From assembly GCF_017811755.1 (NCBI RefSeq), contig NZ_JADDJF010000001.1, positions 186,001 through 250,000 on the forward strand: a stretch of DNA of 64,000 nt, written 5' to 3'. The position numbers were made by a program, and so were the translations under genes. Position 1 is the stretch's first letter. Every line of letters starts with the position of its first letter. Shown here one piece after another: positions 1 through 64,000 of the stretch. The stretch is from Pararhodobacter sp. SW119 (GTDB lineage: Bacteria; Pseudomonadota; Alphaproteobacteria; Rhodobacterales; Rhodobacteraceae). The notes below the pieces were generated by a model. That model was not told where the DNA came from and did not search any database. It saw only the letters and a list, made by a program, of their open reading frames with translations.

Positions 1-1
1 C

Positions 2-1666
2 GCTCTGGCGCTCGCGCCGTCCGTCTCGGTCGCTCAGGACGGGACGGCAGGCGCATTCCTCGCTGCCCGCGCTGCCGGCACCGCCAATGACTTCGTGCGC
101 GCGGTGCCCTTCCTTGAGCGGCTCATGGACAGCGAGATCGCCAATCCGCAGTTGCGCGACAGCCTGACGGGGTCCTATCTTGCGCTCGGTCGGCAGGAGG
201 AAGCCGCGCGTGCGGCAGGGATCTTGCTGGACGAGTTGCCGCAAAGCAGTACCGCGGCGCTGGTTCTGATGGCCGAGGCGTTCTCGACCCGCGACTATGC
301 CGCGGTGCTGGCCCATCTCGACGCCGGCGCGCTGACCCATCCGGCGGTCGATGGACTGGCGCGGGCCTGGGCGAATCTGGGCCAGGGCAGCATGGCCGAG
401 GTTTTCGAGGCTTTCGACGAGGTCGCCGCGCAAGACGGCATGGAGGCTTTCACGTTCTACTGCCGCGCGCTGGCATTGGCGATCGTCGGCGATTTCGAAG
501 GCGCGGTCGAGATCATCGAGGGCCCTGAGACGGGCGTTTCCGCCGCGCTGAACCGCCGTGGCGTGATCGCGCACGCACAGATCCTTGGACAGTTGGAGCG
601 GTTCGACGACGCGCTGGAGTTGCTGAACCGCGCCTTCAACGGCATGCAGGACGAGCGGGTTGAGCAGATGAAATCCGCATATGCCGAAGGCCGCGCCGTA
701 CCCTTCGACCTGATCGCCGATCCGGCCGAGGGGATGGCCGAGGTGCTGGCCGTCATGGCCTCGGCCGTGCGCGGCGGGCAGGGCGGTTTCGATGCGCTGC
801 TCTATGCGCGCGCGGCCGAATGGATCAACCCGCAGATGCCGGATGTGCAGCTCATGCTGGGCCAGTTGTTCGTGGAACTGGAGCAGCCGGAACTGGCGGA
901 GACGGCCTTTGGCGTTCTGCCGCCCGACAGCGGTTTCGACATGGCCGCGACACTGGGCCGCGCGCAGGTCCTCGACAACCTCGGCCAACTGGATGAAGCG
1001 ATCGAGGTGCTTGAAGATCTGGTGGCGCGTTACCCGGATGCGGCCGGCGCCCACCAGGCCCTCGCCGATTTCCTGCGCCGCGCAGAACGTCACGAGGAGT
1101 CGTTGGGGGCCTATACCCGCGCCATCGAGTTGCTGGAGGCGCAGGGGATCGAAGCGGAATGGCCGCTCTGGTTCTCGCGCGCCGTCGCTCATGAGCGGAG
1201 CGGGCAATGGGCTGAGGCCGAGGCCGATTTCCGTCGCGCGCTGGTCGATGCGCCGGATCAACCGCTGGTGCTCAACTACCTGGGCTACTCGTTGGTCGAG
1301 CGGCGCGAGAATCTCGACGAGGCGTTGGAGATGATCGAGCGCGCGGTCGCGGGCGATCCCGACAGCGGATATATCGTCGATAGCCTCGCCTGGGCGCTGT
1401 TCCGGCTCGGACGATACGAGGAGGCGCTGCCGCACATGGAGCGCGCGGTGGAACTGATGCCGTCCGATCCGATCCTCAACGATCATCTGGGCGATGTCTA
1501 TTGGACGCTTGGCCGCTACCGAGAGGCGCGTTTTCAGTGGCGGCGGGCGCTTTCCTTCGGTCCGCACGATGATCTTGACATGGATCGCGTACGCAGAAAG
1601 ATCGAGGTCGGTCTCTACGAGGTGCTGGAGGAAGAAGGCGAACCCTTGCCGCACCAGGTGGACTGA
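2..1666 (+). CDS. Tetratricopeptide-repeat protein, 5' end outside window
   Basis: The reading frame is open from base 2. The first residues, ALALAPSVSVAQ, look like the end of a Sec signal peptide, so the start lies upstream and the mature protein is probably periplasmic. An internal GTG at 95 is in frame but cuts into the mature protein. The rest, more than 540 residues, is alpha-helical with repeated TPR-like A-x-A/L-x-P patterns, clearest in the last third (for example VLNYLGYSLVERRENLDEAL and LNDHLGDVYWTLGRYREA). TPR proteins act as protein-interaction scaffolds; the partner here is unknown. The stop overlaps the ispE start (TGATG), so the two are probably co-translated. Frame and family are clear, function is not. 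Confidence 0.9.
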   Translation, partial: ALALAPSVSVAQDGTAGAFLAARAAGTANDFVRAVPFLERLMDSEIANPQLRDSLTGSYLALGRQEEAARAAGILLDELPQSSTAALVLMAEAFSTRDYAAVLAHLDAGALTHPAVDGLARAWANLGQGSMAEVFEAFDEVAAQDGMEAFTFYCRALALAIVGDFEGAVEIIEGPETGVSAALNRRGVIAHAQILGQLERFDDALELLNRAFNGMQDERVEQMKSAYAEGRAVPFDLIADPAEGMAEVLAVMASAVRGGQGGFDALLYARAAEWINPQMPDVQLMLGQLFVELEQPELAETAFGVLPPDSGFDMAATLGRAQVLDNLGQLDEAIEVLEDLVARYPDAAGAHQALADFLRRAERHEESLGAYTRAIELLEAQGIEAEWPLWFSRAVAHERSGQWAEAEADFRRALVDAPDQPLVLNYLGYSLVERRENLDEALEMIERAVAGDPDSGYIVDSLAWALFRLGRYEEALPHMERAVELMPSDPILNDHLGDVYWTLGRYREARFQWRRALSFGPHDDLDMDRVRRKIEVGLYEVLEEEGEPLPHQVD

Positions 1667-2526
1667 TGCCGTCGCGGCTGGCCCCCGCCAAGGTGAACCT
1701 GACCCTTCATGTCACTGGCAGACAACCCGATGGCTATCATCTTCTCGACTCCCTTGTCGTTTTTGCAGCCGTTGGCGATATCGTTACATTCGTACCCGGC
1801 GCGCATGCGGGTTTGCGCATCACCGGTCCGCTGGCCACCGGCGTGCCGCAGGGGCCGGAAAATCTGATCGCCCGCGCCGCGCGCCTGATCGAAGCGCCAG
1901 CTGCCGCATTTATTCTGGACAAGCGGTTGCCCGCGTCGGCCGGCATGGGGGGCGGATCCTCGGACGCGGCGGCGGCGCTGCATCTACTGGCGGAATGCAG
2001 GGGATTGCCGCTGCCGACGCGGGCGGCGCTCATGGGCCTCGGCGCCGATCTGCCCGTCTGCATGGCCGCGCCGGCGCCCTGCCGCATGCGCGGACGCGGC
2101 GAGTGGGTCGAGCCGCTGGCGCCGCTGCCGCAACTGGGACTGCTGATCGTCAATCCGGGAGTGCCGCTGTCGACCGCCGCGGTCTTTTCGGCGCTGAAAA
2201 TCCGGGACAACTCGCCGATGCCCGACGTGCTGCCGGACTGGTCCGACGCCGATGACTTCTGCGCCTGGCTGGCCGACATGCGCAATGACCTGGAACCACC
2301 GGCGCGACGCCTGCTACCCGTAATCGACGAATTGCTCAAGGCGATCGCCAATCAACCGGGTTGCCGGCTGGCACGGATGACGGGGTCGGGTGCAACCTGC
2401 TTTGGGATCTTCAGCGATCGGAATGCCTTGCGGCGGGCGGCAGAGACTATGCACGCTCCGGGGCGCTTTGTCGCGGCCACGGAAACTCTGAACGGCGACG
2501 TTCAGTTGACCCGCGCGACAACGTAG
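1666..2526 (+). CDS. ispE: 4-diphosphocytidyl-2-C-methyl-D-erythritol kinase
   Basis: IspE phosphorylates CDP-methylerythritol with ATP, the fourth step of the MEP route to isoprenoid precursors. The 286 residues carry the family landmarks: APAKVNLTLHV near the N-terminus, PDGYHLLDSL at 21-30, and the GHMP-kinase ATP loop GMGGGSSDAA at 93-102, followed by LGADLPVCM. Length is normal for the family. The ATG overlaps the preceding TPR gene stop by one base. The 3' end overlaps the convergent polyprenyl synthase gene by 25 bases. The neighbour makes long polyprenyl chains from the product of this pathway, so the two enzymes serve one metabolic route despite opposite strands. Confidence 0.96.
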   Translation: MPSRLAPAKVNLTLHVTGRQPDGYHLLDSLVVFAAVGDIVTFVPGAHAGLRITGPLATGVPQGPENLIARAARLIEAPAAAFILDKRLPASAGMGGGSSDAAAALHLLAECRGLPLPTRAALMGLGADLPVCMAAPAPCRMRGRGEWVEPLAPLPQLGLLIVNPGVPLSTAAVFSALKIRDNSPMPDVLPDWSDADDFCAWLADMRNDLEPPARRLLPVIDELLKAIANQPGCRLARMTGSGATCFGIFSDRNALRRAAETMHAPGRFVAATETLNGDVQLTRATT

Positions 2527-3503
2527 TCCGCAAGATCAGCCAGCATTTCGCGCAGCGGGTGATCCGGCAGATCCTCAAGCGCAGCACGCGCGCGCGCCGA
2601 CCATTGAAGGGCGGTCGCCCGCGTGCTTTCCAGCGCGCCGTGACGGTTCAGAATCTCCAGGGCGCGGTCCAGATCACCCGCTTCCTGACGGCCTCGCGCG
2701 ATCACGCGCTCCCAGAAGGCGCGCTCGTCTGGGTCGGCGCGCTCGATCGCGCGGATCAGTGGCAGCGTGAGTTTGCGTTCGCGGAAATCGTCACCGGTGT
2801 TTTTCCCCAGACTTTCGCCCAGCCCGGCGTAATCCAGGTAGTCGTCGACAATCTGGAAGCAGATCCCGAGCGCGTCGCCATAGGCATGCAGCGCCCGCAC
2901 CTGGGATTCCGGCACGCCCGCAATCACCCCGCCCACCTCGCTTGCCGCGGAAAAAAGCGCCGCAGTCTTGCCCCGGACGACCTTCAGGTAGATCGCTTCG
3001 GTCGTCGCCAGGTTCTGCGACGCCGTCAGTTGCAGCACCTCGCCCTCGGTGATCGTGGCCGAGGCGTTGGACAGGATCCCCAGGATCCGCAGGCTGCCCG
3101 CTTCGACCATCAACTGGAACGACCGCGCGAACAGGTAATCGCCGACCAGCACGCTCGACTTGTTGTCCCACAGCAGATTCGCCGTCGGACGCCCCCGGCG
3201 CTGGCGGCTTTCGTCCACGACGTCGTCGTGCAGCAACGTCGCGGTGTGGATGAACTCGACCGCCGCGGCCAGCGCGTGATGGGCCGTACCCTCGTACCCG
3301 CAAAGCCGCGCCGTGGCGAGCGTGAGCAGGGGGCGCAACCGCTTGCCACCGGCCTCGACCAGATGCGCGGTCACTTCGGGGATGCGTGGCGCGTTCTCGG
3401 ACGCCATACGCTCGCGGATCAGTTCGTTCACGCGCGCCATGTCGTGGGCCAGCCACTGGGCGAGGCGGTCGTGCGGCGCGGTGATGGAAGGGTTCAGCAG
3501 CAT
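2502..3503 (-). CDS. All-trans polyprenyl diphosphate synthase
   Basis: This enzyme condenses isopentenyl diphosphate onto allylic diphosphates to make the long side chain of ubiquinone. Both aspartate-rich motifs are present: HDDVVDE near residues 92-98 and VDDYLDY near 219-225, with the GGKRLRP substrate-binding stretch near 53-59. The 333 residues match octa-, nona- and decaprenyl synthases. I use the ATG at 3503; a TTG four codons upstream keeps the frame and cannot be excluded. The chain length of the product cannot be read from the sequence. Quinone synthesis in Rhodobacteraceae uses a C50 chain, which would suggest a decaprenyl synthase; that is inference. Confidence 0.93.
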   Translation of the reverse strand: MLLNPSITAPHDRLAQWLAHDMARVNELIRERMASENAPRIPEVTAHLVEAGGKRLRPLLTLATARLCGYEGTAHHALAAAVEFIHTATLLHDDVVDESRQRRGRPTANLLWDNKSSVLVGDYLFARSFQLMVEAGSLRILGILSNASATITEGEVLQLTASQNLATTEAIYLKVVRGKTAALFSAASEVGGVIAGVPESQVRALHAYGDALGICFQIVDDYLDYAGLGESLGKNTGDDFRERKLTLPLIRAIERADPDERAFWERVIARGRQEAGDLDRALEILNRHGALESTRATALQWSARARAALEDLPDHPLREMLADLADYVVARVN

Positions 3504-3554
3504 CGGTTTCCGCAACGGCTCGACAAGCCCGCGGGCCTGCCATTAAGTGTCTTC

Positions 3555-3758
3555 ATGAAGGAACTTCTGCGCACGAACGACCCGACGGTCATCCCCTACG
3601 CCACGACCCTTCTCCACGGTGAAGGTATAGAGTGCTTTGAACTCGACGTCCATATGAGCACCCTGGGCTTCGTTCCCCGGCGGCTGATGGTTCGCGATAC
3701 CGACCTGTTCATGGCCCGCGCAATTCTGCGCGAAGCCGGCGTGCCGCTGGAAAGCTGA
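3555..3758 (+). CDS. DUF2007-family small protein
   Basis: A 67-residue protein starting MKELLRTNDPTVIPYATTLL and ending AGVPLES. The pattern of an N-terminal strand, a helix covering a 'which copy is where' region, then GFVPRRLMVRDTDLFMARAIL matches DUF2007 (putative signal-transducing) proteins, which are about this length. The reading frame is open far upstream, but only this final section has sensible protein character, and the ATG lies 40 bases beyond the divergent polyprenyl synthase start. It ends three bases before the methyltransferase start, so the two are likely one transcript. The biochemical role of the family is not established. Confidence 0.85.
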   Translation: MKELLRTNDPTVIPYATTLLHGEGIECFELDVHMSTLGFVPRRLMVRDTDLFMARAILREAGVPLES

Positions 3759-3761
3759 CAC

Positions 3762-4520
3762 ATGGGCTTCTCGGCGGCGGAACTCAGTCGCGACGCCTTC
3801 CTCGGCGGGCGGGTCGAGATCCTGCAGCCGCGATCCGGGTATCGGGCCTCCACGGATCCGGTTCTGCTGGCCGCGGCGGTCGCGGCCAGGCCGGGCCAGT
3901 CCGCTCTGGAACTTGGGTGCGGGGCAGGGGTGGCGCTGCTTTCTCTTGGCTGCCGGGTCCCGGATCTGCAGCTTGTCGGCGTCGAGCGGCAGGTGGACTA
4001 CGCCGAACTTGCGCGGCTAAATGCCGCGGAGAATGGAATCCCGGCAGTGATCTGGCATGCGGACCTGACCCGGATGCCGCCCGAGTTGCGCACGCTGAGG
4101 TTCGACCACGTCATGGCCAACCCGCCCTTCCATCCACCGACGGCGACGCCGGCAAGCGATCCTGGACGCGACGGCGCGCTGCGTGAAGCGACGCCGCTCA
4201 GCCTCTGGATCGATGCCGGTCTGCGCCGCGTGAATGATGGCGGGTATCTGACGCTGATTCACCGGGCCGAACGCTTGCCCGAGATCCTTTCTGCGCTTCA
4301 GGGTCGAGTCGGGGCCGTTGCGGTTCGGCCGCTCGCCGCACGGACCGGCCGGGCAGCGGGTCGCGTGTTGGTCCAGGCACGCAAGGGCGCGCGCGCGCCG
4401 TTTCGGTTGCTTGCGCCGCTGATCCTGCATGCCGGTCTGTCGCACACGAAGGACGGCGACGATTTCGCGAGCGAGGCGCGCGCGATCCTGCGCGATGCGG
4501 CGGCGCTCGACTGGAACTGA
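3762..4520 (+). CDS. TrmN6-like tRNA (adenine-N6)-methyltransferase
   Basis: A class I SAM-dependent methyltransferase of 252 residues. The SAM-binding loop is LELGCGAGVALL (49-60) and the amino-methyltransferase signature NPPF is at 120-123. NPPF is typical of enzymes that methylate exocyclic amino groups of bases. The N-terminal GGRVEILQPRSGYRAS matches the E. coli TrmN6 (YfiC) group, which modifies A37 of tRNA-Val. The exact substrate is inferred from family similarity only. It follows the DUF2007 gene with a three-base gap. Confidence 0.85.
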   Translation: MGFSAAELSRDAFLGGRVEILQPRSGYRASTDPVLLAAAVAARPGQSALELGCGAGVALLSLGCRVPDLQLVGVERQVDYAELARLNAAENGIPAVIWHADLTRMPPELRTLRFDHVMANPPFHPPTATPASDPGRDGALREATPLSLWIDAGLRRVNDGGYLTLIHRAERLPEILSALQGRVGAVAVRPLAARTGRAAGRVLVQARKGARAPFRLLAPLILHAGLSHTKDGDDFASEARAILRDAAALDWN

Positions 4521-4633
4521 TCGCGCACACCTATTAGGCGAGCTGTCCTCGGCAATTGCACGCCGGTTTCATGTGACAACTGCTCGAAGATATGTTCCTA
4601 TCGGCCCGTCACATACCTTCAGAGGAGGAATCC

Positions 4634-4801
4634 ATGACGCTGACTTCGCATCTTCAGGAACTGCGCCGCAAGCACGAAGCCCTTTCTCAAAAGGTGGAGG
4701 AGGCGCAGCGATCGCCGGCTTCTGATGATCTGGAGATCTCTGAAATGAAGAAGCAGAAACTGCGTCTGAAGGAAGAAATTACCCGTCTTTCGGCCGACTG
4801 A
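4634..4801 (+). CDS. YdcH-like DUF465 protein
   Basis: A 55-residue, strongly charged helical protein (MTLTSHLQELRRKHEALSQK at the start, MKKQKLRLKEEITRLSAD at the end). Heptad-like spacing of leucines suggests a coiled coil. Length and composition match the DUF465/YdcH family, common in proteobacteria and of unknown function. The start is set by a very strong ribosome-binding site, AGAGGAGGA, four bases before the ATG; an in-frame upstream ATG has no such site. The 3' end overlaps the convergent exporter gene by 23 bases. Confidence 0.88.
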   Translation: MTLTSHLQELRRKHEALSQKVEEAQRSPASDDLEISEMKKQKLRLKEEITRLSAD

Positions 4802-5660
4802 AGCCACTGCGGGCGGCGCGCGCGGCAAGGATCGCGCCGCCCGTGATCAGGACTGCCGCCAGCACCAACGACCAGCTAGCTGAGGCCATCCCGGTCGCGA
4901 CCAGGATGAGCGTGGACAAGAGTGGCGCGGCATAGGAGGCCGTGCCCAGAAGCTGGATGTCCCCTTTCTTGACGCCGATGTCCCAGGTGAAGAACGCAAG
5001 CCCCACCGGGCCCAACCCAAGGCCAGCGATCGCGGCCCAGGCTGCGGGATCACTGGGCCAGGCCGGGACTTCCAGCGCAAGATGCGCCAGCGCCGACAGC
5101 CCACTGGATGCCAGGCAGAAGACCACCACCGCGGCTGTCGGTACCTTTCCCAGTCGGCGCGAGCCGAGGGAATAGCTGGTCCAGGTCAGCGCCGCCACGA
5201 AGGCCAGCGCGTAGCCCGTCAGCGCGCCCTCGATCCGTCCGATCCCGCCGGTGACGATCAGCCCCGCGCCGACGAAGGCCATCACGGCGCCGATCACATG
5301 CCCCGCGCGCAGACGCTCGCCCGGCAGAAGGCCTGAGCCGAGCACGATGAGCAATGGCCAAAGATAGGCGATCAGCCCCGCCTCGGCCGGCGGGGCGAGG
5401 CGCAGCGCGCTGAAATAGAGGAAGTGATAGCCGAAAAGCCCGGCGGTCCCGAAGGCGTAGACCCGCAGCGGTATGCCGGAAAGCTTTCGCCAGCCGCCCG
5501 TTGCCAGCAGCCAAATCAGCCCTGCGCCACCCCCGATTGCGAAGCAGAGCGCGTTCAGCTGGAACGGCGGCACCGGCTGCGAGGCGACGGTGAAGAAAGC
5601 CAGAAGCGCCCAGAGGAGGACCGCGGAAAAACCGATGAGCGTGGCGGTAGCGCGGGTCAT
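4779..5660 (-). CDS. YddG-like EamA/DMT-superfamily exporter
   Basis: An integral membrane protein of 293 residues with about ten hydrophobic segments, made of two EamA repeats (around residues 5-135 and 145-285). The start MTRATATLIGFSAVLLWALL and the FQLNALCFAIGGGAGLIW stretch resemble the YddG branch, known to export aromatic amino acids in enterobacteria. A start six codons further upstream is possible. The cluster of basic residues at the extreme C-terminus fits a cytoplasmic tail. Substrate is not determinable here. The gene stands alone between convergent DUF465 and the upstream phbB. Confidence 0.85.
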   Translation of the reverse strand: MTRATATLIGFSAVLLWALLAFFTVASQPVPPFQLNALCFAIGGGAGLIWLLATGGWRKLSGIPLRVYAFGTAGLFGYHFLYFSALRLAPPAEAGLIAYLWPLLIVLGSGLLPGERLRAGHVIGAVMAFVGAGLIVTGGIGRIEGALTGYALAFVAALTWTSYSLGSRRLGKVPTAAVVVFCLASSGLSALAHLALEVPAWPSDPAAWAAIAGLGLGPVGLAFFTWDIGVKKGDIQLLGTASYAAPLLSTLILVATGMASASWSLVLAAVLITGGAILAARAARSGFSRPKDG

Positions 5661-5720
5661 CGGGCGTGTCCGGAACAAAGGGCCGGGCGCAAACCCGGCC
5701 CCGGTTTCCTGCGGCGCGAT

Positions 5721-6443
5721 TCAGCCGAAGAACTGCGCGCCGTTTGCGCTGATCGTCGAGCCGTTGACGAAGCCCGCGTCATCCGACACGAGGAACGCGA
5801 CGCAGCGCGCGATCTCCTCGGGTTCGCCCAGACGGCCGGCGGGGATGCCGGAAATGATCTGTTCGCGCACCTTCTCGGGTACGGCCATGACCATTTCGGT
5901 CGCGATATACCCCGGACAGACAGCATTGGCGGTGATCCCGAAGCGCGCGCCCTCCTGCGCCAGGCTGCGCACGATGCCGATGTCGCCGGACTTTGTCGCG
6001 GCATAGTTGACCTGCGCGAACTGCCCCTTCTGGCCGTTCACCGAGGAAATGACCACGACGCGGCCGAACTTGCGTTCGCGCATGCCGGGCCAGACAGGGT
6101 GGATCGTGTTGAAGACGCCGGTGAGATTGGTGTCGATGACCTGCTTCCACTGGTCCGGCGTCATCTTGTGGAAGGGGGCGTCGCGGGTGATGCCGGCATT
6201 GGCGACGGCCACGTCGATCGGGCCGAGGTCGGCTTCGACCTTTGCGATCCCCGCCTTCGACGCGTCGTAATCCGCGACGTTCCATTTGTAGGTCTTGATT
6301 CCGGTCTCGTCGCTGAACTTCGACGCGGCCTCGTCATTGCCGGCGTAATTCGCCGCGACCGTGTAGCCCGCGTCCTTGAGCGCCTTTGAAATCGCGGCGC
6401 CGATGCCGCGCGAGCCGCCCGTGACCAATGCAACCCTACCCAT
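5721..6443 (-). CDS. phbB: Acetoacetyl-CoA reductase
   Basis: This NADPH-dependent short-chain dehydrogenase reduces acetoacetyl-CoA to (R)-3-hydroxybutyryl-CoA for polyhydroxybutyrate synthesis. The 240 residues show the Rossmann loop TGGSRGIG (8-15), NAG at 82-84, and the catalytic Ser134, Tyr147 and Lys151 (YAATK). The QVNYAATKSGDIG context and length are typical of PhbB. phaA lies about 450 bases upstream on the same strand, as in many PHB-producing alphaproteobacteria. The intervening space holds a repeat and a hairpin, so phbB may have its own promoter. Confidence 0.96.
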   Translation of the reverse strand: MGRVALVTGGSRGIGAAISKALKDAGYTVAANYAGNDEAASKFSDETGIKTYKWNVADYDASKAGIAKVEADLGPIDVAVANAGITRDAPFHKMTPDQWKQVIDTNLTGVFNTIHPVWPGMRERKFGRVVVISSVNGQKGQFAQVNYAATKSGDIGIVRSLAQEGARFGITANAVCPGYIATEMVMAVPEKVREQIISGIPAGRLGEPEEIARCVAFLVSDDAGFVNGSTISANGAQFFG

Positions 6444-6853
6444 GCGTTCCTCCCTTAATCAGCGGGCCCACCTGCCCCCTTTCGTGACTAGCGCCCCGGA
6501 GGCAGTGATACAAGCTTTCTGCGGCCGGGGTGGGTTTTCCCGCCGGCTTGTCAGACCGGGGGCGGCATCGTGGCGGCGGTGGCTGAGGTGGCATGAAGCG
6601 ACGAAAAGGCGCGGGTGTCCACGCGTGGACAGTTTGGCAAGCTATTGATGAAACGGAGTAAAATGAGGGCGTTTACCGCAATGAAACTTTTGGATTGGTG
6701 CCGCGGTACGGGCTGGCGCCGACCTTGGCGAATGATCCGCCGGCGCAGCGCCGGGACGTCGACCATGCCCGCAACCATCCCAAAGAGTTCAAGATGGCCG
6801 GCGAGCCCCCGATGCTGCCCGGTCCGGAAAGACCGGACAAGCGGCTGAATGTC
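6444..6853. other. Intergenic region between phaA and phbB, no convincing gene
   Basis: About 450 bases separate phbB from phaA. Short open frames exist on both strands (for example 6615-6848 plus, and 6551-6778 minus), but none has a convincing start site or recognisable protein character. The middle is AT-richer than its surroundings and contains the palindromic repeat at 6617-6648. The phbB promoter should lie here; I see no unambiguous -35/-10 pair. Confidence 0.6.
6617..6648 (+). repeat. Palindrome-plus-tail intergenic repeat, copy 1
   Basis: A perfect 14-bp palindrome GTCCACGCGTGGAC (6617-6630, extended by T/A on each side to 16 bp), then eight variable bases, then AAGCTATTGA (6639-6648). 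The same palindrome, spacing and tail recur at 16668-16699. The eight-base spacer differs between copies while both flanks are identical, which points to a defined element rather than chance. Confidence 0.7.
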
Positions 6854-6890
6854 GTCGCCCGCCGACCCGACTTGGGGGGCGGCGGGCGAC
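6854..6890 (-). terminator. Hairpin downstream of phaA
   Basis: Perfect 11-bp arms GTCGCCCGCCG (6854-6864) and CGGCGGGCGAC (6880-6890) around a 15-base loop, beginning eight bases after the phaA stop. There is no T-tract, so this may be a processing/stability hairpin or a terminator that needs Rho. Confidence 0.5.
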
Positions 6891-6897
6891 CATCAGG

Positions 6898-8070
6898 TCA
6901 GCGTTCCAGGCACATCGCAACGCCCATGCCGCCGCCGATGCAGAGCGTGGCAAGGCCCTTCTTCGCGTTGCGGCGCTGCATCTCGAAAAGCAGGGTGTTG
7001 AGGACTCGCGCGCCCGAGGCGCCGATCGGGTGGCCGATGGCGATGGCGCCGCCGTTGACGTTCACGATCTCGGGGTCCCAACCCATGTCCTTGTTGACCG
7101 CGCAGGCCTGGGCGGCGAAGGCCTCGTTGGCCTCGACCAGGTCCAGATCGCCGACTTTCCAGCCGGCCTTTTCCAGCGCCTTGCGGCTGGCATGGACCGG
7201 CCCCACGCCCATGATTGCCGGGTCAAGCCCGGCGGTCGCGTAGCTGGCGATGCGCGCGAGCGGCGTCAGGCCCCGCTTTTCGGCCTCCTCGGCCGACATC
7301 AGGATCACACCTGCGGCCCCGTCGTTGAGGCCGCTGGCGTTGGCCGCGGTGACGGAGCCGTCCTTGGCGAAGGCCGGCTTGAGCTTGGCCATCGCGTCGA
7401 TCGTGGCACCGTGGCGAATGTACTCGTCCTGATCGACGACCGTCTCGCCCTTGCGGGTCTTCACGGTGAAGGGCGCGATCTCGTCCTTGAAGCGGCCTTC
7501 CTTCTGGGCGGCCTCGGCCTTGTTCTGGCTGGCCACCGCGAATTCGTCCTGCGCCTCGCGACTGATCTGCCATTTCTGCGCCACGTTCTCGGCGGTCTGG
7601 CCCATGTGGTAGCCGTTGAACGCGTCCCAGAGCCCGTCCTTGATCATCGAATCGACGAACTTGGTGTCGCCCATCTTGGTGCCAGAGCGCAGATGCGCGA
7701 CATGCGGGGACAGCGACATGCTTTCCTGGCCGCCGGCCACCACGATGCCCGCGTCGCCCAACTGGATATGCTGCGCGCCCAGTGCCACGGCCCGCAGGCC
7801 CGAGCCACAGACCTGGTTGATCCCCCAGGCCGCGGATTCCTTCGGCAGGCCCGCGTTGATATGCGCCTGGCGCGCCGGATTCTGGCCCTGCCCGGCGGTC
7901 AGCACCTGGCCGAGAATGGTTTCGGACACGTCGGCCTTGTCGATGCCGGCCCGCGCGATCAGCGCCTCGATCACGGCCGCGCCCAGATCGTGCGCGGGCG
8001 TGTTGGCGAAGGCTCCGTTGAAGGACCCGACCGCGGTTCGGGCGGCGGAAACGATCACGACATTGGTCAT
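6898..8070 (-). CDS. phaA: Acetyl-CoA C-acetyltransferase (beta-ketothiolase)
   Basis: Condenses two acetyl-CoA to acetoacetyl-CoA, the first step of polyhydroxybutyrate synthesis. All thiolase signatures are present in 390 residues: the nucleophile Cys88 in [22 protein letters not shown] with His347, and the second cysteine Cys377 in [11 protein letters not shown]. The ATG is preceded by a GAGGAGAGGAG Shine-Dalgarno stretch. It pairs with phbB downstream on the same strand. No polymerase (phaC) or phasin gene is in the window. Confidence 0.97.
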
Positions 8071-8196
8071 AGGGACTCCTCTCCTCGAAGGGCGCGCGGG
8101 GGCGCACCCGTATCTGGCGGGAGTCTTACGCGTGAAGCCGCTTCAGGGCAATGCCGCGCCGCAAAAGGCAGTCACCATGCACCCCCATGCAGCCCG

Positions 8197-9036
8197 TCAG
8201 GCATGGCGGATCAGACGCGAGGTTCGCCACGGCGCCTCGGTCTCGGGGGCGCCGAAATGATAGCCTTGCAGGCAGTCCACGCCGATGTCGATGAGGTAGC
8301 GCGCATCCTCGGACGACTCGACCTCCTCGGCGATGGTGAACATGTCGAAATGGCGTGCGATGGTCACCAGCGCCTGGGCGAGCACCTGGTTGTCGGTGTC
8401 CGTGGCAATGCCGCGGATGAACTCGCCATCGATCTTGACGATGTCGAAGAAGAAATCCTTCAGGTAGCGGAAGGACGTGTAGCCCGAGCCGAAGTCATCC
8501 AGCGCAAAGCAGATGCCGCGCGCCTGCATGTCCGACATGAATTCGCTGACCAGATCCGGCACGTCCATTGCCGAGGATTCGGTGATCTCGAGTATCAGGC
8601 GTTCGGCGATGGCGGGGTCGCCACGCAGCCCGCGTTGCAGCGTCGTCAGCCAGGCGGGATAGCCGATCGAGCGCGCCGACATGTTGATCGATAGCCGCAG
8701 GCCGGGTTCCTCGGCCAGCGCCTGTAGTCCCAACTCGAGCGCCAGGCAATCGATCCGGCGCCCCGTCTCGGTCGTCTCGACCACATCCATGAAGCTGCGC
8801 GCGGGCAAGACATTCCCGTCCTCGTCAAGGATGCGGATGAAGCCTTCGTAGAACGCGATGCGGTTGGTCATGCGGGCTTGAACCACCGGCTGGTAGGCCA
8901 GCAGCCCACGCCGCTCGTCCAGCGCGTGTTCGACCATGGTCAGGGTTTCCTGCCCCTCCGGCGTCCGGCTGACATCCCGGGTCTCGGTCTGGTCGCGGGG
9001 GACCGGATCGGAATCGTCGAAATTGGGGTCGGACAT
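8197..9036 (-). CDS. EAL-domain cyclic-di-GMP phosphodiesterase
   Basis: A stand-alone EAL domain of 279 residues with a short polar N-terminus and no membrane segment. The signature reads EGF instead of EAL (YEGFIRIL), keeping the metal-binding glutamate. Other catalytic positions are retained: N in SINMSA, LEITES, the DD of DDFGSGYTS, the lysine of VKIDGEFI, and E in AEEVE, with QGYHFGAP at the end. So it is probably active, hydrolysing c-di-GMP to pGpG, although the altered signature leaves some doubt. No sensor or GGDEF domain is attached. It is transcribed away from argH. Confidence 0.88.
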   Translation of the reverse strand: MSDPNFDDSDPVPRDQTETRDVSRTPEGQETLTMVEHALDERRGLLAYQPVVQARMTNRIAFYEGFIRILDEDGNVLPARSFMDVVETTETGRRIDCLALELGLQALAEEPGLRLSINMSARSIGYPAWLTTLQRGLRGDPAIAERLILEITESSAMDVPDLVSEFMSDMQARGICFALDDFGSGYTSFRYLKDFFFDIVKIDGEFIRGIATDTDNQVLAQALVTIARHFDMFTIAEEVESSEDARYLIDIGVDCLQGYHFGAPETEAPWRTSRLIRHA

Positions 9037-9214
9037 CGTGGAACTCCGCCGGAAAGGGGCTTTGGGGGGCAGAGTGCCGGGCAGCGGTTAAGGCGATATG
9101 AAGCGCGGCCTTTGACCGCGCCCGAGATTGCTAGAATTGTGCGGGTCTGGGCCAATTGCGCCAGCCTGACGGGGCCGCTATAGGGGCGCGGACAGTTGCA
9201 TGCGGGGGCGCAGG

Positions 9215-10602
<1,388 letters not shown>

Positions 10603-10606
<4 letters not shown>

Positions 10607-10713
10607 GGGCTGTCGCGCTCCTTCTGACGCTGGTGCTGGCGGGCTGCGGCGTGGCCGAACCGCCTGCCGCACCGCCTGGCGGACCCGACCTTGCGGCGTT
10701 CTGGAGCGACTGA
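10603..10713 (+). CDS. Small lipoprotein between argH and lysA
   Basis: A 36-residue protein whose first half is a lipoprotein signal peptide: [15 protein letters not shown], with lipobox LAGC and lipidated Cys15. Only about 21 residues remain after processing, rich in proline and alanine and ending DLAAFWSD. Small lipoproteins upstream of lysA are widespread in proteobacteria; the E. coli equivalent is LptM (YifL), which assists the LPS translocon. This one lacks the usual C-G-x-K-G-P-L motif, so equivalence is only suggested by position. It starts within the argH stop codon and ends one base before the DUF2834 gene. Confidence 0.75.
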
Positions 10714-10714
10714 C

Positions 10715-11038
10715 ATGCCGTCCATCCGCTATCTCTGGCTTGCCCTCGCCGTCTGGGGCACCGTGCATCCCATGTATTACTTCATCGGCTGGTTTCTGGC
10801 GAACGAATGGTCAATCCTGGCGATGGTCGACGCCTGGCACGCAAACCTCGCCAGTTCGGGCCTGGTGTGGGATCTGACCATCGCCGCCGTGACCCTGACG
10901 ATCTGGGTCGCGGTCGAATCGATCCGCACGCGCAACTGGCGGGGTCTCTGGGCGATACCGGCGACCTATTGCATCGGAGTCAGCTGCGGGCTGCCGCTCT
11001 ATCTTTTCCTGCGGCCCATCGCCACGCGCGTCGCCTGA
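10715..11038 (+). CDS. DUF2834 membrane protein
   Basis: A 107-residue protein with three hydrophobic segments (about residues 5-28, 47-66 and 80-100). The layout - a first helix with HPMYYFIGWF, a conserved D in SSGLVWDLTIAAVTL, WVAVESIR, then GLPLYLFLR at the end - matches the DUF2834 family of small membrane proteins of unknown role. The ATG follows the preceding stop immediately, so the gene belongs to the argH-lysA transcript. Confidence 0.82.
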   Translation: MPSIRYLWLALAVWGTVHPMYYFIGWFLANEWSILAMVDAWHANLASSGLVWDLTIAAVTLTIWVAVESIRTRNWRGLWAIPATYCIGVSCGLPLYLFLRPIATRVA

Positions 11039-11076
11039 GCGCCGGGTCCGCAACGACGCAGCCCGAGGAGGCGCGC

Positions 11077-12342
11077 TTGGATCATTTCCTCTACCGCGAC
11101 GGAGAACTGCACGCCGAAGACGTCGTCCTGCGCGACATCGCGGCGGCCGTCGGCACACCCTTCTATTGCTATTCGACCGCGACGCTGACCCGCCACTACC
11201 AGCTTTTCACCGATGCGCTGTCGCCGCTTCGGCATCTGGTCTGCTTTGCGGTGAAGGCGAACTCGAACATCGCGGTCCTGAAGCACCTGGGCGACCTGGG
11301 CGCGGGGATGGATGTGGTCTCGGTCGGCGAATACCTGCGCGCCCGGGCCGCTGGCGTCCCCGGAGAGCGGATCGTCTTCTCGGGGGTCGGCAAGACGCGC
11401 GAGGAGATGCGCATCGCGCTGGAGGGCGGCATCCGCCAGTTCAACGTCGAATCCGAACCCGAGCTTGAAGCGCTGTCCGAGGTGGCCGCGGGCATGGGGG
11501 CGACGGCCCCGATCGCCCTGCGCGTCAACCCCGATGTCGACGCCCGAACGCACGAGAAGATCGCCACGGGTCGCAAGGAGGACAAGTTCGGGGTGCCCAT
11601 CGCCCGCGCGTCGGAGATCTATGCCCGTGCCGCGGCGCTGCCCGGTCTGCAAGTCGTCGGTATCGACATGCATATCGGCAGCCAGCTGACCGACCTCGCG
11701 CCGTTCGAGGCCGCCTATACCCGCATGGCCGACCTGACCCGCGCGCTGCGCGCCGAGGGGCATCGCATCGAACGGCTGGACCTCGGCGGTGGGCTGGGGA
11801 TCCCCTACACCCGCTCGAACGAGGCGCCGCCGCTGCCCACCGACTACGGCGCGATGGTCAAGCGCGTCCTCGGCGATCTGGACTGCGAGGTCGAGATCGA
11901 ACCCGGCCGCCTGATCGCCGGCAACGCGGGCGTGCTGGTCGCGCAGGTCATCTACCGCAAGGAGGGCGAGGGGCGCGACTTCCTGATCCTCGACGCGGCG
12001 ATGAACGACCTCATCCGCCCGGCGATGTACGGCGCGCACCACGACATCGTGCCGCTGATCGAACCCGAGGCCGGCGCGCCGCTTGCCCCGGTCGATATCG
12101 TCGGACCGGTCTGCGAAACCGGCGACACCTTTGCCCGCCAGCGCCCGATGCCGCCGCTTGCCGCCGGCGATCTTGTCGCCTTCCGTTCGGCCGGGGCCTA
12201 TGGTGCGGTCATGTCTTCGGAGTATAACTCCCGCCCGCTGATCCCCGAGGTTCTGGTCTGCGGGGATCACTTCGCGGTTATCCGGGCACGCCCGACCTTT
12301 GACGAGATGCTCGCACGCGATACGTTTCCCGCGTGGATGTGA
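11077..12342 (+). CDS. lysA: Diaminopimelate decarboxylase
   Basis: A PLP enzyme that decarboxylates meso-diaminopimelate to lysine. The 421 residues contain the PLP lysine at position 60 (CFAVKANSN), the GGGLGIPY phosphate-binding region and the C-terminal VCETGDTF and SAGAYGAVMSSEYN motifs. The open frame extends upstream, but homologous proteins start at DHFLYRDG. I therefore call a TTG start at 11077, supported by GAGGAGG five bases before it. The 3' end overlaps the next open frame by a few codons if that gene uses its earliest start. Confidence 0.95.
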   Translation: MDHFLYRDGELHAEDVVLRDIAAAVGTPFYCYSTATLTRHYQLFTDALSPLRHLVCFAVKANSNIAVLKHLGDLGAGMDVVSVGEYLRARAAGVPGERIVFSGVGKTREEMRIALEGGIRQFNVESEPELEALSEVAAGMGATAPIALRVNPDVDARTHEKIATGRKEDKFGVPIARASEIYARAAALPGLQVVGIDMHIGSQLTDLAPFEAAYTRMADLTRALRAEGHRIERLDLGGGLGIPYTRSNEAPPLPTDYGAMVKRVLGDLDCEVEIEPGRLIAGNAGVLVAQVIYRKEGEGRDFLILDAAMNDLIRPAMYGAHHDIVPLIEPEAGAPLAPVDIVGPVCETGDTFARQRPMPPLAAGDLVAFRSAGAYGAVMSSEYNSRPLIPEVLVCGDHFAVIRARPTFDEMLARDTFPAWM

Positions 12343-12353
12343 ACGAGGATCGA

Positions 12354-14816
12354 ATGGCCCGACGCGCCGATCCCACCGTCGTCATCACCCGCGCGGTGCG
12401 GCTGACGCAGGCGGGGCTGGTGGCCGAACGGCTGACGCAGGCTTTCTGGCTGCCGGTCGCGCTGGCGTTGCTGGGCTTCACAGTCCTTGCCTTCGATCTG
12501 CTTTCCCTGCTGCCGGTGCGCTGGAGGGGCTGGGCCACGGCCGGGTTTGCCTTGCTTCTCCTCGTTTCGCTGATCCTTGCGCTGCGTCGGTTTCACTGGC
12601 CGCGCCGGGATGAAGCCGTCGCCCGGCTGGACCGCAGCCTGCCAGGCCGGCCGCTGGCCGCGCTGTCGGACGAACAGGCGATCGGCGGGAACGACGCGGC
12701 CTCCAGCGCGCTCTGGGCGTTGCATCGCGGGCGCATGCTGGCCTCCGCGGCGAAAGCCCGCGCCATCGGCCCGCGTCCGGGCCTGCCGCGGCGCGACCCG
12801 TTCGGCCTGCGGTTGATCGCGCTGACCGGCGCGGCGGTCGCGCTGACCTTCGGCCAACCCCTGCGCCTTTCCGAGGTCGGCAGCCTGACCGCCCCCGCCG
12901 GCGCCGCCATCGCCCCGGCCTGGGAGGGCTGGATCACCCCGCCCGCCTATACCGGGCGCCCGGCGCTCTATCTCAATGAGGTCGCGCGCGAGTCCTTCGA
13001 GGTGCCGTCGGGGTCGCGCGTGGTCATGCGCCTTTACGGTGCCGATGGTGTCCTCAGCGTGCAGCAGGGACTTGGCGGCGAGGCAAGCGCCGACGACACC
13101 GGACAGGTCGTGGAGTTTCCCGCCCTGCAGACCGGCCGCCTGGCGGTGGAGGGGCCCGGCGGGCGCGCCTGGCATGTGCTGGTCCTGCGCGACGAGGAAC
13201 CCGAGGTCACGGCGACCGAACCCCTGCGGCGCGGGCGCGGCGGCATCCTCGAACAGCCGTTCCGGGCCGTTGACGACTACGGCATCACCTTCGGCGAGGC
13301 CGAGATCGTGCTCGACCTCGACGCCGTCGACAGGTCCCACGGGCTGACGATCGCGCCCGAGGCGCGCGATCCCCTGCGCATCGACCTGCCGTTGCCGATG
13401 ACCGCCAATCGCACCGAATTCGACGAGATCCTGCAGGAGGACATGTCGCAGCACGTCTGGGCGCATCTGCCGGTGCGCGTGGTGCTGCGAGTCGCCGATG
13501 CCGCCGGCCAGTCCGCCGAAAGCCGCATCGTTGAGGGGACGCTGCCGGGGCGGCGGTTCTTCGAACCCGCGGCATTGGCGGTGTCCGAACTGCGTCGTGA
13601 CATCTTGTGGAACCGCGCGAACGCGCCGCGGTCCGCGCAGCTGATGCGGGCCATGCTGCACCAGTCGGAGGACGCCTTTCGCGCCAAGGCAGCGCCGGGC
13701 GAGTTGCGCGGCGCCGTCGACTATATCGAGGCCCGACTGGACGAGGGCCTCAGCGACGAGGCGCGCGACGAACTGGCCGAACGGCTCTGGGATCTGGCGC
13801 TGCTGATCGAGGAAGGGGAACTCGCCAACGCCCGCGAACGCCTGCAGCGCGCGCAGGAGATGCTGGACCAGGCGATGCGCGACGGCGCCTCCTCGGACGA
13901 GATTGCGGCGCTGATGGAAGAGCTGCGCGAGGCGATGCGCGACTACATCCGCATGCTGGCCGAACAGCCGCGCGAGCGGGGCGAGCGCGATCCGGGCGAG
14001 CAGATGCAGGTCACCGGCGACCAGATCCAGGAGCTGATGAACCGCATTCAGGAGCTGATGGAAGAGGGCCGCATGGACGAGGCGGCCGAGCTGATGGCGC
14101 AGCTCAACGCGCTTCTGGAAAACCTGCAGGTGACCGAGGGGCAGGGCGAGGGCGGCGAGCCGATGCCCGGCGACGAGGCGATGGAGGGTCTGGGCGATAC
14201 GCTGTCCGATCAGCAGGACCTGGCCGACGACACCTTCCGCGACCTTCAGGAACAGTTCGGCCGCGGCGAGGAGTCCGGCGAGGGCGAGGGTGAAGGCGAA
14301 GGCGAGGGCACGGGCGATAGCGGGCAGGGCCTCGCCGAGCGCCAGCAGGAGCTGCGCGAACGCCTGCGCGGGCAGCAATTGCAGACCCTGCCCGGCGAAG
14401 GCACGCCCGAAGGCGACAGCGCCCTCGACGCGCTGGAGGACGCCGAGCGCGCGATGAACGAGGCCGAGCGCGCCCTGCGCGACGGCGAAACCCGCGAGGC
14501 GCTGGAACGCCAGGCCGAGGCGCTGGAGGCGATGCGCGAGGGCCTCCGGCAACTGGGCGACGCGATGCGCCAGGACCGCCGGGAGCGCGCCGACAACGCG
14601 CCGCAGGGCCAGGGCCAGGGACTGGGCCGCGATCCGCTGGGCCGCGAGCGCGAGGGCGACTCGGCCACCGGCGGCGAAGGCGGCACGACCGTGCCCGGTG
14701 CCGACCCGCGCGAACGCGCCCGCGACCTGATGGACGAGATCCGCCGCCGCTCGGCCGAGCTGGAGCGTCCCGAGGCCGAGCGCGACTACCTCAACCGACT
14801 GATCGACCGCTTCTGA
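12354..14816 (+). CDS. TIGR02302-family large membrane-anchored protein
   Basis: An 820-residue protein with two hydrophobic segments near the N-terminus (around residues 30-70) and a third around 145-165. The middle is a beta-rich soluble region, and the long C-terminal third is rich in Glu, Gln and Arg with coiled-coil character and several short repeats such as GEGEGEGEG. This layout matches the TIGR02302/DUF4175 group, conserved in alphaproteobacteria and usually found beside lysA; its function is not established. I use the ATG at 12354 (GAGGA upstream, MARRADP start); an ATG seven codons earlier overlaps lysA. Confidence 0.87.
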   Translation: MARRADPTVVITRAVRLTQAGLVAERLTQAFWLPVALALLGFTVLAFDLLSLLPVRWRGWATAGFALLLLVSLILALRRFHWPRRDEAVARLDRSLPGRPLAALSDEQAIGGNDAASSALWALHRGRMLASAAKARAIGPRPGLPRRDPFGLRLIALTGAAVALTFGQPLRLSEVGSLTAPAGAAIAPAWEGWITPPAYTGRPALYLNEVARESFEVPSGSRVVMRLYGADGVLSVQQGLGGEASADDTGQVVEFPALQTGRLAVEGPGGRAWHVLVLRDEEPEVTATEPLRRGRGGILEQPFRAVDDYGITFGEAEIVLDLDAVDRSHGLTIAPEARDPLRIDLPLPMTANRTEFDEILQEDMSQHVWAHLPVRVVLRVADAAGQSAESRIVEGTLPGRRFFEPAALAVSELRRDILWNRANAPRSAQLMRAMLHQSEDAFRAKAAPGELRGAVDYIEARLDEGLSDEARDELAERLWDLALLIEEGELANARERLQRAQEMLDQAMRDGASSDEIAALMEELREAMRDYIRMLAEQPRERGERDPGEQMQVTGDQIQELMNRIQELMEEGRMDEAAELMAQLNALLENLQVTEGQGEGGEPMPGDEAMEGLGDTLSDQQDLADDTFRDLQEQFGRGEESGEGEGEGEGEGTGDSGQGLAERQQELRERLRGQQLQTLPGEGTPEGDSALDALEDAERAMNEAERALRDGETREALERQAEALEAMREGLRQLGDAMRQDRRERADNAPQGQGQGLGRDPLGREREGDSATGGEGGTTVPGADPRERARDLMDEIRRRSAELERPEAERDYLNRLIDRF

Positions 14817-14818
14817 CC

Positions 14819-14852
14819 CCCGGCGCGGCGGCCCGGCCTTTCCCGCGCCGGG
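14819..14852 (+). terminator. GC-rich hairpin after the TIGR02302 gene
   Basis: Arms CCCGGCGCGG (14819-14828) and CCGCGCCGGG (14843-14852) start two bases after the stop codon. No T-tract follows, so termination efficiency is uncertain. Confidence 0.45.
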
Positions 14853-14931
14853 TGGCTGGCGCGGGACTTCCCCCTCTGGCCTTGGCGCGGCGCAGCGGCT
14901 AAGCAGGCGCCGGACCGGGCAGGGGGCAGAG

Positions 14932-15816
14932 TTGGACATCCGCGCGATACTGATGGGGCTGGCCTTCGCGCTGATGTGGTCCTCGGCCTTCACCTCGGCG
15001 CGGATGATCGTTCTGGATGCGCCGCCCCTGCTGGCGCTGTCGCTGCGGTTTTTCCTTTCCGGGGTGATCGGCGTCGCCATCGCGCTGGCGCTGGGGCAGA
15101 GCTGGCGGCTGACGCCGGGCCAGTGGCGGGCGACGATCATCTTCGGGCTGTGCCAGAACGCGCTCTACCTCGGGCTCAACTTCGTCGCCATGCAGTGGAT
15201 CGAGGCGTCGGTGGCGGCGATCATCGCCTCGACCCTGCCGCTCTTGGTCGCGGCGGCCGGCTGGGCGTTCCTGGGCGACCGGCTGAAGCCCGTGGCCGTC
15301 GCCGGGCTGTTTGCGGGGTTTGGGGGGGTCATCCTGATCATGGGCGCGCGCTGGGGCGGGGGGCTGGACCCGCTGGGCGTGGGGCTGTGCGTGCTGGCGG
15401 CGGGGGCGCTGACGGTGGCGACGCTGTCGATGCGGGGCGCGTCGGCGGGGGGCAACGTGATGATGGTCGTCGGGCTGCAGATGCTGGTCGGCGCCGCCAT
15501 CCTGATCGGCCCGGCGCTGGCGCTGGAGGAGCCGGTGGTGAACTGGTCGCTGCAGCTGGTGCTGGCGTTCGCCTACACGACGCTGGTGCCGGGGCTGGCG
15601 GCGACCTGGGTCTGGTTCATGCTGGTGCAGCGGATCGGGGCAGTGCGGGGCGCGACCTTCCACTTCCTCAATCCGTTCTTCGGGGTGGCGATCGCGGCGC
15701 TGCTGCTGGGCGAGGCGTTGGGGCCGATGGACCTGGTCGGCGTTGTCATCATCATGGCCGGCATCCTGGCGGTGCAGCTGACCAAGGCGGCGCCGGTGCC
15801 GCGGCCGCAGGCCTAG
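14932..15816 (+). CDS. EamA-family (DMT superfamily) transporter
   Basis: A 294-residue membrane protein with about ten hydrophobic segments arranged as two EamA repeats. The opening MGLAFALMWSSAFTSARM and the second-half FHFLNPFFGVAIAALLLGE are typical of RhtA/EamA-type metabolite exporters. The start is a TTG at 14932 with GGGGGC a few bases upstream. The end overlaps the convergent NifU-like gene by four bases. The transported compound cannot be inferred. Confidence 0.86.
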   Translation: MDIRAILMGLAFALMWSSAFTSARMIVLDAPPLLALSLRFFLSGVIGVAIALALGQSWRLTPGQWRATIIFGLCQNALYLGLNFVAMQWIEASVAAIIASTLPLLVAAAGWAFLGDRLKPVAVAGLFAGFGGVILIMGARWGGGLDPLGVGLCVLAAGALTVATLSMRGASAGGNVMMVVGLQMLVGAAILIGPALALEEPVVNWSLQLVLAFAYTTLVPGLAATWVWFMLVQRIGAVRGATFHFLNPFFGVAIAALLLGEALGPMDLVGVVIIMAGILAVQLTKAAPVPRPQA

Positions 15817-16256
15817 GCGTCTACGGCCTGGTGCGCGGCTTCGGACGCGGCCTGCACGGCCAGGAGGATCGAGGCGTGGCGGTTGCGGAACTCGCGCGCC
15901 GGTAGCAGCGCCTCGAACCCGTCGAACGGGGCGTCGGGGACGGGGCCGTCTTCCTTCAGCATCGCTTCCAGTTGGGCGGCGGCGCGGTCCAGTTCGGCCG
16001 GGGTGCGGCCGATCACCGCGCCGCCGAGGACCGAGGCGGCGGCCTGGCCCAGCGCGCAGGCTTTCACGTCCTGGCCGAAGCGGGCGACGCGGCCGGCTTG
16101 CATGTCGAGGTCGACGGTCACCGTGGAGCCGCAGAGGGGGGAGCGTTTGCGGGTGCTGACCTGCGGCGCGTCGAGCCGGCCGAGATGGGGGATGTCGGTC
16201 GTCAGCGCCAGGATGCGGGCGGAATAGAGCTTGATCAGATCGGCGGTATCGGACAC
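15813..16256 (-). CDS. NifU/IscU-like iron-sulfur scaffold protein lacking the third cysteine
   Basis: A 147-residue member of the NifU N-terminal family. Scaffold proteins of this type normally hold a nascent Fe-S cluster on three cysteines. Two are visible, Cys42 (SPLCGSTV) and Cys67 (KACALGQAA), but the third position in the C-terminal PAREFRNRHASILL motif is His127. The start is a GTG at 16256 with AGGAG nine bases upstream; upstream in-frame residues look non-coding. It is divergent from hisI, which starts 40 bases away. Whether it still binds a cluster cannot be told from sequence. Confidence 0.85.
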   Translation of the reverse strand: MSDTADLIKLYSARILALTTDIPHLGRLDAPQVSTRKRSPLCGSTVTVDLDMQAGRVARFGQDVKACALGQAAASVLGGAVIGRTPAELDRAAAQLEAMLKEDGPVPDAPFDGFEALLPAREFRNRHASILLAVQAASEAAHQAVDA

Positions 16257-16295
16257 TAGGGGGCGCTCCTGTCGGACTGGTTCAGGATATAGATC

Positions 16296-16655
16296 ATGAC
16301 TTTCGATCCGCAATCCCTGCGCTTCGATGCGAACGGCCTGATCCCGGCGATCGCGCAGGATCATGCCAGCGGCGAGGTGCTGATGCTGGCCTGGATGAAC
16401 GCCGAGGCCGTCGGCCGGACGCTGGCGACGGGGCGGGTCACCTACTGGTCGCGGTCAAGGCAGGCCTTCTGGGTGAAGGGAGAGACATCCGGCCACGTCC
16501 AGCGGCTGGTCGAGATGCGGCTGGACTGCGACGGGGACTGCCTGCTGGTGCGGGTGGAGCAGACCGGCCCGGCCTGCCACACCGGGCGGCGGAGCTGCTT
16601 TTTCACGGCGATCCGGGACGGGGAGGAGGTGGAGATCTTTGGGGTGGAGGGGTGA
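16296..16655 (+). CDS. hisI: Phosphoribosyl-AMP cyclohydrolase
   Basis: Opens the adenine ring of phosphoribosyl-AMP in histidine synthesis. The 119 residues match the monofunctional HisI length. Seen motifs include [30 protein letters not shown], and the Mg/Zn-binding DCDGDC with [13 protein letters not shown] near the C-terminus. No hisE domain is fused. The gene is divergent from the NifU-like gene and is followed by the palindromic repeat and an AT-rich island; no other his gene is close. Confidence 0.96.
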
Positions 16656-16667
16656 GGGGAAGGTGCG

Positions 16668-16699
16668 GTCCACGCGTGGACCGGAGGCTAAGCTATTGA
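16668..16699 (+). repeat. Palindrome-plus-tail intergenic repeat, copy 2
   Basis: Same structure as at 6617-6648: GTCCACGCGTGGAC (16668-16681), eight variable bases (16682-16689) and AAGCTATTGA (16690-16699). It starts 13 bases after the hisI stop and marks the boundary where base composition drops into the AT-rich island. Confidence 0.7.
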
Positions 16700-16751
16700 A
16701 TAGATGAGAAATCGTTTTTTTTGTTAAGCACTTGGCAACGGTTTCGTCCGA

Positions 16752-18014
16752 TCATTCGTCACTGATTTGTTCGCCGGCTGCCATTGGATACTCAAACTTC
16801 ACGTTTCTAACGATCTCTGAGTTCTGCCTTCCCCCCGGATGCAACCGGCACCTCAACTCCCTAGTTCCAGAAAGGAACCGATTCAAGTCGGCCAACTGAT
16901 CGGCGCCTAGTTCAAAAACCAGCGTGCCATGATAGATTTTTCCACCCTCAAGAATAACTGCTGTATGTATATCTCTGCTGTTCTCGGTGGAGAACATAGT
17001 CTGTCCACGGACATTGTGCGCGGTTCCGGTCAATACCGAAAAGAACCCAGCAGCCGCAAAACCACCAACGCCACCATGATCAGGTGTGACTTCGATTTCA
17101 AAGAAGTCGCGTGGAACGATAATGTCGCCTGCTGTCTGGTTTGCAACGATGAAGTCGGCCCTGATATGTCCGGATGCCGCGCTGCACTTCACATGTGAGA
17201 TCCAGATCCGTGGTGGCTCAGGAAGTGAAATAACCACGATTCCACTTGTGATGCTGACTGCGAAAAAATAAGGCACAGTGCACCGAAATAGAGCGTTTCT
17301 CCAATTAAGCGGTTCGGCCAAGATTGACCCTGCCTTCAACGCACGGCGCATGTGACGCCGAACTGAAATAACCGGAAATATACAGCCTGCAGAAACTGCC
17401 AAAACAAACAACGTGGAAAAAGAGAGGAAAATGGCGATTTCGTTGTCTTCTCCCGCACCGAGAAATCGAATGCTCTCTGACATTAGCAGAATAAGAAAGA
17501 CAGGGATGGCCCCGGCCATGAAGAATGCTGTTGAGGTCAACAAAACTGGAACTGAAGAATAACCTAGCGCGCTATGTATCTTTTCTAAGCCTTGCTTTGT
17601 CGAAAAACTTCTTAATCGTCTGAAAAAGACCCACTGCATTCCTTGGAGTAGGATGGCGAACAGCGCCGAGGTCAACAAGAGCAAGACTGCATTGGAGGTT
17701 GAAAGCAGATCAAGGTAATCCGATGCGTTGATCGTTACAGGTTGGCCAGAAGGCGTTCTCAGTACCTCGTCACTGCGTAAATGGTCGTTGCTCGCAAAAA
17801 TTAGCAGCGCGCAAAGCACAAACGTCGTAATTAAGGTGAACGGGCCGATCTGCAAGTAGTTTCTATTCTGGAACCTAGTTGCAAGAAATTTTGGTCCCCG
17901 AACGGGATGGCGCAACAAGACGATGAGTGTCCAAAAAAAGTTTCCGAGGAACCCGAAAACTCCTTCACGGATACCCTCAATCAGCTCGAAAAGGTTGACT
18001 TTGAATCCTAGCAT
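16752..18014 (-). CDS. Unrecognised multi-pass membrane protein in an AT-rich island
   Basis: I do not recognise this 420-residue protein. The first 270 residues carry about six hydrophobic segments (near 20-36, 57-75, 108-128, 152-180, 193-220 and 247-268). The remaining 150 residues look soluble and beta-rich, with RADFIVANQTAGDIIVPRDF. The RHPVRGPKFLATRFQNRNYL stretch before the second segment loosely recalls Yip1/DUF3667-type proteins; this is only an impression. Base composition is clearly AT-richer than every neighbour, and codons ending in A or T are frequent, which suggests recent horizontal transfer. It starts 187 bases from the ParB-like gene. Confidence 0.75.
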   Translation of the reverse strand: MLGFKVNLFELIEGIREGVFGFLGNFFWTLIVLLRHPVRGPKFLATRFQNRNYLQIGPFTLITTFVLCALLIFASNDHLRSDEVLRTPSGQPVTINASDYLDLLSTSNAVLLLLTSALFAILLQGMQWVFFRRLRSFSTKQGLEKIHSALGYSSVPVLLTSTAFFMAGAIPVFLILLMSESIRFLGAGEDNEIAIFLSFSTLFVLAVSAGCIFPVISVRRHMRRALKAGSILAEPLNWRNALFRCTVPYFFAVSITSGIVVISLPEPPRIWISHVKCSAASGHIRADFIVANQTAGDIIVPRDFFEIEVTPDHGGVGGFAAAGFFSVLTGTAHNVRGQTMFSTENSRDIHTAVILEGGKIYHGTLVFELGADQLADLNRFLSGTRELRCRLHPGGRQNSEIVRNVKFEYPMAAGEQISDE

Positions 18015-18201
18015 TTCCGGCAGCGGAAGAGTTTGTTGTGGTTGCCACCGGCATTATATTCATTGATCTACGTTGAGCAACGCTTACTTGACAAAGCGGC
18101 GAAAACCGGTCAGCTCCTCCGCCGGTTTCGCTCCCCACGGCCAGAAATTCTGATCGTGACAGATCGATTTCGATTTGCGACGCTCAGAACTGAACCGCGA
18201 C

Positions 18202-19116
18202 TTAGCGGCCGAACTGCTGTTCGACGTAGTCCATGATGTCCTCCATCAGCGGGCCGGTAGCGTCGGGGCCGGTGAAGCGGAGGTTCCAGCCCTCAACGCT
18301 CTTTTCGCGGCGGATGTGGAGGCCGACGCGGGGGTGGACGATCCGACGGGGGCGGCCGGGGCGGTAGTCGTATTGCGGCGCACGGGTCTCTCCCTCGACT
18401 TCCTCGAGGATGGGGAGGAGGATTTTCCACTGACCATCGGGTGAGCGGTCAGCCGAGTGCAGAAGCGCATGTTCGATCAAGGGGCCGCGGTCCTGGCGAA
18501 TCGCGGCAGCGATGCGGGTCAGTTGCGTCTGCGACAGGGTTTCGGGGTGGCTCAGCAGGCGGTCGCCGATTTCGGAAACGACTTCGGCAATGGCTCGGAT
18601 GCGATTGCGGCGCTGCTTGTTCAGGGGTTTGTAGAGGGTGGCGACGGCGGCGTCGAGGGTGTCGAAGAGGCCCTCGTGGACGGATTCGACCACGATGCGG
18701 CCCTTTTCCCAGGGGGAGATCTCGGCGCGGATCTCGTTCTCGGCGATCATCCGGGCCATGGCGTCGGGGAGGTCGTGGGGCTCGCGGATGAAGGCGGGGA
18801 TGCGGGCGTCGGGCTTGTGCTGGTGGAGGCGCTGGAAGACGGTCAGGCGGCGCATGCCCGAGATGAGGCCGTAGCGCGGCCCGCCCTCGGCGGGGTTGCG
18901 GATGGCCCAGACCTCGATCGGTTGGCGCAGGCCGTCGAGGAGGACGGACATTTCCAGCTCGGCCAGGGCGGCGGGGTCGAGGGCGGTGCGGTCGCGGGGC
19001 AGGGCCTCGGCCAGGATGTCGGCGGGGGCGATCAGGTGGACCTGCGGGGCGGCGGTGGTGTCGGCGGGGGTTGCGGGGGTTTGGGCGGTTTCGGGGGGTG
19101 TGGGGTGGTCGGTCAT
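18202..19116 (-). CDS. ParB/Spo0J-like DNA-binding protein
   Basis: A 304-residue protein. After a Pro/Thr/Ala-rich tail (1-30), a ParB-like N-terminal domain is visible: LEMSVLLDGLRQPIEVWAIR, then YGLISGMRRLTVFQRL, ARMIAENEIRAEISPWEKG, followed by a helical region (NKQRRNRIRAIAEVV). These correspond to the ParB box and a KorB-like DNA-binding segment. The C-terminus (LRFTGPDATGPLMEDIMDYV) is unlike chromosomal ParB dimerisation domains. No parA or parS is visible, so a partition role is unproven; it may be a stand-alone regulator. Start at 19116 has AAGGAG upstream; the longer open frame is arginine/proline-rich noise. Confidence 0.8.
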   Translation of the reverse strand: MTDHPTPPETAQTPATPADTTAAPQVHLIAPADILAEALPRDRTALDPAALAELEMSVLLDGLRQPIEVWAIRNPAEGGPRYGLISGMRRLTVFQRLHQHKPDARIPAFIREPHDLPDAMARMIAENEIRAEISPWEKGRIVVESVHEGLFDTLDAAVATLYKPLNKQRRNRIRAIAEVVSEIGDRLLSHPETLSQTQLTRIAAAIRQDRGPLIEHALLHSADRSPDGQWKILLPILEEVEGETRAPQYDYRPGRPRRIVHPRVGLHIRREKSVEGWNLRFTGPDATGPLMEDIMDYVEQQFGR

Positions 19117-19245
19117 CCGGGGTCTCCTTGGCGCGTGGGTGCGGGGGGATTGACCGGGGTTTGGGTGAAGGAAGGGCGGGCGCGGCGGACGGTGGGGTAG
19201 GGATTTGGTAGGGGGGCGCGGGGGGCTTTTTCTTTTTTCTTTTTG

Positions 19246-19383
19246 GTCGTGCGTCAGCACGACCAGCGCCCGACCCGCCCCCACGGGGCGGGCGCTTTAC
19301 GCCCACCCCTCGGGTCGGGCGCTGGCCGTGCTTTTCGATGCCTACCGCGCGTAGAGGGGGCGCTGGCCGTGCTGGCGCACGGC
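19246..19383. repeat. Cluster of three hairpins between recR and the ParB-like gene
   Basis: A long inverted repeat has 21-base arms at 19257-19277 and 19311-19331 with one mismatch. Two small perfect hairpins flank it: GGTCGTGC/GCACGACC (19246-19265) and GGCCGTGC/GCACGGCC (19364-19383). The core CCAGCGCCCG also occurs in the hairpins near 22250 and 22710. The cluster lies downstream of recR on its strand and may act as its terminator; short T- or A-rich runs flank it. No gene is seen in the 289-base gap. Confidence 0.6.
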
Positions 19384-19405
19384 CGAAGAAAAAGAAGATC
19401 GGACG

Positions 19406-20005
19406 CTACAGCCGGCGGCGGGCCGAGAGGGCGGCGGCGATGGTGCCGTCGTCGAGGTAGTCGAGCTCGCCCCCCATCGGGACGCCTTGGGCCAGCGCCG
19501 AGAGGGCGACGCCGGTGGGGGCCAGCGCGTCGGCGATGTAGTGGGCGGTGGTCTGCCCCTCCACCGTGGCGTTGAGGGCGAGGATGACCTCGCTCACGCC
19601 CTCGGCCCCGATCCGGGCGACGAGGGCGGGGATGCGCAGCTCCTCCGGGCCCATCGCATCGAGCGCCGAGAGCGTGCCGCCGAGGACATGGTAGCGGCCC
19701 TTGAAGCCGCCGCCCCGCTCCATCGCCCAGAGGTCGGCGAGATCCTCGACCACGCAGATTGTGCCGGTGGCGCGGCGCGGATCGGCGCAGACCGGGCAGA
19801 GATCGGCGGTGGCGATGTTGCCGCAGAGCCGGCAGTCGCGCGCGGTTTCGGCGACCTGGGCGAGGGCGCGGGCGAGCGGTTCCATCACCACCGCGCGCTT
19901 GCGCAGCATGTGCAGCACCGCCCGGCGCGCCGAGCGCGGCCCGAGGCCCGGCAGGCGGGCCATCAGCGCGATCAGCCCCTCGATGTCGCCGGGTGCGTCG
20001 GGCAT
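19406..20005 (-). CDS. recR: Recombination mediator RecR
   Basis: RecR works with RecF and RecO to load RecA at gaps. The 199 residues show the helix-hairpin-helix [14 protein letters not shown] near the start, the zinc finger Cys58, Cys61, Cys70 and Cys73 (CRLCGN, CPVC), and a Toprim domain beginning CVVEDLADL. Length and order are standard. It follows ybaB with a three-base gap in the conserved dnaX-ybaB-recR order. Confidence 0.97.
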
Positions 20006-20008
20006 GGA

Positions 20009-20365
20009 TCAGAAGTTCGGCAGGTCCATGCCCGGCGGCAGGCCCATGCTTTCGGCGATCTTGCCGATCTCGGCCTTGGAGCGTTCCTGGGCGCGGGCCT
20101 GCACGTCCTTGATGGCGGCGAGGATCAGGTCCTCCACCACCTCCTTGTCCTCGGCCGAGAAGATGGAGGGGTCGATGTCGAGCCCGGTCAGCGTGCCCTT
20201 GGCGGTGGCGGTGGCCTTGACCAGGCCGGCGCCGGATTCGCCGGTGACGGTGATGGTCTCGAGCTGCTGTTGCAACTCGGCCATCTTCGCCTGCATCTCC
20301 TGCGCGGCCTTCATCATCTTGCCCATGTCGCCCAGGCCACCCAGGCCGCCCAATCCCTTGATCAT
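20009..20365 (-). CDS. YbaB/EbfC nucleoid-associated protein
   Basis: A 118-residue homodimeric DNA-binding protein of the YbaB/EbfC family. The glycine-rich start MIKGLGGLGGLGDMGKMMKA, the helix AQEMQAKMAELQQQLETI and the GAGLVKATATAKG strands are characteristic. It lies between dnaX and recR. AAGGA upstream of the ATG at 20365 supports the start. Its contribution to nucleoid structure is known for relatives; nothing specific is visible here. Confidence 0.95.
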   Translation of the reverse strand: MIKGLGGLGGLGDMGKMMKAAQEMQAKMAELQQQLETITVTGESGAGLVKATATAKGTLTGLDIDPSIFSAEDKEVVEDLILAAIKDVQARAQERSKAEIGKIAESMGLPPGMDLPNF

Positions 20366-20382
20366 GTCGTGTCGTCCTTTGT

Positions 20383-22143
20383 TCAGTTGTCCTCGAAGGG
20401 GTCCCATTCGTCCTCGACCGGCGCAAGGGCCTCCTCGGCGGGGGAGGGGGCGTCGGGCGCGGGGTCGCGGACGGCGGTGATGCGGGCGCCGGGGAAGGTC
20501 GCGAAGAGCGCCTGCACCAGCGGGTTGTCGCGGGCGCGGGCCTTGCGCGCGTCGTCGTCGCGGGCGCGGGATTCGGCCAGGGTCGCGCCGCCGCCGCTGC
20601 CGGCGACCGAGACGCCCCAGCGCGCGCCGGTCCAGGCCTGCAGCCGGCCCGAGAGGCGGGCGGCGAGGTCGGGGGGCGCGTCGGCGGTCGGTTCGAACTC
20701 GATCCGGCCGGGGGAGTAGCGCACGAGGCGGATGTGGGTCTCGACCTCCATCAGGAGGCGCATGTCGCGCTGCGCGCGGATCAGGGCGACGACGCTGTCG
20801 AAGGTCGCGTATTGCGCCAGCGGCGCGGGGTGCTCGGCGCGCAGAGCGCTGGCCCGGGCGCCGCCGTTGCCGCCGCCGGTGCCGGAGGTGGCGAGCGTGG
20901 GGCCGCGCGGCGCGGGCGCGCCACCGCCGGGCGGGAAGGCGCCGCCCGAGGGGCCGGACGGGCCGGCGGGGCCGGGGGGCGGCGGGCTGTCCTGGAGGCG
21001 GCGCAGCAGATCCTCGGGCGTCGGCAGGTCGGCGACATGGGTCAGGCGGATGACGGCCATTTCGGCGGCCATCATCGCGTTGGGGGCGAGGGCGACTTCT
21101 TCCAGCGATTTCAGCAGCATCTGCCAGAAGCGGGCGAGGATGCGCATCGACAGGCGCTCGGCCAGCGTCAGGCCGCGGGCGCGTTCGTCCGGCGCGACGG
21201 TGGGATCCTCGGCGGCGGCCGGCGTGATCTTGATGACACTGAGCCAGTGCGCGATTTCGGCGAGATCGCGCAGGACCGCCGCCGGGTCGGCGCCGTCGGC
21301 GTATTGCGCGGACAACTCGTTCAACGCGCCGGCGGCGTCGCCGCGCAGGATCGCCTCCATCAGGTCGAGGACGCGGCCGCGGTCGGCCAGCCCCAGCATG
21401 GCGCGGACCTGATCGGCGCCGGTCTGCCCGGCGCCGTGGCTGATCGCCTGGTCGAGCAGGCTCATCGCGTCGCGGACCGAGCCTTCGGCGGCCCGCGTGA
21501 TCAGCGCCAGCGCGTCGCGGTCGATATTGGCGCCTTCCTGGCCGGCGATGCGGGTCAGGTGGTCGATCATCACCTCGGGTTCCACCCGGCGCAGATCGAA
21601 CCGCTGGCAACGGGAAAGCACGGTGACGGGGACCTTGCGGATCTCGGTCGTGGCGAAGATGAATTTCACATGCGGCGGCGGTTCCTCCAGCGTCTTCAGG
21701 AGCGCGTTGAAGGCGCTGTTCGACAGCATGTGGACTTCGTCGATGATGTAGATCTTGTAGCGGGCGGAGGCGGCGCGGTAGGCGACCGAATCGATGATCT
21801 CGCGGATGTCGCCGACGCCGGTGCGGCTGGCCGCGTCCATTTCCAGCACGTCGACATGGCGACCCTCGGCGATGGCGCGGCAGTTCTCGCACTGGCCGCA
21901 GGGGTCGGTGGTGGGGCCGCCGGCGCCGTCGGGGCCGATGCAGTTGAGGCCCTTGGCGATGATCCGTGCGGTGGTGGTCTTGCCGGTGCCGCGGATGCCG
22001 GTCATCAGGAAGGCGTGGTGGATGCGGTCGGCGGCAAACGCGTTCTTGAGCGTGCGCACCATCGCCTCCTGCCCGATCAGGTCGGCGAAGGTTTCCGGCC
22101 GGTATTTGCGGGCGAGGACCTGGTAGGCGGGAGAATCGCTCAT
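20383..22143 (-). CDS. dnaX: DNA polymerase III subunits gamma/tau
   Basis: The clamp-loader ATPase, 586 residues. It has Walker A GIRGTGKTT (49-57), a zinc module of Cys68, Cys82, Cys85 and Cys88, the DEVHMLS Walker B, and the sensor SRCQRFDLRR. Around 375-435 there is a linker rich in Pro and Gly, as usual before the tau C-terminal part, which ends with an acidic tail. I use the ATG at 22143 (MSDSPAYQVLARKYRP). I found no obvious slippery A-run for a programmed frameshift, so a separate gamma form is not predicted. Confidence 0.96.
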   Translation of the reverse strand: MSDSPAYQVLARKYRPETFADLIGQEAMVRTLKNAFAADRIHHAFLMTGIRGTGKTTTARIIAKGLNCIGPDGAGGPTTDPCGQCENCRAIAEGRHVDVLEMDAASRTGVGDIREIIDSVAYRAASARYKIYIIDEVHMLSNSAFNALLKTLEEPPPHVKFIFATTEIRKVPVTVLSRCQRFDLRRVEPEVMIDHLTRIAGQEGANIDRDALALITRAAEGSVRDAMSLLDQAISHGAGQTGADQVRAMLGLADRGRVLDLMEAILRGDAAGALNELSAQYADGADPAAVLRDLAEIAHWLSVIKITPAAAEDPTVAPDERARGLTLAERLSMRILARFWQMLLKSLEEVALAPNAMMAAEMAVIRLTHVADLPTPEDLLRRLQDSPPPPGPAGPSGPSGGAFPPGGGAPAPRGPTLATSGTGGGNGGARASALRAEHPAPLAQYATFDSVVALIRAQRDMRLLMEVETHIRLVRYSPGRIEFEPTADAPPDLAARLSGRLQAWTGARWGVSVAGSGGGATLAESRARDDDARKARARDNPLVQALFATFPGARITAVRDPAPDAPSPAEEALAPVEDEWDPFEDN

Positions 22144-22208
22144 GGGGCTTTCATCGGGCGTCGTGCGGCTTGGGCGCAGGGTAGTGCGGACGGCCGGGAA
22201 GGGAAACC

Positions 22209-22300
22209 GGGAAATCGGGGGGCGGCGGATCCGGCGGGGGGAAGCCCGGCCAGCGCCCGCGGGACGGCCCACCCACCCGCCCCCGTCCCGCGGGCGCTGA
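22209..22300. repeat. Direct repeat with GC-rich hairpin, copy A
   Basis: This block, just upstream of dnaX, shares most of its length with 22675-22754: GGGAAATCGGGGGGCGG, then GGATCCGGCGGGGG, then CGGCCAGCGCCCGCGGGAC, a short loop and GTCCCGCGGGCGCTG. Copy A has about a dozen extra bases in the loop. The arms can pair over about 16 bases. The two copies bracket the 72-residue gene. The rest of the 308-base gap holds nothing else I recognise; I looked for an SRP RNA, often found upstream of dnaX, and found none. Confidence 0.65.
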
Positions 22301-22451
22301 CGATGCGCGCGGGGCGCGGTGGGGGTTCGCCGCGACCGCGGCCGCGCTGCCTGTCCCGACCCGACCTGCCGCGTTCACGATTGGCGCTGGAGGGGGAACC
22401 GGGGCGGTGCCGGTCCGGTTGAGCTTTCAGCGACGAAAGGGAGAGTGCGCC

Positions 22452-22670
22452 ATGAGCAAGAGCAAGCAGCCGAAGTCCGACAAGGAGATCGAGGCCGATC
22501 TTCCCAACAATCTGGAGGACGATCCGGGCATCGGGCGGTCGAAGGGCCGGTTCGCGCGGACGAACGAGCCGCCGCTCGAGGGGGAGAACACGTTCGAGGG
22601 CGACGTGAAGAACGACACCACCCCGCAGGGCGGCGTTGATCCGAGGCAGCGCGGGCGGACGAACAAGTAG
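22452..22670 (+). CDS. Small hydrophilic protein of unknown function
   Basis: A 72-residue protein, highly charged and polar (MSKSKQPKSDKEIEADLPNN ... GGVDPRQRGRTNK), with no hydrophobic core and many Asp, Glu, Lys and Pro, so probably disordered. GAAAGGGAGAG ending six bases before the ATG is a strong ribosome-binding site. It sits alone between the divergent dnaX and the cytochrome gene, bracketed by two copies of a GC-rich direct repeat. I do not recognise the family. Confidence 0.7.
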   Translation: MSKSKQPKSDKEIEADLPNNLEDDPGIGRSKGRFARTNEPPLEGENTFEGDVKNDTTPQGGVDPRQRGRTNK

Positions 22671-22674
22671 GGCG

Positions 22675-22754
22675 CGGGAAAATCGGGGGGGCGGATCCGG
22701 CGGGGGAAAGCACGGCCAGCGCCCGCGGGACGGCCCCCGTCCCGCGGGCGCTGG
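22675..22754. repeat. Direct repeat with GC-rich hairpin, copy B
   Basis: Begins five bases after the stop of the 72-residue gene. It repeats the sequence of 22209-22300 with a tighter loop; the arms GGCCAGCGCCCGCGGGAC and its complement pair almost perfectly. It could serve as a terminator for the small gene, although no T-tract follows. Confidence 0.65.
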
Positions 22755-22898
22755 CCGCGCGCGTCGCTGAAGGGCGTTTGCGCGGCGGCGGGATGATGAT
22801 AGCGTTCTTGCGGTAGAAGTGACTCCGAATGGGGCTGCGGAAGGATTGCGCCGCCATGCAGGGGATCGAGGGAAGGGGCGAGTGTGACGGGAGATCGG

Positions 22899-23225
22899 AT
22901 GCGGAAGGTGCTTCGTGTGATCGGCAGCCTCGCGGTGATCGGGGTTGCGGGCCCCGCGCTGGGGCAGGGCATGACCGGCGATGCCCGCGAGGGTGCCGAG
23001 ATTGCCGAGCGCTGGTGCGCGGCTTGCCACCTCGTCTCCGAGGATCAGGCGCGCGCGCCGGTCGATGCGCCAACCTTCCTGTCGATCGCGGAGCGGACGC
23101 CCGAGGCGATCGATGCGCTGGCGGGCTTTCTGATGGACCCGCATCCGCCGATGCCGGACCTGAGCCTGACGCGCGCCGAAATCCGCGACCTGCTGGCGTA
23201 TATCGAAAGCCTGCGGACGGAGTAG
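22899..23225 (+). CDS. Small periplasmic c-type cytochrome
   Basis: A 108-residue monohaem cytochrome c. A signal peptide (MRKVLRVIGSLAVIGVAGPA, cut near LGQ) precedes the haem motif C40-A-A-C43-H44. The likely axial methionine lies in HPPMPDLSL. It would carry electrons in the periplasm; its partners are not visible. I prefer the ATG at 22899, with GGGAG six bases upstream, over the GTG at 22884. A 228-base gap before it holds the repeat copy B and no gene. Confidence 0.87.
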   Translation: MRKVLRVIGSLAVIGVAGPALGQGMTGDAREGAEIAERWCAACHLVSEDQARAPVDAPTFLSIAERTPEAIDALAGFLMDPHPPMPDLSLTRAEIRDLLAYIESLRTE

Positions 23226-23248
23226 AAAGCGCCCAGCGCGTCAGCCGC

Positions 23249-23671
23249 TCAAGTGGCCCAGTATCGACCGTTCCACCTTTTTGCGCCGCCGTCCTTGTCC
23301 AGCCGCGCCTTGATCTCGGAGGGAATGTCGTCGCTGCGCGGTCTGGTCCATCCGACCAGATAGTCCCAAAGCGTTTCCTGCGGTCGGATGGACGCGATCC
23401 GGTAGCATTCCTTCAGGGTGTCGCGCCCACTGAGTTCCTGCGTCCAGTTGATGTGCAGCTTCTTGATCTCGTCATAGTCCAGACGCCACTGGGCGCTGGT
23501 CCTCTCGTCGCGGAAGCCGATGACGAAGCCGCGGTTGCTCATGTTGCCCGAGGCGGTTTCCTTGTCGCCCCACCAGGGGGTCGTGTAGTCGGCAACCCGA
23601 GGGTGATTGCGCTTGATGGCGTCGCGCGCGGCGTCGACGCTCGAGAATTCACCCATGTCGATTTCGCCCAT
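23249..23671 (-). CDS. Hypothetical soluble protein
   Basis: I do not recognise this 140-residue protein. It is hydrophilic with many aromatics (TTPWWGDKE, ISNRGF-like, LWDYLVGW, KRWNGRYWAT), one cysteine, no signal peptide and no membrane segment. The start at 23671 is preferred because AAGGGG sits six bases before it; an ATG two codons earlier directly abuts that site. It is convergent with the cytochrome gene, 23 bases apart. Composition is slightly less GC-rich than neighbours. Confidence 0.7.
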   Translation of the reverse strand: MGEIDMGEFSSVDAARDAIKRNHPRVADYTTPWWGDKETASGNMSNRGFVIGFRDERTSAQWRLDYDEIKKLHINWTQELSGRDTLKECYRIASIRPQETLWDYLVGWTRPRSDDIPSEIKARLDKDGGAKRWNGRYWAT

Positions 23672-23847
23672 TGGCATCCCCTTGAAGCTGAGTTGAGCGG
23701 TGCAACCGGACGCCGAAGCGCCGTCGCGCGATCAACTAAACCGCGAGCGGGCGGCGGGCGTCAAGCGCGCGTACAGCCGCCCTGCCGGGGCCGGTCGGTC
23801 AGCGGGCGGGGCGGGGCGACCGACCGGCCCCCAGTCATGCGCGCGGG

Positions 23848-24183
23848 TCAGGCGGCGGAGGGGGCCTTGTAGGCGCCGGTGGCCTTGCCTGCCCGGGTCA
23901 TCGCCTCGCGCGCCTCGGCGGCGGTCAGGAGCTTCACCGTCTCGGAGCGCGAGACGGTGCCGGCGGCGGCCACGGCCATCGCGCCGGCGGCCATCATCGT
24001 GTCGTCCGTCCCCTCGATCAGGCAGATGACGTCGAACTTGCCGAATGCGAAGAAGAGGTGGTGGAGCTTCCCGCCGAGCGCCTCGACCAGTTGTTCGGCG
24101 GCCTTCGTGCGGTCCTGCGGGTTCGCGACCATGGCTTTCATGGCCTCGGGCGTATAGGCGATCTGGTAGAGGTAGAAAGGCAT
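23848..24183 (-). CDS. GYD-domain protein
   Basis: A 111-residue protein beginning MPFYLYQIAYTPEAMKAMV, with FFAFGKFDVICLIEGTDD matching the GYD-domain family (ferredoxin-like fold, related to the dimeric alpha-beta barrel group). The usual 'GxYD' segment reads GKFD here. The function of the family is unknown. It is followed downstream by only short noncoding sequence and lies 167 bases from the quinone oxidoreductase on the same strand. Confidence 0.85.
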   Translation of the reverse strand: MPFYLYQIAYTPEAMKAMVANPQDRTKAAEQLVEALGGKLHHLFFAFGKFDVICLIEGTDDTMMAAGAMAVAAAGTVSRSETVKLLTAAEAREAMTRAGKATGAYKAPSAA

Positions 24184-24350
24184 GGCCTTTCCTTTCGCGA
24201 AACGCGGGCGGGGCGGGCGGCGTCTCCCCGGACCCTGCAGTCGGACGCCCGCCCTTCCGCGACACCGCCGGGCAGCGGCCGGCAGCCGGGGCCTGCGTCG
24301 GCGAGGATAGCACGCGGCGGGGCAGGCGTCGACGGTCGCGAGGGGCGGCG

Positions 24351-25355
24351 CTAGTCCTCGACCTTCAGCATGATCTTGCCGATATGGGTCGAGCTTTCCA
24401 TCAGGCGGTGGGCCTCGGCGGCGTCTTCGAGCGGGAATTCCTGGTGCACGATCGGCGCGATGCGGCCGGCGGCCAGAAGCGGCCAGACCTCGGCCTCGAG
24501 CGCGGCGGCGATGCGGGCCTTGGCGGCGTCGGACTGCGGGCGCAGGGTGGAGCCAGTGATGGTCAGCCGGCGGACCATCAGCTGGGCGAAGTTCACCTCG
24601 GCCTTGGGGCCCTGCAGGAAGGCGATCTGCACCAGCCGGCCGTCGTCGGCCAGAGCCTTGAGGTTGCGCGGGATGTAGTCGCCGCCGACCATGTCGAGGA
24701 TCAGGTCGGCGCCGCCCTCGGCGCGCAGCACCTCGACGAAATCCGCCTCGCGGTAGTTGATGGCGCGCTCGGCGCCGAGCTTCTCGCAGACGGCGCATTT
24801 CTCGGCCGAGCCGGCGGTGGCGAAGACCCGCGCGCCGCGCACCTGCGCCAGCTGGATCGCCGTCGTGCCGATGCCCGAGGAGCCGCCGTGGACGAGGAAC
24901 CGCTCGCCCGCCTGAAGGTTGCCGCGCTCGAAGACATTGGTCCAGACGGTGAAGTAGTTCTCGGGCAGGGCGGCGGCGTCGCGCAGGGATAGGCCCGCGG
25001 GGATCGGCAGGGCGTGCTCGGCGGGGGTGGCGGCGTATTCGGCATAGCCGCCGCCGGGCAGAAGGGCGCAGACCGCGTCGCCCTCACGCCAGCGGGTGAC
25101 GCCGGGGCCGATGGCGGCGATATGGCCCGCGGCCTCCAGCCCCGGCAGGTCCGAGGCGCCGGGGGGTGGCGCGTAGTTGCCCAGCCGCTGCGAGACATCG
25201 GGGCGGTTGACGCCGGCCCAGGCGACGCGGATGACGATCTCGCCCGCGCCGGGCACGGGGACGGGGCGGTCGCAGGGCACCAGCCCTTCGGGGCCGCCGT
25301 GTTTGCCGATCTCGATGGCGCGCATCAGGTGGGATTGCGGGACGGATTGCGGCAT
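24351..25355 (-). CDS. Zinc-independent NAD(P)H quinone oxidoreductase (PIG3 type)
   Basis: A medium-chain dehydrogenase/reductase of 334 residues. The GroES-like N-terminal half has AWAGVNRPDVSQRLG and PGLEAAGHI; the Rossmann half has VHGGSSGIGTTAIQLA. The catalytic-zinc cysteine and histidine of alcohol dehydrogenases are absent, as in quinone reductases. FLQGPKAEVNFAQLM matches the PIG3/TP53I3 group. The start at 25355 has CGGAG upstream; a longer frame begins nine codons earlier. It is upstream of the GYD gene on the same strand. Confidence 0.92.
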   Translation of the reverse strand: MPQSVPQSHLMRAIEIGKHGGPEGLVPCDRPVPVPGAGEIVIRVAWAGVNRPDVSQRLGNYAPPPGASDLPGLEAAGHIAAIGPGVTRWREGDAVCALLPGGGYAEYAATPAEHALPIPAGLSLRDAAALPENYFTVWTNVFERGNLQAGERFLVHGGSSGIGTTAIQLAQVRGARVFATAGSAEKCAVCEKLGAERAINYREADFVEVLRAEGGADLILDMVGGDYIPRNLKALADDGRLVQIAFLQGPKAEVNFAQLMVRRLTITGSTLRPQSDAAKARIAAALEAEVWPLLAAGRIAPIVHQEFPLEDAAEAHRLMESSTHIGKIMLKVED

Positions 25356-25397
25356 CTCGGGGTCTCCGGTCGGTTGCGGCACGGGGTGCGGGGGTTT

Positions 25398-25451
25398 CCC
25401 AAGGGGGCACGCGTGCCCCCTTGGGCCGGGGGTGCGGGGGCGGGCAGCCCC
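25398..25451 (-). terminator. Tandem hairpins downstream of ilvE
   Basis: A perfect 28-base palindrome lies at 25398-25425 (14-base arms starting CCCAAGGGGGCACG). Next to it a second stem, GCGGGGG/CCCCCGC, lies at about 25433-25453. Both follow the ilvE stop on the minus strand and precede the oxidoreductase gene. A short run of A/C follows rather than clean U's, so I call it terminator-like. Confidence 0.55.
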
Positions 25452-25461
25452 CGCGCCCTGG

Positions 25462-26319
25462 TCAACGGGAATGCGCGAAATCCCAGTACATCTCTCGCAC
25501 GCGCGTGGTGACCGGCGCGGGCGGCATCTCGCGGTCCTCGAACTTGGCCACCGGCATCACCTTGGCGATGTTGCCGGTGCAGAAGATCTCGTCGGAGCGG
25601 GCGAAATCCTCGATCGTCAGCACGGTTTCCAGCACCTCGGTCCCGTCCTGGGCCAGCAGCTTCATCACCCGCTGGCGGGTGATGCCGTTGAGGAACGTGC
25701 CGTTCGGCACCGGCGTCAGCACCTGGCCGTCCCTGACCATGAAGACATTGGTCGAGGCCGTCTCGGCCACGTTGCCGTCGGGGTCGCGGGACAGCGCGTT
25801 AGAAAAGCCCCGCGCGCGGGCCTCGGCCATGATCCGGCCGTTGTTGGCATAAAGCGAGGCGGCCTTGGCCTCGGTCATCGCCATGTCGGGCCGCGGGCGC
25901 GAATAGGGCGAGACGGTGAGCGAGAAGCCGTCGATGGGCGGCATCGGCAGCGCCTCGATGCAGATCGCAAACCCGGTGCTCTCGGGCTCCAGGTCGATGA
26001 TCCCGGCGGTCGAATCGCGCGCCCACATCATCGGCCGCAAATATAGCGCGGCGCCCTCGTCGAACATGCGCGCGCCTTCCTCCAGCAGGCCCTCGACGGT
26101 CGCGGCGTCGACCGGCGGGACCATGCCCATCGCCCGCGCGGACCGCACGATGCGCGCCGAATGCAGGTCGAGGTCGGGGCGCACCCCCTCGAACTGGCGC
26201 GCGCCGTCGAAGACCGCGCTGCCCAGCCAGGCGGCGTGGTCGGCGGCGTTGATGATCGGCGCGTTGCCGCGGTGCCACCGGCCTTCGTACCAGGTGACGA
26301 TTTCGGTGCCGACAGCCAT
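25462..26319 (-). CDS. ilvE: Branched-chain amino acid aminotransferase
   Basis: A class IV PLP aminotransferase (285 residues) that makes leucine, isoleucine and valine from their keto acids, or the reverse. Visible landmarks are GSAVFDGARQFEG near 40, the PLP lysine in the AMTEAKAASLY segment, ETASTNVFMV and NGTFLNGITRQRV. The ATG at 26319 has GGGAGG five bases upstream. Class IV also includes D-amino acid and ADC lyase enzymes, but the overall match favours IlvE. Confidence 0.93.
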   Translation of the reverse strand: MAVGTEIVTWYEGRWHRGNAPIINAADHAAWLGSAVFDGARQFEGVRPDLDLHSARIVRSARAMGMVPPVDAATVEGLLEEGARMFDEGAALYLRPMMWARDSTAGIIDLEPESTGFAICIEALPMPPIDGFSLTVSPYSRPRPDMAMTEAKAASLYANNGRIMAEARARGFSNALSRDPDGNVAETASTNVFMVRDGQVLTPVPNGTFLNGITRQRVMKLLAQDGTEVLETVLTIEDFARSDEIFCTGNIAKVMPVAKFEDREMPPAPVTTRVREMYWDFAHSR

Positions 26320-26388
26320 GCGAACCTCCCTCGGCGGCGCGTTCCCGCCCCTGCGTCCCGCCGGGCTTAGCCCCCGGCTGACCAAGCG

Positions 26389-27138
26389 TCAAGCCGAGGG
26401 GGGCGGGTCGTCGCGGCCCGGCGCGCCGGCGCCGGGGTCGGGGGGCCAGCGGCCCGGAAGGTTGCCCTCGGCGGGTTTGCGGAGCGCGCCCATCGCGGCC
26501 ATCGGCAGCGCGAAAATCCGGCGCAGCACCGGGTCCTGCTGGACCTTCGCCTTGGTCTTCTCGAACTGCATCACCTCGTCGATGCGCCGGTCGAGGAACG
26601 CCCAGGTGTCCTGGTGCCCCGGGCTGGTATCGCCCAGCCAGTAGAGCAGCGTCGCCGAATAGACCCCCGACAGGATCGCGCGCTTGGAATACCAGTTGCC
26701 GTCCTCGGACGTATCCCCCAGCGCGTCCCAGATCGCGTCGGCGGTGCCCCAGACGGCGCGCAGCCCCTCGGGCGCGTAGGGCGGCAGCGCGAAGAGCGCC
26801 GAGGCGCGGCGCACCAGTTCGGGGTCCGCCGCCTCCAGCCGCAGGCGCACGGCCAGGGCCACGCGGTCGCGCATCCGCATGTCCTCGGCCGCGCGCGCGG
26901 CCAGCCCGGCGCGCATCTGCGCGTCGCCCTGCCGGTGGTAGGCCAGCGCCAGGTCCAGCCCGCCGCGCGGAAAAAGCGCGCGCGCCAGGGCGGGGTCGAT
27001 GCCGGTGTCGGTGATGGCGGCGGCCAGCGTCGCCTGCGACCAGCCGTCGAAGGGCACATGCATCAGCGCCGCCTCCAGCACCCTCTCGGCCAGGGTTTCG
27101 GTCTGGGGTTGCGGGGACTGTTGTGGCGATTCGGGCAT
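26389..27138 (-). CDS. COQ9-family ubiquinone biosynthesis protein
   Basis: A 249-residue protein with a TetR-like helical fold seen in COQ9, a lipid-binding accessory factor for the COQ7 hydroxylase. The N-terminus is polar; then [31 protein letters not shown], and the conserved [20 protein letters not shown] region and [18 protein letters not shown]. The start at 27138 has GGAGG upstream. Being divergent from rpsU is a common arrangement in Rhodobacteraceae. Role is inferred from homology. Confidence 0.93.
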
Positions 27139-27171
27139 CGGACCCTCCTGCGGGACGGGGGTTGGCACGGC

Positions 27172-27200
27172 TGGACAGGCGCGGCCCGGTCTGCTATCAG
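27172..27200 (+). promoter_or_regulatory. Possible rpsU promoter
   Basis: TGGACA (27172-27177), a 17-base gap and TATCAG (27195-27200) resemble a weak sigma-70 promoter about 55 bases before rpsU. The match is modest. Confidence 0.3.
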
Positions 27201-27254
27201 GCCGCTCCCTGCATCATTGATGTAACTCTAGCTTGGAAAGGTGGTGAAAACCAC

Positions 27255-27461
27255 ATGCAGGTATCTGTTCGTGACAACAATGTCGAACAGGCGCTTCGGG
27301 CGCTGAAGAAGAAGCTTCAGCGCGAGGGCGTGTTCCGCGAGATGAAACTCAAGGAGCATTTCGAGAAGCCTTCCGTGAAGCGGGCCCGCGAGCAGGCCGA
27401 GGCGATCCGCCGCGCGCGCAAGCTGGCGCGCAAGAAGGCGCAACGCGAAAACGGCCTCTGA
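27255..27461 (+). CDS. rpsU: 30S ribosomal protein S21
   Basis: The 68-residue S21, which helps the small subunit select mRNA by Shine-Dalgarno pairing. [20 protein letters not shown] and the basic C-terminus [15 protein letters not shown] are diagnostic. The gene stands alone, without dnaG or rpoD. AAAGGTGGTG precedes the ATG. An intrinsic terminator follows 33 bases after the stop. Confidence 0.98.
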
Positions 27462-27494
27462 CCGGGTTCCGACCCGCCCGAGACGACGATGGGG

Positions 27495-27529
27495 AACCCC
27501 CGGCACCTGGTGCGCGGGGGTTTTCTGTT
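27495..27529 (+). terminator. Intrinsic terminator of rpsU
   Basis: AACCCCCG (27495-27502) pairs with CGGGGGTT (27515-27522), and the loop GCACCTGGTGCG can fold further. TTTTCTGTT follows. This is a standard Rho-independent layout. Confidence 0.85.
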
Positions 27530-27699
27530 CGGGGGGGGAGCGCCGAATGCGGTCCATCGCTGCACGCGCTGCGAACCTGCGCTTTCAGACCGACCTGCGG
27601 GAATGCCCTTTCACGGCGGAAGCGGGGCGCAAGATCCGCTCAAAAGGGGTGGATGTCCACCGAAGGACGGCACCCGTGGGCACCGGGCTTCGTTGTGGG

Positions 27700-28218
27700 T
27701 CACGCAGCATAAAGCAGCGATGGGTCGCCCAACGGGTTGGCGGACCGATTGGCATAGAGCTGCGCCTTGCTGATCTTCACGTTTGCGCCGTGCCACGGGT
27801 CATGCGTCCAGAAATGGGCGGCGTCCGCGCCCTTGATCAGTATCCAGTGGCCCTGATCGCCCATCAGCCCCATGTGCGCGAAGATACCTGAGCACATGAT
27901 GGGCCCACGGCGCTTCAACAAACCCGTCAGCACCTGCGCATCACTGGCAAATCCCTGGCAGACCCGGGCGCCGTAGGAGGCGAGGATGCTACTGCCGCCA
28001 AGGCCGTCCGCCATGCCGCGTGGATTGGTGCCGAGATCGATGTTGAGGCCCCAGCCAAAATACCGGCTCAGCATCTCCAGGCAGGCGTCGCCGCACATGT
28101 TGGCGTGCTTCTGCTTGAGGAAGGGAACTTCGTATCCGTAGCCGTCGGATTGGAGGCGGGTCTTGGAATATCCCGATCGCCCGAGGACCGTCTTTGCTAT
28201 GAACATGGGAACTTTCAC
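27700..28218 (-). CDS. Papain-like cysteine protease
   Basis: A 172-residue protein with a papain-like catalytic arrangement: Gln36 and Cys42 in KQKHANMCGDACLEM, His124 in DQGHWILIKG and Asp140 in WTHDPWHGA. Order and spacing match C39/C70 (AvrRpt2-like) peptidases. No Sec signal peptide is visible, so it may act in the cytosol or be exported by another route. The start is a GTG at 28218 with AAAGGAG six bases upstream; the open frame continues upstream without support. The substrate is unknown. It is divergent from an unrecognised gene at 28581. Confidence 0.78.
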   Translation of the reverse strand: MKVPMFIAKTVLGRSGYSKTRLQSDGYGYEVPFLKQKHANMCGDACLEMLSRYFGWGLNIDLGTNPRGMADGLGGSSILASYGARVCQGFASDAQVLTGLLKRRGPIMCSGIFAHMGLMGDQGHWILIKGADAAHFWTHDPWHGANVKISKAQLYANRSANPLGDPSLLYAA

Positions 28219-28580
28219 CGCAGTCTCCTTTGGGTGGCACAGTGCGGAAAGCAAGCCTGGCGGGCCACGGTAGCGAGCGACCCTGCACAAGTCTATCTGC
28301 ATCGTCATCGCCGAAGCGCCGATAATGTCCCTGGCACGCGGGCAAACCCCGCGCCTGGCGAAGGGCGACTGTGTTCAAGCCTGAAATCCGAGATTGCCCA
28401 GGACACGCGCCGCGGCCCCGAGGTCGCGGCGCCCGTCAGGGCTTTTTTCTTGATAACGCGCGGGGTGTGTCGCTTAACTGACGGCGGGGTCGGGTGGTGG
28501 TCGGGCGGGCTCTGCAAGGGGGCTTGTTGCGGGGTGTCGCGGGGGCCTCGGGATTCAGCGCAAGGGCAGGGGTGGCGGGC
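28219..28580. other. 362-base divergent intergenic region
   Basis: Between two divergent genes of unknown role. No open frame is convincing. It contains a strong hairpin/T-tract at 28407-28449 pointing plus, with nothing upstream on that strand that it could terminate, so a short noncoding transcript is possible. Confidence 0.5.
28407..28449 (+). terminator. Orphan intrinsic terminator, possible sRNA 3' end
   Basis: An 11-base stem (28407-28417 with 28422-28432, one G-U pair, loop CCGA) is followed immediately by GCCC-GTCA-GGGC and six T's (28443-28448). This is a textbook intrinsic terminator on the plus strand. No plus-strand coding gene ends before it in this gap. Confidence 0.65.
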
Positions 28581-29492
28581 ATGGTGACGCGAAAGAAGCT
28601 GAGGTTCGACACGAGTTGGCAGGGCGAGGTCAACCGGGTCTATCAGATGTGGTACGGCAACCCGGTGGAGTTGCGGCGCGACATCGAGCGGCTCTACGAG
28701 GAGTTGCGCGCGGCGCTGCTGAAACTGCCCGAGAAGACGCCCGAGGACCAGGAACTCGATTTCCTGGTGCTGGACTGGTGGCAATTGCTGGGCGAGGTGG
28801 CGGAGCAGACGATCTCGTACTGGGACGCGCATGCGGTCCGGTCCCGGCTGCAGGACCTGAAGGAAGAGTTCCTGCCCGAGATCGAGAAGGAGATCCGCCA
28901 GCTGGAGGCGCGGGCGCGGGCGCAGCCGGTGGTCGCCGCCAGCACCGCGAAGCCCGAGCCGGCGGTACAGGCCGCGGTGCCGAAGGCGAAGAAGAAGAAG
29001 TCGAAGGACCTGTCCGACGACGAGTTTTTCGCGCTAAGCTTCGCCAAGACGACAAGCTTTGGCAAGGCCAAGGCCGACCGGCGGCCCAGCGAGGTCCGGC
29101 CCCAGCAGACGCCCTGGGTGCCGCCGACGCCGCAGCAGGAATGGGCGGATCAGCAGGTGCAGATGGGCAAGGATTGCGACGAGGCCTGCTACCGCTACAG
29201 GAACAACCAGCTCAACAGCGCGTCGGACCATGCGGTGAACCAGCCGAGCGTCGCGCGCCACCTTGGCGCGGGCGCCTACTTTCAGGTCCGGCCCAGCGAC
29301 AACACCAATGACCAGATGCGCATCTACATCAGCGTCGGCGATCCGCCGAACAACCAGTACTGGGCGCGCGGGCTCTCGCATGACGCGCCGCGGCGGGCGG
29401 GGGCGTTCTACGTCTACCGGCGGACCGGAAACTCCAGCTTTGTCCATGTGGCCGGGCGGCAACTGGAAAGGCACGCGCGCGCCTTGTTGTGA
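28581..29492 (+). CDS. Hypothetical protein with helical N-terminus and cysteine-bearing C-terminal domain
   Basis: I do not recognise this 303-residue protein. Residues 1-115 are helical and charged (LRRDIERLYEELRAALLKLP, ISYWDAHAVRSRLQDLKEEF), suggesting a coiled coil. Residues 116-180 are a low-complexity linker of Ala, Pro and Lys (AKKKKSKDLSDDEFFAL). Residues 200-303 form a distinct domain with CDEACYRYRNNQLNSASDHA and several aromatics (YWARGLSHDAPRRAGAFYVY). No signal peptide or membrane segment. The ATG at 28581 is preferred over an ATG 29 codons earlier. It is divergent from the protease gene. Confidence 0.72.
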   Translation: MVTRKKLRFDTSWQGEVNRVYQMWYGNPVELRRDIERLYEELRAALLKLPEKTPEDQELDFLVLDWWQLLGEVAEQTISYWDAHAVRSRLQDLKEEFLPEIEKEIRQLEARARAQPVVAASTAKPEPAVQAAVPKAKKKKSKDLSDDEFFALSFAKTTSFGKAKADRRPSEVRPQQTPWVPPTPQQEWADQQVQMGKDCDEACYRYRNNQLNSASDHAVNQPSVARHLGAGAYFQVRPSDNTNDQMRIYISVGDPPNNQYWARGLSHDAPRRAGAFYVYRRTGNSSFVHVAGRQLERHARALL

Positions 29493-29530
29493 GGTCCGTG
29501 CCTGGCGCGGCCGGCGCGGGGGGCAAAAGA

Positions 29531-29553
29531 CCACGGCCCCGAGGGGGCCGTGG
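29531..29553. terminator. Bidirectional terminator hairpin
   Basis: CCACGGCCCC (29531-29540), loop GAG, GGGGCCGTGG (29544-29553): a perfect 10-base stem between the convergent ends of the genes at 28581-29492 and 29586-30920. Confidence 0.65.
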
Positions 29554-29585
29554 GTTCGTGATCTGAAGGCGGGCGTGCGGCCGGG

Positions 29586-30920
29586 TCAGGCGGTCCGGGC
29601 GCGGCGCAGGCGCAGCGCGCCGATGCCGCCCAGCGCCAGCGCGAGCATCCAGACCGAGGCGGGCAGCGGGATCGGCGTGGGGGCCAGCGTCTCGTAGCGC
29701 AGGCCGGCGGTGGTGCCTTCGGCGAAGCCCTTCCAGTAGCTGTCGCCGCCGATAGGCGGCAGGTCCAGATACGCGGCCTTGCTGGTGTCGCCCTTGAGCA
29801 GCAGGTCGAACCAGGCGGTGACGAAATGCTGGCCGACGTTGTTCATAAAGACCGTGTCCCAGACCGCATCGGTGTAGTGCCCGGAGACTCCGGCCTCGAA
29901 GCTTTCCACGGGCGCGGGGATCGGCGCGACGGTGTTGTGGCCGCCGCCGTCGAAGGTCAGAAGCGCGCGGTCGATGCTGCTCGCCCCCTCCCAGATCGCG
30001 CGCACGCCGGTTTCATACTGCGAGACCGTGTCGTTCGAGCCGGCGATGAAGAGCATGGGGATCTCGATCCCGGCCAGCCCCTCGGCGTCCCAGAAGCCGT
30101 TCTGCATGCCCCAGGGACCGATCGCCACCGCCGTCTTGATCCGCGGGTCGGGCAGCGCCTCGTGCGTTTCGCTGCCCTGCTTGTGGATACCCAGCGTGCC
30201 GTGTGGTGCGAAGTTGAGGGCGAAATCGCTGACGCCGCCGCCGGCGGTGACGATGGCGCCGTAGCCGCCCATCGAATAGCCGACCAGCGCGGTGTTGCCC
30301 GCGTCGATCATCCCGGCCATGCCTGAGCCCGCGTCGGTATTCATCCGCGCCATCTGGTCCAGCACGAAGAGCTGGTCCAGCGACCGGTTCACCAGCGTCG
30401 AGGCGAAGGCCCGCTGGTTGTCGTAGGTCGAGTCCGTGTGATCGATGGAGGCGACGACATAGCCCTTGGAGGCGAGGTTTTCTGCCAGATGCGACATCAG
30501 GAAGCGGTTGCCGGGATAGCCGTGGCTGAGCAGCACCAACGGCAGCGGCGCGTCGACCGTGGCCGGGGCGGCGTCGCGCATGGCCTGACCCGTGAGCGTC
30601 ACCTCGGTCGTGCCGTCGCGCAGCAGGGTCTTGAAGGAGGTATCGCCGGTCGCCCCCTCGGCGGCGGGATACCACATCTCGACCGTCAGCGGCCGGTCGT
30701 AGCGGGGCAGCTCCGCCGGCGGCGCGCCGGTCGGGCTGATCGCCACGATGTCGACCTGGTCCGGGTTGGTGAAGGCAAGCTGGCGCACGCCCACGGGCAA
30801 CGGGCCATAGGCCGCAAGCTCGGGCGCGTCGGGCGATTGCCCGTCGATCCGGTTCTGCGCCGCAAGCGGTGCGGCAAGCGCCACCGCGATGACGGCGGTG
30901 GTCAGTGCAAGATGCCTCAT
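29586..30920 (-). CDS. Secreted alpha/beta hydrolase with VPLPA-type sorting tail
   Basis: A 444-residue hydrolase. It has a signal peptide (MRHLALTTAVIAVALAAPLA, cut after AQ), an alpha/beta fold with the oxyanion region LSHGYPGNRF, nucleophile Ser216 in GYSMGG, and a late HNT histidine segment (FDGGGHNTV). The last 30 residues are PLPASVWMLALALGGIGA and then RLRRARTA: a Pro-Leu-Pro-Ala motif, one hydrophobic helix and a basic tail. That is the layout of VPLPA-CTERM signals, which exosortase-type enzymes process in relatives. So it is probably anchored at the cell surface or transferred to the envelope. The substrate is not evident. Confidence 0.87.
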   Translation of the reverse strand: MRHLALTTAVIAVALAAPLAAQNRIDGQSPDAPELAAYGPLPVGVRQLAFTNPDQVDIVAISPTGAPPAELPRYDRPLTVEMWYPAAEGATGDTSFKTLLRDGTTEVTLTGQAMRDAAPATVDAPLPLVLLSHGYPGNRFLMSHLAENLASKGYVVASIDHTDSTYDNQRAFASTLVNRSLDQLFVLDQMARMNTDAGSGMAGMIDAGNTALVGYSMGGYGAIVTAGGGVSDFALNFAPHGTLGIHKQGSETHEALPDPRIKTAVAIGPWGMQNGFWDAEGLAGIEIPMLFIAGSNDTVSQYETGVRAIWEGASSIDRALLTFDGGGHNTVAPIPAPVESFEAGVSGHYTDAVWDTVFMNNVGQHFVTAWFDLLLKGDTSKAAYLDLPPIGGDSYWKGFAEGTTAGLRYETLAPTPIPLPASVWMLALALGGIGALRLRRARTA

Positions 30921-31115
30921 TTCCGATCCCTCCCAGGTTGTTTGGCGCATTATTGTTGCGTTAACCTTCTTAGCACCCTTCGGGGATCGCACAAGCCATG
31001 GTTGACCGGCGCGCCGGGGCGCGGTGACCGTTCCATAGCACCGCAAGGCGACGGATCTGCGACGGGCGCGGCGGCACGCCCGCCCGTCAAGACCGCGGTG
31101 TCGGCGGGGGTGCGG

Positions 31116-32381
31116 TCAGGTCGGGGCGTCGCTTTCGCGCTCGGCCTCGGCCTGTTCGGCGGCCCAGGTGCCCGCAGCCTCCACCGCGACGATGGAGGCG
31201 GTGGGCAGCACGCCGAGGTAGCTTTCGGTTTCCTGCGAGGGGGAGGCGGCGCGCTGGGTCATGCGGTAGAGCGCGTAGAGCGCGATCAGCGCGAAGGTCG
31301 CGCCGAGGACCGGCCAGAAGGCGAAGGGGCCGAAGCCCTGCATCGCCCAGCCGGTGACCAGCGGGCCGATGATCGCGCCCAGCCCGAATGTGAAGATCAG
31401 CCCGCCCGAGGCGGCCGGCATGTCCTCGGCCGAAAGGAAGTCGTTGGTATAGGCCAGAAAGAGCGCATAGAGCGGCGTCGTCACCCCGCCGGCGAAGAAG
31501 GCCGCGGCCATCAGCGGCCAGAGCGCGCCGCCGGTGATCCAGCCGACCATGCTGGAGACCGCGCCCAGCGCCGCCGCGCCGAAGATCAGCTTGCGCCGGT
31601 CCAACCGGTCCGACAGCCAGCCGATGGGGTACTGCATCACCAGCGCCCCGGCAAAGAGCATGGCGACGAAAAGCGCGATCTGCGACGCGGTCATCCCGAT
31701 CTGCGAGCCGAAGACCGCGCCCATTCCCGACTGCGTGGCGAAAACGCTGCCCAGAAGGAAGATCCCCACGGTGCCCAGCGGCGAGCCCTCGAAAAGCGCG
31801 CGCAGGCGCATCGGGCGCGCCACCTGCACGGCGGGCACCGGGACCGCCGACAGAAGGATCGGCCCGAACGAGATCGACACCAGGATCGAGGCGCCGATGA
31901 AGAGCGTCGCGTTGCCGGCGTCGCCCAGCGTCAGCAGCCCCTGCGCGCCGATGATGCCCAGCGTCTGCGCGATCATGTAGGCCGAAAGCACCTTGCCGCG
32001 CGTCTCGTTCGTGGAGGCGTGGTTGAGCCAGCTTTCGGCGGCGACATAGACGCCGGACATGCAGAAGCCGACGAGGATGCGCAGCAGCGTCCAGGCCCAG
32101 GGATCGGCGAGCAGCGGAAAGGCGATCAGCGCCGCCGACATGAAGCTGCCGAGCGCCGCGAAGACCCGCACATGCCCGACCCGCTGGATCATTATCGGCG
32201 TGATCCGCGCCCCCGACAGGAAGCCCAGGAAGTAGCCCGAGGTGACGATGGCCAGCTCGGCGGCCGAAAACCCCTCGATCCCGCCGCGCAGGCCGATCAG
32301 GGTGAAATGCATGCCGTTGCCCAGCATGATGAAGACGATGCCGAGCAGAAGCGCCCAGACCCCGGAAAGCACTGTCGCCAT
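31116..32381 (-). CDS. Major facilitator superfamily transporter
   Basis: A 421-residue protein with about twelve hydrophobic segments in two halves joined by a charged loop near residue 190-205. AESWLNHASTNETRGKVLSAY in the loop after helix 4, and WLSDRLDRRKLIFG in the second half, match the MFS loop motif (G-x-L-x-D-R-x-G-R-R type). The YcaD-like branch of MFS is the nearest match I can name. The substrate is unknown. The C-terminal tail is long and acidic. Confidence 0.88.
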   Translation of the reverse strand: MATVLSGVWALLLGIVFIMLGNGMHFTLIGLRGGIEGFSAAELAIVTSGYFLGFLSGARITPIMIQRVGHVRVFAALGSFMSAALIAFPLLADPWAWTLLRILVGFCMSGVYVAAESWLNHASTNETRGKVLSAYMIAQTLGIIGAQGLLTLGDAGNATLFIGASILVSISFGPILLSAVPVPAVQVARPMRLRALFEGSPLGTVGIFLLGSVFATQSGMGAVFGSQIGMTASQIALFVAMLFAGALVMQYPIGWLSDRLDRRKLIFGAAALGAVSSMVGWITGGALWPLMAAAFFAGGVTTPLYALFLAYTNDFLSAEDMPAASGGLIFTFGLGAIIGPLVTGWAMQGFGPFAFWPVLGATFALIALYALYRMTQRAASPSQETESYLGVLPTASIVAVEAAGTWAAEQAEAERESDAPT

Positions 32382-32534
32382 GAAAAAGCATCCCTTCGCG
32401 CGCCGGGGGTGACGTCTGGCCGAGGCTTTGCACCAGACCGGCGCGGGCTGCCGTCGCTGCAGCGCCGCATGCGTGTCCGTTTGCGACTCGCGCGCCGGTT
32501 CCGGCCCCGCGCCGGGCGGCCGGTGCGGGGCGCC

Positions 32535-32993
32535 TCAGACCTCCAGCGCCGTCGTCTTGACCACGGTGCGCAGCGAGAACGACGACTGCATCTGCGCGAC
32601 GCCGGGCAGGCGGGCCAGGTACTGGCGGTGGATGCGGGCGAAATCCTCGGTATCCTCGACCGCGACCTTCAACAGGTAGTCGGCCTCGCCGGCCATCAGG
32701 TGGCATTCCAGCACGTCGGGGATCTTGCGCACCGCCTTCTCGAAGGCCTCCAGCGTCTCGTCGCTCTGGCCCGAGAGGCGGATCTCGACGAAGACCACGG
32801 TCGGCTTGCCGACCTTGCGCATGTCCAGAAGTGCGACATACTCGCGGATGTAGCCTTCGGATTCCAGCCGGTTCACCCGCCTGTGGCAGGCCGAGGGCGA
32901 CAGCGCGATGCGCTCGGCCAGTTCGGCATTGGAGATGCGCCCCTCGCGCTGAAGGACATGGAGGATGCGACGGTCGGTCGGGTCTAGCCGCAT
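32535..32993 (-). CDS. Lrp/AsnC-family regulator, probable regulator of ald
   Basis: A 152-residue regulator: helix-turn-helix near residues 20-45 (SNAELAERIALSPSACHRRV) and a RAM ligand-binding domain in the second half (ECHLMAGEADYLLKV). It is divergent from ald, 132 bases apart, the arrangement of AldR-type activators that respond to alanine. So alanine-responsive control of ald is a reasonable inference. Lrp relatives usually bind degenerate palindromes in the shared intergenic region. Confidence 0.88.
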   Translation of the reverse strand: MRLDPTDRRILHVLQREGRISNAELAERIALSPSACHRRVNRLESEGYIREYVALLDMRKVGKPTVVFVEIRLSGQSDETLEAFEKAVRKIPDVLECHLMAGEADYLLKVAVEDTEDFARIHRQYLARLPGVAQMQSSFSLRTVVKTTALEV

Positions 32994-33007
32994 CGCAGCG
33001 CAAGTAT

Positions 33008-33035
33008 CTTCGAACGGGTCATGGAATCCTCGAAG
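33008..33035. promoter_or_regulatory. Possible operator in the regulator-ald intergenic region
   Basis: CTTCGA (33008-33013) and TCGAAG (33030-33035) form an inverted repeat with a 16-base gap, inside the 132-base divergent promoter region. The placement suits a dimeric Lrp-type protein, but six-base arms can arise by chance. Confidence 0.3.
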
Positions 33036-33125
33036 CTTCTTGTTCAAATCTGCCAGATCGGCTCGCGCTTTCCAAGCACCCGCCCGGCGATTTCGGCGAT
33101 TTATGCGCCAGCAGAGGAGGACGCC

Positions 33126-36216
<3,091 letters not shown>

Positions 36217-36267
36217 GCCGCGCGGCCCCCGGCCGCCCGCCGCGCCGCCGGTGCCACAGGTCCAGAG

Positions 36268-36550
36268 GGTGCTCCCGCCCCTCGTCAGGCTGCATCCTTG
36301 GTGCAACCTTCCTCGCGTTGGGCCGGGCGCCGCGCCCGTGCCGGGCGCGGCGAACAGAGGTCCCGCCCGCAGCACCACCGCACAGCGCTTCATCTGTCCT
36401 CAAATATCCCGGGGGAGTCCCCGCTTTGGCGGGGACGGGGGCAGCGCCCCCCTTCTTCGCAAGGTCAGGCTCGGGCGCGCAGCGCCCGAGCCCGGCCCAA
36501 CGCGAGGCGCGTTGAACCGCAGGTTCAGCGCAACAAGGGGCGGGAGCCCG
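36268..36550. repeat. Mosaic intergenic repeat, locus 2
   Basis: The 357-base gap after trxB is mostly repeat. It holds a CTCCCGCCCCTCGTCAGG ... GCGTTGGGCC module in plus orientation (36268-36330), a CATCTGTCCTCAAATATCC box (36389-36407), a GTCCCCGC/GCGGGGAC hairpin, and a partly diverged module in reverse orientation (36470-36550). It has the same building blocks as loci 34262 and 61195. Confidence 0.7.
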
Positions 36551-36573
36551 TGGTGGGGCCGGCCCGGGAAAAC

Positions 36574-37014
36574 TCAGCGCAGGATCGGCTCCAGCGGGTC
36601 GTAGAGCAGCCGGCCGGGCGGGCCGAAGGCGACATCGGGCAGGCTGTCGGGCTTGAAGCGCAGCGCGCGCAACTCGGCGGCGGTCACCAGCCGGTGGCGG
36701 TTGACGACGCCGGCCGGATCGGCCCAGTCCGGGGACAGCTTTCCGCCGATGGGTCGGGCGTGGAAATAGACATCGACCTGGTGAAAGCCACTTTCGGGGT
36801 CGTGGAACTCGTTGACCAGGCAGGGCGCGCCGACGCGGATGCCGAGCCCGGTTTCCTCGTGCACCTCGCGGATCAGGTTCTCGGGCAGCGAGGTGCCGGG
36901 CTCGACCCCGCCGCCGGGCGCGCACCAGAGGTCACTTTCCGTCCCCGGCCAGGCGTTGACCACCAGCAACCGGCCGTCCTGCACGATCACCGCGCGCACC
37001 GCCAGCCGCGGCAT
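36574..37014 (-). CDS. Nudix hydrolase
   Basis: A 146-residue Nudix protein. The Nudix box reads GGGVEPGTSLPENLIREVHEETGL; the REVHEE metal site is intact, but the position usually filled by Glu after GG-x-V-E-x-G is Thr. Nudix enzymes cleave nucleoside diphosphates linked to other groups; the substrate is unknown. I use the ATG at 37014, with GAGAGG seven bases upstream; an ATG six codons earlier lacks a site. Confidence 0.86.
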   Translation of the reverse strand: MPRLAVRAVIVQDGRLLVVNAWPGTESDLWCAPGGGVEPGTSLPENLIREVHEETGLGIRVGAPCLVNEFHDPESGFHQVDVYFHARPIGGKLSPDWADPAGVVNRHRLVTAAELRALRFKPDSLPDVAFGPPGRLLYDPLEPILR

Positions 37015-37115
37015 CCGACCCCCTCTCAGCATCGTGACACCGACATCCGCCGCTTCCCGCCGTGCCGGCCCCGCGCCGGCTTTCGCTGCACCGCCGCACG
37101 GACTATACTGCGGCC

Positions 37116-37847
37116 ATGCGCCTGTTGCTTGTCCTCTTCCTGCTGTTGCCGCTGCCTGCGCGCGCCGATTGCGTGGTGCTGATGCACGGGCTGTCGCGCA
37201 CCGACAGCTCCATGTGGCTGATCGCCGAGACGCTGGAATATCACGGCTACCGGGTGATCAACTACCACTATCCCTCCACCGACGAGGCGGTGGAGAACCT
37301 GGTGCGCCATGTCGGCTTCGCGGTCAATCAGTGCGGGTTCCAGCAGACCCATTTCGTCACCCATTCGCTCGGCGGCATCCTGGTGCGCGCCTGGCTGAGC
37401 GAGGAGCGCCCGGCGCTGATGGGGCGCGTGGTGATGCTGGCGCCGCCGAATCACGGGACCGAGATCGTCGACAACCTGGCCGAGAACGAGCTGTTCCACG
37501 ACATCATGACCTTCATGCACGGGCCGGCGGTGGTGCAACTGGGCACCGATGCGGGCTCGATCCTGAACCAGCTGCCCGAACCCGACTACGAACTGGGCAT
37601 CGTCGCCGGCAACCGCGCGATCAGCCCCCTCGGGCCGTTCCTGATCGAGGGCGAGAACGACGGCACCGTCTCGGTCGAGAGCACGCGGGTCGCGGGCATG
37701 ACCGATCACATCGTGCTGCCGGCCACGCATGCGATGATCATGATGAACCCGATCGCCATCGCCGAGGTGGTCGAGTTCCTGCGCTACGGCGCCTTCGATC
37801 ACGGCATCACGCTGGCCAGCGCGATCCGCAAGCTGGCCAATCCCTGA
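37116..37847 (+). CDS. Secreted lipase/esterase-like alpha/beta hydrolase
   Basis: A 243-residue hydrolase with a signal peptide (MRLLLVLFLLLPLPARA, cut before DC). VVLMHGLSRTDSSMW gives the HG oxyanion motif. Nucleophile Ser84 lies in THSLGG, the aspartate is probably in ENDGTVS, and the histidine in LPATHAMIM. The YRVINYHYPST and LAPPNHGTEIVDNL motifs resemble class-2 lipase/PGAP1-like proteins. It would act in the periplasm or outside. The substrate is not known. Confidence 0.86.
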   Translation: MRLLLVLFLLLPLPARADCVVLMHGLSRTDSSMWLIAETLEYHGYRVINYHYPSTDEAVENLVRHVGFAVNQCGFQQTHFVTHSLGGILVRAWLSEERPALMGRVVMLAPPNHGTEIVDNLAENELFHDIMTFMHGPAVVQLGTDAGSILNQLPEPDYELGIVAGNRAISPLGPFLIEGENDGTVSVESTRVAGMTDHIVLPATHAMIMMNPIAIAEVVEFLRYGAFDHGITLASAIRKLANP

Positions 37848-37878
37848 CATCGTCCGCGGACGGGCCCGCCGGCGCCGG

Positions 37879-39774
37879 TCAGGCCCAGTCCCAGGGGATC
37901 GTGTAGTTGTCCATCACGCCGCACACGCCGGCCTCGTCGGTCTCGCCCTTGCGGTCGATCCGGGCGACCAGGCCGCGTTTCTTCTCCTCGACCACGTCGG
38001 CCACGCGGGCGGAAAGCTTCTTCTCGGCGAAGTCGGCATCCAGCACGCGGGTGATGGCGCGACGGCGCAGGTCGGGCTTGAACACCTTGCCGACGGCGGT
38101 CTTCGGCAATTCGTCCAGCACCTCGATGTGTTTCGGGATCGCCGCGCGCTCGGCGATCCGGTCCGAGACATGCTCCAGCAACTCCTTCGGCGTGGCCTTG
38201 GCGTCGGCGACCAGCTCGACATAGGCGCAGGGCAGCTCGCCCGCGGTGGCGTCGGGCTGGCCGATCGCCCCGGCGAAGGACACCGCGGGATGGCTGAGCA
38301 GCGCCTCCTCGATCATCGCGGGGTCGATATTGTGGCCGCTGCGGATGATCAGGTCCTTGGCGCGCCCGGTGATCCACAGGTAGCCGTCGGCGTCGATGCG
38401 GCCCAGATCGCCGGTGCGCAGGTAGCGGTCCTCGGCGAAGAGGCCCAGGTTCTTGGCCTCCTCGGTATAGGTCGAGCCCTCGAAGACGCCGGGCGAGGCG
38501 ATGCAGATCTCGCCCACCTCGTCGGTGCCGCATTCGTGGCGGATGTCGCCGTTCGAGCCGCAATCGAGGATGCGCACCTCGGTATAGGGAAACGGGATGC
38601 CGACCGAGCCGATCTTCTTTTCCCCCTCGGGCGGGTTGGCGGAGACGAGGCACGTGGCCTCGGTCAGCCCGTAGCCCTCGACGATCGACACTCCGGTGGC
38701 CTTCTCGAAGCGCTTGTAAAGCTCCACCGGCAGCGCGGCCGAGCCGGAAAACCCGTTGCGCAGGCTGGAGATGTCGGCATCGACCTTGCGCTGCATGAGG
38801 GCGGCCAGCGCCGTCGGCACGGTGAAGATGAAGGTCGCCTGCCAGCGTTCGATCAGCTTCCAGAAATTGTCGAAGACGCCGTCGCCGCGGTAGCCCTGCG
38901 GCGTCGGAAACACGACATGCGCGCCCGAACAGAGCGCCGACATCATCACCGGATAGGCGGCGAAGACATGAAAGAGCGGCAGCGGGCAGAGGATCACGTC
39001 CTCGGCCTTGAAGAGCAGTTCCGACCCGATCCAGCCGTTGTAGATCAGCCCCGAGGCCTTGTGCTGCGCGACCTTCGGCAGGCCGGTGGTGCCGCCGGTG
39101 TGGAAATAGGCGCAGACCCGGTCCTTCGGCGGCAGATCGAAGGTCAGCTTGACCGCCGGCTGGCGCGCCAGTTCGCTGGCAAAATCCAGCACGCGGGCGT
39201 TGTGGTGCACCTCGGTCTTGGGGCGGATGAAGGGGACGATCCAGCTTTTCGGCGGGGTCAGGTAGCGCAGCAGATCGATTTCCAGCACGGTCTTGACGTT
39301 GGGCGCGTTCGCCACCGCCTCGGCCACCTTCTGGGCGACATCGGTCTTGGGGAAGGCGCGCAGCGTGACCACGACCTTGGCGTTCGTCTCGCGCAGGATG
39401 CCGGCCAGCTTCTCGGGCTCCAGCAGCGGATTGATCGGGTTGACGATCCCCGCCGTCATCGCCCCGAAGAGCGTGATCGCGGTCTCGTTGATCGTGGGCA
39501 GGATGTAGGCGACGGTGTCACCCTCGTTCACGCCGAGCGACCGGAACAGGTTCGCGGCCTGCGTGACCTTGCCCATGAAGTCGTTCCAGGTCAGCGTCTC
39601 GGCCTTCCCCCCGGGGTCCGAGAACATCTGGAACGAGATGGCGTTGCGGGGCCCATGCGTGTCGCGGGTCCGCGCGATCTGGTCGTAGACCGTGATCGGC
39701 ACGTCGCGATCGGTCCAGGGCATTTCCTGCTGGGCGGCATCGCGGTCGGCGACGCTGGCAAATCTGCGGGTCAT
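37879..39774 (-). CDS. AMP-forming acyl-CoA synthetase
   Basis: A 631-residue AMP-binding enzyme that activates a carboxylic acid with ATP and joins it to CoA. Motifs: FHTGGTTGLPKVAQHK (P-loop type), VEGYGLTEATCLVSANP, YLRTGDLGRIDADGYLW, and the C-terminal lysine in KTAVGKVFKP. The ATG at 39774 has AGGA upstream. Its length exceeds typical medium-chain enzymes by about 80 residues, with an insert near the N-terminus and a tail ending NYTIPWDWA. The acid it uses is unknown. Confidence 0.9.
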   Translation of the reverse strand: MTRRFASVADRDAAQQEMPWTDRDVPITVYDQIARTRDTHGPRNAISFQMFSDPGGKAETLTWNDFMGKVTQAANLFRSLGVNEGDTVAYILPTINETAITLFGAMTAGIVNPINPLLEPEKLAGILRETNAKVVVTLRAFPKTDVAQKVAEAVANAPNVKTVLEIDLLRYLTPPKSWIVPFIRPKTEVHHNARVLDFASELARQPAVKLTFDLPPKDRVCAYFHTGGTTGLPKVAQHKASGLIYNGWIGSELLFKAEDVILCPLPLFHVFAAYPVMMSALCSGAHVVFPTPQGYRGDGVFDNFWKLIERWQATFIFTVPTALAALMQRKVDADISSLRNGFSGSAALPVELYKRFEKATGVSIVEGYGLTEATCLVSANPPEGEKKIGSVGIPFPYTEVRILDCGSNGDIRHECGTDEVGEICIASPGVFEGSTYTEEAKNLGLFAEDRYLRTGDLGRIDADGYLWITGRAKDLIIRSGHNIDPAMIEEALLSHPAVSFAGAIGQPDATAGELPCAYVELVADAKATPKELLEHVSDRIAERAAIPKHIEVLDELPKTAVGKVFKPDLRRRAITRVLDADFAEKKLSARVADVVEEKKRGLVARIDRKGETDEAGVCGVMDNYTIPWDWA

Positions 39775-39893
39775 GGCGTTTCCTGCTGTTCCTCCGACCC
39801 GCAGCATGACCTTTTTGCGACGCGACGGCAATGCTCTGGAAAGCGCGGGAGCGTCGCGTCAACCGGCGCTTCGGCCGGCGTCGGGGCGTGCTG

Positions 39894-41684
<1,791 letters not shown>

Positions 41685-41872
41685 GTTCCGTCCGCTGCCT
41701 CTCCGACCCCGGGGTTTAGGCGAGCCGGCGCGCCGGGGCAAGGCGACAGGCTGTCGCCGGCAGGATCGTCGCGCGTTCGCGATCTGGCGCAAGAATGTTC
41801 TGTGATGCTTGTCGAATCATCATGAATACGCCGAAAAAAGTGCCAATTAAGCGACATCTTTCGAATAACATT

Positions 41873-41893
41873 CCGAAAATCCCGGTATTTCGG
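41873..41893. promoter_or_regulatory. Imperfect palindrome upstream of the stress-protein gene
   Basis: CCGAAA (41873-41878) and TTTCGG (41888-41893) with a 9-base centre, in an unusually AT-rich 283-base gap upstream of the universal stress protein and AgcS genes. It may be an operator. I could not name a regulator. Confidence 0.4.
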
Positions 41894-41967
41894 AGAATAT
41901 CCCGTCCTGATTGAAATAGGCTCTCCGATACCCGAAGGGACGGGGAACAAACGCGAGGTACTCTGGA

Positions 41968-42399
41968 ATGGAGAAAATCGTCGTCGCCTATGACGGATCG
42001 GAGGCCGGCCAACGTGCGGTCGCCCATGCCGTCGCGCATGCAGAAGGGGGGGCCGCGCAGTTGATCCTGGCGCATGTGCTCGAATGGTCGCCCTACAGCT
42101 TTCTGTCTGCCGAGGAACTGGCCGAGCGCCACAAACGCCGCGAGCAGGAACTCTCGCGCGCCCGTGACGCGGTGGTGGCGCCGGTGCTGCGCGACCTGAA
42201 GGCGCGCGGGATCGAGGTCGAGGCCGAGATCCGCTACGGCCATGTCGCCGAGACGCTGGTCGACATCGCCAAGGACACCGGCGCCGACAGCATCGTCGTC
42301 GGGCGTACCGGGGCCACCGGCATAACCGCACGGCTGTTCGGATCGGTGGCAGGAACGCTGGCGCAGATCGCGCCGGTGCCGCTGACCATCGTACCTTGA
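41968..42399 (+). CDS. Universal stress protein UspA family
   Basis: A 143-residue single Usp domain starting MEKIVVAYDGSEAGQRAV. The ATP-binding signature G-x2-G-x9-G-S is intact (GRTG, nine residues, GS). It lies 19 bases before the AgcS symporter gene and is probably cotranscribed, suggesting control of a transport system under stress or changing nutrient supply. The specific signal is unknown. Confidence 0.93.
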   Translation: MEKIVVAYDGSEAGQRAVAHAVAHAEGGAAQLILAHVLEWSPYSFLSAEELAERHKRREQELSRARDAVVAPVLRDLKARGIEVEAEIRYGHVAETLVDIAKDTGADSIVVGRTGATGITARLFGSVAGTLAQIAPVPLTIVP

Positions 42400-42418
42400 T
42401 CTTCCGGGGAGAAACCTC

Positions 42419-43963
42419 ATGAAACCCAAAGCCTTTATCCTGGCCGCGTTGATCGCGCTGGCCGCCCTGCCGGCGCATGCGCAATGGGCCGACCAGGTCG
42501 ATACGATCTTCGCGCAGTCGACCGGCTGGTTTGTCAACCTGATCTTCGCCACCCTGCCCACCGCGGGCATCATCGGCGTCGACCTGCCCTGGATCGTGGG
42601 CTGGCTGGTCGCCGGCGCCACGGTCTTCACGATCTACTTCGGCTTCATCCAGTTCCGCGCTTTCGGTCACGCCCTGCAGCTGGTGCGCGGCAAGTATTCG
42701 GACCCCAGGGACGCGGGCGAGGTCAGCCACTTCCAGGCGCTGGCGACGGCGCTCTCGGGCACCGTGGGGCTGGGCAACATCGCCGGCGTCGCGGTCGCGG
42801 TCAGCATCGGCGGCGCGGGGGCCACGTTCTGGATGATCCTGGCGGGTCTTCTGGGCATGGCGTCGAAGTTCACCGAATGCACGCTGGGCGTGAAATACCG
42901 CAACGAGTACCCCGACGGCACCGTCTCCGGCGGGCCGATGTACTACCTCAAGAAGGGCTTTGCCGAACGCGGCCTGCCGCTGGGCGGGTTCATGGCGGTC
43001 ATGTTCTCGATCTTCTGCGTGCTGGGGTCGCTGGGGGGCGGCAACATGTTCCAGGCCAACCAGGCGGCATCCCAGGTCCAAAGCGTGCTGGGCATCCCGA
43101 CCTGGATCACCGGGCTGGTACTGTCGGTCATCGTCTTCGCGGTCATTGTCGGCGGGATCAAGTCGATCGCGCGGGTGACGGAAAAGGTCGTGCCCTTCAT
43201 GGGCATCGGCTATTTCCTGACCGGTCTCGTGATCCTGTTTGCGAACTTCGACATGATCGGCTGGGCCTTTGGCGAGATCCTGCGCGGCGCCTTCACCGAC
43301 TCGGGCATCGTCGGCGGCTTCATCGGCGCCATCATCCAGGGCTTCCGCCGGGCCGCCTTCTCGAACGAGGCGGGCATCGGCTCGGCGGCCATCGCCCACT
43401 CGGCGGTGCGCACCAAGGAGCCGATCACCGAGGGCTTCGTGTCGCTCCTGGAGCCGTTCATCGATACCGTGCTGATCTGCACCATGACGGCGCTGGTCAT
43501 CATCATCACCGGGCAGTTGCTGGTGGATGCGGAAACCGGGCGCTACCTGCTGGACGATGCCGGGCGCATTGCCACGGCGGGCGGCACCGCGCCGGGCGTG
43601 CCGCTGACCTCGGCGGCGTTCGGATCGGCCTTCGGCTGGGCGCCCTACGCGCTGTCGCTGGCGGTGTTCCTGTTCGCCTTCTCGACCATGATCACCTGGT
43701 CCTACTACGGGATGAAGTCCTGGACCTACATGTTCGGCGAGGGCAAGAACCGCGAGATGGTGTTCAAGGTCATCTTCTGCGTCTTCGTCTTCATCGGCGC
43801 GGTGTCCAGCCTGGGCGCGGTGATCGACTTCTCGGATGCGGCGCTGTTCGCGATGGCGATCGTCAACATCATCGGGCTCTATTTCCTGATGCCGATCGTC
43901 AAGAAGGAGCTGAACAGCTACCTCGCGCGGCTGAAGTCGGGCGAGATCAAGGCCTACAAGTAA
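42419..43963 (+). CDS. Alanine/glycine:cation symporter (AgcS family)
   Basis: A 514-residue sodium symporter. A leader (MKPKAFILAALIALAALPAH) precedes about ten to eleven hydrophobic segments. GQ-like motifs, SGTVGLGNIAGVAVAVSIGG, AAFSNEAGIGSAAIAHSAV and GYFLTGLV are characteristic of the family, which takes up small neutral amino acids with Na+ or H+. With ald 8 kb away, alanine use is plausible but not shown. A bidirectional terminator follows. Confidence 0.93.
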   Translation: MKPKAFILAALIALAALPAHAQWADQVDTIFAQSTGWFVNLIFATLPTAGIIGVDLPWIVGWLVAGATVFTIYFGFIQFRAFGHALQLVRGKYSDPRDAGEVSHFQALATALSGTVGLGNIAGVAVAVSIGGAGATFWMILAGLLGMASKFTECTLGVKYRNEYPDGTVSGGPMYYLKKGFAERGLPLGGFMAVMFSIFCVLGSLGGGNMFQANQAASQVQSVLGIPTWITGLVLSVIVFAVIVGGIKSIARVTEKVVPFMGIGYFLTGLVILFANFDMIGWAFGEILRGAFTDSGIVGGFIGAIIQGFRRAAFSNEAGIGSAAIAHSAVRTKEPITEGFVSLLEPFIDTVLICTMTALVIIITGQLLVDAETGRYLLDDAGRIATAGGTAPGVPLTSAAFGSAFGWAPYALSLAVFLFAFSTMITWSYYGMKSWTYMFGEGKNREMVFKVIFCVFVFIGAVSSLGAVIDFSDAALFAMAIVNIIGLYFLMPIVKKELNSYLARLKSGEIKAYK

Positions 43964-43983
43964 GCGTCTGACTGGCGAAAAAC

Positions 43984-44017
43984 GGGGGCCGGGCGCGCAG
44001 GTGCCCGGCCCCTTTTG
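43984..44017. terminator. Terminator between agcS and thiQ
   Basis: GGGGCCGGGC (43985-43994) pairs with GCCCGGCCCC (44003-44012), followed by TTTT. It sits between convergent genes and can serve both. Confidence 0.8.
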
Positions 44018-44027
44018 CGTTGCCGGC

Positions 44028-44720
44028 TCAGCCCAGATAGGCGGCCAGCGCCGGCGGCGGGTTGTCCAGCAGGTCCGCGGTCGGGGCGGGGGGTGCGGCG
44101 CGGCCTTCGGCGACGACCACCACCTCGGGGCAGATCCGCCGCGCGTCGGCGGGGTCGTGGGTGACCATCAGCAGCGTCGCTTCCTGTTCCGCGGTGATCG
44201 CTTCGACAAGGTCCAGCATGTCGGTCTTCAGCGCCGGCCCCAGCGCGGAAAAGGGCTCGTCCAGCAGGATCAGCGGCCGCGCCCGCAACAGGACCCGCGC
44301 CAGCCCGGTGCGGCTGATCTGCCCGCCCGACAGTTCCGCCGGCCGGCGCGCGCCCAGTCCCTGCAGGCCGACCCGGTCCAGCGCCGCCTCGACCCGACGC
44401 CGCTGCTCGGCCGAGAGCCGCAGGTTGGGATCGAGGCCGAGTGCGACATTCTCGAACGCGCTCAGGTGCGGCAGCAGGTTGTGGTCCTGAAAGAGGATGC
44501 TCAGCGGGCGCTTTGCGGGCGGCAGAGGGTCGAGCGGCTTGCCCTGCCACCTGATGCTGCCGGCGGTCAATTCGACAAAACCCGAAATGGCGCCCAGCAA
44601 AGTCGACTTCCCCCCGCCCGACGGGCCCATGATAGCCACCCGCGCCCCTTCGGCCACCGTCAGGTCGGCGGCCAGGCGGAAATCGCCCTGTTCGATCCGC
44701 AACCCGTCAAGTTCCAGCAT
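44028..44720 (-). CDS. thiQ: Thiamine ABC transporter, ATP-binding subunit
   Basis: A 230-residue ATPase powering thiamine/TPP uptake. Walker A GPSGGGKST, signature ELSGGQISRTG, Walker B LILLDEPFSALGP and the histidine of VTHD are all present. The arginine-rich signature of typical transporters (SGGQRQR) is changed to SGGQISR, as in ThiQ. It overlaps the thiP end by 14 bases. It is the last gene of the riboswitch-controlled thiBPQ operon. Confidence 0.94.
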   Translation of the reverse strand: MLELDGLRIEQGDFRLAADLTVAEGARVAIMGPSGGGKSTLLGAISGFVELTAGSIRWQGKPLDPLPPAKRPLSILFQDHNLLPHLSAFENVALGLDPNLRLSAEQRRRVEAALDRVGLQGLGARRPAELSGGQISRTGLARVLLRARPLILLDEPFSALGPALKTDMLDLVEAITAEQEATLLMVTHDPADARRICPEVVVVAEGRAAPPAPTADLLDNPPPALAAYLG

Positions 44721-46347
44721 GGCGCGGCTCCTTTCCGCCCACCAGCCGCTCGATCAGCACAAACGCCCCCAGCGCGAGGATCAGCAGAAGCAGCGCCGCC
44801 CCGGCCGCATCCGCCGTCCGGTAGGCGCCCATCAGGCGGTGGAGCTGCATCGGCAACGTCTCGCCCCCGGTCTGCGCAAAAAGGACGATCACGCCCAGAT
44901 CGCCCATCGACAGCGCCGCCCCCAGCCCCAGCCCGAAGCCGAAGGGCCGGCGCAACCGGGGCCAGAGAACCAGCCGCAGATGCGCCGCGGTCGAAAGCCC
45001 CAGTGCGGCCGACAAGCGGGCGTAGTCGGCCTCGGCCTGCCGCAGCGCGGGCAGGACGGCACGCAGCGCGAAGGGCAGCGCCATCGCGGCATTGACCAGC
45101 GCGGTGACCGGCAGCGCCAGCCGCGCCGGGTCGGCATGCGGAAAGGTCAGGATGAAAAGCCCGGTGCCGATCACCATCGGCGAGGCGACCAGCGCGCTGA
45201 GGCCGACGGGCTCGAACACCCAGGCGCCGCGACGTGTCCAGAGCGTGGCCAGCGCCAGCGCGAGGGTGAAGAGTGCGAGCAGCGTGACCGACAGCGCCAC
45301 GACGCGAAGCGACTGCAGCACTGCCGTCCAGACCGGGCCGGGCAGCGACAGCAGGTGCGGCGCGCCGCGCCAGACGACCAGCGCCAGCGGCACCAGAAGG
45401 AACGCCGCGGCCAGAACGATCGCCGCGCCGTCCAGCCCCCGCAACAGCGCGCCCGGCGCGGGCGGCGCGGCACGGTCGAGGCCCGAGAGCGCGCCGACCG
45501 GCAGCGCCAGCCGCGCCAGCATCAGGAGGGCCGCGATGCCGACCGCCGCCTGCACCAGCGCCAGAAGGGCGGCGCGGCCGAGGTCGAACTCGAAGCGGAA
45601 CGCCTGATAGATCGCCAGTTCCAGTGTCGTTGCGCGAGGCCCGCCGCCCAGCGTCAGCGCCACCGCGAACGAGGTCAGGCAGATCAGGAAGATCACCGCC
45701 AGCGCGCCGGGGACGACCTGGCGCAGCATCGGCCCCTCGACATGGCGCCACATCGCGCGCCGGTCGAAGCCCAGCGACGCCGCCAGCCGCAGGTGCTCGG
45801 CCGGAATGCGGCCCCAGCCCTGCAGGATCAGCCGCGTCGCCAGCGGCAGGTTGAAGAAGACATGCGCGACCAGCACCCCCTGCAACCCGTAGATCGAAAC
45901 CGGCGGGATGCCGAAGCTGGCCAGCGCCTGATTGGCGATGCCGGCCCGTCCGAACACCGCCAGCACGCCGACGACGGCGACCAGCGTCGGCAGGATGAAG
46001 GGCGCGCCCATCAGCACGATCAGCGCCCCGCGCCCCGGAAAGCGGCGGCGCGCCAGTGCGCGCGCCACCGGGATCGCCAGCACGACCGAGATCAGCGCCG
46101 ACAGCGCCGCCTGCAGCAGTGTGAAGCGCAGCGCCGCCCAGTCGGCGGCGCGAAAGACCGCGCTGCCCGGATCGGCCCGCCAGCCGACCGCCGCCAGCGC
46201 GCCGAGGTTGAGGGCGAGCAGCACGAGGACCACCGCGCCGGCCGCAAGTCCCAGCGCCAACGGCAGGGGTCTGCGCCAGGGCAAGGGCGGAGCGGGAAGC
46301 CGCACGATGGCGGCCGCGGCGGCGCCGGGGGCGGCGGCGGTGCTCAT
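44707..46347 (-). CDS. thiP: Thiamine ABC transporter, fused permease
   Basis: A 546-residue permease with two copies of the binding-protein-dependent permease domain (about 70-290 and 320-530) and roughly twelve hydrophobic segments. EAA-type loops include LRLAASLGFDRRAMWRHV and YARLSAALGLSTAAHLRLV. The start ATG at 46347 overlaps the TGA of an open frame that runs through the palindrome array. ThiP passes thiamine from ThiB across the membrane with ThiQ. Here it is separated from thiB by about 860 bases instead of being adjacent. Confidence 0.94.
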   Translation of the reverse strand: MSTAAAPGAAAAAIVRLPAPPLPWRRPLPLALGLAAGAVVLVLLALNLGALAAVGWRADPGSAVFRAADWAALRFTLLQAALSALISVVLAIPVARALARRRFPGRGALIVLMGAPFILPTLVAVVGVLAVFGRAGIANQALASFGIPPVSIYGLQGVLVAHVFFNLPLATRLILQGWGRIPAEHLRLAASLGFDRRAMWRHVEGPMLRQVVPGALAVIFLICLTSFAVALTLGGGPRATTLELAIYQAFRFEFDLGRAALLALVQAAVGIAALLMLARLALPVGALSGLDRAAPPAPGALLRGLDGAAIVLAAAFLLVPLALVVWRGAPHLLSLPGPVWTAVLQSLRVVALSVTLLALFTLALALATLWTRRGAWVFEPVGLSALVASPMVIGTGLFILTFPHADPARLALPVTALVNAAMALPFALRAVLPALRQAEADYARLSAALGLSTAAHLRLVLWPRLRRPFGFGLGLGAALSMGDLGVIVLFAQTGGETLPMQLHRLMGAYRTADAAGAALLLLILALGAFVLIERLVGGKEPRHAGT

Positions 46348-46430
46348 GCGCGCGCCCCGGCCCGGTGTCGTGGCACGGCGGGCCAGTGGGTGAGGGTTAT
46401 CCGGCGCGCAGCCCCCCGCGCGCGCGGCCC

Positions 46431-47140
46431 GCATTTCCCCGCGGGGAAATGCGAAGACGAGGGGGTGCATTTCCCCGCGGGGAGTTGGGAAGACGTTAAG
46501 GGTTTCAACGCGGGGGCATGGGAGGACGCCGAGATGCATTTCCCCGCGGGGAAATAGGAGATCGTTAAGGAACATTTCCCCGAGGGGACATGCGAGGGCG
46601 CAGGCGGGCGTCGGATGCCGCGCTGCGGGGCGCGATGGGGGTGGCTCACGACCTCGCGGGATCTCTCCTCAGGGTAATCGGGGCGGGATAGGACGGAGGG
46701 GGCGCATTTCCCCACGGGGAATTGGGAAGACGTTGAGGGTTTCCGCGCGGGGACATGGGAGGATGCCGAACTGCATTTCCCCGCGGGGAAATAGGAAATC
46801 GTTAAGGCTTTTCCCGCGGGGACATGTGAGGATGCCGGGGTGCATTTTTCCGCGGGGAATTGCGGGGGCGCAGGCGGGCGACGGGTGCCGCGCCGCGGGG
46901 CGCTATGGGAGTGGCCCACGACCTCGCGGGATCTCTCCTCAGGGTAATCGGGGCGGGATGGGACGGGGTGGGCGCGTTTCCCCGCGGGGAAATAGGAAGT
47001 CGTTAAGGGTTTCCCCGCGGGGAAAGGGGAGGATGCCGGGGTGCATTTTACCGCGTGGAAATGTGGGGGCGCGTGGGGTCGCCGGGCGCCGTGTCGGGGG
47101 CAGTCTATGACCCCACGGGATTTCCCCGCGGGGAAATCCC
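46431..47140. repeat. Array of about 14 palindromes between thiB and thiP
   Basis: The core TTTCCCCGCGGGGAAA and variants occur with centres at about 46441, 46477, 46510, 46546, 46582, 46714, 46747, 46783, 46816, 46852, 46984, 47017, 47053 and 47128. Neighbours are 33 or 36 bases apart, or 132, 75 across linkers. Some copies are perfect (46431-46452; 47117-47140), others have one to four changes. Cluster plus 109-base linker is tandemly duplicated with a 270-base period (46704 against 46974). Sequences between palindromes are also conserved (TAGGAAATCGTTAAGG, GGGAGGATGCCG). Each unit can form a hairpin in RNA or bind a dimeric protein in DNA. Not a CRISPR: there are no unique spacers. Confidence 0.9.
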
Positions 47141-47209
47141 CGCGCCGGATCGGGGCCCGGACCCGGCCCTTGCGGGCGGTCGGAAGGGGCCGGGCCACCG
47201 CCGCGCCCG

Positions 47210-48211
47210 CTATTGCGCCAGCGCGTTCAGCCAGCGGTCGAGCGCGGCATTGCGGATCGCCGCCGCCTCGGCATCCGGGAAGAGGAGCGAGGTGTCGGGC
47301 TGGTGCAGCGTCTCGAACCCGTCGGGCAGGCCGGCTTCGGGGGTGACGGCGGGGTACATCCAGTTGGTCGTGGGGATTATCGACTGGAACGCCTCGGACG
47401 TCATGAACTCCATGAACTGCCGGGCAAGGTCGGGCTGCTCGGACGACGCCAGCACCCCCGCGACCTCGATCTGCAGGTAGTGCCCCTCGTCGAAGGGGGC
47501 GGCGGCCTTGCTGGCGTCGTCCTCGGCGATCAGGTGATAGGCGGGCGAGGTGGTGTAGCTGAGGACCATGTCGGCCTCGCCCTCCAGGAACAGCCCGTAG
47601 GCTTCAGACCAGCCGGAGGTCACGGTGAGGATGCGCGGGGCGAGCCCTGCCCAGATCTCGGCGGCCTGCTCGCCATAGGCGGCTTCGACCCACATCAACA
47701 GGCCGAGGCCGGGGGTCGAGGAGCGGGGGTCCTGGATCACGATGCTGAGGTCGCTGTCGATAAGTTCACGAAAGCTCGAAGGAGGGTTCGGCAGGCGCTC
47801 GCGGTCATGGACGAAGGCGAACCAGCCCCAGTCGAAGGGCAGGAACAGCGGGTCTTCCCAGGCGACCGGCAGGTCCAGCGCGGCCTCCACCCCGTGCGGG
47901 GCGAAAAGTCCGGTGGCGGCGGCGCGCGCGGTCAGGTTGGTGTCGAGGCCGAGGACGACATCGGCCGCGGCGCGGTCGCCTTCCAGCTGCAGCCGCGCCA
48001 GCAGCGCCGCGCCGTCGCCGACGCCGACCATGTTCAGCCGGCAGTCGCAGACGGCCTCGAACGCCTCGGTCACGGCGGGGCCGGGGCCCCAGTCGCTGAC
48101 GAAGCTGTCGTAGGTGTAGACGAGCAGTTCGGGGGTCTGGGCCTGGGTGGCCATCGGGGCCGCGGTGGCGGTGGCCGCCAGCAGTCCCGCGGCGAGTGTC
48201 GGATAGCGCAT
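47210..48211 (-). CDS. thiB: Thiamine-binding periplasmic protein
   Basis: A 333-residue periplasmic protein with a signal peptide (MRYPTLAAGLLAATATAAPM, cut near TQAQ). TPELLVYTYDSFVSDWGPGP, DVVLGLDTNLTARAA, FLPFDWGWFAFVHD and LSYTTSPAYHLI match ThiB and its thiamine pocket. It captures thiamine, its phosphates or TPP for ThiPQ. A TPP riboswitch and SD-masking hairpin lie immediately upstream. The 3' side holds the palindrome array. Confidence 0.95.
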   Translation of the reverse strand: MRYPTLAAGLLAATATAAPMATQAQTPELLVYTYDSFVSDWGPGPAVTEAFEAVCDCRLNMVGVGDGAALLARLQLEGDRAAADVVLGLDTNLTARAAATGLFAPHGVEAALDLPVAWEDPLFLPFDWGWFAFVHDRERLPNPPSSFRELIDSDLSIVIQDPRSSTPGLGLLMWVEAAYGEQAAEIWAGLAPRILTVTSGWSEAYGLFLEGEADMVLSYTTSPAYHLIAEDDASKAAAPFDEGHYLQIEVAGVLASSEQPDLARQFMEFMTSEAFQSIIPTTNWMYPAVTPEAGLPDGFETLHQPDTSLLFPDAEAAAIRNAALDRWLNALAQ

Positions 48212-48218
48212 GTTTCAT

Positions 48219-48252
48219 CCTCCATCTGCGACGGGCGGGTCGGGGGTGGAGG
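48219..48252 (-). promoter_or_regulatory. Shine-Dalgarno-sequestering hairpin of thiB
   Basis: The thiB ribosome-binding site TGGAGG (48224-48219, minus strand) pairs perfectly with CCTCCA (48252-48247), just downstream of the riboswitch core. Such pairing would hide the site when TPP is bound, giving translational control. Confidence 0.6.
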
Positions 48253-48262
48253 CGGACCTGTC

Positions 48263-48345
48263 ACCTTCCCTCCGCCGGTCCGAACCGGGTCAGGTTCAAC
48301 GGGTTCGCGCGACGCATCTCAGCCCGATCAGGGGCACCCCGAGGT
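48263..48345 (-). promoter_or_regulatory. TPP (THI-element) riboswitch
   Basis: On the minus strand the TPP-riboswitch consensus reads in order: CGGGGTGCC, GGGCTGAGATG, GAACCCGTTGAACCTGA, CCGGTTCGGACCGG and GGAGGGAAGGTGA. P1 forms between ACCT and AGGT at the ends. Family knowledge: it represses the downstream gene when TPP is abundant. It lies 51 bases upstream of thiB, so it controls thiBPQ. Confidence 0.95.
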
Positions 48346-48455
48346 AGCCTGAGACTTAACCATCCCGCCGGGACGATCAAGGGGAGGATGCATCGCCGGG
48401 CAAAGCGTGCCAGAATGGACGCGCCAGCCTGATCCGCCAGCGAGGAGGCCCCGCC

Positions 48456-48773
48456 ATGCTCGATATTCCTTCCGACGCCCCCGGCCAGACCGTGATTTCC
48501 ACCTTCGAGATGACGCCCGGCACCTGCACCGACCTGCTGGAGGCGCTGACCGCCGCCTATGACGAGGTGATCCGCCACCAGCCGGGGTTCCTGGGCGCGG
48601 CGATCCATGTCAACGACGCGCAGACCCGGATCGCCACCTATTCGCGCTGGACCCGGCGCGAGGATTTCCAGGCGATGCTGCGCACCGCCGAGATGCGCAA
48701 GCGCAACCGCGCCATCGCCGCGATGTGTTCACGCTTCGAGCCGGTGCTCTACGAGGTCACGGCGGTTTATTGA
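48456..48773 (+). CDS. Antibiotic biosynthesis monooxygenase (ABM) domain protein
   Basis: A 105-residue ferredoxin-like protein. TVISTFEMTPGTCTDLLEAL, HQPGFLGAAIHVND, RIATYSRWTRREDFQAML and FEPVLYEVTAVY match the ABM family. Members act as monooxygenases or small-molecule binders. It is divergent from the thi operon leader and convergent with suhB; its substrate is unknown. Confidence 0.86.
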   Translation: MLDIPSDAPGQTVISTFEMTPGTCTDLLEALTAAYDEVIRHQPGFLGAAIHVNDAQTRIATYSRWTRREDFQAMLRTAEMRKRNRAIAAMCSRFEPVLYEVTAVY

Positions 48774-48781
48774 GCCGGCGG

Positions 48782-49573
48782 TCAGGCCGGGTTGCGGATG
48801 ATCCCGGCGAACTGCTCGAACACCTGCCCGTTGCCGGCCAGGATCAGCTTGCTGTCGAGCGGGTTCTCGGTCGCCGTGCGGCCGGCCACGAAGCCGCCGG
48901 ATTCGCGCACCAGCAGGATCCCGGCGGCGACGTCCCACGGGTTGAGGGCGCGTTCCCAGAACCCGTCGTAGCGCCCCGCCGCGACATAGGCGAGGTCGAG
49001 CGCGGCCGAGCCCCAGCGCCGCACGCCGGCGCAGACCGGCATCAGGCGGCCGAGGTCCTGCAGCGTCGCGGGCAGGGTCGAGCGGCCACCGAAGGGCACG
49101 CCGGTGGCGAAGATGCATTCGATCATCTTCGAGCGGCCCGAGACGCGGATGCGCTGGTCGTTCATGAAGGCGCCGAGGCCCTTCTCGGCCTGGAACATCT
49201 CGTCCTTGGCGGCGTCGTAGACGACGCCGGCGATGATCTCGCCCTTGTGCTCCAGCGCGATCGAGATCGCCCAGTGCGGCAGGCCGTGCAGGAAGTTTGT
49301 GGTGCCGTCGAGCGGGTCGACGATCCAGCGGCGGGTCGGATCGGTGCCCTCGGTGGTGCCGGTTTCCTCGCCCAGCCAGCCGTAGTTGGGGCGGGCGTCC
49401 AGCAGTTCCTCGCGCAGGATGCGCTCGGCCTCCAGATCGGCCTTGGAGACGAAGTCGCCCGGTCCCTTGGCCGAGACCTGCAGGTTCTCGACCTCGCGGA
49501 AATCCTTGACCAGGCTGCGCCCGGCCCGGCGCGCCGCCTTGATCATCAGATTGAGGTTCGCGCTGCCCTTCAT
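48782..49573 (-). CDS. suhB: Inositol monophosphatase family protein (SuhB-like)
   Basis: A 263-residue magnesium-dependent phosphatase. GEETGTTEG gives the Glu pair near 69-70, DPLDGTT is at 86-92 and WDVAAGILLVRESGG gives the second metal site. In E. coli, SuhB also associates with transcription and ribosome assembly. The gene is convergent with the ABM gene (8 bases apart). The phosphatase fold is certain; the physiological substrate is inferred. Confidence 0.93.
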   Translation of the reverse strand: MKGSANLNLMIKAARRAGRSLVKDFREVENLQVSAKGPGDFVSKADLEAERILREELLDARPNYGWLGEETGTTEGTDPTRRWIVDPLDGTTNFLHGLPHWAISIALEHKGEIIAGVVYDAAKDEMFQAEKGLGAFMNDQRIRVSGRSKMIECIFATGVPFGGRSTLPATLQDLGRLMPVCAGVRRWGSAALDLAYVAAGRYDGFWERALNPWDVAAGILLVRESGGFVAGRTATENPLDSKLILAGNGQVFEQFAGIIRNPA

Positions 49574-49696
49574 GCCCGGCTCCCGTGGTTTCGCGCGCCC
49601 TCATAGGGGGTAAGGCCGGCAAAGGAAAGGGGCGCGGGGAAACCTGTGGGTTGATGGCGCGGCGCGGCGCTGCGATGTTGCGGGCGGAGGCGCGGG

Positions 49697-50500
49697 ATGG
49701 TCTGGTTTGTGAAGCTAATTCTCGGCGCGGTGGCGATCTATGCGGTGCTGATCGCGGTGCTGGCGCTGGCGCAGACGGCGCTTCTGTTCCCGCGCTGGGC
49801 GATGGGGCCGGGGCCGGATCTGCCGCCGGGCGCCGAGCGGCTGGAGGTGGCGCGGCCGGACGGGGTGGTGCTGGTCGGGCATCGGTTGCGCCCGGCGGGG
49901 GGTGCCGAAGGGGCGCCGGTGCTGCTGGGGTTCGGCGGCAATGCCTGGGACGGGGCGGCGATGGCGCGGTACCTGGCGCAGGTCTTTCCCGAGCACGAGG
50001 TGGTGGCGTTTCACTATCGCGGCTACGGACCCAGCACCGGGCGGCCGGGGGCGGCGGCGCTGCTGGCGGATGCGGTGGCAATCTTTGACGATCTGGAGGC
50101 CGGGCGGGTGGTGGTGGTCGGGTTCAGCATCGGCGCGGGGCCGGCGGCGCATCTGGCGGGCGCGCGGCCGGTGGCGGGGCTGGTGCTGGTGACGGCGTTC
50201 GATTCGCTGACCGCGCTGGCCGGCGCGCATTACCCCTGGGTGCCGGTGCGGCTCCTCCTGCGCCACCGGATGGCGCCGGCGGCGGATCTGGCGGGGGCGG
50301 ATCTGCCGGTGGCGCTGATCACTGCGGCGCGGGACTCGATCGTGCCGGCGGCGCGGACCGAGGCGTTGCGGGCGGCGCTGCGCGCGGGGGCGCCGCGGCT
50401 GGTCTTTGACGAGACGGTGGCCGCCGGGCACAACGATCTTTACGGCGAGGCGGCGTTTACGCGGGCATTGCGCGCCGCGGTGGCGGCGGTGGCGGACTGA
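49697..50500 (+). CDS. Membrane-anchored alpha/beta hydrolase
   Basis: A 267-residue hydrolase with an N-terminal hydrophobic helix (about 5-30) serving as anchor or uncleaved signal. The core shows LLGFGGNAWD, FHYRGYGPSTG, nucleophile Ser144 in GFSIGAGPA, an aspartate in AARDSIVP and a histidine in AGHNDLYGE. It resembles BEM46/YfhR-type serine hydrolases. Its substrate is unknown. It starts 124 bases from the divergent suhB start. Confidence 0.85.
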   Translation: MVWFVKLILGAVAIYAVLIAVLALAQTALLFPRWAMGPGPDLPPGAERLEVARPDGVVLVGHRLRPAGGAEGAPVLLGFGGNAWDGAAMARYLAQVFPEHEVVAFHYRGYGPSTGRPGAAALLADAVAIFDDLEAGRVVVVGFSIGAGPAAHLAGARPVAGLVLVTAFDSLTALAGAHYPWVPVRLLLRHRMAPAADLAGADLPVALITAARDSIVPAARTEALRAALRAGAPRLVFDETVAAGHNDLYGEAAFTRALRAAVAAVAD

Positions 50501-50672
50501 TCGGAAAGCCCGGCGAGGTGGACGTGCGCAAGCTTGAGCAAAGGCGCAAGCCAATGTTTTCATGTAGAAACGTATTTTTTGTCAACCGGATTTTAACCGC
50601 CGAGTGCGGGCCTGCGGAGGGAATTCCGTTCATTTCTGCCGGGCTCCCGGCCGGCGCGTCGTCCGGCCCGTT

Positions 50673-51751
<1,079 letters not shown>

Positions 51752-51764
<13 letters not shown>

Positions 51765-53473
51765 GGCAGCACTCCTTCCGGCAGGCGGCGGGCAAGAAGC
51801 GAGATAGCGCCCGCCAGCGCGAGGACCACGGCCAGCACCCAGACCGAGACCGCCGCCGCCATGGTCGTTCGCCCCTCGTCATAAAGCGAGAAGATGACGA
51901 CGCCCAGAGTCTCGTTCCCGCGCGACCAGAGAAGCGCCGAGACGGTGAGTTCGGAAAAGGCGCCGAGGAAGACGAGGATCGCGCCGGCCCCGGCCGCCGG
52001 GGCGACCAGTGGCAGGACGATGGTGAAAAGCCGACGCAGGCCGCGGGCGCCGACGTTGCGCGCGGCTTCCTCCAGCGCCGGGTCGAGCTGGGCGAGGGCG
52101 GCGACGACCGGGCGCAGGGCCAGCGCGAAGAACCGCGCGAGATAGGCCAGAAGCAGGATCCAGAGCGTGTTGTAGAGGCTGATGCCGAGAAGCGGCAGCG
52201 GCGGCAGGAAGGTCAGGATGAAGGCGATCGAGAGCACGATGCCCGGCAGCACATAGGGCGCGTCGGCGGCGAGGTTGAGAAGCCGTGCGGTGCGCGAGCC
52301 GCGCGCCATGAGCCAGGCGAGCGGAATGGCGGCGGCGAGCGTCAGGGTGGCGGCGAGCGTGGCCAGCGTCAGGCTGTTGACGAAGGCGCGCCGGGTCGTG
52401 CCGAGGCTGGTCACCACCTCGATCAGGTTCGAGAGCGTCGCGGTGGCGGGGGTCAGCCGCACACCGACCGAGGGGACCAGCGCCTGCGCGCCGAGCGCGG
52501 CCAGCGGCAGGAGTGCGATCAGCGTCATCAGCGCCCAGGCCGCCGCGGTGACCGGTCCGCGCGCGCGCCCCAGCGTGAAGCCCCGGTGGCCGCCGGCGGT
52601 GCGGTCGGTCGGCACGGCGAAGCGGCGCAGCGCGAAGGCCTGCAGGGCGATGCCGGTGGCGGCGATGCCGGCGAGGATGAGGGCGAGTGCTGCGACCTCG
52701 GGCAGGGCGGTGGGGCCGAAGCCCGAGAGGCGCTGGTAGATCAGCGTCGAGAGGACCGGGAAGCGGCCGGGAATGCCCAGCAGCGCCGGCACGCCGAAAT
52801 TGCCGATGGCCGAGACGAAGGCGAGCGCGGCGCCGGCCGAGGCGGCGGGCAGCATCAGGGGCAGGACCACCCGGACCACGGTGCCCGAGGGGCGCGAGCC
52901 GGCGGCGCGGGCGGCGTCGATCAATTCGCCCGGCAGCGCGCGGAGGCCGGCGCGCAGGGCCAGAAAGACCATCGGCGCGTGTTCGATGCCCATGACGAGG
53001 ATCACGCCTTCGCGGCCCAGCAGCGGGTTGCGCGTGGGGCGGAGCCCGTCGAGCCCCGGCAACGCCCAGAGCGGGCTTTGCGGGCCGATCAATGACAGCC
53101 ATGCCAGCGCCGAGACCTGCGGCGGAATCAGAAGCGGCAGGATCAGCAGGAAGACGAGCGCGACGCGCCCGCGCACGTCCGTCAGGCTGACCAGCAGCGC
53201 CATGCCGCCGCCAAGGAGCGTCGACAGGGCCGTGGCCCAGAGGGCGGCGTCGAGCGTGTTGAGGGTCGCGGTGCGCGCGGCGGGGCTGGCCCAGGTCTGC
53301 GCCAGAAGCCCCGCGCCCTGGGTCACGCCGCCGTCGAGGACCAGCGCCAGAAGGCGCAGCAGCGGCAGGACGCAGAGGCCGAGGACGTAGACGCCGAGGG
53401 CCGCGAGCAGCAGCGCCTCGGCCGAAAGGGCCGGGCGCCAGCCGGCCAGCCTGCGCGCGGCGCCCGGGGTCAT
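51752..53473 (-). CDS. ABC importer permease, two domains fused (FbpB type)
   Basis: A 573-residue permease with about twelve hydrophobic segments and two binding-protein-dependent permease domains. EAA loops are LIDAARAAGSRPSGTVVRVV and ALEEAARNVGARGLRRLF. The fused layout is typical of Fe(III) FbpB and of 2-aminoethylphosphonate permeases. The start overlaps the binding-protein stop (ATGA-type), so the three genes are one operon. Confidence 0.93.
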
Positions 53474-54444
53474 CAGCCGCCGAAAAGCTCGGCGAAGCGG
53501 CGCTTGATGTCCTCGGACTGCTCGAGCAGGAGCGCGGGATCGGCCTGGATCACGCGGAACTCGGTGTCGGGAAAGCTGGCGGGGCGGCCGACATCGGCGC
53601 GCAGCGGCAGGTAGCCCTGTTCGACGGCGAAGCGCTGGCCTTCCTCGGACAGCTGCCAGTTGACGAAGGCCTGCGCGGCTTCGACATTGGCGGCGGTCGA
53701 CAGGATCGCCACGGGTTCGGTCACCGCCGTCACGCCCTCGTCCGGGAAGACGAAGGCAATGGGCGAGCCGTCGGCCGCGGCGTTGAGGGGCATGAAATCG
53801 ACGATGATGCCGTAGTCCGCCTCGCCCGTGGCGACGGCCGAGAGGACGCCGCCGTTGCCGCGCCCGGCCAGCGCCCCGCCGGTGGCGAGCGCCTCGACAT
53901 AGTCCCAGCCGAAGCCGTCGGTCGCCGCCAGCGTGCCGACATGGATCATCGCGGCGCCGGAATAGAGGGGGCTGGCCATGGTCAGGCGACTGGCGATGGT
54001 GGGGTCGGAAAGTTCGGCCCAGGTGGTCGCGGGGTCGGTGACGCGTTCGGTGTTGTAGGCAAAGCCGGTGGTGATGAGCTTGGTCGAGAAGTAGGTGCCG
54101 TCGGCGTCGTGGAGGGCGGGGTCGGTGCCGTCGGTCACGGCGTCGGGGAAGGGGAGCAGGCGGTCTTCGGCCTTCAGCCCCTCCATCACCACGGTATCGG
54201 CGATCAGCAGGACATCAGGCTGCGGGTTGCCGGCGGCGAATTCGGCCTCGAGCCGGTTCATCACCTCGGTCGTGCCGGAGCGGAAGTAGTCGACCTGGAT
54301 GTCAGGGTGGGTTTCGTTGAAGCGCGTGACCAGCTGATCCATCTGATCGCTGGGGGTCGAGGTGTAGATGACCAGCGGGCCGGATTGGGCCAGCGCGCCG
54401 CCGGCCAGGGCGGTGGCGGCGAGAGCGAGAAGAAGCGTGCGCAT
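53473..54444 (-). CDS. ABC importer periplasmic binding protein
   Basis: A 323-residue protein with a signal peptide (MRTLLLALAATALAGGALA, cut before QSG). IYTSTPSDQMDQLVTRFNET, NPQPDVLLIADTVVMEGL and NWQLSEEGQRFAVEQGYLPL match FbpA-like (type II) binding proteins. I see no adjacent tyrosine pair in the C-terminal half, which argues against a classical Fe(III) site. A phosphonate or another anion is possible. The start at 54444 has AAGGGG upstream. Confidence 0.92.
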   Translation of the reverse strand: MRTLLLALAATALAGGALAQSGPLVIYTSTPSDQMDQLVTRFNETHPDIQVDYFRSGTTEVMNRLEAEFAAGNPQPDVLLIADTVVMEGLKAEDRLLPFPDAVTDGTDPALHDADGTYFSTKLITTGFAYNTERVTDPATTWAELSDPTIASRLTMASPLYSGAAMIHVGTLAATDGFGWDYVEALATGGALAGRGNGGVLSAVATGEADYGIIVDFMPLNAAADGSPIAFVFPDEGVTAVTEPVAILSTAANVEAAQAFVNWQLSEEGQRFAVEQGYLPLRADVGRPASFPDTEFRVIQADPALLLEQSEDIKRRFAELFGG

Positions 54445-54559
54445 CGGGGTCCCCTTCGTGGTTCCTGTGGATGGCGCGGTGGTAGGCGCATGGCATGACA
54501 GGCCGATGACAGCCGCGTGCGTGACGGCGCGCGGGGTGGTCTGGCGCGTTCTATACGCG

Positions 54560-54590
54560 CCGGGGGGCAAGCTGCAAGGCTGCCCCCCGG
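54560..54590 (-). terminator. Hairpin downstream of putA
   Basis: CCGGGGGGCA (54560-54569) pairs with TGCCCCCCGG (54581-54590). It lies 17 bases beyond the putA stop, between putA and the binding-protein promoter. Confidence 0.6.
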
Positions 54591-54606
54591 GTATCGGCGA
54601 GGTTGT

Positions 54607-57600
54607 TCAGTCCGACACGGCGGCCAGAAGCTGCGCGTTCCCGCCCGAGGCGGTGGTGTCGACGCAGAGATGGCGTTCCGTGAGGACATGCGCGCGGTCG
54701 GGCATCGCGGTGATCAGCGGCAGGATCGGCCCCTTGCGACCGGCCAGCGCAGTGGCGAGGTCGCGCGCGGTGTCGGTATCGCCCCACCAGATCGCGGCCG
54801 AGAACCCGGTCGCGCGCGCCAGCCAGTCGGCGGGCACGGTGCCGCCGGCGGCGATGGCCCGGCCGCCCAGCATGCGCACGGCCTCGACCTGCGCGGCTTC
54901 GGCCGCCCGGCCGGGGCCGAGGCAGAGGACGGGCGCGCGCGGGCTGAGCTGGAGGCGGTTCGATTCGCCGGTCGGGCCGGGGAGGTCCAGCGTCTCGACC
55001 ACCGCGGCCGCCGGGGGCTTGGCGAGTTGGCGTTCGAGCGCGGAGATATCCGCCGAACCTGCCGTGTCGCCTGCCGATGCGGAGGGCGTGGCCGGGGCGG
55101 GCGCGGCCAGGCGCGGCACGTAGTCCGGCCCGCCGGCCTTGGGGCCGGTGCCGGACAGCCCCTCGCCGCCGAAGGGCTGGCTGCCGACGACGGCGCCGAT
55201 CTGGTTGCGGTTGACATAGAGGTTGCCGACGCGCACCGCCTCGACCACGTCCTGCACGCGGTCGTCGATGCGGGTGTGCAGCCCGAAGGTCAGCCCGTAG
55301 CCGCGCGCGTTCACGTCCGCTATGACCTTTGCGAGGTCCTTTGCCTTGAAGCGGGCAAGGTGCAGGACGGGGCCGAAGATCTCGCGCGCGAGGTCCTGGA
55401 TGCCGCTGACGCGGACGACGGCGGGGGCGACGAAATGGCCTTCGGCCGGGGTGTCGAGTTCCTTCAGCACGCGCCCCTCGGCCCTAGCCTTGGCGACATA
55501 GTCGGCGATGTCCTGCCGGGCGTCGGCGTCGATGACCGGGCCGACATCGGTGGGCAGGTGCCAGGGGTCGCCCAGCTTCAGCTCTTCCATCGCGCCGAAG
55601 AGCATGTCCTGCAGGTGGCCGGCAACGTCTTCCTGCACGTAAAGGCATCTGAGCGCCGAGCAGCGCTGCCCCGCCGACTGGAAGGCCGAGGCGAGGATGT
55701 CGCGCACCGCCTGTTCGGGCAGTGCGGTCGAGTCGACGATCATCGCGTTCAGGCCGCCGGTTTCGGCCACCAGCGGCGCGCCGGGATCAAGGTTTGCGAC
55801 CATCGCCTTGCGGATCGCCTGCGCGGTCTCGGTCGAGCCGGTGAAGACCACCCCGTCGACGCGCGCATCCGAGGTCAGCGCCGCGCCAACCTCGGCGCCT
55901 TCGCCGGGCAGAAGCTGGAGCGCGGTGGCGGGGACGCCGGCGCGGTGCATCAGCGCGATCCCGGCGGCGGCGATCAGCGGGGTCTGTTCGGCGGGCTTGG
56001 CGAGGACCGCGTTGCCGGCGGCCAGCGCGCCCGCGATCTGGCCGGTGAAGATGGCCAGCGGGAAGTTCCAGGGCGAGATGCAGGTGATCCGGCCGCGCGG
56101 GCGCATGCCTTCGGTGATGCGGGAGGCGTAGTAACGCAGGAAATCCACCGCCTCGCGCAATTCGCCCACCGCGTCGAGCTGGGACTTGCCGGCCTCGCGC
56201 GAGAGGATCGCGAAGATGCGGCCGTAGTCTTCCTCGTAGAGGTCGGCGACGCGGTTGAGTACCGCTGCGCGCTCTGCCGCCGGGGCGTCCCAGGGGCGGG
56301 CGGCGTCGAGCGCTGCCGCGACATCGGCGCGCGTGGCCTGCGTCACCTCGCCCACGATGTCGTCGGGGCGGGCGGGGTTTCGGGCGGTATAGGTCGCGCC
56401 GCCTTCGGCCTTCGCGGCAAGGATCGGGGCGGCGGTGAAGCGCTGGTCGGCGAAGGGCGTGCGCGCGACGTCTATCGCCTGCAACTCGGGCCGGTCGGTC
56501 AGATCGAAGCCCTTGGAATTCGGCCGCTCGGGCGCGAAGAGGTCGGGGCCCGTGCGGATCGGGCGCGGCTTGCGCGCGGCGTAGGTGTCAAACGGGCAGG
56601 CGGCGACGGTTTCGGGCGGGACGGCGTCATCGACGATCTGGTTGACGAAGGACGAGTTCGCGCCGTTCTCCAGCAGGCGCCGGACGAGGTAGGCGAGAAG
56701 GTCGCGATGCGCGCCGACCGGGGCGTAGATGCGGCAGCGGGTCTTTTCGCCCTCCAGCACCAGGTCGTGCAGGCGTTCGCCCATGCCGTGCAGGCGCTGG
56801 AATTCGAAGGCGCGCTTGTCGGTTCCCATGCTGCGCGCAAGGTCCAGAACGGCCGCGACGGTGTGGGCGTTGTGCGTGGCGAATTGCGGATAGATGCGGT
56901 CGACCTTGGCCAGCAGGTTGCGGGCATTGGCGATGTAGCTGACGTCGGTCGCGGATTTGGCGGTGAAGACCGGAAAGCCCGGCAGGCCCAGGACCTGGGC
57001 GCGCTTGATCTCGGTGTCCCAGTAGGCGCCCTTGACCAGCCGGACCATGACCTTGCGGTCCAGCCGTTCGGCCAGCGCGTGCAGCCAGTCGATCATGGCG
57101 CCGGCGCGCGGCCCGTAGGCCTGCACGACGACGCCGAAGCCGTTCCAGCCGGCGAGGTTTTCGTCGGCCAGCACCGCGGCGATCACGTCGCAGGAGAGCG
57201 CCAGGCGGTCGGCCTCCTCGGCGTCGATGTTGAAGCCCATGCTGCGTTCGGCGGCCATGCGGGCAAGTTCGGTCACGCGCGGCACCAGTTCGTCCATGAT
57301 CCGGTCGCGCTGGGCTTCCTCGTAGCGCGGGTGCAGCGCCGAAAGCTTGACCGAGATGCCGGGATTGGCGCGGATGTCGCCCTTGGTCGCGGCCTTGCCG
57401 ATGGCGCGGATCGCCTGCGAATAGGCGTCGAAATAGCGCTTGGCGTCGTCACCGGTGCGCGCCGCTTCGCCCAGCATGTCGTAGGAATAGCTGTAGCCCT
57501 TCGCCTCCATCCCCTGGGCGCGGCGCATCGCGGCCTCGATGGTTTCGCCCAGCACGAACTGGCGGCCCATCTCCTTCATGGCGCGGCCGACGGCGGTGCG

Positions 57601-58053
57601 GATGACCGGCTCGCCCAGCCGCTTGACGGCGGCGCGCAGGTTGCTGGCGACGCCCGGCTCGCCCTCGTCCAGGACGCGGCCGGTGAGCATCAGCGCCCAG
57701 GTCGAGGCGTTGACCAGCGACGACGACGAATGGCCCAGGTGCTTGCCCCAGTTCGACGGCGCGATCTTGTCCTCGATCAGCGCGTCCATGGTCAGCGAGT
57801 CCGGCACGCGCAGCAGCGCCTCGGCCAGGCACATCAGCGCGATGCCCTCGTCGGTCGAGAGGCCGTATTCGGCCAGAAAGACCTCCATCAGGCCGGGGCG
57901 CGCGCTGGAGCGGATGCGGCGGACGAGGTCCGCGCCGGCCGCGGCGATGCGGGCGCGCGCGGTGGCGTCAAGGGCCGCGGTTTCGATCAGGGTTGCGACG
58001 CAGGCGTCCTCGTCGCGCGGGATGGCATGCAGGATGGCGTCGGGAAGGGGCAA
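54607..58053 (-). CDS. putA: Bifunctional proline dehydrogenase / P5C dehydrogenase
   Basis: Converts proline to glutamate through pyrroline-5-carboxylate. The 1148-residue protein has a proline dehydrogenase barrel (about 100-450; RLVKGAYWDTEIKRAQ, GPRAGAMIDWLHAL) and an aldehyde dehydrogenase domain (about 530-1000) with SPWNFPLAIF, FTGSTETAQAI, ETGGLNA and catalytic Cys798 in GQRCSA. A C-terminal domain follows. The N-terminal ribbon-helix-helix of self-regulating PutA is absent, so control is by the divergent Lrp-type gene. It uses quinones as electron acceptor. Confidence 0.97.
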   Translation of the reverse strand: MPLPDAILHAIPRDEDACVATLIETAALDATARARIAAAGADLVRRIRSSARPGLMEVFLAEYGLSTDEGIALMCLAEALLRVPDSLTMDALIEDKIAPSNWGKHLGHSSSSLVNASTWALMLTGRVLDEGEPGVASNLRAAVKRLGEPVIRTAVGRAMKEMGRQFVLGETIEAAMRRAQGMEAKGYSYSYDMLGEAARTGDDAKRYFDAYSQAIRAIGKAATKGDIRANPGISVKLSALHPRYEEAQRDRIMDELVPRVTELARMAAERSMGFNIDAEEADRLALSCDVIAAVLADENLAGWNGFGVVVQAYGPRAGAMIDWLHALAERLDRKVMVRLVKGAYWDTEIKRAQVLGLPGFPVFTAKSATDVSYIANARNLLAKVDRIYPQFATHNAHTVAAVLDLARSMGTDKRAFEFQRLHGMGERLHDLVLEGEKTRCRIYAPVGAHRDLLAYLVRRLLENGANSSFVNQIVDDAVPPETVAACPFDTYAARKPRPIRTGPDLFAPERPNSKGFDLTDRPELQAIDVARTPFADQRFTAAPILAAKAEGGATYTARNPARPDDIVGEVTQATRADVAAALDAARPWDAPAAERAAVLNRVADLYEEDYGRIFAILSREAGKSQLDAVGELREAVDFLRYYASRITEGMRPRGRITCISPWNFPLAIFTGQIAGALAAGNAVLAKPAEQTPLIAAAGIALMHRAGVPATALQLLPGEGAEVGAALTSDARVDGVVFTGSTETAQAIRKAMVANLDPGAPLVAETGGLNAMIVDSTALPEQAVRDILASAFQSAGQRCSALRCLYVQEDVAGHLQDMLFGAMEELKLGDPWHLPTDVGPVIDADARQDIADYVAKARAEGRVLKELDTPAEGHFVAPAVVRVSGIQDLAREIFGPVLHLARFKAKDLAKVIADVNARGYGLTFGLHTRIDDRVQDVVEAVRVGNLYVNRNQIGAVVGSQPFGGEGLSGTGPKAGGPDYVPRLAAPAPATPSASAGDTAGSADISALERQLAKPPAAAVVETLDLPGPTGESNRLQLSPRAPVLCLGPGRAAEAAQVEAVRMLGGRAIAAGGTVPADWLARATGFSAAIWWGDTDTARDLATALAGRKGPILPLITAMPDRAHVLTERHLCVDTTASGGNAQLLAAVSD

Positions 58054-58175
58054 GGCAGCACCGTTTTGTCTGTGGGGTCGATCTTCCGTAGCTTACCGCG
58101 AGATTTTAATTCCCGTTTCCCGATTCTGCCCTAAGTTCGGCGTATTCGCCTGCAGTTGTCAGGAAAGGCAGTTCA

Positions 58176-58637
58176 ATGTCCCGCGACGCCATCGACGATT
58201 TCGACCGCGCGATTCTGCGCATCCTGAAGCAGGAGGGCCGGCTGAGCGTCACCGAACTCGCCGGGCGGATCAGCCTGTCGAAATCGCCCACGCAGGCGCG
58301 GCTGAAACGGCTGGAGCGCGAGGGCTACATCACCGGCTATCAGGCGCTGGTCGATCATGCGAGGCTGGGCAACGACCATATCGCCTTTGTCGAGGTCAAG
58401 CTGTCCGATACGCGCGAGGTGGCGCTGAAGGCGTTCAACGCCGCCGTGCGCGCCACGCCCGAGATCGAGGAGTGCCACATGATCGCGGGCGCCTTCGACT
58501 ACCTGCTGAAGGTGCGTAGCGCCGATATCCAGAACTACCGCGCGATCCTGGCCGAGCGGATCTCGATCCTGCCGCATGTCGCGTCGACCTCGACCCATGT
58601 CGCGATGGAATCCGTGAAGGAACAGGGCGGGCGGTGA
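58176..58637 (+). CDS. putR: Lrp/AsnC-family regulator of putA
   Basis: A 153-residue regulator with helix-turn-helix SVTELAGRISLSKSPTQARL (24-43) and a RAM domain (EECHMIAGAFDYLLKV). It is divergent from putA, 122 bases apart. In Rhodobacter capsulatus, PutR, an Lrp homologue, activates putA in response to proline; I infer the same here. The shared gap contains an AT-rich stretch (TTTTAATTCC near 58103) but no clear operator by eye. Confidence 0.9.
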   Translation: MSRDAIDDFDRAILRILKQEGRLSVTELAGRISLSKSPTQARLKRLEREGYITGYQALVDHARLGNDHIAFVEVKLSDTREVALKAFNAAVRATPEIEECHMIAGAFDYLLKVRSADIQNYRAILAERISILPHVASTSTHVAMESVKEQGGR

Positions 58638-58664
58638 CCGCTTCGGGGCTGGCCCTGGAACGAA

Positions 58665-58695
58665 AAAAAACGGCAGCGCGGGCTGCCGTTTTCTA
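58665..58695. terminator. Bidirectional terminator after putR
   Basis: AAAACGGCAGC (58667-58677), loop GCGG, GCTGCCGTTTT (58682-58692): a perfect 11-base stem with A-run before and T-run after. It serves putR and the convergent outer-membrane gene. Confidence 0.88.
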
Positions 58696-58737
58696 TTCTT
58701 GTGCCGAAGGGCTGGCGGTTTTTGCCGGCCCGGTCGT

Positions 58738-59325
58738 TCAGAACCGGAACGAGACGCCCACGGTCACGCCGGTGCTGCGCACGTCGGTGCTGCCGCCGAA
58801 ACGGCCGTGGTTGACTTCACCGGTCAGGATGACGTTGTTCTGCAGCAGGTGCGAGGCGCCGACGCCGACCAGCCAGCCGTTGCTGCTGCGGCTTGCGCCG
58901 CCGCCGACCGGCTTGTGTTCGACATGGGTCAGGCCCAGCGAGCCGAAGCCCCAGGTGTTGCCGGCCGGGCCGAACTTCGGACCGGCGCGCAGACGCGCGG
59001 CTGCGCCCCAGCGAACTTCGCGGTTGGCGATTTCCTGATTGAAGCCCGGGGCGATCGACAGTTCACCACCGGCGACCCAGTCACCCAGGTCGTAGTTGTA
59101 GCCGGCATGCAGCGCCGCGGCGCCATCGGTCGAGCGGCCGCCGTTCCAGGTCGTGCGCGCCACACCGGCGGTCACGCCCAGGTAGGGGCCGGTCCAGTCG
59201 ATGCTGGGGGCCATCGGGGCCGGCGCCACCACCGGGGGCTCGGCCATCGGGGCCGCAGCACTGCCGGCGAAGGCGGCGGGCGCGGCCAGGAGGGCGGCGG
59301 CAGTCAACGCGATCAACTTTTTCAT
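58738..59325 (-). CDS. Outer membrane beta-barrel protein
   Basis: A 195-residue protein with a signal peptide (MKKLIALTAAALLAAPAAFA). It has a Pro/Ala linker (about 21-40), then alternating-hydrophobic strands such as WTGPYLGVTAGVARTTW and NGWLVGVGASHLLQNNVIL. It ends with Phe-Arg-Phe, the C-terminal aromatic used for barrel insertion. WTGPYLG is a hallmark of small OmpA-like/Omp25 porin-type proteins in alphaproteobacteria. Function is likely structural. Confidence 0.9.
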   Translation of the reverse strand: MKKLIALTAAALLAAPAAFAGSAAAPMAEPPVVAPAPMAPSIDWTGPYLGVTAGVARTTWNGGRSTDGAAALHAGYNYDLGDWVAGGELSIAPGFNQEIANREVRWGAAARLRAGPKFGPAGNTWGFGSLGLTHVEHKPVGGGASRSSNGWLVGVGASHLLQNNVILTGEVNHGRFGGSTDVRSTGVTVGVSFRF

Positions 59326-59511
59326 CGTTACACTCCTTCAAGACGTGACGCGGCCAGCAGGGAGTCATGACCGTTCGATTGAATACCATTTTAAGGCGAA
59401 CTGGCTGAGAGAACAACGCCCCGGAAGGATCAAAAACGCGTTGCGGCATCGCGGCAACAGTTTTCCGCTCATCGTGCTGCGGGGCGGCGCCGGAGGGTCG
59501 CGGCGCGAGGT

Positions 59512-60162
59512 TCAGCGCAGGCCGGGCATCCTGGCGGCGTCCAGCGAACATCCCCGCAAAATCAGGGCGTTATCGCAGGGGCGCGGGCGCAGGTCGCGCG
59601 TCAGGCACAGGCGCAACTCGACTATGGCATCTTGCCGGCAGGTTGTCAGCATCATCGTGTAGGTCAGGCCGGGATTGGCCTCGATGAAGGCGGCTTCGAC
59701 GACATCGGGCGACAGCACGATTGTTTGATCGAGGGCGTCGAAGACCTGCGGCAGCGTCAGCCTTCCTGCGGCCGCGCGGGTCAGGGCGAAATAGTCCGCC
59801 GCGCTGAGCCCGGTGCAGCGGCCGTGCTTGTTCCACTGGTGCCCCGCCGAGCCGGAGGCGCCGTAAAGGTCGACCTGCGCCGCCGTTTCCCGGCGCGAGG
59901 GGTTGCGGTGCGCGGTGTCGCAGTATTCCGGCCAGGACCCGCCGGTGCGCTGCGGCCAAAGGCCGTGGACCGTCCAGCCGTGCCCGCTGTCCGGCGCGCA
60001 ACGCGAGTCCTCGCGGGCGTCGCCTTCGAATTCGCAGAAGCTGGGCATCCAGGTCAGCGCCAGCAGGTAGTGGTCGAAACCGCGCTCTTCGGCGGCGGCG
60101 GGCGTCGCCCCGGCCAGAAGCAGGGCTGCGATCAGCGCGCGCAACAGCCGGGACGGGGCCAT
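59512..60162 (-). CDS. Ribonuclease T2 family protein with altered active site
   Basis: A 216-residue periplasmic RNase T2 with a signal peptide (MAPSRLLRALIAALLLAGAT). The first catalytic segment WTVHGLWPQ is intact with His66. The second is HQWNKHGRC: His113 is present, but the usual glutamate (HEWxKHG) is Gln109. Cysteines fit the family disulfides. The enzyme normally cleaves RNA to 2',3'-cyclic phosphates; activity may be reduced by the Glu to Gln change. It is divergent from the DUF1013 gene. Confidence 0.87.
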   Translation of the reverse strand: MAPSRLLRALIAALLLAGATPAAAEERGFDHYLLALTWMPSFCEFEGDAREDSRCAPDSGHGWTVHGLWPQRTGGSWPEYCDTAHRNPSRRETAAQVDLYGASGSAGHQWNKHGRCTGLSAADYFALTRAAAGRLTLPQVFDALDQTIVLSPDVVEAAFIEANPGLTYTMMLTTCRQDAIVELRLCLTRDLRPRPCDNALILRGCSLDAARMPGLR

Positions 60163-60306
60163 GTTTTCTCTTTCCTTGCGGAATTTCGGCCCTTATATAC
60201 GCGCCATCCCCCGAAAGCGAGGATGCGCGGCCGCCGGCCCGCGGCCGGTGACCCCGGCGGGCGTCGCCGCATGCCCGCAGGACAGGAAGCGAGAAGGACC
60301 AAGACG

Positions 60307-61074
60307 ATGGCAAAACCCCTGATGGCCAAGGCGACCGCGGTCTGGCTGGTGGACAATACGACGTTGAGTTTCAAGCAGATCGCCGATTTCTGCGGGCTGC
60401 ACGACCTGGAGGTGCAGGGCATCGCCGATGGCGATGTGGCGGCCGGGGTCAAGGGGTTCGACCCGATCGCGCACAACCAGCTGGACGAGGTCGAGATCAA
60501 GAAGGGCGAGGCCGACCCGGCCTACACGCTGAAGCTGAAGTACAACCCCGCCGCCCAGGGCGAGGAAAAGCGCCGCGGCCCGCGCTACACGCCGCTGAGC
60601 AAGCGGCAGGACCGGCCCGCGGCGATCCTGTGGTTGATCAAGTTCCACCCCGAATTGGCCGATGCGCAGATCCGCAAGCTGGTCGGCACGACGAACCCGT
60701 CGATCCAGGCGATCCGGGAGCGAACGCATTGGAATATCAACAACATCCAGCCGATCGATCCCGTTGCGCTGGGCCTTTGCAAGCAGTCCGAACTGGATGG
60801 CGAGGTGCAGAAGGCGGCGAAGAAGAAAGCCGCCGAGGGTGGCGTGATGGACGACGACGCGCGGCGCCGCCTGGTGTCGACCGAGCAGTCGCTGGAAATG
60901 CCGGCCGAGCCGAAACTGCCCAGCAACATCGCCGGGCTGGAGAATTTCTCGATCTCGGACATGGCCGAGGAGAAGCGCGAGCGCGCCGATTATTCGGATG
61001 CCGAAAGCTTCTTCAACCTGCCCGACGAGGACGAGAAGGACGAGGACGAGGACGACACCGACCCGCGCGGCTGA
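60307..61074 (+). CDS. DUF1013/TrcR cell-cycle transcriptional regulator
   Basis: A 255-residue protein conserved in alphaproteobacteria. KATAVWLVDNTTLSFKQIAD and FCGLHDLEVQGIADGDV match DUF1013 (TrcR in relatives, which binds with RNA polymerase at many promoters). The C-terminal 30 residues are highly acidic (DEDEKDEDEDDTDPRG). Helix-turn-helix-like stretches at 15-50 and 115-140 are consistent with DNA binding. AAGGA lies before the ATG. The open frame extends upstream without coding signs. Confidence 0.92.
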   Translation: MAKPLMAKATAVWLVDNTTLSFKQIADFCGLHDLEVQGIADGDVAAGVKGFDPIAHNQLDEVEIKKGEADPAYTLKLKYNPAAQGEEKRRGPRYTPLSKRQDRPAAILWLIKFHPELADAQIRKLVGTTNPSIQAIRERTHWNINNIQPIDPVALGLCKQSELDGEVQKAAKKKAAEGGVMDDDARRRLVSTEQSLEMPAEPKLPSNIAGLENFSISDMAEEKRERADYSDAESFFNLPDEDEKDEDEDDTDPRG

Positions 61075-61102
61075 GGCGCCCCGCGCCGCGCCGGCAGGGT
61101 GC

Positions 61103-61157
61103 TGGCGGGCGTATGGCAAGTGGCTGGCAAGCGTATGGCAAACGTATGGCAGTTCCG
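61103..61157 (+). repeat. Five 11-bp tandem repeats before pheT
   Basis: Units of exactly 11 bases begin with TGGC at 61103, 61114, 61125, 61136 and 61147: TGGCGGGCGTA, TGGCAAGTGGC, TGGCAAGCGTA, TGGCAAACGTA, TGGCAGTTCCG. The spacing is one helical turn. It starts 29 bases after the DUF1013 stop. Confidence 0.7.
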
Positions 61158-61194
61158 AACGGTGCGGCAGGGATCGCGTAAGGTTTGAGCCCGC

Positions 61195-61420
61195 GGGTTC
61201 GGGCTGTGGGAGAGGTAGGGAGGGGGGCGCTGCCCCCCTCTTGGCTGCGCCAATTCACCCCCCGGGATACTTTCGGACAGGAAAAGTATGGGGAGGTGGG
61301 GGTTGCCTGCCGTTCGCTGCGCAGCCTCTTTTCGCCGCGCGCGCAGCGCGCGGCGCCCGGCCCAACGCGAGGAAGGTTCGTGCGCGGAACGCGCACAGCC
61401 TGACGAGGGGCGGGAGAACT
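61195..61420 (-). repeat. Mosaic intergenic repeat, locus 3 (inverted)
   Basis: On the minus strand it reads CTGTCCGAAAGTATCCCG and the CTCCCGCCCCTCGTCAGG ... GCGTTGGGCC module, with a GGGGGGC/GCCCCCC hairpin at 61220-61240. About 60 bases are identical, in the opposite orientation, to locus 34370-34431. The 483-base gap between the DUF1013 gene and pheT holds no gene. Confidence 0.75.
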
Positions 61421-61557
61421 TCCGTCGGCTTTTCATTCGGTCGGGGTTTGCGCGGCTTTCCAAGGCCCGCCGATTGGGCTAATCGGGGCGCGGTCCGGCT
61501 GCGGGGAAGCTGCGGGCGCGTCTGCGGCGGGGCCGGCAGGGAATTTGGGGACAGGCG

Positions 61558-63975
61558 ATGAAATTCACCCTCTCGTGGCTCAAGGACCATCTGGAAACGG
61601 AAGCGACGCTGGCCGAGATCGCCGAGGCGTTGACCGATCTGGGCCTCGAGGTCGAGGAGATCGACGACCCGGCCGAGCGGCTGGGCGCGTTTCGCATCGC
61701 GCGCATCCTGGAGGCGGCGCCGCACCCCGACGCCGACCGGCTGCGGCTTTGCCGGGTCGAGGTGCTGGACGAGTCGGGTGGCGCGGCCGAGGAGGTGCAG
61801 GTGGTCTGCGGCGCGCCGAATGCGCGCACCGGGCTGGTCGGGGTCTTCGCGCCGGTGGGCACGCATATCCCGGGCACCGGGGTGGATCTGAAGCCCGGCG
61901 TGATCCGGGGCCAAGAATCGAACGGCATGATGTGTTCCGAGCGCGAGCTGGAACTGTCCGACGACCACGAGGGGATCATCGACCTGCCGGGTGATGCGCC
62001 GCTGGGTGCGCGCTATGTCGACTATGCCGGGCTGAACGACCCGATGCTCTACATCAAGGTCACGCCCAACCGGCCCGACGCGCTGGGCGTGCGCGGCATT
62101 GCCCGCGATCTGGCGGCGCGCGGCCTGGGCACGTTGAAGCCGCTGTCCGTGGTGCCGGTGCCCGGCGTCTTCGCGAGCCCGCTTCGGGTCGAGATCGATC
62201 CGGCGCTGAAGGCGCGGGGCTGTCCGCATTTCGCCGGCCGGGTGATCCGCGGGATGACGAACGGGCCGTCGCCGGACTGGCTGCAGCGCCGGCTCAAGGC
62301 GATCGGGCTGAGGCCGATCTCGGCGCTGGTGGACATCACCAACTTCTTCACGTTCGGCCTCAACCGTCCGCTGCATGCCTTTGACATGGCGAAGGTTTCG
62401 GGCGACGTGCTGCGCATCCATCCGGCTGCGGGCGGCGAGGAGATCCTGACGCTCGACGGCCGCACCTACCGGTTGGCGCCGGGGATGATGGCGATCTCGG
62501 ACCTGCGCGGGGTCGAGAGCATCGCCGGAATCATGGGCGGCGAGGAGACCGGCTGTACCGCGGCGACGACCAGCGTGTTCCTGGAATCGGCCTGGTGGGA
62601 CCCGATCACGGTGGCGGCGACCGGGCGGGCGCTGAAGATCAATTCGGACGCCCGCTACCGGTTCGAGCGCGGTGTCGATCCGGAGTTCACGCTGCCGGGG
62701 CTGGAACTGGCGACGCGGATGGTGCTGGACCTGTGCGGCGGCGAGGCGTCGGATCTGGCGGAGGATGGCGCGCCGCTCGAGACCGCGCGGACCTATCGGT
62801 TCGAGCCGGACGCGATGCGGCGGCTGGTGGGGATGGACCTGCCCGAGGCCGAGCAACGCGCGATCCTGGAGGCGCTGGGCTTCCGTCTGGAGGGCGAGAG
62901 CGTGATGCCGCCGCCGTGGCGGCCAGATGTGCTGGGCGATGCCGATATCATCGAGGAAGTGGCGCGCGTGGCCTCGCTGACGCGGCTGGAGGGGCGGCCG
63001 CTGGCGCGTCCCGCCGGCGTGCCGGCGCCGATCCTGACGCCGGCGCAGAAGCGCGAGCGGCTGGCGCGGCGGACGCTGGCGGCGCTGGGCTATCATGAAT
63101 GCGTGACCTACAGTTTCATCGACGCGCCGTCGGCCGCGGCCTTTGGCGGCGGCGGCGATGCCGTGCGGCTGGAGAACCCGATTTCCAGCGAGATGACGCA
63201 TCTGCGCCCGGACCTGCTGCCCGGCCTGCTGGCGGCGGCGGCGCGCAACCAGGCGCGGGGTATCCCGGACCTGGCGCTGTTCGAGCTGGGACCGGTGTTT
63301 TCGGGCGGCCAGCCGGGCGAGCAGGCGATCCACGCGACGGGGTTGCTGGTCGGCCACGCCGGGCCGCGCGATCCGCACGGCAGCCGCCGGGCGGTCGACG
63401 CGTTCGACGCGCGCGCCGATGCCGAGGCGGTGCTGGCGGCGCTGGGCGCGCCGGCGCGGGTGCAGATCGACCGGCAGGTCGCCGGCTGGTTCCATCCCGG
63501 TCGCGCCGGTCGGCTGACGCTGGGTCCAAAACGGGGGCTGGCGGCCTTTGGCGAGGTGCATCCGCGGGTGCTGCGCAGCCACGGGATCAAGGGCGCGGCG
63601 GTCGCTTTCACGGTCGAACTGGCCGCGATCCCCGAGCCGCGCAAGTCCGAGGCGACGCGCCCGGCGCTGGCGATCAGCGACCTGCAGGCGGTGGAGCGCG
63701 ACTTCGCCTTCGTGCTGGATGCGCGCATCGAGGCGCAGGTGGTGGCGCAGGCGGCGCAGGGCGCGGACAAGGCGCTGATCGAGAGCGTGCGGGTCTTCGA
63801 CGAGTTCGCCGGCCCGAAGGCCGAGGCGCAGATGGGCGCGGGCCGCAAGTCGCTGGCGATCAGCGTGCGGCTGCAGCCGATGGAGCGCACGCTGACCGAG
63901 GAGGAGATCGAGGCGGTGAGCGCGAAGATCGTCGAGAAGGTGGCGAAGGCCACCGGCGGCAGCCTGCGCGGCTGA
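61558..63975 (+). CDS. pheT: Phenylalanine--tRNA ligase beta subunit
   Basis: The 805-residue beta subunit of the phenylalanyl-tRNA synthetase. It contains the N-terminal MKFTLSWLKDHLE and tRNA-binding EMAP-like domain (45-150; VVCGAPNARTGLVG), the B3/B4 editing region (DHEGIIDLP, RPDALGVRGIARDLAARG), B5 (YRFERGVDPEF) and a C-terminal anticodon-binding domain (about 710-805). Start MKFTLS is conserved. No pheS is adjacent; the alpha subunit must lie elsewhere. It pairs with pheS to charge tRNA-Phe. Confidence 0.97.
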   Translation: MKFTLSWLKDHLETEATLAEIAEALTDLGLEVEEIDDPAERLGAFRIARILEAAPHPDADRLRLCRVEVLDESGGAAEEVQVVCGAPNARTGLVGVFAPVGTHIPGTGVDLKPGVIRGQESNGMMCSERELELSDDHEGIIDLPGDAPLGARYVDYAGLNDPMLYIKVTPNRPDALGVRGIARDLAARGLGTLKPLSVVPVPGVFASPLRVEIDPALKARGCPHFAGRVIRGMTNGPSPDWLQRRLKAIGLRPISALVDITNFFTFGLNRPLHAFDMAKVSGDVLRIHPAAGGEEILTLDGRTYRLAPGMMAISDLRGVESIAGIMGGEETGCTAATTSVFLESAWWDPITVAATGRALKINSDARYRFERGVDPEFTLPGLELATRMVLDLCGGEASDLAEDGAPLETARTYRFEPDAMRRLVGMDLPEAEQRAILEALGFRLEGESVMPPPWRPDVLGDADIIEEVARVASLTRLEGRPLARPAGVPAPILTPAQKRERLARRTLAALGYHECVTYSFIDAPSAAAFGGGGDAVRLENPISSEMTHLRPDLLPGLLAAAARNQARGIPDLALFELGPVFSGGQPGEQAIHATGLLVGHAGPRDPHGSRRAVDAFDARADAEAVLAALGAPARVQIDRQVAGWFHPGRAGRLTLGPKRGLAAFGEVHPRVLRSHGIKGAAVAFTVELAAIPEPRKSEATRPALAISDLQAVERDFAFVLDARIEAQVVAQAAQGADKALIESVRVFDEFAGPKAEAQMGAGRKSLAISVRLQPMERTLTEEEIEAVSAKIVEKVAKATGGSLRG

Positions 63976-63979
63976 GGGG

Positions 63980-64000
63980 TCAGCCCTCCTCGGGGAACTG
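63980..64000 (-). CDS. Possible C-terminal end of a minus-strand gene
   Basis: On the minus strand the last bases read CAGTTCCCCGAGGAGGGC then TGA, giving the end of a reading frame QFPEEG. The stop is five bases from the pheT stop, a plausible convergent arrangement. The rest lies beyond the window, so this is only a suggestion. Confidence 0.3.
   Translation of the reverse strand, partial: QFPEEG

Follow-up and report, generated by a model that had tools for sequence, protein, structure and literature searches.

The locus raises the question of why an array of palindromes should lie between the binding-protein and permease genes of a thi operon in Pararhodobacter sp. SW119, and whether it acts there as RNA or as DNA. 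In the window (the whole 64,000-nucleotide stretch of contig NZ_JADDJF010000001.1 that was analysed), 14 copies of a TTTCCCCGCGGGGAAA-type palindrome were located at 46434-47136, between thiP and thiB. Six of the 14 copies are exact and 13 carry at most three mismatches, the copy at 46503 having four. Dinucleotide shuffles of the window (n = 100) gave a mean of 0.50 matches at ≤3 mismatches with a maximum of 3, and none (0/100) reached 13. The earlier note had claimed about 14 copies, spacings of 33, 36, 132 and 75 bases, a 270-base duplication of a cluster plus its linker, and riboswitch control of the operon; every one of these was reproduced, the number of copies being far above that in shuffles. 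The features are as follows, those of the array being given without strand.

46434-47136: array of 14 parS-type (ParB-box) palindromes, consensus ATTTCCCCGCGGGGAAAT, spacing 33/36 with gaps of 132 and 75; the site is that of DnaA-like plasmid parAB loci
46434-46449: site 1, exact
46470-46485: site 2, 2 mismatches
46503-46518: site 3, 4 mismatches, degenerate
46539-46554: site 4, exact
46575-46590: site 5, 2 mismatches
46707-46722: site 6, 2 mismatches
46740-46755: site 7, 2 mismatches
46776-46791: site 8, exact
46809-46824: site 9, 2 mismatches
46845-46860: site 10, 3 mismatches
46977-46992: site 11, exact
47010-47025: site 12, exact
47046-47061: site 13, 3 mismatches
47121-47136: site 14, exact
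46539-47062: duplication of 270-bp period in the thi array, 46539-46792 being repeated at 46809-47062 (254 nt, 83%)
47210-48211, minus strand: thiB-like binding protein gene, upstream of the array; name from the earlier note and from its place in relatives
44707-46347, minus strand: thiP-like permease gene, downstream of the array; name from the same two sources
44028-44720, minus strand: thiQ-like ATPase gene, named provisionally after its operon position
48250-48351, minus strand: TPP riboswitch ahead of thiB, scoring 68.3 bits (gathering threshold 54.3)

The spacings of the thi array are all multiples of three and one minus-strand frame is open through the gap, but a coding repeat was considered and rejected. 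Codon log-odds across the gap range from -41.5 to -149.1 in the six frames, versus +120.4 for thiB, differences between the array duplicates are more often non-synonymous than synonymous in all six frames, and other arrays of this palindrome show spacings of 35, 37 and 70. With negative log-odds in every frame, the thi array is seemingly non-coding. The earlier note had also proposed a search for the array in relatives. All 80 thiB relatives compared in other genomes are followed by a thiP homologue, the estimated gap between the two genes is positive in 5 of them (largest ~200 bp), and no palindrome with ≤2 mismatches was found between thiB and thiP (0/80), a single two-mismatch match in L022 lying elsewhere. 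The thi array is an extra relative to the thi operons of relatives. A search of plasmid DNA with the thi array as query gave no match.

The palindrome is not confined to the thi operon. The genome-wide search for the palindrome that the earlier note had suggested revealed 95 sites at ≤2 mismatches in the genome (4.51 Mb, 192 contigs), compared with 1 for a reversed-pattern control. Fourteen further site regions were fetched, making 15 with the window, and together these contain 44/44 exact sites and 91/95 sites at ≤2 mismatches, the other 4 being unplaced. Sites are clustered (gaps ≤80 bp) in 13 of the 15 regions, L005 comprising three separate sites and L007 one. Intervals shorter than 150 bp (n = 77) include 47 of 31-40 bp, 41 of those being 33-37 bp, and 19 of 58-75 bp, or about double. 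The regions have in common a 16-bp core with A/T at each end, that is, little beyond the 18-bp site; past position -1 the flanks are close to background in base composition, and the linkers differ among regions, with one look-alike pair in L004 and L008. The earlier note had taken many isolated copies elsewhere as the mark of a mobile REP element; copies are indeed many, but they are mostly clustered and have hardly any flank in common. A shared mobile unit was considered and rejected, the flank 8-mers common to regions being mostly pieces of adjacent palindromes; the 8-mer GGAATTAA, present in 5 regions, does not exceed the top counts reached in shuffles (5-8).

According to gene calls made with an in-house codon-usage caller in place of a standard program, 83/91 sites are intergenic, lying outside predicted genes. 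The site-bearing intergenic regions (n = 20) comprise 8 convergent, 8 tandem and 4 divergent cases, one of the 4 depending on a doubtful 63-aa gene in L009, and neighbouring gene pairs at the same loci (n = 160) comprise 28 convergent, 103 tandem and 29 divergent. As the sites mostly avoid both coding sequence and promoters, action on single promoters appears less likely. In L012 a 683-aa frame is predicted to take in four sites at its 3' end (4192-4372), which may represent chance read-through of the array or an array that extends the protein. Genes for tRNA-Phe, tmRNA and tRNA-Gly are located in L008, L013 and L014, suggesting a chromosomal location for those three regions. In a congener, 111 sampled 20-kb stretches (2.24 Mb, about half) of a 4.42-Mb contig contained 1 site. 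Genes from 11 of the 15 array regions were matched at ≥60% in that sampled contig, none of them from L004-L007. The matches lie at scattered places, and gene order is strongly rearranged relative to the sampled congener, which would mask any ori/ter bias of the sites.

The distribution of the palindrome elsewhere points to plasmid partition loci. Exact matches to this palindrome alone were scanned in overlapping sets of 18 genus, 149 family and 390 order genomes. The exact palindrome occurs in 5/149 family genomes including this one, with 1, 2, 4 and 8 exact 16-mers in the other four, and the 18-bp form in 6/390 genomes of the order, with 32 copies here and 1, 2, 2, 2 and 5 elsewhere. No exact site was found in 17 other species of the genus, and arrays of this palindrome were met in no other species among the genus, family and order genomes scanned. 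Copies within or close to a ParA/ParB pair were seen in G027, G131, G104 and G083. Three further exact palindromes of G027 stand singly and apart from parAB (L096, L097 and L098, on contigs C6, C82 and C88), and may represent incipient dispersal or outlying sites of the plasmid. In other genera, the exact palindrome lies in or beside a parB locus at 11 distinct loci, a group itself defined by TTTCCCCGCGGGGAAA, and all 3 of the 11 whose annotation was consulted encode a DnaA N-terminal protein, an AAA ATPase and a ParB. On annotated plasmids of Gemmobacter aquarius, Fuscovulum ytuae and Jannaschia sp. M317, the palindrome precedes parA, lies within it or follows parB. The remaining ParB rows of the comparison have other palindromes, TGTCCCCGCGGGGACA-type in 15, CTTCCCC-type in 5 and CTTACCCGCGGGTAAG in 3, with none assigned in 5.

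Site spacing of 35-37 bp was observed inside three plasmid-type loci as well (twice in L120, and in L095 and L099). L120 (NZ_CP049817.1 15017-27805), on a Pontibrevibacter plasmid, displays seven TTCCCCGCGGGGAA sites around parAB, two pairs of which are exactly 35 bp apart. At L116 (3292-3975), PLSDB labels the DnaA N-terminal gene as the resistance gene MexK, which looks like a misannotation. The identification of the palindrome as a parS-type centromere site of DnaA-like Rhodobacteraceae plasmids is strongly supported by these sequence comparisons, and the alternative named in the earlier note, a protein-binding or centromere-like array, gains from the identity of the palindrome with the site at DnaA-like plasmid parAB loci. 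Diagnostic palindromes are reported to anchor partition and to track compatibility groups in RepABC plasmids of the order (PMC9426580), a palindrome is also named in PMC3910702, and DnaA-like plasmids are described as restricted to Rhodobacteraceae (PMC6052148). A literature search did not find the exact palindrome, which may be printed in Petersen 2011 on DnaA-like plasmids, and matches to its 12-bp core appear unrelated by title.

A candidate reader of the sites is encoded on contig C107. P0001 is a lone ParB of 321 aa with an intact frame and no stops, which matches ParB_N at 30.2 bits (cut-off 26.3). Exact sites lie 9 bp after the P0001 gene and ~130 bp before it, with a third past the next gene. 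Its neighbours are a DUF1801 protein and, by eye, a hydroxyacid dehydrogenase; no ParA adjoins it. P0001 is thus outside any parAB operon, which is how orphan ParBs are defined in PMC12704722. The genome contains three ParB-like matches to P0001, namely P0001 itself, one on C90 (35%) and one on C1 inside the window (33%). The last, at 18304-19101 on the minus strand, is probably the chromosomal parB. The C90 ParB adjoins a ParA, and its locus (L103/L105) has three GTTTCGCGCGCGAAAC copies in and near parAB, which is a further centromere type. A search of the 192-contig draft for a cognate ParA with a plasmid ParA query returned only the C90 ParA (36%), with its GTTTCGCGCGCGAAAC sites, and two short weak matches on C127 and C160. 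The palindrome TGTTTCACGTGAAACA, which we take to be the classic chromosomal parS, occurs at position 2288 of L106 (G000:C127:64053-67259), some 0.6 kb away from a short ParA-like match.

The ParB loci fetched were the 30 best of the family-genome search. A maximum-likelihood tree was built from 41 ParBs (39 other DnaA-like proteins, P0001, and the C90 ParB as outgroup), from which the near-copies L127, L129, L101, L109 and L148 were left out and in which L112-L115, other kinds of ParB, were never included. P0001 falls in a clade (97/85) with 10 ParBs, all from TTTCCCCGCGGGGAAA loci. The motif QKRSY(I/V)RRFA is present in P0001 and in 10/11 rows of the palindrome group, in 0/28 of the other or unassigned rows, and not in the outgroup. 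The exception, L100, has the TTTCCCCGCGGGGAAA palindrome but lacks the motif and stands outside the clade on a long branch. L131, 54% identical to P0001, nevertheless carries a TGT palindrome, and DnaA-like plasmid ParBs are up to 60% identical to P0001. By these comparisons P0001 is the predicted cognate protein of the palindrome.

Differences between P0001 and its relatives were observed at the N-terminus. All 39 other DnaA-like ParBs have RR(G/S)PM at residue 25-49 together with a KRR.F-like start, and neither is found in P0001, which starts with ~27 unrelated, proline-rich residues and begins about where the ParB_N domain of the others begins. No N-terminal remnant was detected upstream of P0001, the best tblastn match (E 0.12) being inside the gene. 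A close ParB of this family occurs in 98/394 family genomes, this one included, and the ParB open frame is 328 here versus at least 350 in all the others of these 98. Two motifs that we take to be CTP-binding, QGWRRLSA and DENMVRKDIS, are both kept in P0001. RR(G/S)PM is presumed to be the ParA-contacting motif in DnaA-like ParBs. Loss of the ParA motif is reported for orphan ParBs such as Noc, the ParA-binding motif being given as (L|F|I)G[K|R]G(L|F|I) (PMC12704722). P0001 itself is not a Noc match, scoring 24.1 bits against model TIGR04285 (cut-off 315). Contig C107 may be a plasmid. A scan of nine of its proteins showed transporter parts, a dehydratase, SecDF, a sigma factor, a fasciclin and DUF1801, with no replication gene among them, and no tRNA was found on the contig. 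The gene beside P0001 gave no match at E 1e-60 in 17 congeners. As the exact site is also missing from these congeners, long-term conservation cannot be claimed.

Taken together, the array is, with a probability of about 0.78, a cluster of parS-type ParB sites, one of 15 such regions, most likely read by the orphan P0001 without ParA. This reading builds on features taken from the sequence, namely the shared site, the pairing of palindrome and ParB clade, the orphan status, the missing N-terminus and the search that returned no cognate ParA; from these we infer the binding of the palindrome by P0001, the clamp mechanism and the cellular role. ParB dimers would load at the 18-bp palindromes, whose spacing slightly exceeds three helical turns, then close around the DNA as clamps that depend on CTP, and slide into the flanks. 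Arrays of sites at ~35 bp would allow dense ParB loading, and the sliding clamps would build a nucleoprotein cluster independent of ParA, as with Noc and VirB. Such clusters might influence the structure of the chromosome, or incoming plasmids with the same parS, and the thi operon would be one of several places that received an array.

Comparison with known systems places the arrays closest to DnaA-like plasmid parABS, with which they share the 16-18-bp palindrome, a ParB up to 60% identical and site pairs at 35-37 bp. However, the plasmid systems have 3-8 sites (≤2 mismatches, loci with wide flanks), a ParA and a ParB with RR(G/S)PM, whereas this genome has 95 sites, with 91 falling in 15 regions, a ParB lacking RR(G/S)PM and no cognate ParA that the search could find. 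Noc of Bacillus has many chromosomal binding sites. Noc is a ParB derivative without the ParA-binding motif, in which P0001 may resemble it, and it arose by duplication of a canonical parB (PMC12704722); in contrast, P0001 is a plasmid-type ParB and its putative sites are mostly in arrays. VirB of Shigella, a relative of plasmid ParBs, is a CTP-dependent sliding clamp loaded at virS (PMC10770331), but virS lies upstream of regulated promoters, whereas only 4/20 site-bearing intergenic regions are divergent here. Clusters of parS away from the partition operon are reported in Alphaproteobacteria for 3parS of pAMI4 and for distant repABC parS (PMC9040568); those sites are few and on the same replicon as the repABC operon, while here no cognate operon was found. 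The arrays resemble REP/BIME elements in being intergenic palindrome arrays and differ from them in their non-compensatory changes, in the lack of a Y1 transposase beside the sites and in flanks that are hardly common.

Two purposes, chromosome structure or occlusion on the one hand and exclusion of plasmids with the same centromere on the other, would both fit the data. The second can be framed as a sub-reading of its own, in which chromosomal parS copies, aided by a ParB without its presumed ParA-contacting end, titrate and poison the partition of incoming DnaA-like plasmids of the same group by centromere incompatibility; so specified, it is possible but unlikely. The 95 sites are far above the number in any other genome scanned (1-8 exact 16-mers; 1-5 18-mers), and the search found no plasmid of this group in the genome, which does have one of another group on C90. 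The parS mimics of SGI1, likewise plasmid centromere sites on another element, are reported to destabilise IncC plasmids in a dose-dependent manner (PMC10954446), but SGI1 has two sites bound by the plasmid's own ParB, in contrast to 95 sites and an orphan ParB here. The absence of one group from one genome says little, however; a close ParB occurs in just 98/394 family genomes, and the DnaA-N search was run without a positive control in this genome. Exclusion could also do without arrays at 33-37 bp and without a retained ParB.

If, instead, a plasmid parS had been captured by integration and multiplied by slippage, the arrays would be neutral debris and the orphan ParB non-functional. This is improbable, although the thi array itself shows no excess conservation and arrays of this palindrome are confined to one species among the genomes scanned. 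Fifteen dispersed regions are hard to reach through one integration, the ParB frame is intact over 321 aa, and the sites appear constrained in other arrays. In a gapped comparison, in which masking of the palindromes gives a bias towards conservation in the same direction as, but weaker than, that of the 102-site set described below, palindromes diverge less than linkers in 7/7 arrays compared outside the window (16/287 versus 124/824, summed by hand) and in the pooled data that include the window (30/367 versus 153/998, Fisher p 0.0004). The 270-bp copies of the thi array present no such difference (palindromes 14/80, linkers 29/174), and the sole comparison there that favours palindromes is one 69-bp step (ungapped; 4/32 versus 12/37). 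As its palindromes diverge as fast as its linkers and 8/14 copies are inexact, the thi array may be decaying. The site family thus looks constrained as DNA; the thi array itself need not be.

A REP/BIME-type array of RNA hairpins that shields thiB mRNA from 3' exonucleases and so keeps its expression above that of thiP, on the malE-malF model, was the function favoured in the earlier note and is now very improbable. The location between binding-protein and permease genes is what such a role predicts, and the transcribed-strand RNA of 46425-46600 folds strongly (z = -8.16), a stability that leaves room for a side effect on thi mRNA. As the reason for the array, though, RNA protection lacks support: the 14 other regions have unrelated neighbours, the palindrome is missing between thiB and thiP in 80/80 relatives, and the identical site is a parS-type palindrome elsewhere. 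Base pairs were compared in 102 sites with up to 4 mismatches to the consensus (816 pair cells), of which 716 are unchanged, a conservation raised by the choice of sites for similarity to the consensus, and 100 differ. The changed cells comprise 74 one-sided unpaired, 21 one-sided G-U (together 95/100 one-sided), 3 unpaired through changes on both sides and 2 compensatory, so that compensatory change, by which a REP/BIME hairpin would be kept, accounts for 2/100. The central CGCG, a loop in the RNA, is kept in 96-99/102 sites and is conserved like the stem. As departures from the consensus are mostly one-sided, the palindrome behaves as a DNA site.

Least probable is a mobile palindromic element (REP with a RAYT transposase, or a MITE) that spread by copying and owes its identity with plasmid parS to descent only, since a multi-copy, intergenic distribution favouring gene 3' ends (convergent in 8/20 versus 28/160 gene pairs) and the apparently shared L004/L008 linkers are outweighed by flanks that have little beyond 18 bp in common and are near background composition further out, by constraint on sites relative to linkers in 7/7 other arrays compared, and by a search of the Y1 (RAYT) transposase family whose three genome matches (C35, C143) lie in loci without a site.

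The reading of the arrays as parS-type sites of an orphan ParB leads to a broader proposal, which we put forward tentatively and at slightly less than even odds: a plasmid partition system may have turned into a one-protein system, in which a ParB without its presumed ParA-contacting end reads genome-wide parS arrays and either organises the chromosome or gives immunity to plasmids. To our knowledge, few orphan ParBs have known DNA sites, Noc and VirB among them. Orphan ParBs as such are reported to be common (PMC12704722). Here, in a non-model family, sequence data identify a protein together with its candidate sites, and these have multiplied within one species. The locus also cautions against reading every palindrome array in an operon as an RNA element, since some may be centromere sites. 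It would offer a direct test case for the domestication of a plasmid centromere, for plasmid exclusion by chromosomal parS arrays and for ParB action without ParA.
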